IMG/VR virus record: IMGVR_UViG_3300009163_000139
Span: 1-28,079 of that record
Strand: one strand, 5' to 3'
Length of the DNA stretch: 28,079 bases
Source: a virus
In this document: piece after piece, positions 1 to 28,079 of the stretch
Position numbering within the stretch: position 1 is the stretch's first letter
Layout: every line of letters starts with the position of its first letter
Position numbers and translations under genes: made by a program
The notes under the pieces: model-generated
What the model was told of the DNA's origin: nothing
Databases searched by the model: none
What the model saw: the letters and a program-made list of their open reading frames with translations, nothing else

Positions 1-91
1 CGCAGGAGAATAACAATGGCAATAAAGCAAACGTGATCTTTTCAATCAGTTGCCCTTTGGCTTCCATGTTCTGAATTTTTTCCTCACTCAT
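1..91 (-). CDS. Partial gene, N-terminus only, possible small membrane protein
   Basis: The start codon ATG is at 91-89, directly next to the TAA stop (92-94) of the upstream gene, and the reading frame stays open to the window edge. The 30 visible residues begin MSEEKIQNMEAKGQLIEK and then turn hydrophobic (ITFALLPLLFSC). That pattern, a short charged N-terminus followed by a membrane segment, is common in phage holins and other small membrane proteins, but the visible part is too short to assign a function. A GGGGAAA stretch just upstream could act as a weak ribosome site. Its place at the end of the late operon, after another membrane protein, would suit a lysis gene; this is inference only. 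Confidence 0.6.
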   Translation of the reverse strand, partial: MSEEKIQNMEAKGQLIEKITFALLPLLFSC

Positions 92-562
92 TTATTTCCC
101 CATTAAAAGTGTTAGCCACCAAAGACATAAACTTAATAACAAGATGATTAACGCACCTGCTATTAACCAAGTCAACAAGTCTTCAATTTCATCTTTACGC
201 TTCTTAGCATGATTCTCTGCCAGTATTTCCTCAACCTTGCGCTTCTGAATAATGTTGTTTCTTTCAACCATCAACTGTTGCCAAAGATCAGCATTGCCTG
301 ACATTACCATATAGTTGTTTAGCTCTCTCTCAGCATCTGCAAGTATCTTAGCTTGCATTACTATTTCAAATGCTTGAGCAGTATCTGACTTAGCAAAACT
401 ACTTTTGGGTTTAGATGCTTCTCTTTGTACTATATCTTTAGCTTCAAAGAACTTCATCATCTCCCCGCCAATAGCGTGGATGTCTTTACCCATTTTAATT
501 GCTACCTGTACTGCTTTGATAGCGGCTTGGGCAGTCGCAAAAGCTGTTACAGGATCAATCAT
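92..562 (-). CDS. Late-operon membrane protein with C-terminal transmembrane segment
   Basis: A 156-residue protein starting with MIDPVTAFATAQAAIKAVQ. The N-terminal part is amphipathic and alanine-rich, the middle (about 45-125) is charged and likely coiled coil, and residues about 130-153 (LTWLIAGALIILLLSLCLWW) form one strong transmembrane helix next to the C-terminus. I recognise this overall layout from hypothetical proteins near the ends of virion operons in aquatic phages, but know no tested function. It starts one base beyond the stop of the fibre-like gene upstream and is followed without a gap by another membrane-type gene. It may belong to lysis or to the internal virion proteins; the sequence does not decide between these. 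Confidence 0.8.
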   Translation of the reverse strand: MIDPVTAFATAQAAIKAVQVAIKMGKDIHAIGGEMMKFFEAKDIVQREASKPKSSFAKSDTAQAFEIVMQAKILADAERELNNYMVMSGNADLWQQLMVERNNIIQKRKVEEILAENHAKKRKDEIEDLLTWLIAGALIILLLSLCLWWLTLLMGK

Positions 563-563
563 T

Positions 564-1487
564 TTATTCTAACAACAAATTGTTATTGGATGCAGCTTGC
601 ATGATTACCCAATTAGTACCATCAGACACTAACGTAGCCCAATTGCCAACAACTCCCAACAGAATTGCTGTACCAGCAGTTGTACTATCAAGAGGCACAA
701 TGTTACTAGTAGCAGAATTTACTGCTAAAGCTTGCATATTTTTAACTGTGATATACCTACCTGTCCAAGAAGAAGCAAGAGGAAATGTTAGTGTTAAAGC
801 TGTTGTTGGTTTATTATTGATGATCCAGGTGTCAGTGCCTGCAATAGTATAGTCAGCAGTCTTAGTTAAAACTGTAGATAAGGGTACGTAGTCAGTATTA
901 GCAACAGCAGCAGAAATAGCAGTCCCATTGCCTTTAAGAATTCCTGTAATGCTAGTTGTTAAAGTAATAGCAGGTGTAGTAGTAGCATTTGCTACCGTAC
1001 CTGTAAAACCGTTTGCCGATACAACCGATACACTAGTAACCGTCCCACTAGTAGCAGGACTTGCCCAAATCGGCGCACTACCAGTTGTAGCCGTAAGCAC
1101 TTGGCCTGTTGTACCCGCCGCAGTAAACGCATAGGCTGTACCTGTGCCATAGGCCACACCGTAAGCTGTAGGAGTTGCCGTGCTATTTGTACCACCATAG
1201 GAAATAGCTAAACGAGTACCTAAAATAATACTAGTAAAACTACCTGCTGATGGGTTGTTTAAACCTATTGTGGTACTTTCAATAAAGCTATTTGTAATAC
1301 GAGCATTGCTAATGTTGTTTCCATTTAAATCTATACCACTAATAGATCCACCAGTAATAGAAACACTACTAGCATCTTGCTGAGCCATAGTTCCAAAGAC
1401 TTTATCACTAAGCCTTTGAAACCAATCTCTCCAGACAAAGCTTTCTCCAATTTTATCTGGTGGAATAGGTGTAGTAAGTTTAGCCAT
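564..1487 (-). CDS. Fibre-like structural protein, repetitive beta-rich
   Basis: I place the start at ATG 1487 (MAKLTTPIPPDKIG), which overlaps the stop of the upstream gene as TAATG and has GGGAAAAG before it; a TTG four codons earlier is less likely. The product is 307 residues. The N-terminus has an aromatic helix (FVWRDWFQRLSDKVFG, about 17-32) that may be a virion anchor. It is followed by Ser/Thr/Gly/Asn-rich repeats of the sort found in trimeric phage fibres (for example SISGIDLNGNNISNARITNS), with a 'YGGTNSTATPTAYGVAYGTG' type motif typical of fibre shafts. No chaperone or enzymatic domain is visible. It lies after the ejection proteins, away from the two tailspikes, so it may be a separate appendage or a fibre tip. 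Parts of the gene are richer in CG than the flanks, suggesting mosaicism. Confidence 0.8.
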   Translation of the reverse strand: MAKLTTPIPPDKIGESFVWRDWFQRLSDKVFGTMAQQDASSVSITGGSISGIDLNGNNISNARITNSFIESTTIGLNNPSAGSFTSIILGTRLAISYGGTNSTATPTAYGVAYGTGTAYAFTAAGTTGQVLTATTGSAPIWASPATSGTVTSVSVVSANGFTGTVANATTTPAITLTTSITGILKGNGTAISAAVANTDYVPLSTVLTKTADYTIAGTDTWIINNKPTTALTLTFPLASSWTGRYITVKNMQALAVNSATSNIVPLDSTTAGTAILLGVVGNWATLVSDGTNWVIMQAASNNNLLLE

Positions 1488-4400
1488 TACTTTTCCCAAC
1501 CCTTTTCTCTGGCTTTTTGATGGTATTTTGCAGCAGCTTCTTTAAGAACTTTTTCTCGTTCAGCTCTAGCTGCTTTCTTTTGTTCTGGTGTACCACCATA
1601 AACAGGGAAACCCATTGTTCCTAGTAACGCACGTTTAGCACCTTCTCCTGGGGGAGCATCTCTAGCGGCAGCTACTTGGAATGGAACAGCCATACCTCCA
1701 ATAGCTTTAAGCCTACCAGTAACACTAGGGTCAACTAATTTTTGAGCTTGTGGAGAAGCGTATTCTGTACCAGCTATACCAACAATAGCCGCTTTAGGTA
1801 TAAACCCTAGTTTATTAGCCAGTGTTTTAGTAGGATCCATGATCCAGTGTGTTGGTTCCATAGCGTGTTTCATAGCTTGCATAGACGTACCATCTGGGAA
1901 CTCAATACGTGTTGGATCTTTGTTTTCCCAAATATAACGACCAGCAGTAATAAAGTTTATGGCATTCAACATAGTTAAATACGTCAAAGCAGTCTTAAAC
2001 TGATACAACCTAGCATAGTCTGCCTTAGTTGTAGGAGTCATCATGCCCTTAATACCTTCAACAGGTTGCCATTTAGTAGGATTTAAATCTTTAGGAAGAG
2101 CAGCACTAAAAGCACGGATAGTAGATATAGTCCAGTCAGGAGCAAACAAAGCTATTTGAAGACTTCTACGACCAGCAGGACTATATGCAGCTAATGCCAT
2201 GCGTTTAGCAAACTCATTCTGAGTCTGGGTAGCAGCATCGTACCAATTTAAACCACCAAAAGAATCATTTAAAAATCTAGCAATTTCTTTACGACTTGCA
2301 GACTCATCAAAAGGTCTACCCTCTTTAGCAGCACTTATACGTGCTTTATCTAGGTAAGCTTCCGCTACCATTAGTTTTCCACCAGTATGCAAATAGTCCC
2401 AAGTGTACTTATCAAAGTAACCTAGTGTGTACTTTTCAACTGTAGTTAAAGACTTTTCAAGAACACGAGTCTTAGGGCCAAATTTACTTATTAAGTTATC
2501 AACAAGTTTTCCTGAAGCACTCAAAATGTTCTTAGAAACATCTTCAGGTACTTCTAATTGGAGTCCATCTTCTCTAATCCACTTATCAACACTAGTACCT
2601 ACACCACCCTTTTTAAACTGTTCAACAGCTTTAGAGATAGCAGACAGTTGTATGTCTTTACCAGTAATAGCTTTAACACCCTTCTCTACTAAAGGCAACA
2701 GAATAGCTTCTTTGAGAGGTGTCCAAATTGGAATGCCAGTACTAGACATAACTTCCATTAAAGACTTAGCATGAAAAAAACTACCAATAACGTTAGCACG
2801 TTTTACAAACTGAGATATACCACCAAGTGCTTTCATTAAATCACCGGGAGCAGCATCAAAGACAAACTTTAAATGTGGCACTAAATCTGGATGAACAGCA
2901 TATCCAGCTAGTTCTGAATTATCCATTACTTCCCATTGGTAAGGTAGTGGATCTTCAGGAGTAATAGGACGAATTAAAGATTCTCCATTTACATTTCTAA
3001 TCTGCTTTAGATTGTTGATTAGATTTTTGTTTTCAATAGCTTTTTCAACAGACAAAGCATAGTCACGATAGATGTCTGCTAAGTTATCTGTTTTAAGTTT
3101 AAAACGATAGTCATAGCCTTTTTCTGTTAACCAACTATTAATGCCTTCTAGGTGATCTACTAAATCTTGTCTAGTCTCAAGCTTACGTTGTTGACCATAC
3201 TTAGTAGTAGTCTTAGCACCACTGACACCCTTCTCATAGCCAAAGACATCGCGTATAAATTCTTGTATAGCAGTAGGTGGAGCAGCACCTTCTGTGACTA
3301 CATTACGAGCCACATAGTCTTGATGCCAACCTTTGATAACACCATTCTCTAAAGCCTTCTTACCAAGGTCATCCATTAGAGTACGGAACTTATCTGCAAC
3401 TTCTTTAGCTTTGCCAGTTAAAGTAGCACCTTTATCTATAGCATAAGTAAGATCAGTAAGATTAACTTCTTTACCTGCTAAGTCTTTAAGGTCGCTAGTG
3501 TTGTTGTAAATAATACGTTCATCAGCAGCTTTAGCTTTAAGGTTAGTACCAACAAACTTTTCTGTTTCTGCAATAGGTTCATTCCAACTTTGTTTATATT
3601 GCTCATAGCCTTCGTAGAATTTAACAGCCTCTACTTCTCCATGTTTTTCATAGATTTCTTGGGCAATGTCTTTAAATTCTTGTTGATCTTTAACGTCACG
3701 AGGATCAGTTTTAGTACGATCTACTGGTACTACTGTTTCAGAAAGAGGAATGGGTTCAACAGGAGTATCAGTAGCTTTAGCTTTCTTTTCAGCAATAACT
3801 TCTAAAGCAGCTTTGTTAGTTTGATTTTCATATTGAGCTTTAGTTTGACCTTCAGCTATAGGAGTCCTAACGTGTTCTGCTTCATGTTGAAGTACAAAGT
3901 CAGCCCATTCTTGAGGAGTTTTAAAAGCATCTTCTGCTATAGGAAACACACCCTCAACTTTAGGTTTAGACCAAGCTTTATCTACAAACTGATTGTAGAT
4001 ATGTTCGGGATCTATAGAGATTTCATTAGTCTCACGTTTATACCTAGCACCAACTTTAGTACCATCTGTTTTACGTGTCATAGTTTTATCTATGGTTACA
4101 GGTACTCCTTCTAAAGTTTCTGGCACATTAAAAAACTCAAAGTTTTTATCATTGGCAGCACGCAAGTCGCTACTTTGTAAACCTACTTTAATGTCTGAAA
4201 GCTCTTCTACTTGTCCTAAATCTCTAGCACGATTCCAAGCTTCTTTACGATCTAAGAAGTTACCGTTCTCATCTATAAAACCTTGTGTATGAGTATCAAC
4301 AGTTTCGGCTTTACGAACAGGATCGTGTATAGGCCCGTAAAGTTCTAGTTCACCAGTCTCATTGTTTTTAAATGCAGTTTGTACTACTTTAGCTTGAGAA

Positions 4401-5218
4401 TCTTTTTTAGTTTTGTTTGCTTTTAACTCATCAACAAAAGCTTGTATCTTTTCTGGTGTAGCACCATTTGTTATAGAAGGTTGGTCTGGAGGCAGACCAG
4501 TTTCATTCTCAAAACTATGGATACTTTTACGATCAGATACATCTTGTCCTAACAAACGTTTACCACGATCTCTAGGTGTAGTAAAAGCACCAGAAAAAAC
4601 ATCAGCAGCAATAGCTTTGGGATCAAAAATATCACCGCCACTTACTGCACGACCACCAGCACCAACACCAGCCATAACACCAGCACCCAAAGCAGCTTCT
4701 TTAGCACTACCTGCCAAACCAATTTTCATCCAAGGGTTAACTGCACCACCTGCTACTTGTCCAAGTAAAGCAGCAGTTGGGTATTCTTTTTGTTGTTGCT
4801 TTTTAGTGTTCCTAATGTTAGTACCAAAAACAGAATCTACAGCACCTTCAATTGCATCAATACCTTCAGCACCTAAAAGACCACCAGCGATAGCTCCCAC
4901 TACTCCACCAATAGGTTTAGCAAAAGGGCCAACAAAAGGAAGTACAGGAGGAGTTAAAGCAAATCCTGCTCTAGCTCCTAATAAAGCAGCAGGAGTAGCA
5001 GCCGCAGATTCAGCAGCAGAACGAGCAAAGGTTCCACCAGCAGTTGTAGGAATTTCTTTCTTTTTGCCAGTGATTAACTCACTTAAAGATGAGCTACTAA
5101 CACGATCTTCAGAAGGTTTAGATACAACTTCATCATCAGCACCCCAAGAAGATTTAGCAACAGCAGGGGCAGCAGAAGGTTTAGAGACAACTTCGTCTTC
5201 TTGTCCAAAGTCAGCCAT
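1487..5218 (-). CDS. Large internal virion / DNA-ejection protein with embedded HEXXH motif
   Basis: A 1243-residue protein, the largest in the window, starting MADFGQEDEVVSKPS with a GGGTT-type site just upstream. The segment DEVVSKPS occurs twice (residues 8-15 and 29-36). Residues about 65-190 are Ala/Gly-rich and hydrophobic, like membrane-interacting parts of ejection proteins. A zinc-peptidase-like motif H445-E-A-E-H449 is followed by ENxxNxAALE with Glu473 as a possible third metal ligand. The rest (about 500-1243) is mostly helical with no recognisable domain. Size, position after nozzle and two other internal proteins, and Ala/Gly-rich N-terminus fit the class of T7 gp16 or P22 gp16/gp20-type proteins that leave the head and form a channel across the cell envelope. 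The zincin could cut peptidoglycan cross-bridges or a protein; that is inference. Confidence 0.85.
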   Translation of the reverse strand: MADFGQEDEVVSKPSAAPAVAKSSWGADDEVVSKPSEDRVSSSSLSELITGKKKEIPTTAGGTFARSAAESAAATPAALLGARAGFALTPPVLPFVGPFAKPIGGVVGAIAGGLLGAEGIDAIEGAVDSVFGTNIRNTKKQQQKEYPTAALLGQVAGGAVNPWMKIGLAGSAKEAALGAGVMAGVGAGGRAVSGGDIFDPKAIAADVFSGAFTTPRDRGKRLLGQDVSDRKSIHSFENETGLPPDQPSITNGATPEKIQAFVDELKANKTKKDSQAKVVQTAFKNNETGELELYGPIHDPVRKAETVDTHTQGFIDENGNFLDRKEAWNRARDLGQVEELSDIKVGLQSSDLRAANDKNFEFFNVPETLEGVPVTIDKTMTRKTDGTKVGARYKRETNEISIDPEHIYNQFVDKAWSKPKVEGVFPIAEDAFKTPQEWADFVLQHEAEHVRTPIAEGQTKAQYENQTNKAALEVIAEKKAKATDTPVEPIPLSETVVPVDRTKTDPRDVKDQQEFKDIAQEIYEKHGEVEAVKFYEGYEQYKQSWNEPIAETEKFVGTNLKAKAADERIIYNNTSDLKDLAGKEVNLTDLTYAIDKGATLTGKAKEVADKFRTLMDDLGKKALENGVIKGWHQDYVARNVVTEGAAPPTAIQEFIRDVFGYEKGVSGAKTTTKYGQQRKLETRQDLVDHLEGINSWLTEKGYDYRFKLKTDNLADIYRDYALSVEKAIENKNLINNLKQIRNVNGESLIRPITPEDPLPYQWEVMDNSELAGYAVHPDLVPHLKFVFDAAPGDLMKALGGISQFVKRANVIGSFFHAKSLMEVMSSTGIPIWTPLKEAILLPLVEKGVKAITGKDIQLSAISKAVEQFKKGGVGTSVDKWIREDGLQLEVPEDVSKNILSASGKLVDNLISKFGPKTRVLEKSLTTVEKYTLGYFDKYTWDYLHTGGKLMVAEAYLDKARISAAKEGRPFDESASRKEIARFLNDSFGGLNWYDAATQTQNEFAKRMALAAYSPAGRRSLQIALFAPDWTISTIRAFSAALPKDLNPTKWQPVEGIKGMMTPTTKADYARLYQFKTALTYLTMLNAINFITAGRYIWENKDPTRIEFPDGTSMQAMKHAMEPTHWIMDPTKTLANKLGFIPKAAIVGIAGTEYASPQAQKLVDPSVTGRLKAIGGMAVPFQVAAARDAPPGEGAKRALLGTMGFPVYGGTPEQKKAARAEREKVLKEAAAKYHQKAREKGWEK

Positions 5219-5220
5219 GA

Positions 5221-6564
5221 TTAACCCTTCTTACGTTTTACAACACCATCTTGTTCGTAGTAACTACCGGGTGGAAGCTTGTCGTACTCTGCTTTGCTAG
5301 TAGGTTTAGCAGGATTGTCTTGAGTATATTTGTTACTAGTAGCAGCAGCCGATGGTTTAGCTTCTCCTGGTAACATATCAAGCATAGAAGTAACTTTTTT
5401 AGCTGGAGGTGGTGCTGGCTCAGCTTTTTCTGGACTAGGAACTTCTTTCTTATCAGGAGGTGGTAGTAGATCAAGCTCTTGCTTAATAAAATCCATGTAC
5501 TCAGCTTTACCGTCATAGTCTGGAGCAGATCTAGCAACAGCAAGTCTACGTTCAATTTGTTTTCTTTGTTTAGCAACTAGCTTATCTACTGCTGTACGAT
5601 ATGCTCTTTCACTAGCTTCTGTTGGTATATCGCTATCCCAAAGAAATCCTTTTTTACTGGCTATACGAGCTTCATCAGCTTTATCAACTTCTTTTTGAAG
5701 AGGTATGTTTTCCTTATCATCGAGTCTTTGTTGCTTCTCATCAAAGGTTGTTAGGTTTTTAAAGTTTGTTGCTTCTTGTTTATCATTAGCACTGCCATCA
5801 CCACGACCCATGCTTCTACGTTTAGTTGCTTGATCTGCTGTATATACAACTGCCTCTTTACGTATTACAGCTATTTCTTTTTGTACTTGATCGTGGTACG
5901 TTTTAATCTCATCAGTAAGTTGTTGTGCTGGGCCTTTAAATAGTTCTTTAATAATTGCTTTCTTTTGAGCAGGAGTAGTATTTTTCCAGTTTTCTTCTCC
6001 TACTTTAGAAGCAATTAGTTTCCTACTATTTTCAGGAAGACCATTAAGAACACTTTCAATTTGATCATCTGGAAGTTTACCAACAATAGCGTTAACTTCA
6101 GCTAGTGTTTCATAATCTACTTTATTTTGAGTTGCTCTAGTTTGAGCATCTTTAGCATTAAAAGTATTTACTTCTTTTAACATATCTGCGGCAGCAGCAG
6201 GATCACTATCAAACCAAGCAGCAGCAATAGCTGTACCTTTTTCACTAAAGCTTTTAGTAGACCAGCCTTCTTCTGCCATTAACGCTTTAACAGCTTTATT
6301 CTTGTCATCAGTTAGTTTGATGTTAGCCCCAAGAACTATATTAGCAAACTTATTTTTTTCTAAAGTAGCAGCATCTTGTTCAGCTTTAAGTGCAGCTTCT
6401 TGTGGAGCATAGGCAGCTTTAAGACGATCTTGTTGTAGCTTAAGCTGTGTATCTTCAGCGACAGCAGAAGCTTGTTGCTCCACATAGGGAGCAGCAGCCA
6501 TGTTTTGTTGTAACTGAAGAGCAGCTTTACTACCTTCAGCTAGATCTGACATTAGATAAGCCAT
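5221..6564 (-). CDS. Internal virion / ejection protein, coiled-coil
   Basis: 447 residues, start ATG 6564 preceded by AAGGATAAATT. The N-terminal 70 residues are Ala/Gln-rich (SKAALQLQQNMAAAPYVEQQ), the centre (about 70-330) is highly charged and helical, and residues about 365-405 form a Pro/Lys-rich linker (PPPDKKEVPSPEKAEPAPPP). The C-terminus ends in a short module, SKAEYDKLPPGSYYEQDGVV followed by basic residues, which recurs at the C-termini of other aquatic-phage virion proteins and may be a targeting or anchoring tail. It sits between a small Gly/Ala-rich internal protein and the 1243-residue ejection protein, three bases from the latter, a layout like the three-gene ejection sets of P22 and T7. 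Family assignment is by context and composition, not by a recognised domain. Confidence 0.82.
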   Translation of the reverse strand: MAYLMSDLAEGSKAALQLQQNMAAAPYVEQQASAVAEDTQLKLQQDRLKAAYAPQEAALKAEQDAATLEKNKFANIVLGANIKLTDDKNKAVKALMAEEGWSTKSFSEKGTAIAAAWFDSDPAAAADMLKEVNTFNAKDAQTRATQNKVDYETLAEVNAIVGKLPDDQIESVLNGLPENSRKLIASKVGEENWKNTTPAQKKAIIKELFKGPAQQLTDEIKTYHDQVQKEIAVIRKEAVVYTADQATKRRSMGRGDGSANDKQEATNFKNLTTFDEKQQRLDDKENIPLQKEVDKADEARIASKKGFLWDSDIPTEASERAYRTAVDKLVAKQRKQIERRLAVARSAPDYDGKAEYMDFIKQELDLLPPPDKKEVPSPEKAEPAPPPAKKVTSMLDMLPGEAKPSAAATSNKYTQDNPAKPTSKAEYDKLPPGSYYEQDGVVKRKKG

Positions 6565-6573
6565 AATTTATCC

Positions 6574-7185
6574 TTATGTAACATAATATTCACTGTAAGG
6601 ATTTGAGGCAGAAACTGGTGGCCCTACTGAGTTAGCGTCTGAATACATATAGTTGTATCCTGGGCCTCCTGGAGTACTTCCACTAGAAGCAAACCCTCTA
6701 AGACCTTGTGCAATACCACCCATACCCTGCATAAATGCTTGGTCAGATTGATTTTGTGCATTAAGTCCCAAAGCAGCAGCTTGAGCAGGATTATTAACAG
6801 CACCACTACCTTGAGCAAGTCGGTTCATATAGTCAGTCATAAAGCCATAGTAGCCTTGTTGCCCAACCTTTTGAAGTTGTAGTTGCTCTGCCCCTGAGTA
6901 CAAGTTTCCAGTAGCAGCAGCAGCCCTTTGAGAAGCTTGCATAGCTGGTTGTAATACACCAGTATTAAACTGTGTGTACCCTGGCATAGTTTCAATGTTA
7001 GGATTAGCTCCAGGCTGTAAAGCACCAGCATACATTTCTCCCAGTTGACCACGGTATCCTGAAAAAGGATCAGCAGCTTTTTGGGCTTGAGCACCAGCAC
7101 TACTGCTACTGCTAGTTAAAGCTTTAATACCACCAGCAATTCCAACAACAGAAGCAAGTGTTCCTAATGTAATTCCAGCAGACAT
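6574..7185 (-). CDS. Small internal virion / ejection protein, Gly/Ala/Gln-rich
   Basis: 203 residues, start ATG 7185 with AAGGGACTAACAA upstream; the gene overlaps the end of the cupin-SET gene by 22 bases. An N-terminal hydrophobic helix (about 5-24, ITLGTLASVVGIAGGIKAL) is followed by a Ser-rich linker, then by Gln/Ala/Gly-rich sequence with YSGAEQLQLQKVGQQGYYGF (about 97-116) and a disordered Gly/Pro/Ser tail ending in YYVT. The shape resembles T7 gp14-like internal virion proteins and their analogues: a short membrane-active N-terminus and a helical body. It is the first of three consecutive internal-protein candidates. No enzymatic motif is seen. Confidence 0.8.
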   Translation of the reverse strand: MSAGITLGTLASVVGIAGGIKALTSSSSSAGAQAQKAADPFSGYRGQLGEMYAGALQPGANPNIETMPGYTQFNTGVLQPAMQASQRAAAATGNLYSGAEQLQLQKVGQQGYYGFMTDYMNRLAQGSGAVNNPAQAAALGLNAQNQSDQAFMQGMGGIAQGLRGFASSGSTPGGPGYNYMYSDANSVGPPVSASNPYSEYYVT

Positions 7186-8066
7186 TTGTTAGTCCCTTTC
7201 CAAAGATTGTTTAATTGCATGACTTGTCTATAGTCTAAAGTTATTTCTTCACCTAGATCACCACCAGCCATACCACCTATGTCCCGAAATGCTACTAAGA
7301 ACATATCACCTAGATCATTTTTAAAAACTATTGCATTGGGAGTCTTAGAGTGATTAACAAGATACCCAGCAGGAGTCCTATAACCACCTAATCTCATAGG
7401 TGCAATAATGCTATGTTGTTTAATCACAGCAGTAGAAAACATTCCTTTACCTTGGATTGGGGAGTTACCAGAACAAATGCTGTAACTTCCATCTGGAAGA
7501 GGAATACAATCTTCTCTATGTTTAGATGCTAACTCGATGTCTTCAAGAGTCCAACCAGACTCCTTAACCATGCTTAAGAAGTCTTGGCGATCTTCTTCAT
7601 GTTTAGAGCTATCTATAACTAGTTTGTCTTGCTGATGTTGCTTAAGAATATCAGGAGACTTAAATAACACAGACTCTAGGTATTCAACATCTGTGCTACT
7701 AGTAACATAGATATTTTGCCACACAACATCCTCTAGTGTGTAACCAATTTTGCTACCAGCTTTAGCCACAAACATATGGGGAGCCGTAAGTGTTTGTATA
7801 GAACCATCTCCATCAATAACATTGATGCTTCCTTTAAGAAGTACATTCATATGTTCAGAGAGATGTTCTTGACCAACAATTAAAGTATCCTTTGGATAAT
7901 GAGCTTCTCTGATATACAACCCACCACCAAATCTATGGATGATTGAATTGGGAGTTTGCTCATGTCCCAACATTGCTTTAGCTAAAGCTAGTTTACTATC
8001 TGTATTACGAAGATCAAAATCTGGTTTGGTTGCAACAGAGTTAATAGAATCTAGAAGTTGTTCCAC
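7164..8066 (-). CDS. Fused cupin - SET-domain protein in the virion operon
   Basis: 300 residues, starting at GTG 8066 (read as Met-Glu-Gln-Leu-Leu) with GGGG six bases upstream and two bases after the nozzle stop. Residues about 44-125 look like a single cupin barrel: GQEHLSEHMNVLLKG (65-79) carries candidate metal ligands His68 and His72 and the conserved closing Gly, and a second strand set runs through PHMFVAKAG. Residues about 196-285 carry SET-domain hallmarks in the right order: G206-K-G-M-F, N238-H-S-K-T-P-N244 (the SAM-binding NHSxxPN motif, lacking the usual Cys) and G272-E-E-I-T-L-D-Y279 with the expected catalytic Tyr. SET proteins are protein-lysine methyltransferases. The substrate is unknown; capsid, tail, ejection or the Lys-rich micro-proteins are all possible. 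I recall related cupin and SET segments in aquatic phages but no characterised example. Confidence 0.85.
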   Translation of the reverse strand: MEQLLDSINSVATKPDFDLRNTDSKLALAKAMLGHEQTPNSIIHRFGGGLYIREAHYPKDTLIVGQEHLSEHMNVLLKGSINVIDGDGSIQTLTAPHMFVAKAGSKIGYTLEDVVWQNIYVTSSTDVEYLESVLFKSPDILKQHQQDKLVIDSSKHEEDRQDFLSMVKESGWTLEDIELASKHREDCIPLPDGSYSICSGNSPIQGKGMFSTAVIKQHSIIAPMRLGGYRTPAGYLVNHSKTPNAIVFKNDLGDMFLVAFRDIGGMAGGDLGEEITLDYRQVMQLNNLWKGTNKCLLELH

Positions 8067-8068
8067 AA

Positions 8069-9964
8069 TTAACCCCTATAACTTCCACCACCAACACTTT
8101 GTTCTTGATCCATCTCACCTATTCTAAAATCTATTTCAGCAGCATCAAGACGAAGAGGTACATTACTAGTACAAAGAAACTCCCAAGCTCTACGACGATC
8201 TGCACCACCTAGATATATCTGTGACCTAGAAGCATTAAGATTAACAGATCTATAGCTAGACCAAGAGTTATAGTCATTTCCTGTGTGGCGTACTTGCATA
8301 GTACCTTCCACTTTGTCACCAATAATTTCTAATCTACCATAGAATTTACGTTTAGTAATTCCATTGTCGTTAAGATCTGTAACTGTTCTACAGTATATAG
8401 ATTGTCCATTATCCTGGTATGTGTCTACATCAAAATAATATATATTTGCTGTGCCATCATCTAACACATATGGAATAGTATTTACTTCAGCATAAAAGCT
8501 AGGACGAAAATAAGATTCTACATAACTACCTGCGCTAGGTTGTCCAGTAGAAGCTATTGCATATTGTGTCCATTGATACCACATCTTCTCATTTATATCA
8601 AATACTAAGGTTTGCCTAGTATTGTAAAGAGTTAATATATAAAGAGTATGTCCACCAAACTTATAGCAGTAAGCAGTTACCTTACTCATATCATCTGCTT
8701 CTAAATGTTTGTCTATGTTGTCTGTAGAAATTTTAACAGCAGCAACACCATCCATAAGATATACACAACGACCATTAGTTTTACTAGTACCTACCCAAAG
8801 AACAGTACCATCAGCAGCTACTATGCTATCCCCGTTGGCACAACCTATCTCAGATGTATAACTTTGTGCTACAGTCAAAGGAGAACCTACAGCAGATCCA
8901 GTGTCGTAGTAAAGCTGCATACTAGTCTTACCAAAAGCTATTAGGTAATTAAGATGCTTAATAATGCCTACTAAAGTATCTGTAGTTTGTTCAAAGGTAA
9001 GATAATTTAAAGGATTCCAAGATGTTGGATCACCAACATTAGAGTTGTATATACGATTACTAGTTGTACCAATAAACACATAGTTATCTAGAAATGCTGC
9101 TCCAGATACATATGGCCCAGTAGGGAATGCAGAAAGAATGGGAGTTAGTACAGCACTAGAACCATTATCTGTAAAGGTAATAGTCCCAGATACAGCACCT
9201 GTGTTTGCAATACTTAAACTAATAGTAGTTCCATTAATATTTGTAACTGTAGCGTTAGGAGCTACACCTGTACCAGAAACGTACATACCAGTATAAATAC
9301 CTGTAGCACTTGATACAACAATAGTAAACAAAGCTATAGTACCTGTAGCAGTAGGAGTTACAGTAGCAGGAGTATTAACAGTACAAGTGGGTGCAGAAGA
9401 TAAGCCACTACCATTGTTAGTTATTGTTACGGTAGAAATACTTCCATTAACAACAGTAGCAGTAGCAACAACTCCACCACCAGAAAAACTTAGGGTAATC
9501 CCCGAACTATAGTTAATACCTTCGTTGTCAATACTAATGCTCACAACCTTGTCATTAGTAATAGCAGTAAAAGCAGAGCTAGACTTCTTATATAAGTATG
9601 CGTTAACCTTGTTGTGTATGAACAAATACTCATCTAAAAAAGTTCTAACAAAGTAACTTTGACTAGTTGAGACAGAAGTTGTACCTACAGTAGTAACTGC
9701 ATATCCAGTTGGATTAATTTGATACACCGTGTTATTAATAACAGAAATAATCTTGTTGTTAAAACTAGCTAGTCCTTGACTAAGTGTACTAGCAGGAGGA
9801 GTAACAGGTGTTACTTGCTTTACAAAAACAAGCCCAGGTCTTTTAACAAACTCTCTTTTTTGATTCCTAGTTTCAAACACACAATTAGAAGAATAGGAAT
9901 CTTTACTGAAAGTGCCATCTCGACTTTCAATAGGTTGGGTAAGAGGAATGCGTTCTGTAGCCAT
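8069..9964 (-). CDS. Tail nozzle / packaged-DNA stabilisation protein (P22 gp10-like)
   Basis: 631 residues, start ATG 9964. The protein begins with a strand-rich segment (RDGTFSKDSYSSNCVFE...KRPGL) and has the typical core GDPTSWNPLNYLTFEQTTDT then LVGIIKHLNYLIAFGKTSMQ (about 311-350), followed by YYDTGSAVGSPL, which I recognise from the stabilisation/nozzle proteins of short-tailed phages. These close the portal channel and carry receptor-binding proteins. It is longer than P22 gp10 (472 residues), largely because a beta-rich, Thr/Ser/Gly-rich insert occupies about 137-275 where relatives have a short loop. It follows the adaptor gene by two bases, matching the gp4-gp10 order of P22. Confidence 0.88.
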   Translation of the reverse strand: MATERIPLTQPIESRDGTFSKDSYSSNCVFETRNQKREFVKRPGLVFVKQVTPVTPPASTLSQGLASFNNKIISVINNTVYQINPTGYAVTTVGTTSVSTSQSYFVRTFLDEYLFIHNKVNAYLYKKSSSAFTAITNDKVVSISIDNEGINYSSGITLSFSGGGVVATATVVNGSISTVTITNNGSGLSSAPTCTVNTPATVTPTATGTIALFTIVVSSATGIYTGMYVSGTGVAPNATVTNINGTTISLSIANTGAVSGTITFTDNGSSAVLTPILSAFPTGPYVSGAAFLDNYVFIGTTSNRIYNSNVGDPTSWNPLNYLTFEQTTDTLVGIIKHLNYLIAFGKTSMQLYYDTGSAVGSPLTVAQSYTSEIGCANGDSIVAADGTVLWVGTSKTNGRCVYLMDGVAAVKISTDNIDKHLEADDMSKVTAYCYKFGGHTLYILTLYNTRQTLVFDINEKMWYQWTQYAIASTGQPSAGSYVESYFRPSFYAEVNTIPYVLDDGTANIYYFDVDTYQDNGQSIYCRTVTDLNDNGITKRKFYGRLEIIGDKVEGTMQVRHTGNDYNSWSSYRSVNLNASRSQIYLGGADRRRAWEFLCTSNVPLRLDAAEIDFRIGEMDQEQSVGGGSYRG

Positions 9965-9966
9965 AC

Positions 9967-10731
9967 TTAACCTGTATAAGAACTGTTACCAGTAGACCTA
10001 AAGTCTGGAGCAAAGAATGTACTAGCAGCCTCTACATCCCAATCAGTTAGCAATGTTTTATAAGTACCTGCACGCATAGCAATCTCTTGTCTAAAGTTCA
10101 TAGGAACTCCATACTCAAGAGATAGTTGATCAGCAAGATTCCACACTAAACAGTTCATCCATTCATTAGGAAAGTCTGGTATAGCAAGAGCAGTAGATAA
10201 ATCATCTAAAGGAAGTTGAGTAATAATATGAAGTTCCATATTAGTACTAGCATTAACATCAGGTGTTAGATATACATACAACACACCATTAAGTTTTTTA
10301 GTGTCATAGAAAATAGTATTGGCTGTACCAGTAGAAAACTTAGAGCCTAAAACGTTGTACTCTTGTTTAGAAATAACCATCACAGGTATATCTATGTGTG
10401 GACTAACATTATTGTTACGATAGAACCCTTGAATAACTTTTAGTGGCCTATCAGTAATAGCTACAGTAGGATTAAGAGAGTCATACATCAATGTAGATGT
10501 AGATCCACCTAAGATGTAAGTATTCTGATTAGTAACTAGGGGGATAATAAGCTCTGAGTTTTTCCATAGCTTTAAACCTTCTATACTAAATTGTTTAATT
10601 ATAAGATTTAAAGACATAGCAGCGTTATCAATGGTATCAGTATCAGGCACAGCACCTATCTCAAGCACACCTAGTTTACGAAGTGCTAAAGAGATAATCT
10701 GATCACGAGAAATAGTGTAGGTAGAACTCAT
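9967..10731 (-). CDS. Head-tail adaptor (P22 gp4 / tail tubular A-like)
   Basis: 254 residues, start ATG 10731 with AGGATAAAACA before it. The N-terminal region ISRDQIISLALRKLGVLEIG followed by AAMSLNLIIKQFSIEGLKLW (up to about 57) is the helical signature of short-tail adaptor proteins that bind below the portal ring and position the nozzle. The middle is beta-rich (NTYILGGSTSTLMYDSLNPT, then a strand set up to about residue 165), and a final helical part contains FPNEWMNCLVWNLADQLSLE, also typical of the family. The gene lies immediately before the nozzle gene. T7 gp11 and P22 gp4 are the characterised relatives; which is closer cannot be decided by eye. Confidence 0.87.
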   Translation of the reverse strand: MSSTYTISRDQIISLALRKLGVLEIGAVPDTDTIDNAAMSLNLIIKQFSIEGLKLWKNSELIIPLVTNQNTYILGGSTSTLMYDSLNPTVAITDRPLKVIQGFYRNNNVSPHIDIPVMVISKQEYNVLGSKFSTGTANTIFYDTKKLNGVLYVYLTPDVNASTNMELHIITQLPLDDLSTALAIPDFPNEWMNCLVWNLADQLSLEYGVPMNFRQEIAMRAGTYKTLLTDWDVEAASTFFAPDFRSTGNSSYTG

Positions 10732-10735
10732 TGTT

Positions 10736-11146
10736 TTATCCTATTAGGAATTCATTTAAATTAGGAGCTGTTTTACCTGCTACAGCACAACCAGCAATAG
10801 CTTGAAAGGATATAGCTTCAGTACCTTCTAGAGTACACACAGGAATACCTATGTTAATTATGTCTGCTCTAGCACAATCTGCTTGTCCATAGTCTGCTAT
10901 GCCTTGTGTAGTAATAGGTGTACACACAAAAGCAAATCTATCTTGTGATTGTGGCCTAGTAAAAGGTGGTACTATTTTATCTGCTACACCATGTACAAAG
11001 TCTTGAGGCTGTCTAGGTTCCCAGTCCCCATCACATACCATTAACCCATCCCAACGTAATCGTAGTTCATTAGCTTTGTATTGTCTACCACAGACATCGC
11101 AGATTACAAGCCAAGATCCTGAATCAAATCTTGATTTATAAGACAT
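10736..11146 (-). CDS. Zinc-ribbon-like protein of the tail module, function unknown
   Basis: 136 residues, start ATG 11146. The N-terminus carries ICDVCGRQYKANELRLRWDG with a Cys-x-x-Cys pair (residues 16 and 19), then VCDGDWEPRQPQDF with one further Cys (38). Similar small proteins with CDxCG, RWDG and CxxDWEPRHPQDF patterns are familiar to me as hypothetical proteins next to adaptor genes in short-tailed phages; the role is not established. The pair plus a nearby Cys could bind a metal, but a fourth ligand is not obvious (His52 or Asp residues are possible). The C-terminal half is of mixed composition with three further Cys. It is five bases from the adaptor gene, so it is probably a virion or assembly component. 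Confidence 0.75.
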   Translation of the reverse strand: MSYKSRFDSGSWLVICDVCGRQYKANELRLRWDGLMVCDGDWEPRQPQDFVHGVADKIVPPFTRPQSQDRFAFVCTPITTQGIADYGQADCARADIINIGIPVCTLEGTEAISFQAIAGCAVAGKTAPNLNEFLIG

Positions 11147-11151
11147 GATAC

Positions 11152-11439
11152 TTAACCTATAAACTCTACAAGAGCATTAATAGGAACACCCTCAGTAAAC
11201 GTAACAGTCGTAGATGTAGTTTCTGTATAACTAGAACTTAGTATTTGTCGTATGCCATTGATGTATACATCTAAAGTTTTAGCACCAACAGTGTACGTAA
11301 AAGGAACTGTAAATACAGTTTGTCCAGACGTAGCTGTAACTGTTCCACGCATTCTACCTTGGTATACATAGTTGTTTACATCATTAAGCCATGCAGCAAC
11401 TATAGGGGTAGAGTTGTCTATAAAGTAAGTAGTTGCCAT
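11152..11439 (-). CDS. Stand-alone tail-fibre anchor domain (95 aa stub)
   Basis: 95 residues, start ATG 11439 (AGGAACAAGCA upstream). The N-terminus, TTYFIDNSTPIVAAWLNDVN then NYVY, closely matches the N-terminus of the 547-residue tailspike in this window (TTVFTSGTVIESPWLNDVN). Residues about 36-95 (TATSGQTVFTVPFTYTVGAK, then LDVYINGIRQILSSSY and a TFTEGVPINALVEF end) form a beta domain that in other phages is usually the N-terminal part of long tail fibres. Here the gene stops right after that domain. It may be an adaptor to which another fibre attaches, or the remains of a fibre that lost its receptor-binding part. Expression signals are intact. Confidence 0.75.
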   Translation of the reverse strand: MATTYFIDNSTPIVAAWLNDVNNYVYQGRMRGTVTATSGQTVFTVPFTYTVGAKTLDVYINGIRQILSSSYTETTSTTVTFTEGVPINALVEFIG

Positions 11440-11478
11440 TGCTTGTTCCTAGTAACATATTAAGTAATATATGTGTGC

Positions 11479-11712
11479 TTACTTGTCTTGTTTGTTGTCT
11501 AACTTATCAAAGATTTTACTAAGCATAGATTTAATCTCATTCATGTCTTGTCGATAATCATCTCTAGCTATGTAAGTTTTAGGCAAGTCTTCTTTAAGTT
11601 TAGACAGGTCAAACTTAAGCTCTTTAACGGCAGACCACAATTCTCTGGCAAACCATCCAAGAATAGTAAAACCAATTCCTAGAATTGTGTCAATAAGGTT
11701 TTGTGGTTCCAT
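11479..11712 (-). CDS. Small membrane protein with coiled-coil tail, holin-associated type
   Basis: 77 residues, start ATG 11712. Residues about 5-32 (NLIDTILGIGFTILGWFARE) form one transmembrane helix, followed by a charged heptad-like helix (WSAVKELKFDLSKLKEDLPK) and the stretch TYIARDDYRQDMNEIKSMLS to a Lys-rich end. This layout, including the 'DLPKTYIARDDY' type motif, is common in small proteins found next to tail-fibre or lysis genes, some annotated as XhlA-like or holin-associated. Topology would be one membrane pass with a soluble coiled coil. A structural role cannot be ruled out. It is the only clear candidate for membrane disruption in this part of the operon. Confidence 0.72.
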   Translation of the reverse strand: MEPQNLIDTILGIGFTILGWFARELWSAVKELKFDLSKLKEDLPKTYIARDDYRQDMNEIKSMLSKIFDKLDNKQDK

Positions 11713-11718
11713 AATTTA

Positions 11719-12120
11719 TTACGTTACCTGTGCAGACTGTACTGCTAGAATTTCTACCCAAGGCAAAGCAGGTTCGGTTTGTATGCGTTCAAGTTCGCGT
11801 TGAATTTGACCCGCAACTTGGGTTTCGGTATCCGCTTTTAGATGTTTAACAGTCGTGGTTACGTTATTGTCTTTGTCGGTATAGGTAATTGTTTCCGGTT
11901 CAAAGCACCATCCAAGCACTTGATTTTCCGTTAATTGATCAAAAGGCGTAAAGCTACTACCTAAAGAAAATTCTTTAGTGCCAGAAGCAGCAGCTTGAAT
12001 AACTTCATTTTCGTTTATGGCGGCGCAAAACCAATTCGCTTTAACAACAACATTAGGGTTGCTGTCTTGCTGAAGCACTACGCGCAATTTTTGAATAGAC
12101 CATTTGTAAGTAATTGACAT
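11719..12120 (-). CDS. Small conserved phage protein between tailspike and membrane gene
   Basis: I choose ATG 12120 (MSITYKWSIQKLRVVLQQ, 133 residues), because TAGGAAAAATC lies directly before it; an earlier TTG-type start would run into the previous gene. The N-terminus (strand-rich, with VVKANWFCAAIN) and the segment LTENQVLGWCFEPET are typical of a family of small proteins seen near tail-fibre genes of aquatic phages. No function is known to me. The C-terminal part is helical and acidic (QVAGQIQRELERIQTEPALPW). Its base composition is richer in CG than the capsid genes and matches the adjacent tailspikes, so it probably travels with them, for example as a chaperone or attachment factor; that link is inference. 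Confidence 0.75.
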   Translation of the reverse strand: MSITYKWSIQKLRVVLQQDSNPNVVVKANWFCAAINENEVIQAAASGTKEFSLGSSFTPFDQLTENQVLGWCFEPETITYTDKDNNVTTTVKHLKADTETQVAGQIQRELERIQTEPALPWVEILAVQSAQVT

Positions 12121-12133
12121 GATTTTTCCTAGA

Positions 12134-13987
12134 TTAAAGGTTGCCTTCGGATACAAAAGTTGGTGCGGCTGGCGTATATGTTAACCCTGTAGGTGTACCC
12201 GCCGTGGTAACAACTCCCGCACCACCTAAAGTATTAGATAACGTAAATGTGCTTACGCCGTTTGTTTGAACAATGTAATACGTTTTTGGATTGGTATACC
12301 CCGTGATACTACCTGTCCCGCCAAACGTGCCTGAAATAACAACTGCTTGCCCTACAACTAAGCTACTTGAGGCACAGCTAAATTGACCCGCCGTGCCGGT
12401 TATAACAACCGTGGTTAGTACACCTGTGTTAGTACCAGCTACGGTGCAAATCCAACCCTTTGGTTGCCCTACCGATGGCCCACTATTGAATACCCTATCG
12501 CCTACATTCCAACCGCCCGTTGTTGGTGATGCGGCGGCGTAGTATTGACGATAACGGTTGCCAAGGCCACCGGCAATTTTTATCAACCCTGTAGTCTCAG
12601 GAACACCAGGAGCAAGTAAAGGGGTAAAAGAACAATCAGTTAAAGTAAAAGTACCTGTTCCTGCTTGTTCTATATAGTAATTTGCAATAGCGTTTAATGA
12701 ATCGCGCCCTAGCAAACAATTGTAAAAATTTATATCGCCTGTACTGCCAATTCCAAATAGTCTAGTGTTGATATTAGTATTTGGATATCCTGCATTAATA
12801 AATTTAGAGTTACTAAACGTTACATCCCATGCTGCCGTTCCTGTAGAGTTATTCCAAATCCAACCTTTGCTGTTGTACCAGTTGCAATTTGTTATCCGTA
12901 TTGTGCCGCTAGGGTTTCCCGATGGATGGTAAAAAGCAGCAATTGTGGATTCTTTAATGTCTACGTTGTCAATCGTTAAATTTGACGATGTACTGCTATC
13001 CATGTAGATGCCAGAATTGTTGGCGGCAATAAATCCATTTGATATTTTTGCAGATGTACCCCTAATTTTTATTACGTCATCTAAAGCATCATAGCAAGAA
13101 AACCCATCAATAACCATTGAAGTTGAATTGGTAAAATCACAAAGTCCAATTGTTCCTAAAGTGTTTGTTGAATCGCCTTGTAGAGTTACGTTTGAAACGT
13201 GCCAATTAGTCCCATTATTAGTAGATAAAACCGGCCCACGTAAATATCCATAAACATTTAAGTTAACAATTTGAATAAAATTTTTAGGTTGCGTGTCATA
13301 CATTCCCTCAACAAATCCATCGTAACAAGCGTAGGTAGAATTGTTGGAAAAGTTGATGTCGCCACAACCCGCGCCAGCAAGTCTAAAACAACCTTTGGCT
13401 TGTTCAAATACATTGTTAGAAATTTGATAATTTTGAATGCCACCAAAAAATACGCCAGCATTAGGGCTAGACAAACTAAACCAGCAATTTTCAATTAAGC
13501 CAGAGAACAAGCATTGCGTAGTGGTTGATGAAATTACACCCATGTCAAGCGAATACATGACATGACCGCCGGTAAGCAAACCTTGAAAACGAATATTTTT
13601 AAGCGTAAATTTACCGTTGTCCGCTTGGTTAATTAGCATTGAAATAATGCCAGAACCAGTTGCGGGGTTAATGATAGAACTAGCCGTAAATGTTCCATCA
13701 ACTTCAATGTAAGTTGAAGTTCGATTTTCACCAACAAAAGTTAAATCATTTGCTTGAATACTTCCTGGCACTCCCGCCGTAATATATAAAGGAGAACGAA
13801 TTATGTATGTACCTTGGGGAAAATATATTTCACCCGCACCGCTATCCATTGCCGCTTGAATGTATTGTTGAACATCAACTGTAGTTGTATTATCTTTAAT
13901 TGCAGCATGGTACTGGACTGGTATCCAATCAAGGACGTTGGCTGGAGCGCCAAGAATCATAGAATAAGAAACTTTGGTAAGTGCCAT
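12134..13987 (-). CDS. Tailspike, pectate-lyase-fold beta-helix (617 aa)
   Basis: 617 residues, start ATG 13987. The N-terminus MALTKVSYSMILGAPANVLD is a common tailspike head sequence. It is followed by VQQYIQAAMDSGAGEIYFPQ then GTYIIRSPLYIT (about 41-72), the cap strand-helix of right-handed beta-helix tailspikes. From about 100 to 450 there are regularly spaced N/S/T-rich turns (for example ISNNVFEQAKGCFRLAGAG, LTIDNVDIKESTIAAF) as in polysaccharide-degrading spikes. The C-terminal 120 residues contain another beta domain (VVITGTAGQFSCASSSLVVG and on to a Gly/Thr-rich end). The likely job is binding and cutting host surface polysaccharide. Catalytic acids cannot be identified by eye. CpG is far more frequent here than in the nozzle gene, consistent with horizontal exchange. 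Confidence 0.85.
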   Translation of the reverse strand: MALTKVSYSMILGAPANVLDWIPVQYHAAIKDNTTTVDVQQYIQAAMDSGAGEIYFPQGTYIIRSPLYITAGVPGSIQANDLTFVGENRTSTYIEVDGTFTASSIINPATGSGIISMLINQADNGKFTLKNIRFQGLLTGGHVMYSLDMGVISSTTTQCLFSGLIENCWFSLSSPNAGVFFGGIQNYQISNNVFEQAKGCFRLAGAGCGDINFSNNSTYACYDGFVEGMYDTQPKNFIQIVNLNVYGYLRGPVLSTNNGTNWHVSNVTLQGDSTNTLGTIGLCDFTNSTSMVIDGFSCYDALDDVIKIRGTSAKISNGFIAANNSGIYMDSSTSSNLTIDNVDIKESTIAAFYHPSGNPSGTIRITNCNWYNSKGWIWNNSTGTAAWDVTFSNSKFINAGYPNTNINTRLFGIGSTGDINFYNCLLGRDSLNAIANYYIEQAGTGTFTLTDCSFTPLLAPGVPETTGLIKIAGGLGNRYRQYYAAASPTTGGWNVGDRVFNSGPSVGQPKGWICTVAGTNTGVLTTVVITGTAGQFSCASSSLVVGQAVVISGTFGGTGSITGYTNPKTYYIVQTNGVSTFTLSNTLGGAGVVTTAGTPTGLTYTPAAPTFVSEGNL

Positions 13988-13999
13988 TTTTAACTTTCG

Positions 14000-14812
14000 T
14001 TAAACAAAATAATAACCGCTAATGGTTACATCAGCAAGAGTAGTCCAAGTAGGTAAATAAATAATAGTGTTGCCGCCGCTAAGAGCCATAAGTCCATCTC
14101 CAATGCTTGCAATAGTAGATGAATTTATTACAGACGCAACAAAAAGTTTACCTGATGAAACAAAAGGAAAACCTAAATTTATATATGATGTGCCAGCTAC
14201 ACTACTTGTGCTACCTGTGCTTTGAATACGCATACTAAAAGTAACTTGTCTACCAACCCTAGTGTAAACACCCGTATATGTAGGTGTACCAACAATCGTA
14301 ATGTTAGTGCCTGTAACTGTCCAAGTACCTTCTTCATACCAAGTTAGCAATTCACTGGTCATGCCAGCAGCGCCAGTGTTAGCAGAAAAGTCGATGCCTT
14401 TGCCAGATGTGCCGATGACTAGGTTGCCTGTTTTAACTGCTATATCTCCAGTAGAAGATGCAGTAAATACAGGTGTTGTAAAAGTAGAACCACCACCTGC
14501 CGTTGAAGGGGTAATTTCAAAAAGACCAGACAGCGTGTAGTTTGCACCAACAAGCCAGTTTGTTAACGAGCTGCTTGGAATTAAAGTTATCGCAGCGCCT
14601 GCGCCAGACGAGGCTTGCGTACCTAAAGTTTGATAGTTGGAACCGTTTATAGTGCCGACAACCGTAAGAGCGCCTGTGCTAACCGCACGGCCTACTGTTA
14701 AATCGCTTACCGCAACTTTAACAGTTGCGCCCGATTGTACAATTGGCAGCACTTCAGTGCCAGCAAGCGGTACTGATGCGCCAGTTAAAGCGGATATTTT
14801 TTTGTCAGCCAT
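14000..14812 (-). CDS. Adhesin-like tail protein with C-terminal 'EEGTWT' beta domain
   Basis: 270 residues, start ATG 14812 with AAGGAAAAATT upstream. The N-terminus KKISALTGASVPLAGTEVLP then IVQSGATVKVAVSDL is a frequently seen anchor in aquatic-phage fibre proteins. After a beta/Gly-rich shaft (about 45-155) comes WYEEGTWTVTGTNITIVGTP then YTGVYTRVGRQVTFSMRI (about 158-200), a compact beta domain found at the tips of many phage fibres and thought to bind glycans. It lies between the two tailspike genes and shares their CG-richer composition. It probably forms part of the host-recognition set; no enzymatic site is evident. Confidence 0.8.
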   Translation of the reverse strand: MADKKISALTGASVPLAGTEVLPIVQSGATVKVAVSDLTVGRAVSTGALTVVGTINGSNYQTLGTQASSGAGAAITLIPSSSLTNWLVGANYTLSGLFEITPSTAGGGSTFTTPVFTASSTGDIAVKTGNLVIGTSGKGIDFSANTGAAGMTSELLTWYEEGTWTVTGTNITIVGTPTYTGVYTRVGRQVTFSMRIQSTGSTSSVAGTSYINLGFPFVSSGKLFVASVINSSTIASIGDGLMALSGGNTIIYLPTWTTLADVTISGYYFV

Positions 14813-14821
14813 AATTTTTCC

Positions 14822-16465
14822 TTAAATACTAAATGTTACTTCCCAGCCAAAAGACATACCGCTTGCGCCAGGATCGGCTCCGCAGCCTATAACAATATTG
14901 GTTGCATTAACAGAAACTACAAATGGGCCTTGCACATTGTTTGTTGTCGCTCCAGCACCAGTGCCAAGCGCATCAACCAAAATCAACCTTATGCCGCTAG
15001 TTGGCGGTGTAACAGCAAGGCCGTGTGCAACAGTTACGCGATTGCTACCACTTGGAATGGTGGCTGGATAACCACGATTTTCAGTTTTAAAGCCTTGGTT
15101 GTTATAGAGATAAACATCTAGCGTGTTTACGTAAGTAACGCCAGTAGTGCAACTAACAAACCAATTATCAATAATGTTTACCCTAGGATTTGACGCATTG
15201 GTAAGGCAACTGATGGCTGTTACTAAATTAGTAAACTGGTTGTTACTTATGTCAACAAGCGTTGCGCCGTTATTTATTTGAACGCCTATGCCAGTAGCAG
15301 TTGATGAATAACTATAAATGTTATCTGAAACAATTGTGGATTGCGTTCCGCTACCAACAAGCACTATTGCGGTCAGTCCATAAGCGCCACCAACAACGCC
15401 GCGCATATTGTTACTTGAAATGTTTGTATTTGTACAACCATTGTTTAGAATTACACAGTATTGAGCTGCGTCAACATTCCAACTATTGTCTGTAATGTTG
15501 GTGTTTGTACAACCGTTTACAACAACACCCTGCATTGCAATGCCATACACGTTAATTTTATTGTTAGAAATTATTGCGTTATTTGTTCCAACAAGATTTA
15601 CTGCTGCTGTTCCGTTATACCCGCCGCTTAAATTGTTGCCTATGATAATTGGCGATCCAGTCGAATAGACACCAGTTCCACCTAGTAAAGTGGCAAACTC
15701 AAACCAATTGCCAATAATTCGCGTTGTTTGCGCTTCGTCATAAACGCAATACCCGCTGGCATTAGGAGAAAAATCGCAGTTTTGAATCCAGCATCCGTTA
15801 GGAAGTTCACCAGAAATTTCATTTAAATAAATACAAGACTCATCTGCATCTGTAATGCGACAAGAAGTGATTTGGCACTCAAACGAATATCGTTGAATTT
15901 CAAAGCAACGCAAAACACCAGGGGAGCCATACACTCTACAATGTTCAGCCGTAAAACCCCATACTTCATTAACCGTTACCAGACGAACAGCCGCACCGTT
16001 GCCTTTTACTGTCAAATTGCTAATGCCAGCACCCGTGTATTCCACGACTGATGCGTCTTGAAACAGCAATGGGCTTACGTTATCAACGGCAGAAATAATT
16101 GTTTCGCCAGCGCCATCACCGTATAGCCAAGTACCAGATGGGCAAATGATTTGCGATGTAACTTTATATGTGCCTTTTGGCATATATATTTTTTTACCCG
16201 CTGAAGCTGTTACAGCCGCCTGAATAGCAGCAGTGTCATCAGTCGTTCCGTCACCCACAGCACCAAAGTCTTTAACGCTTACATATTGACGCAACTTAGC
16301 TTGCACCGTAGTTGCTACAGCACTAGTGCCAGCGGGTGTATATCCAACATTAGCAGCACCTGTAGTTCCCGTAATACTAGGAACAGTTGTGTAGACAGTA
16401 GTGTTTACATCATTGAGCCAAGGGGACTCAATAACAGTTCCACTAGTAAAAACAGTTGTAGTCAT
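14822..16465 (-). CDS. Tailspike, pectate-lyase superfamily, with WLNDVN anchor (547 aa)
   Basis: 547 residues, start ATG 16465 with AAGGATACCT. Residues 1-26 (TTTVFTSGTVIESPWLNDVN, then TTVYT) form the virion-anchor motif also present in the 95-residue stub at 11152. Residues about 65-105 contain the hallmark SVKDFGAVGDGTTDDTAAIQ followed by KKIYMPKGTYKVTSQI, the N-terminal cap of the pectate lyase 3 type beta-helix used by many tailspikes. The helix (about 110-450) has repeating Asn-rich coils (IIGNNLSGGYNGTAAVNLVG, NTNITDNSWNVDAAQYCVIL). The C-terminus is a small beta domain (SGIRLILVDALGTGAGATTN) with the end SFGWEVTFSI. Probable receptor-binding depolymerase. The base use differs from the capsid genes. 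Confidence 0.88.
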   Translation of the reverse strand: MTTTVFTSGTVIESPWLNDVNTTVYTTVPSITGTTGAANVGYTPAGTSAVATTVQAKLRQYVSVKDFGAVGDGTTDDTAAIQAAVTASAGKKIYMPKGTYKVTSQIICPSGTWLYGDGAGETIISAVDNVSPLLFQDASVVEYTGAGISNLTVKGNGAAVRLVTVNEVWGFTAEHCRVYGSPGVLRCFEIQRYSFECQITSCRITDADESCIYLNEISGELPNGCWIQNCDFSPNASGYCVYDEAQTTRIIGNWFEFATLLGGTGVYSTGSPIIIGNNLSGGYNGTAAVNLVGTNNAIISNNKINVYGIAMQGVVVNGCTNTNITDNSWNVDAAQYCVILNNGCTNTNISSNNMRGVVGGAYGLTAIVLVGSGTQSTIVSDNIYSYSSTATGIGVQINNGATLVDISNNQFTNLVTAISCLTNASNPRVNIIDNWFVSCTTGVTYVNTLDVYLYNNQGFKTENRGYPATIPSGSNRVTVAHGLAVTPPTSGIRLILVDALGTGAGATTNNVQGPFVVSVNATNIVIGCGADPGASGMSFGWEVTFSI

Positions 16466-16477
16466 AGGTATCCTTAA

Positions 16478-16660
16478 TTACAACAAAATATTACTGCTAG
16501 ATTCTTGTAACAACAAATCATTTGTTTCTAGTAACAAAAGTGAAGCTGTAAATGGATCAGAGGTTACACCATATAAGTCTGTAGCTACACCGTACTGTGT
16601 GATAGTAGGTGGTCTAGGTTCTTCAAACCCCCCATAAGTGCTGTCTGCTACAACTGACAT
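16478..16660 (-). CDS. Small hypothetical protein
   Basis: 60 residues, start ATG 16660, two bases after the stop of the upstream gene, with GGGAGTG inside that gene's end. The sequence MSVVADSTYGGFEEPRPPTI then TQYGVATDLYGVT is turn-rich, and the C-terminus is Leu/Ser/Asn-rich (FTASLLLLETNDLLLQESSS). I recognise no family. It lies between an accessory structural gene and the first tailspike, in the same direction and tightly spaced, so I accept it as a real gene. Confidence 0.6.
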   Translation of the reverse strand: MSVVADSTYGGFEEPRPPTITQYGVATDLYGVTSDPFTASLLLLETNDLLLQESSSNILL

Positions 16661-16662
16661 GC

Positions 16663-17025
16663 TTACACTCCCATAATAATTTCAACAGTAGCACCAGTTC
16701 CAGAACGAGCAGTTACATTAGCTCGGACATATCTCCACGGAGCAACTGTTGTAAAACCATCAGTAGCAGTTGTAGTACCAGACAAACTAATAGTAGCAAT
16801 AGTTATCCAGTTAGACTTAACACCATTTAGTGTGTCTGTCTCATTAGAAACTTGAATATCAATAGCAGCAGTTACAGCACCTGTGCCAGTAACAATAGCT
16901 TGAAAAGAACTATAGGGACTTTCTTTATAAATAGGGTAAGAAGCAGCAACAGCAGTTGTTGAATTTACTCCACTAAAAGAAAAGTAACGAGGTTGCTCTC
17001 CACTCTTGAGAAACATATTAGCCAT
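16663..17025 (-). CDS. Small beta-sandwich virion protein
   Basis: 120 residues, start ATG 17025 (GGGAGTTTAGT upstream), the first gene after the 17060-17093 terminator. The sequence MANMFLKSGEQPRYFSFSGV is followed by alternating hydrophobic/polar strands (SSFQAIVTGTGAVTAAIDIQ, NWITIATISLSGTTTATDGF, WRYVRANVTARSGTGATVEI). This is the composition of a small beta-sandwich such as a head decoration or tail accessory domain. Similar short proteins occur beside capsid and fibre genes in aquatic phages. Function is unproven. Confidence 0.75.
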   Translation of the reverse strand: MANMFLKSGEQPRYFSFSGVNSTTAVAASYPIYKESPYSSFQAIVTGTGAVTAAIDIQVSNETDTLNGVKSNWITIATISLSGTTTATDGFTTVAPWRYVRANVTARSGTGATVEIIMGV

Positions 17026-17059
17026 ACTAAACTCCCATCTTGCAAAGGTTGTACCTATT

Positions 17060-17093
17060 AAAAATACTAGGAGAAGACTATTCTCCTCCTAGT
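17060..17093 (-). terminator. Rho-independent terminator after the beta-helix gene
   Basis: An inverted repeat with arms AGGAGAA (17069-17075) and TTCTCCT (17081-17087), loop GACTA, and outer arms ACTAG (17066-17070) and CTAGT (17089-17093), so the hairpin can extend past a small bulge. In the leftward direction it is followed by GTATTTTTAAT, a T tract. It starts nine bases after the stop codon of the beta-helix gene. Confidence 0.8.
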
Positions 17094-17101
17094 AGACTAT
17101 A

Positions 17102-18085
17102 TTAGTCAGTACCAATAGCAGGAAGTACAAAGCCAGAGAAACCTACATCTCCAATGTACAAGTTATTAAACAACCCATACTGGACAGCAGCAGCGGTAAT
17201 CATCAAAGCACCAGCAACATCTAAGCCACGAACTACGTTGTTCTGAATAATGCCTGAACCAGTAGTAGCAGAAGTAGTAACCAAGAAAGCACCAGTAGCA
17301 CTATCTGTATTAACACTGTATATCTTATTACCTGTAATCAAAGCAGCAGTCATTACTAATGCAGCATGACTCAAGAATTGAGACACGTTATTTTGAGCAA
17401 CAGTTTGAACCACAACATTATCAGCTAGTGTTAGACCAGTCATTGTGTTAAGCACAACAATAGGAGCAACAGACTTGGTAGTGGCATCAGACTTAATGAA
17501 ACAGTTAGATACTTGCAAGAAGTCTGAGTTAGTAGATACAGTAGTTTTAACTGCTGACAAGAAACCTAGAATAGCACTTGTATCAGTAAAAGAACAGTTG
17601 TCAATGGTAAAGTAAGCCGCAGCAGCTACTGTAAAAGCAGCAGTGATAGACAAGAAGTTACCAATAAAACGGCAATTAAGAATTGATATGTTATCAGCAG
17701 AAACAGCAATAGTAGTGGTTGCTGCTGTACCAAGAGTAAACGTAGGACGCTTAGTACCAACACCTAAACCAACAATTGCTACACCAGCAACATCAAAAGC
17801 CAAAGCAGTAGCACTAGAAATGGTTTCAGCGTGACCTGGTTTAATAAAAATAATGTCTCCACGATTAGCAGTACAACTAGAAATAGCATACTCTAGCGTA
17901 CCAAATGGAGCATTGAAAGTACCAGGATTACCGTCAGAACCACCAACTTGTCCAGGCAGAGTTGGAGTGGCATTAGACACCCAGTAGACTTGACCAGGGT
18001 GAGACTGAGTGATTGGAACACCACGGATAGTTACATTGTTAAAACCACCGGGATAGTTAGACGCAGGGGATTGAGGCAAAGCCAT
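17102..18085 (-). CDS. Beta-helix virion protein downstream of the capsid gene
   Basis: 327 residues, start ATG 18085 with GGAGTTTTAAA upstream. The N-terminus (about 1-45) is GFNNVTIRGVPITQSHPGQV then YWVSNATPTLPG, followed by a cap (GTFNAPFGTLEYAISSCTAN, RGDIIFIKPGHAETIS) and beta-helix coils (ISILNCRFIGNFLSITAAFT, FTIDNCSFTDTSAILGF, LITGNKIYSV). The coil pattern resembles parallel beta-helix proteins, but the usual tailspike cap motif (DFGAxGDG) is missing. Its place right after the capsid gene, in a unit bounded by two terminators, hints at a head-associated fibre or an abundant virion surface protein rather than a tail enzyme. Function unproven. Confidence 0.8.
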   Translation of the reverse strand: MALPQSPASNYPGGFNNVTIRGVPITQSHPGQVYWVSNATPTLPGQVGGSDGNPGTFNAPFGTLEYAISSCTANRGDIIFIKPGHAETISSATALAFDVAGVAIVGLGVGTKRPTFTLGTAATTTIAVSADNISILNCRFIGNFLSITAAFTVAAAAYFTIDNCSFTDTSAILGFLSAVKTTVSTNSDFLQVSNCFIKSDATTKSVAPIVVLNTMTGLTLADNVVVQTVAQNNVSQFLSHAALVMTAALITGNKIYSVNTDSATGAFLVTTSATTGSGIIQNNVVRGLDVAGALMITAAAVQYGLFNNLYIGDVGFSGFVLPAIGTD

Positions 18086-18174
18086 TTTAAAACTCCTAAA
18101 TTGACATAAGTGTTAAGCAAACAACACTACTAAGTGTAAGTAGCGTCATCAATAGGATAGCACAGTTGCTTGTA

Positions 18175-18258
18175 CTATTTCTTTTTCTTTTTTCCAGGTA
18201 ACGTAGATTTTCCTGGTTCAGGGCGTTTGCCCTTTTCTTTTTCACGTTCAAAGCTCAT
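18175..18258 (-). CDS. 27-residue Lys-rich peptide between terminator and beta-helix gene
   Basis: An ATG at 18258 follows a strong AGGAG (AGGAGCTTCT then ATG) and opens a frame of 27 codons to TAG at 18177-18175. The product is MSFEREKEKGKRPEPGKSTL followed by PGKKKKK: 9 Lys and 2 Arg in 27 residues. The gene begins 22 bases after the capsid terminator hairpin. Its strong ribosome site, clean frame and position in the late unit argue for translation. It could be a DNA-binding or virion peptide, or a leader controlling the beta-helix gene; nothing in the sequence decides. It is short enough to be missed by most gene callers. Confidence 0.6.
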   Translation of the reverse strand: MSFEREKEKGKRPEPGKSTLPGKKKKK

Positions 18259-18280
18259 AGAAGCTCCTATTAAATAAGAA

Positions 18281-18299
18281 CCCCCTCACAAGGAGGGGG
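18281..18299 (-). terminator. Terminator after the major capsid gene
   Basis: A seven-base GC-rich stem, CCCCCTC (18281-18287) with GAGGGGG (18293-18299), and loop ACAAG. Read leftward it is followed by GTTCTTATTTAA. It lies 18 bases after the capsid stop codon, where many phages have a terminator that raises capsid mRNA levels relative to downstream genes. Confidence 0.85.
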
Positions 18300-18316
18300 C
18301 TTGTTACTAAGAACAA

Positions 18317-19237
18317 TTAGGGGCCGTTGACACCCCAGACAGCACGAGAATCAGACCAACCGAACGAATAACGCTCATAGCCTTTGGCTTTAGCATTCAT
18401 CGTATCAAAGTCATTGTCTTGATCAAACATGATGGCATGACGCTCATAGTACTTCATACCTGTACCACCCGGAATAGTATTACGGATGAAAAAAGCGTGA
18501 GGTGAAGAGAAGTAGTGATTAACTTTAAAACCACCGGGTAAGTAGTTGCCAGTTGAAATGACATTGATGTCATTGTTGGCATTACCAGTTTGGTATTTAG
18601 AGTTAAGAATGCGTTGAGCATTAAACACTTCTTGACGAGCAATATGCAAGGAGTCAGGTTGAATAGCGATCATCAAACCACGGTCATTTTGCAGACCCAT
18701 TATTGCAATCACTGCATCTTCCAAAGCAGCTTCAGACAAATCTACATCAACCGTAGGCTTGTTAGCCCAAGTACCACCAGTGGTGTTGGGATGATCCGTA
18801 GCACAAAGTGCTTTGCCATCACCACCAGCATAGGTAGAATTAAATGCACGGTTGTAAACGTTAGCTGCAATGTTTTCTTTCGTTTGACGGAAAGACATAG
18901 CCAAAGCTGCTGAACGTTTCTTGGAGATCATCTCATAAAGATTGTCATCCATCTCTTCTTTGGTTACGATATAACCCATTGCGTAAGCAACGTGTGTATA
19001 ACGAGTTACATAACCTTGAACTTCAGAATCATACTGAACGCCAGAGCCTTGTGACTTGACAGGTACAAGACCAAATCCAGTCAGTTGAACATCTTCTTCG
19101 TAGTTCTGAGTAGAAGTATCCAGATCAAATAAATTTACATATTCTTCAGGATGTTCGTCATATGTTTGTCCCCACCAAGCTTTGATACCGGGCCACAAGG
19201 CCTTCGGGTGGGAACTGGTTGTGATAATGCCAGCCAT
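18317..19237 (-). CDS. Major capsid protein, HK97 fold (Mu gpT-like group)
   Basis: 306 residues, start ATG 19237 with AGGAGAATAGACT upstream. The N-terminus MAGIITTSSHPKALWPGIKA then WWGQTYDEHPEEYVNLFD is followed by the E-loop/spine region (VQYDSEVQGYVTRYTHVAYA, MGYIVTKEEMDDNLYEMI, RSAALAMSFRQTKENIAANV). The C-terminal P/A domain contains ICEQ-like strand DRGLMIAIQPDSLHIARQEV and a final segment YERHAIMFDQDNDFDTMNAK then GYERYSFGWSDSRAVWG. Length and pattern match the Mu gpT-like coat proteins. It forms the icosahedral shell, assembled on the scaffold encoded upstream and probably folded with help from the GroES-like protein. The gene ends just before a strong terminator. Confidence 0.9.
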   Translation of the reverse strand: MAGIITTSSHPKALWPGIKAWWGQTYDEHPEEYVNLFDLDTSTQNYEEDVQLTGFGLVPVKSQGSGVQYDSEVQGYVTRYTHVAYAMGYIVTKEEMDDNLYEMISKKRSAALAMSFRQTKENIAANVYNRAFNSTYAGGDGKALCATDHPNTTGGTWANKPTVDVDLSEAALEDAVIAIMGLQNDRGLMIAIQPDSLHIARQEVFNAQRILNSKYQTGNANNDINVISTGNYLPGGFKVNHYFSSPHAFFIRNTIPGGTGMKYYERHAIMFDQDNDFDTMNAKAKGYERYSFGWSDSRAVWGVNGP

Positions 19238-19252
19238 AGTCTATTCTCCTAA

Positions 19253-19858
19253 TTAGATGACCGCAGTGCCAGTACCGGCGCTGTAGACATGATTGTTAAT
19301 ACGTACCAATAGCTTGGCATAAGCAGAGGCGGGGGTGTTATCTACACGCTGAGTAAAGCCCAAGAGCTTTAAGTTAGCAGTAGTAGTATCCGTAAGGGTA
19401 GCAGCAGTTACTGTACCTGAATCACTGTAGTCGGTAGCACCAGCAGCAATCAAGAAATTAGTATTGCGACCAATATCAGTAACAGCAGTAGGAACAGTTT
19501 GACCATCTTGAATTTCAAAGACAATGTTTGCATCATCTGCAACCAAAGCATATTGAACAGTAGTGGCACTAGCTTGAATACTGCGGATAGTCAAATCAAT
19601 GTTAGTAGCAACCAAGCTAACTCCAGGAGGAGCAACTAGGAAACCAACTACAACACCAATGATTGCAGAACCTGCAACACCAATTGAGATACCAGCAAGA
19701 CCATTAGTATCAGCACTACCACTGAGGGTAACTGGATCACCAATGTACAAATCTGCACTATTAACAGGAACAGAGTACAAACGGGCTTGGCCTGTGTACG
19801 GTGCTCCACTGAGATAACTGACAGGCTTTAAGCCGCCAGGACGATTTACGTTTGCCAT
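19253..19858 (-). CDS. Capsid-accessory / decoration-type protein
   Basis: I take ATG 19858 (MANVNRPGGLKPVSYLSGAP, 201 residues) because TTAGGAGTTTTT lies directly before it; upstream in-frame starts have no ribosome site. The sequence GAPYTGQARLYSVPVNSADL, YIGDPVTLSGSADTNGLAGI and SIGVAGSAIIGVVVGFLVAP, then YALVADDANIVFEIQDG, belongs to a common group of beta-rich proteins encoded just before the capsid gene in aquatic podoviruses. It probably sits on the capsid as decoration or stabiliser. No enzymatic residue pattern is visible. Confidence 0.8.
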   Translation of the reverse strand: MANVNRPGGLKPVSYLSGAPYTGQARLYSVPVNSADLYIGDPVTLSGSADTNGLAGISIGVAGSAIIGVVVGFLVAPPGVSLVATNIDLTIRSIQASATTVQYALVADDANIVFEIQDGQTVPTAVTDIGRNTNFLIAAGATDYSDSGTVTAATLTDTTTANLKLLGFTQRVDNTPASAYAKLLVRINNHVYSAGTGTAVI

Positions 19859-19874
19859 AAAAACTCCTAATAAA

Positions 19875-20387
19875 TTAAGTGAGTTTGATACCACCCTGCG
19901 GAACATAAAATCCTGGGTTATCCCCAGTAACTTTACCGTTTCGAATTGCAGCATCAATACGATTATTTTTTGCTTGAAGTACAGCTTGATCTTCCTCATA
20001 CCATTCTTGCCGAACTTTCATTAAGTAACCGTACTGCTCTGTGCCTTCTGCACGAGGATTTACGAGATACCTAATTCTTTCTCCAAGGTCGCCATTACGA
20101 CTAACCACATTTTCACTCACACCACCAATTTCTTCAGGGGTGACAAACTCATAACCACTATCCATAGCTTCTTGAATACGGCTTCCCGTATCTGTGAAAA
20201 TATGAAGATGGTATCCCGGAATTTGATTCCGTACACCTAACTTAGCTTCCGTACCGTTAAATACGTTACGGCGTTTACGAGTTGCACCATCTACTGCTTT
20301 TGCAGGAGTATCTGCTGCTTCTTGTTTCTCTTGGTAACGAGCATTTGCACGTTCAACCTTTTGTTCATAAGTCAATGCTGCTGGCAT
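19875..20387 (-). CDS. Head-module protein of unknown function
   Basis: 170 residues, start ATG 20387 (AAAGGAAAATATT upstream). The N-terminus is helical and charged (EQKVERANARYQEKQEAADT), followed by a basic segment (GATRKRRNVFNGTEAKLG) and a compact domain with NQIPGYHLHIFTDTGSRIQE and FVTPEEIGGVSENVVSRN. Residues about 118-145 (YGYLMKVRQEWYEEDQAVLQ) are helical. This protein is repeatedly found between scaffold and decoration genes in similar phages. A minor capsid or assembly role is likely by position only. Confidence 0.72.
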   Translation of the reverse strand: MPAALTYEQKVERANARYQEKQEAADTPAKAVDGATRKRRNVFNGTEAKLGVRNQIPGYHLHIFTDTGSRIQEAMDSGYEFVTPEEIGGVSENVVSRNGDLGERIRYLVNPRAEGTEQYGYLMKVRQEWYEEDQAVLQAKNNRIDAAIRNGKVTGDNPGFYVPQGGIKLT

Positions 20388-20420
20388 AATATTTTCCTTT
20401 GAGTATATAGTAAATTAAAT

Positions 20421-21260
20421 TTAGTTCCAGTCGTAGTCTTGGACGTATTGTTCACGGGTCATAAGCTTTTGTTTTACAAACCGATCACAAGCATCCTTGG
20501 CTGTAGGAGGGAGGTTGTCATAACTTTGGGCATTGCTACCACTACGACTCTGCCTACCAGAACCAGACTCCACACGACTAGCACTCACATTCTTTTTACT
20601 TCCACCAAATTTATTTGGAAACTCTTCTACCAACACTTCATCTAGCTTATCAAGAAATGGTTGTCCTTTAAGTCCTGGAAACTCTAACCGAAGACTTTCG
20701 CCAATACCATTAGCAATGCTTGTCATTCTTCGATCTTCACCAAACCAGTTGTTACGGTCTAGCCAAAGTTGAAGTGAAGGATCAATTGTTGCAGCAGTTT
20801 CTGTAGCAACAGGTTCTTTCGTACTAACAACATCTTTAACGGCTTGCTTTGCTTCTCTAAAGCTTTCCTTTGCTTCGTCCAACGCATCGTCTAACGCATT
20901 AACTTTTTGTCCGTCACCATCAGTAATGGCTTGAGCACGGCTATCTTTAATTTCCTGAATACGCCTTTCGTAGTCAGTAGCTTTACGTTCATAAGACTCT
21001 CTCTGAAATCTCTTAAACTCTTCAGCAGCTTCACGAAACTCTTTAAGCTGCTCTTTTGTTTGGTTAAGATCTTTTATTAGATTCTCATTATTCTTACGCA
21101 GAATAGGGAGAATCTCACGACCTCGTTTTACAAAAGTTTCAGCATCTACCCAGTCATTCTCATTTCCCCGAAATCGTTCTTTTGGAACCCATCCTTGGGA
21201 TTCAGCCTCGTGGCGAACTTCTGGCGATGTCTCATTGGTGACACTTGCTTCTTCGCTCAT
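20421..21260 (-). CDS. Scaffolding protein
   Basis: 279 residues, start ATG 21260 (GGAGTAAGGT upstream), acidic and helical. Residues about 45-145 form a long coiled coil (ENLIKDLNQTKEQLKEFREA, EEFKRFQRESYERKATDYER, DDALDEAKESFREAKQAVKD). A hinge rich in Thr/Ala follows, and a C-terminal basic/Ser-rich stretch (GSKKNVSASRVESGSGRQSR) leads to a final helical hairpin (TAKDACDRFVKQKLMTREQY). That shape, long coiled coil with a C-terminal coat-binding hairpin, is typical of internal scaffolds. It lies between portal/co-chaperonin and capsid genes, the usual scaffold position. Confidence 0.85.
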   Translation of the reverse strand: MSEEASVTNETSPEVRHEAESQGWVPKERFRGNENDWVDAETFVKRGREILPILRKNNENLIKDLNQTKEQLKEFREAAEEFKRFQRESYERKATDYERRIQEIKDSRAQAITDGDGQKVNALDDALDEAKESFREAKQAVKDVVSTKEPVATETAATIDPSLQLWLDRNNWFGEDRRMTSIANGIGESLRLEFPGLKGQPFLDKLDEVLVEEFPNKFGGSKKNVSASRVESGSGRQSRSGSNAQSYDNLPPTAKDACDRFVKQKLMTREQYVQDYDWN

Positions 21261-21301
21261 ACCTTACTCCTAATTTTTAAAACTGTCAATAACTATTTAA
21301 A

Positions 21302-21649
21302 TCAGCCCCTGGCTAGGTAGGGATCAACAAGACTGACATCAGCATCCAAAGTGCCTGTAATGTCCTTATCATTAACCATCCTATACTGCTTTCCGTCTTT
21401 ACCTAAGTAAAGAAGCCCAGCGTACTTAGCAAAGATTACTTTGTCTCCAATCCCACACCAAGGTGTAGGTTCGTCGCCATAGCATTGGTTGCCCATAGCA
21501 ATAACAACACCAGTTGTATTGCCCATTTGCTCACGCTCTTTTGTAGTCTCAGTAGTCAAGATAATGCCCCCAGAGGACACCTCTTTAACTTCTTGAGGCT
21601 TAATAAGTACACGCCATCCAACAGGGTTAATTCCAGATTCATTACTCAT
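21302..21649 (-). CDS. GroES/Cpn10-like co-chaperonin
   Basis: 115 residues, start ATG 21649. The Cpn10 fold signature is clear: VGWRVLIKPQEVKEVSSGGI (10-29) corresponds to the first strand and the mobile loop with its GG-I motif, TTGVVIAMGN (45-54) to the central strand, IGDKVIFAKYAG (67-78) to GDxVxFxxY, and YRMVNDKDITGTL (89-101) to the final strand. Host GroES is about 95 residues; T4 gp31 is 111. Phage co-chaperonins replace GroES on host GroEL and help fold the coat protein. The position between portal and scaffold genes fits that role. The roof loop region is short. Confidence 0.88.
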   Translation of the reverse strand: MSNESGINPVGWRVLIKPQEVKEVSSGGIILTTETTKEREQMGNTTGVVIAMGNQCYGDEPTPWCGIGDKVIFAKYAGLLYLGKDGKQYRMVNDKDITGTLDADVSLVDPYLARG

Positions 21650-21666
21650 TTGTGTTTCTCACTCTC

Positions 21667-21882
21667 TTACTTAGTTTCAAACAAATCTTCATACTCAAGG
21701 TTTAGAAGAGTAGCAATTACTCGACACCGACCTTTAACTTCTGCTTCTTCTTCAAAAGCATTATTTACCAATCCCTCTTTCATAGCTTCACGATCTGCTT
21801 GTAGCATTTTCATAAAACGTTTAGTAACAGGGTGATATTTCCATTCCTCAAAAGATTCCGCACTAACTGGCTCAATAGACAT
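21667..21882 (-). CDS. Small acidic hypothetical protein after the portal gene
   Basis: 71 residues, start ATG 21882 with AAGGAGTAAAA. The sequence is almost all helical: FEEWKYHPVTKRFMKMLQAD, then REAMKEGLVNNAFEEEAEVK and CRVIATLLNLEYEDLFE. Similar short proteins containing 'EEW..HPVT..FM' are seen next to portal genes of related phages. The function is unknown; it may help portal or procapsid assembly. Confidence 0.7.
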   Translation of the reverse strand: MSIEPVSAESFEEWKYHPVTKRFMKMLQADREAMKEGLVNNAFEEEAEVKGRCRVIATLLNLEYEDLFETK

Positions 21883-21900
21883 TTTTACTCCTTGTTAAAT

Positions 21901-24024
21901 TTACATTTGTGGTACTTGCTCCTGCATCCCCATACCCATATCCATGCCTGTATCCATGCCTGTGTCCATAGGTATTTGAAGTTGCTGTTGCTCTTGCGGT
22001 TGACTACCCATCATAGATGAGTAAACCTTATTCATTGTGTCGATAGACCTTAAGATGCCCTCTCGACGTTCACGCTGTAATCCAATTTGTGTATTAATCT
22101 CTTGTATACGAAGTTTTTCTCCTTGATGCAAGACACCAATCTTAAGTACTTCAGCTTCTGCTTCAAGCTTTTTAATCTTAGCTTGATTAAGTTCTGCTTC
22201 AGACATAAGTTTAAGCAGACCCATCTTCATAGCTAATTCAGACTCAACTTGTTTGCTTCTGATTTTCATCTCTTCAATTTGAATCTTAATATTTGGTTGT
22301 GGTTGAATAGCATTCGGGCCTTTAGGATCAGGCAAAAGCTTATCAATATTCATAACCTTCATTGCTTTGAGGAAACCATATTCAGCCTCATAGCGATTGT
22401 ATAAGTCAGGACTTGCAGCTACTCGTTGAGCAATAGCAGCAGCTTGCTGTATACGCTGTGCATCAGAAGTAATGCTTGGATCAGCAGTAGGCATAACGTC
22501 TGTTACTGGGCCATCGTAGTCCGTAGCTAGAACTATACCTTGACTCTGTGCATTAGAAACGTATTGTGTATTCTCACTAATAAAGATTTGATTTAAACGA
22601 TATAGTTTGCGGAACTCTTGTTTAAGACTACGATGAGTGCGTTTAAAGATACCGTTAAATATCTTCATACCTTGCTCTGCCATAGTACGAGTAGTCTCAG
22701 CAGGAGTATTCTGTCCAGGATTTTGTCCCGTCATAATATCAACAGCACCACCAATACGTTCACCATAGTTAATTAGTAAGTTCAACAAAGTAAACAATAC
22801 TTGAGATGGTTCGCGTACTGGTAGTGGAACTATACCTTTACGTAAGTCATCACCAGTGGTATCAACGTGTTTCCATTCCATTGGGTTAAAGGTGTAGTTA
22901 CCACCACGTAACTTAATCCCACGGCTAAGAAAACCACCAGCAGTATTAGCCATAGTACCTGAATCAACCAGTTGGTTGACAATGGTATTAATAGATTCAT
23001 TAAGAGGGCCAAGGAGAACACCAAAACCAAGATCATAGAAGCCACCATCAGGAGAGGGAACAAAAGGATACTTAGTAAAGTATTGTTCTGCCTTGATGCT
23101 AAGAATAACTTCATCTTTATTACGCTCTATATCTTCAAGGGTGTATCGAGCTACGATACGAGCAACTTGTTTGTTGTCTCTACGTACATAAACAATGTAA
23201 GGTTCAGCGTAACCATCATCATCAAAGTCAATATGACAATGCTGTTCAAGTATTTCAACTGGGGTACTTAAATCATTTACATCTGGTGGACTCATTCCTT
23301 GTGCTTTGTCTTGAGCATTTTGAAGACCACTACTTGTACTTGAACTAGAATACTGTTGAGATTGACCTTCTTCTGTTGCCTTTAACCACAATCCGCGAGC
23401 TACACGTTCATAGATTTCATTCTTAGTCATCTGAAGAACATGGGTAACACGGTGGGCTGTTTCTAAACTTTTAGTCCAGTAATTAACAACCAAGTCTTTA
23501 GCTAAAACATTCTCAGAGATGTTGTGTTTACGAATAGGATCGTAATAGCTTTTCTTAAAAGCACAACCAACAATAGGTTGCGTGATAAGAACCTTGTCCA
23601 TTTCAGATTCCCAATCCTCGTCTTCTTCAAGAAGTTGGTAGCTCATGTGTTGTTCAATACGGGTAGATCGTAGAGCACGAGTACCATCTTTGTCATCACC
23701 AACAACACGACACTTTACAGGAAGGTTTCCATCTACTAAGACAGGGTAGCTACGAGCATGATATTGCAATGCAGCAATAGTTATAAGCGGGAACTTAATG
23801 TTGCTTGCATTAGGCCAAGGAAAGTTTTTAGTCTCTGCAACTTGTAGGGCAAGTTTGAGGGAAGTCTCTGTCCGTTTTTCCCAATCACTACGAGATTGAA
23901 TGTCATTGTCAAAGTCTTTGACAATACAAGTTCCAATTGTTGCTAGGTCTTCTTTACATAAAAGACTAGCAATATTGGCCTCATATACAAGGTCACTAAC
24001 TTTAAATTTATCTTTGAGATTCAT
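21901..24024 (-). CDS. Portal protein
   Basis: I prefer ATG 24024 (MNLKDKFKVSDLVYEANIAS, 707 residues), six bases after the large terminase stop; an in-frame ATG at 24069 would overlap terminase with no good ribosome site. Clip/wing motifs such as WPNASNIKFPLITIAALQYH, ARSYPVLVDGNLPVKCRVVG and LGPLNESINTIVNQLVDSGT are typical of large podovirus portals; P22 portal has 725 residues. Residues about 570-660 form a coiled coil (IQIEEMKIRSKQVESELAMK, LKLMSEAELNQAKIKKLEAE), likely the barrel. The last 35 residues are Gln/Met/Gly-rich with a short tandem repeat (MDTGMDTGMDMGMGMQ). It forms the dodecameric DNA entry ring. Confidence 0.9.
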   Translation of the reverse strand: MNLKDKFKVSDLVYEANIASLLCKEDLATIGTCIVKDFDNDIQSRSDWEKRTETSLKLALQVAETKNFPWPNASNIKFPLITIAALQYHARSYPVLVDGNLPVKCRVVGDDKDGTRALRSTRIEQHMSYQLLEEDEDWESEMDKVLITQPIVGCAFKKSYYDPIRKHNISENVLAKDLVVNYWTKSLETAHRVTHVLQMTKNEIYERVARGLWLKATEEGQSQQYSSSSTSSGLQNAQDKAQGMSPPDVNDLSTPVEILEQHCHIDFDDDGYAEPYIVYVRRDNKQVARIVARYTLEDIERNKDEVILSIKAEQYFTKYPFVPSPDGGFYDLGFGVLLGPLNESINTIVNQLVDSGTMANTAGGFLSRGIKLRGGNYTFNPMEWKHVDTTGDDLRKGIVPLPVREPSQVLFTLLNLLINYGERIGGAVDIMTGQNPGQNTPAETTRTMAEQGMKIFNGIFKRTHRSLKQEFRKLYRLNQIFISENTQYVSNAQSQGIVLATDYDGPVTDVMPTADPSITSDAQRIQQAAAIAQRVAASPDLYNRYEAEYGFLKAMKVMNIDKLLPDPKGPNAIQPQPNIKIQIEEMKIRSKQVESELAMKMGLLKLMSEAELNQAKIKKLEAEAEVLKIGVLHQGEKLRIQEINTQIGLQRERREGILRSIDTMNKVYSSMMGSQPQEQQQLQIPMDTGMDTGMDMGMGMQEQVPQM

Positions 24025-24029
24025 ATTCT

Positions 24030-25544
24030 TTAGTACCCACAAGTAATAGAACGACCTTCGCCATTCCAATTGTTATCTTTAATATAAGCCTCGTACTCTT
24101 CTTCTTCAAGCTCTTCTTCAGTTGGTGCTTCCCACATCCTATCGAGCATCAATCCCAAGTAAGCCCAAGCATCTACTTGATCATCGTGTTTATCTCTAGG
24201 AAACCTTAGAAGCTCATCTTCAAAGTTTTGATACCACTCAGCATCCTTATCGAACTTGCACGCCCCACTTCTCATACGCGCTTGAATGCTTCTAGCCCTA
24301 GTAAGTTTGTCACCGCTTGGTTTAAGTAAGACAATGTTAACGAACTCACCGCGCTTAAGCATTTCTACATTGAGTTGTGGGCCAATTGCTTTCTGAATAG
24401 TACCTTGCTCAAATCCAAAGAGTACGGGCTTATAAATCTTTTGGATCATTAAGATTGTATCGACAATCTCTAAAGCATCCATCCGTTCCTTTACAACGTG
24501 TATGCCGTACAGCCTACCCTCGTCATCCATACCACCAACAGTAAAAGCAGAGTAGTCTGCCCTTTGGGATTGGGATACAGCCAAGTCACAAGTCGCATAG
24601 TATATTAAATGCTTCTTCTTGTCTTCTACATTCATAGGTACAAAATCAGCTTTCTTAAAGAAGGTGTCAGTTATATCCAGGGGAATGTTTAACATCTCTT
24701 GTGAGTAAACGTCTGCTAAACCTTGCCTAACATAATCATCCTTTTGAAGTCTAAACTCTTCAGCAGTTTTCATCTCAGGCCACAAAAGAGTTTTAAAGTC
24801 ATCTGTGTGGGCGCGATATTTAATTGACTTCCAAGGAAGTTTGTTCAAAGAGTATTCTTTTAAATCTTCTTTAATAAGACTTTTAACTCCCCGATGGGAA
24901 CTTAACAAAGAGGATGGCATTAGATTTTCTAAAAGACTATCTAGATGCAAGATAGTCCCAACTATCCTAATCTTACCAGTAGAGGATATACAGGGGATAA
25001 GAGCACCATAGAACCAACGCTTGAACTTCATGCGTCTGTCCTTGTTCATAACAATCTCATCATTCTCCATGTCATCACCAATGACTAGATCAGGACGCAA
25101 GTTAGCCCACTTTAAACCCCGTAGCTTTTGTTCAGAGCCTTTAGCCTGAATACGAAAGGTATGTCCATCTTCCATCTCTACTATTAGATCATCCTCAGTG
25201 TCTTTTGGAAAAGAACTGACAGAGAACAATGATCGTAAATCATCGTTGTCTAACAATTCTTTCTTAATATCTCCTAAGAACTGTACAGCTTGTGTAACAG
25301 TATCTGAGACAATTAAGACATACCTAGATTCCCTAAACAGCACTGAGGCTAGGGTGTAGGCATGGGTAACAGCCGTACTCTTAGCATGATAACGAGGAGC
25401 AGCTATGGCTATTTGTTTGGCGTTACTAGTAACAAGTTCCCATATCTCTTTATGAAAGTCTGGAGTAGCAGCAGGTTTATCAAAGTTCTTCCTCAACACA
25501 GAGTTGACAAAGCCCTCCATAACATCTGCATTAAGCTTGCTCAT
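24030..25544 (-). CDS. terL: Terminase large subunit
   Basis: 504 residues, start ATG 25544, which overlaps the stop of the preceding small gene as ATGA. The ATPase half has a Walker A-type motif A49-P-R-Y-H-A-K-S-T57 (variant, with Ala where Gly is usual) and a Walker B LVIGDDME (153-160). The nuclease half starts with YYATCDLAVS (D320) and has GFEQGTIQKA (E379) and DKHDDQVDAW (D454, D455, D458), matching the RNase H-like acidic cluster. It cuts and pumps phage DNA into the procapsid through the portal encoded next. All catalytic elements look intact. Confidence 0.93.
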   Translation of the reverse strand: MSKLNADVMEGFVNSVLRKNFDKPAATPDFHKEIWELVTSNAKQIAIAAPRYHAKSTAVTHAYTLASVLFRESRYVLIVSDTVTQAVQFLGDIKKELLDNDDLRSLFSVSSFPKDTEDDLIVEMEDGHTFRIQAKGSEQKLRGLKWANLRPDLVIGDDMENDEIVMNKDRRMKFKRWFYGALIPCISSTGKIRIVGTILHLDSLLENLMPSSLLSSHRGVKSLIKEDLKEYSLNKLPWKSIKYRAHTDDFKTLLWPEMKTAEEFRLQKDDYVRQGLADVYSQEMLNIPLDITDTFFKKADFVPMNVEDKKKHLIYYATCDLAVSQSQRADYSAFTVGGMDDEGRLYGIHVVKERMDALEIVDTILMIQKIYKPVLFGFEQGTIQKAIGPQLNVEMLKRGEFVNIVLLKPSGDKLTRARSIQARMRSGACKFDKDAEWYQNFEDELLRFPRDKHDDQVDAWAYLGLMLDRMWEAPTEEELEEEEYEAYIKDNNWNGEGRSITCGY

Positions 25545-25681
25545 ATATTAGAAGGAACCAGTTTGAAAGAAGAAGCGTTTTTGTTTGAAAGAGTATCTAA
25601 AATATAAACGAAAACTAAATAGTCTAAATACAAACCCAAAGGAAGAGTTCCTATCATTAATAGGGTAGAAATTAAATCCAT
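25541..25681 (-). CDS. 46-residue membrane peptide between terminase subunits
   Basis: An ATG at 25681 with AAGGATAATTAAAA upstream opens a frame of 46 codons that ends in a TGA overlapping the large terminase start (ATGA). The product MDLISTLLMIGTLPLGLYLD then YLVFVYILDTLSNKNASS is hydrophobic over residues 2-29, enough for one transmembrane helix or a hairpin, with a polar C-terminus. The overlap suggests translational coupling to terminase. Small membrane peptides at this position could be holin-like, but nothing proves it. The ribosome site, frame and coupling make a real gene likely. Confidence 0.65.
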   Translation of the reverse strand: MDLISTLLMIGTLPLGLYLDYLVFVYILDTLSNKNASSFKLVPSNI

Positions 25682-25718
25682 TTTTAATTATCCTTCCACT
25701 AGGTCTAATGTAGAACAT

Positions 25719-26258
25719 CTATCTAATCTCAACAGTTTGTACATCAATAGTCTTAGCTTTGTCTAAGATAGTAATCTTGTGAGAACTAGCAAACTTAGCA
25801 AACTCTTCTGACAACCTAAGTAACCTATCATCAATTGTTCGTTCTACTTCTTCTTTAATTGGCTTCTCATCTAGCTTCTGTTGTTTAGCCAGTAGTTCTG
25901 TACTGATCTTTAAGGCTACATGAGCTTTGATAGGTACTTTAATAATCTCACCAGTCCTCTGATCAAACTGAGCATCACCAAAGTCAATGCGATCCTCTGT
26001 AGCTTTAAGAGCTTTGTTGATGATCCTCTTCATGTTGGAGTCCATCTGCTGAACATCTTCAGTTTTAAGTTGAAGAGCAAACTCCTTAAACCAATCAGCA
26101 GTTTTCCAAACCTTTAAAGTCTGGTGGGGTATACCAGTAACAATAGCTGTCTCAGCCATATTGCCAAGCATGAGATATGTACTCACAGCTTCCAGTTTTT
26201 GGTTCTGTGTCCATACAGACTTCTTATATCTGCGATCATGAGAGTCTTTTCTACGCAT
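25719..26258 (-). CDS. terS: Terminase small subunit (DNA-recognition) candidate
   Basis: I place the start at ATG 26258 (MRRKDSHDRRYKKSVWTQNQ, 179 residues), one base after the stop of the previous gene. The basic N-terminus is followed by a helix-turn-helix (about 22-56: KLEAVSTYLMLGNMAETAIV, TGIPHQTLKVWKTADWF), a typical DNA-binding element of small terminases. The middle is helical (about 57-130, IINKALKATEDRIDFGDAQF) and the C-terminus contains an acidic coiled stretch (EEVERTIDDRLLRLSEEFAK) plus a short beta tail. The position just before the large terminase supports the assignment. It would bind the packaging site on phage DNA. Confidence 0.8.
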   Translation of the reverse strand: MRRKDSHDRRYKKSVWTQNQKLEAVSTYLMLGNMAETAIVTGIPHQTLKVWKTADWFKEFALQLKTEDVQQMDSNMKRIINKALKATEDRIDFGDAQFDQRTGEIIKVPIKAHVALKISTELLAKQQKLDEKPIKEEVERTIDDRLLRLSEEFAKFASSHKITILDKAKTIDVQTVEIR

Positions 26259-26259
26259 A

Positions 26260-26439
26260 TTACTTAGCCATTTTCTTAAGAGTTTGAGCAAGACGAGCAC
26301 GTTGACCCATCTTTCCAGGTTTTTTAGAAGCAGCTTCTAATTTGGCAGCAGGAATAGTCTCACCTTTCTTAACACCAAGAGATTTACGCAGAGCACCTGG
26401 CTTTTTAATAGCACTAGCTATCCAATTTTTAGTAGCCAC
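26260..26439 (-). CDS. 59-residue basic conserved phage protein, GTG start
   Basis: A GTG at 26439, six bases after GGAG, opens a frame to TAA at 26262-26260. The product (first residue Met by initiation) continues ATKNWIASAIKKPGALRKSL, then GVKKGETIPAAKLEAASKKP and GKMGQRARLAQTLKK. Lys plus Arg make up 16 of 59 residues. The 'NWI..AIKKPGALR..LGVK.GE.IP' pattern is one I recognise from small proteins of many aquatic phages; function unknown. It is one base from the small terminase start. It may be a DNA-condensing or packaging factor. Confidence 0.75.
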   Translation of the reverse strand: MATKNWIASAIKKPGALRKSLGVKKGETIPAAKLEAASKKPGKMGQRARLAQTLKKMAK

Positions 26440-26456
26440 AAGTTTCTCCAGTAGGG

Positions 26457-26690
26457 TTAACGATATCTTGAGGTCTTATCTGCAATTTTTTTAGGTTGAG
26501 CTACAAATTGCTTACCTTGTTTCTTACCTTCTCGCTTAGCTTTAGTTGTTGCAGCGTACTCAGCAGAACTTAAAGACTTGATAGCAGCCTCTGGTAGGTA
26601 ACGTTCACCTGTTTTAGACGATGGTTTCCCTGATTTGGTACGCCATTTCTGATCGCCCCAGTTTTTAAGGGATTGCTGGGGTGCTTTCAT
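26457..26690 (-). CDS. 77-residue basic conserved phage protein
   Basis: Start ATG 26690 overlaps the TGA of the preceding gene (ATGA), so it is probably translationally coupled. The sequence SLKNWGDQKWRTKSGKPSSK followed by GERYLPEAAIKSLSSAEYAA and QFVAQPKKIADKTSRYR is a recurring small protein of aquatic phages, with 20 Lys/Arg in 77 residues. No function is known to me. The RTKSGKPS and QFVxQPKK motifs are the most conserved-looking parts. By composition it may bind nucleic acid. Confidence 0.78.
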   Translation of the reverse strand: MKAPQQSLKNWGDQKWRTKSGKPSSKTGERYLPEAAIKSLSSAEYAATTKAKREGKKQGKQFVAQPKKIADKTSRYR

Positions 26691-26833
26691 TTCTTCTTCT
26701 TGGGTGGTGTGTGGGATAACACCTTGCTAGTAGGAGAATGCTTTGCACCTGTCATCAAAACAGTACCTGATTTGTGTGTATCGCCTTTATACACTTTGCC
26801 ATCAGGCAAGTAATGGGTTTTATTCTTACTCAT
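26687..26833 (-). CDS. 48-residue basic protein
   Basis: Start ATG 26833 overlaps the stop of the upstream gene as ATGA, with GGAGGT eight bases before it inside the upstream gene's Gly-Gly codons. The product MSKNKTHYLPDGKVYKGDTH then KSGTVLMTGAKHSPTSKVLS ends in HTPPKKKK, stopping at TGA 26689-26687. The 'YLPDGKVYKG..HK..G.LMTG..H...SK.L' pattern suggests a compact beta hairpin domain seen in other small phage proteins. Function unknown. Both overlaps and the strong ribosome site support it as a gene even though it is short. Confidence 0.75.
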   Translation of the reverse strand: MSKNKTHYLPDGKVYKGDTHKSGTVLMTGAKHSPTSKVLSHTPPKKKK

Positions 26834-27018
26834 GATTTATAACCTCCACCTGATGCCTTGTATTTTTTAGCTACAAGCTGTGCTTTACGAGCAGACCACT
26901 GTCCAGCAGAAGTACCTTGTGTAGCTGAAGCTTTTACTTGAGCAACTATCCTTTTACGAAGAGTTGGTTTGGTGTAATTACCAGCAGCGTTTACTGTAGA
27001 TTTAGCTTTAGTAGCCAT
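26830..27018 (-). CDS. 62-residue basic conserved phage protein
   Basis: Start ATG 27018, one base after the TGA of the upstream gene. The sequence AAGNYTKPTLRKRIVAQVKA then GTSAGQWSARKAQLVAKKYK ends GGGYKS. The 'GNYTKPTLRKR' and 'GQWSARKAQ..AKKYK..GGGY' motifs recur in small phage and bacterial proteins of unknown function. It is basic (13 Lys/Arg) and mostly helical with Gly-rich ends. The last codons also form the ribosome site of the next gene. Confidence 0.8.
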   Translation of the reverse strand: MATKAKSTVNAAGNYTKPTLRKRIVAQVKASATQGTSAGQWSARKAQLVAKKYKASGGGYKS

Positions 27019-27019
27019 A

Positions 27020-27274
27020 TCAACACTTCCACTTCTTTAAAGACTTATTAATCCGAGAATCTGGATCTTTAGCTTTAGCTGTACCTGTAAGCTTCTTCTT
27101 CATTCCTGTCATACGAGCACAGAAAGAATCTTTTCTAGAACCACCTTCAGGTTGCGGAGCTTTAAGACCAGGTTTACCTGGATTAGCTGCGTTATACGAA
27201 GCCCTTCCTTTGGCGTTTAAGCCACCAGAAGGACTCTTACCCTCTTTGCGTTGCCAAGCAGGGGATTTAGCCAT
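27020..27274 (-). CDS. 84-residue basic conserved phage protein (DUF6321-like by recall)
   Basis: Start ATG 27274. The sequence SPAWQRKEGKSPSGGLNAKG (4-23) and RKDSFCARMTGMKKKLTGTA (47-66) followed by DPDSRINKSLKKWKC is a small family I recall as DUF6321, frequent in aquatic phages; the number is from memory. It has 21 Lys/Arg in 84 residues and two Cys, one in FCARM and one at the C-terminal end. The fixed WQRKEGK, GLNAKGR, SFCARM and SLKKWKC blocks suggest a real fold rather than a disordered basic tail. Function unknown; DNA or virion binding is plausible. Confidence 0.82.
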   Translation of the reverse strand: MAKSPAWQRKEGKSPSGGLNAKGRASYNAANPGKPGLKAPQPEGGSRKDSFCARMTGMKKKLTGTAKAKDPDSRINKSLKKWKC

Positions 27275-27286
27275 AAGTTGATCTGC

Positions 27287-27433
27287 TTATTTGTAACCAG
27301 ACATAGGCTTCTTTTTAGCCTTAGACATCTTGTCTTTAATCATTTTTGCCATGTCTTTTTTATCTTGAATTTTGTCAGCCGCTTTAGTCATCATTGCACC
27401 TTTAGCTGGCATTGGTTTCTTCTTCATCATCAT
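27287..27433 (-). CDS. 48-residue Met/Lys-rich protein, first gene of the late operon
   Basis: I choose ATG 27433 (MMMKKKPMPAKGAMMTKAAD then KIQDKKDMAKMIKDKMSKAK), because AAGGA lies seven bases upstream. An in-frame TTG 22 codons earlier follows AAGGAGAT but the spacing is too short. Of 48 residues 16 are Lys and 10 Met. It is predicted helical with a basic face, ending KKPMSGYK. The composition resembles small nucleoid- or polyamine-like proteins, but no family is recognised. It opens the operon after the long regulatory region. Confidence 0.72.
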   Translation of the reverse strand: MMMKKKPMPAKGAMMTKAADKIQDKKDMAKMIKDKMSKAKKKPMSGYK

Positions 27434-27550
27434 GATTTTGTCCTTAAGGAAAAATAAATATTGAGGGTGTAAGTACTCGCTGCACTGGTGAGGGTACAAA
27501 TCTCCTTACCGCTACCAAGCTGACCAGCATCCGCTTTTCTTACGCAGCAG

Positions 27551-27578
27551 ACTATAGCACCTTTGTACAACAAAGCAA
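27551..27578 (-). promoter_or_regulatory. Candidate leftward promoter of the late operon
   Basis: Read leftward: -35 candidate TTGCTT (27578-27573), 16-base spacer, extended -10 TGCTATAGT (27559-27551) with a TATAGT core, 5 of 6 matches to TATAAT. The -35 is weak but the extended -10 can compensate. Transcription would start near 27544, giving a leader of about 110 bases before the first basic-protein gene. Confidence 0.5.
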
Positions 27579-27642
27579 CTGTCACCTTTGTGACTCAAAG
27601 AAAAATAATTTTCTTAAAGCTGAGAGGAGAAAGACAGAGAAC

Positions 27643-27662
27643 TACTGTATGTCTATACAGTA
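27643..27662. promoter_or_regulatory. LexA-type operator candidate 1
   Basis: TACTGTATGTCTATACAGTA is a palindrome with 8-base arms and centre GTCT. It fits CTGT-N8-ACAG and matches the E. coli SOS consensus TACTGTATATATATACAGTA at all outer positions. It lies about 65 bases upstream (relative to leftward transcription) of the candidate late promoter. Confidence 0.6.
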
Positions 27663-27738
27663 TTGTGTTCTTTCTGAACTGTGTGTTACCCTATATATAT
27701 AACATATAGTTCTTCTATAAAGTAGTGTAGTTATAGCT

Positions 27739-27761
27739 CTCTCTCTCTTTATGAGAGAGAG
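27739..27761. repeat. Perfect CT/GA hairpin
   Basis: CTCTCTCTC (27739-27747) and GAGAGAGAG (27753-27761) form a 9-base stem with loop TTTAT. No T tract follows on either strand, so it is not a typical terminator; it may be an RNA or DNA structure in the control region. Confidence 0.6.
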
Positions 27762-27969
27762 TAGTAGTTATATAGCTATAGATGTTACTAAGAACAACAT
27801 AGACATCAAACAGTAGCTAACACATTACAGCTATCCCCCCCTTGTTTATAAATATATAGCAATCGTTACATTGCTTAAGATGTAATTTATAAAAATAAAA
27901 ATATTGCCCCCCTACCTACCTACTACTACAGCTACAACCCTGGTAAACAAGCTATAACTACACCTCTAA

Positions 27970-27989
27970 TACTGTGTATATGTACAGCT
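27970..27989. promoter_or_regulatory. LexA-type operator candidate 2
   Basis: TACTGTGTATATGTACAGCT contains CTGT-N8-ACAG (27972-27987) with AT-rich centre, the second such site within 330 bases. It lies just downstream of the expected start point of the leftward promoter candidate at 28001-28024, a classical position for repression. Confidence 0.55.
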
Positions 27990-27994
27990 AAATA

Positions 27995-28016
27995 CTTATC
28001 CACAGCTTATCCACAG
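27995..28016. repeat. Tandem DnaA-box 11-mers
   Basis: CTTATCCACAG occurs twice head to tail (27995-28005 and 28006-28016). Each contains TTATCCACA, the high-affinity DnaA box. The 11-base pitch puts both on the same helix face. A further CTTATCC begins at 28073 and is cut by the window edge. Confidence 0.75.
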
Positions 28017-28024
28017 GGTGTCAA
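28001..28024 (-). promoter_or_regulatory. Candidate leftward promoter overlapping the DnaA boxes
   Basis: Read leftward: perfect -35 TTGACA (28024-28019), 18-base spacer, -10 candidate GATAAG (28000-27995 region edge) with 4 of 6 matches to TATAAT. The spacer and -10 contain both DnaA-type 11-mers, so DnaA binding would block it, and the second LexA-type site lies immediately downstream. The weak -10 makes this uncertain. Confidence 0.35.
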
Positions 28025-28079
28025 TGTATGTAATTGATACTGTGTTTATAACCACCCTTTACACATCAATAACTTATCC

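Follow-up and report, generated by a model that had tools for sequence, protein, structure and literature searches.

Phage T7 gp13 (PF11090, a probable scaffold according to Pfam) and P22 gp14 (DUF2824, head morphogenesis) are both encoded between nozzle or tail genes and the first ejection genes. SET domains such as those of MLL1/KMT2A and chlorella virus vSET carry their substrate in a peptide cleft and lysine channel, the lining of which is formed by the SET-I region and motif II; the Cys of the NHSC motif is a zinc ligand in some eukaryotic SET enzymes only. A GNAT protein beside the internal virion genes of Cobavirus pc40 has been equated with T7 gp13 (PMC6775973), and provides a modifying-enzyme fold at an equivalent locus, although that fold is an acetyltransferase and not a SET domain. 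Our literature search for phage SET or cupin virion proteins returned no relevant paper, and none on a cupin-SET protein. Here, we report a cupin-SET protein encoded at the position of T7 gene 13 and P22 gene 14, directly before the first ejection gene.

The window (the whole 28,079-nucleotide stretch analyzed, from IMG/VR record IMGVR_UViG_3300009163_000139) carries the gene at positions 7164..8066 (300 aa, GTG start); all features of this locus lie on the minus strand. As an earlier note had proposed, the open reading frame encodes a fusion of the two domains, with the motifs in the sequence and both folds in the predicted model. It is homologous to phrog_34170 (E value, 2.3e-67 over residues 27-284), a whole-length match and hence the same protein family, which carries no assigned function. 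The placement between nozzle and ejection genes also stands: upstream is a P22 gp10-like/Hc3 homologue for head closure or nozzle (8069..9964; phrog_578, 9.5e-38), and downstream is a gene for a gp7-like DNA-ejection protein (6574..7185; phrog_598, a weak match, E value 0.0042), which the cupin-SET gene overlaps, as noted earlier, by a measured 22 bp (7164..7185). The following gene (5221..6564) is taken as a second, gp20-like ejection gene from its position, length, and composition; a family match was sought for it and none was found. A Pfam scan of the cupin-SET protein for PF11090 and DUF2824 found neither. Judged from the operon, the gene is probably expressed late. Elsewhere in the window, a tail-spike-like gene (14822-16465; phrog_18522 and others) lies between the capsid and nozzle modules.

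The cupin barrel spans residues about 37-123 (7698..7958) and was assigned by fold match and by homology to phrog_24280 and phrog_12032, both named tail fiber adhesin/short tail fiber (E values, 1e-24 and 1.9e-23). It is a single barrel, matching the single-domain cupins HP0902 and PpnP (VIA Z up to 11.1 over 85 residues), as first proposed, with a core somewhat different from the limits of 44-125 given then. Of the two His residues named earlier, His72 is kept in 109/116 fused proteins, whereas His68 (75/116) is not a conserved ligand. The candidate metal positions 66/68/72/106, equated with the presumed metal ligands of TM1459 by extending a weak match without gaps, read Q-H-H-K or H-Q-H-K in most fused proteins. 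His120 is present in only 8/116 fused cupins versus 51/60 cupin-only proteins: fused proteins mostly have Tyr or Phe at 120 and often Gln at 68, whereas most cupin-only homologues keep both His68 and His120. The loss of His120 fits a shift of function to the SET domain, on three independent pairs and not significantly; a link between cupin His loss and SET gain had the expected direction in about 2/3 independent pairs, too few to decide (sign test, p 0.5). A helical linker (residues 127-182; 7521..7688) follows the barrel, as assigned by DSSP of the model (pLDDT mostly >90).

The SET domain occupies residues 190-281 (7224..7499) and was assigned by structure match to MLL1 (7u5v) and vSET (3kma). 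By itself, the window sequence scored slightly below the curated Pfam cutoff for SET (21.1 bits against 22.4; E value, 4e-4), and Pfam SET matched 33/37 relatives (best, 1e-7). A profile of the SET part searched against the PDB matched MLL1 (1.5e-6) and vSET (6.5e-5). An AlphaFold2 model of the full-length protein, built from 35 window-related sequences, had a pLDDT of 91.8 and a pTM of 0.87, and its residues 190-280 aligned to MLL1 with a Z score of 9.8. Because the cupin dominates a full-length PDB search, the SET part was also folded alone (pLDDT, 89.4); this model matched MLL1 7u5v with a Z score of 13.4 (rmsd, 1.6 Å; 84 residues; 29% identity) and vSET 3kma with a Z score of 11.8. The SET core, including the C-terminal pseudoknot region, is present in the prediction, and the MLL1 superposition runs through motif IV, so the outcome that the earlier note had named as refuting, a predicted structure with no SET pseudoknot, did not occur. 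With both folds in the model and more than 100 homologues, a chance motif match is ruled out.

The three motifs recognized at the outset occur in the expected order: GKGMF (206-210; 7437..7451), NHSKTPN (238-244; 7335..7355), and GEEITLDY (272-279; 7230..7253), the last ending in the predicted catalytic Tyr279. Among 113 distinct cupin-SET sequences, Gly206 and Gly208 of motif I, Asn238, and Tyr279 are invariant where readable, and His239 has one exception. The claim that the S-adenosylmethionine (SAM)-site Asn and His and the final Tyr are kept thus holds across the family (109/109, 108/109, and 109/109 readable rows), as do the Pro (106/109) and final Asn (107/109) of motif III and E274 (109/109). 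These core residues stay conserved even where identity has dropped to about 35%. Lys does stand at the position of the NHSC Cys, as the earlier note had remarked, but it is ordinary here (86/113), and bacterial SET domains have Ala, Arg, or Glu there. The protein is under purifying selection (dN/dS, 0.07-0.17 for the whole protein and 0.03-0.23 for the SET part).

The earlier reading missed what the phage SET domain has lost. In place of the YxG of motif II, the family has [AG]-P-[AM]-R (P223 in 106/113), and SET-I is almost gone, with 10 residues between the aligned blocks from motif I to motif III versus 44 in MLL1 (34 shorter). The canonical lysine channel and peptide cleft are therefore absent as such. 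If the protein is an enzyme, it must grip its substrate in another way, for which the cupin, the helical linker (127-182), and the substrate complex itself are possible candidates.

The carriers are a group of aquatic short-tailed bacteriophages. A scan of viral contigs gave 80 close loci, a SET-profile scan gave at least 326 relatives, and tblastn against 50,697 phage records found few with the family (Rhodoferax P26218, Pseudoalteromonas PH1, zth2-2, and Manatee Spring contigs). One Manatee Spring record already carries a structure-based annotation as "pbcV-1 histone H3-lys 27 methyltransferase"; the SET resemblance had therefore been noticed automatically, without a function. An assembly chimera is ruled out, since many contigs carry the fusion independently of one another, as do the sequenced phages Rhodoferax P26218 and Pseudoalteromonas PH1. 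At two loci (L097 and L099), the protein is SET only. In a cupin tree of 107 rows, the best topology has five changes of fusion state, of which at least three fall on supported branches; the PH1 SET falls beside main-clade SETs with weak support in the SET tree, and the PH1 cupin clusters with the cupin-only BA3 protein. From these repeated changes and the PH1 discordance, SET seems to be a mobile module that may have been gained, lost, or exchanged. In a Paraburkholderia ferrariae contig (L101:7042-8525), the cupin and the SET domain are two adjacent open reading frames. A short SET-like frame in the T4-like cyanophage P-RSM6 (L219:3058-3357) lies directly beside gp25-like and baseplate-wedge genes.

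The neighborhood is conserved on one side. One gp7-like ejection family lies directly downstream of cupin-SET at 106/115 loci, and the pair overlaps or is ≤10 nt apart in 93/95 measurable relatives; the upstream neighbor is gp10-like at 75/123 loci and otherwise variable. In phages of Vibrio, Thalassomonas, Shewanella, Dickeya, Sphaerotilus, and Variovorax, which include P22-like and T7-like types, this place is taken by cupin-only homologues, adjoining an ejection or internal-virion gene on its upstream side; Alteromonas phage H4/4 is an exception. A family of ~111 aa (MAVTVKVLVPAKT...TTQYTA...IIDKFTATN; L300:2157-2492 and similar) is frequently found as an insertion immediately upstream of the ejection gene or the cupin-SET gene.

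Tentatively, and at a little under even confidence, we favor the reading that cupin-SET is a late morphogenetic protein methyltransferase with the cupin as its docking domain. The predicted folds, the active-site residues, selection, and synteny support it, and the kept core catalytic residues suggest that these phages methylate a protein while the particle is built. The protein would be made in the same operon as the first ejection protein, probably by coupled translation. Its cupin barrel would have been inherited from the cupin-only family that occupies the locus in many podophages and would most likely dock on the assembling ejection or portal apparatus. The SET domain would then act as an S-adenosylmethionine-dependent protein (lysine) methyltransferase whose substrate belongs to the particle or to the pathway that assembles it. 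By position, cupin-SET would resemble T7 gp13 and P22 gp14, which are morphogenetic proteins produced immediately ahead of the ejection proteins; its catalytic part would be a methyltransferase.

The main rival, which we consider doubtful yet a serious contender, is a structural or scaffolding morphogenesis factor whose SET fold is kept as a module for binding SAM or a peptide, with no methyl transfer. It would account for the loss of motif II and SET-I, it agrees with the cupin-only homologues that serve in most relatives without SET, and Pfam calls T7 gp13 a probable scaffold; what it leaves unexplained is a final Tyr, known mainly for a catalytic role, kept in every readable row together with the SAM-site Asn and, with the one exception, His.

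The target bears on a second rival. No column of the adjacent gp7-like ejection protein holds a conserved lysine (highest, 9%), so that protein is ruled out as a conserved-lysine substrate, and under the methyltransferase reading the target may instead be the portal, a larger ejection protein or some other protein of the particle, or a protein of the host. The second ejection gene could be aligned in 31/88 loci, all of them close relatives, and its several Lys columns are therefore uninformative. A methyltransferase directed at a host protein, either produced late or entering the cell along with the ejection proteins, would suit both this missing lysine and the linkage to ejection genes. We nevertheless think it improbable, given that the linkage is to particle genes, that cupin-only proteins substitute at the same place, and that no delivery signal was identified. 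A receptor-binding short tail fiber or adhesin with SET as an appended fiber domain, as the names of phrog_24280, phrog_12032, and GenBank entries would have it, is highly improbable, since fiber features are absent, the cupin is a single barrel, the nearest neighbor is nearly always an ejection gene (in T7-like phages too), and conservation is strong, unlike that of receptor-binding tips.

What else occupies this place was surveyed by collecting the open reading frames upstream of ejection genes, seeded with the Vibrio phage VvAW1 ejection protein and with a profile of its relatives (41 and 69 distinct upstream frames, with few contigs common to both). Among the occupants were 56 cupins without SET and 4 cupin-SET proteins (2 per survey, with one contig in both), proportions that are biased because the seeds were ejection proteins of cupin-bearing phages. 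Pfam GNAT acetyltransferases lie before ejection genes at L249, L251, L281, L283, L284, L321, L325, L354, and L363 (best, 9.8e-12), and a DUF6445 protein does so at L262. Directly before podophage ejection genes, there are also Asp/Asn beta-hydroxylase-like proteins (L264:1953-2492, L280:1947-2525, and L287:1960-2490), possibly a second protein-modifying activity at this locus. A radical-SAM protein with an N-terminal zinc ribbon (TrsS/Tes-like N terminus) stands directly before an ejection-like gene (L260:1761-2789). One gene further upstream, a control of 55 scanned frames held mostly tail or fiber proteins, with 5 Asp/Asn hydroxylases, 6 Cupin_2 proteins, and 1 GNAT; since enzymes also occur there, the enzyme-rich zone is a short interval and not a strict slot. 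An exchangeable, enzyme-rich interval upstream of the ejection genes is a pattern absent from the earlier note. It could be read as a dedicated, exchangeable locus for post-translational modification in podophages, in which GNAT, Asp/Asn hydroxylase, radical-SAM, cupin, and cupin-SET proteins interchange, each modifying the ejection machinery or its partners for packaging, unfolding, or refolding, with cupin-SET as the methylating version; we regard this broader proposal as doubtful.

For the two classical proteins at this position, a GNAT nature was sought by hhalign profile comparison of P22 gp14 and T7 gp13, which gave nothing, and T7 gp13 matched spermine acetyltransferases weakly (E value, 0.4). 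One protein (L277:1937-2413) bridges the P22 gp14 family (phrog_651, 2e-11) and a phage acetyltransferase family (phrog_1249, 0.0016); its matches hint that P22 gp14 may be GNAT-like.

Cupin and SET are each known as domains; within the searches made, their combination, the reduced SET, and its genomic role are new. The literature searched contained no description of a phage-encoded SET enzyme that methylates virion proteins. If cupin-SET is catalytic, phage assembly or ejection would have a dedicated protein methyltransferase, and a SET enzyme working without SET-I and motif II would be informative on the evolution of the fold. Compared with MLL1/KMT2A and the vSET of PBCV-1, the phage protein shares the SET core fold (rmsd, 1.6-1.9 Å) and the GxG, NHSxxPN, and GEExxxDY motifs, but it has no YxG motif II and no post-SET, its SET-I is reduced from 44 to 10 residues, a cupin is fused to it, and its gene lies inside a phage morphogenesis operon. 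The cupins of the PHA00672 superfamily (phrog_24280 and phrog_12032) are homologous to its N-terminal domain and share the locus before the ejection gene, but they are without SET, and most have His68 and His120. T7 gp13 and P22 gp14 are unrelated in sequence to cupin or SET and hold the same position; synteny gives the testable idea that these long-known, poorly understood proteins may covalently modify the ejection apparatus or guide such a modification.
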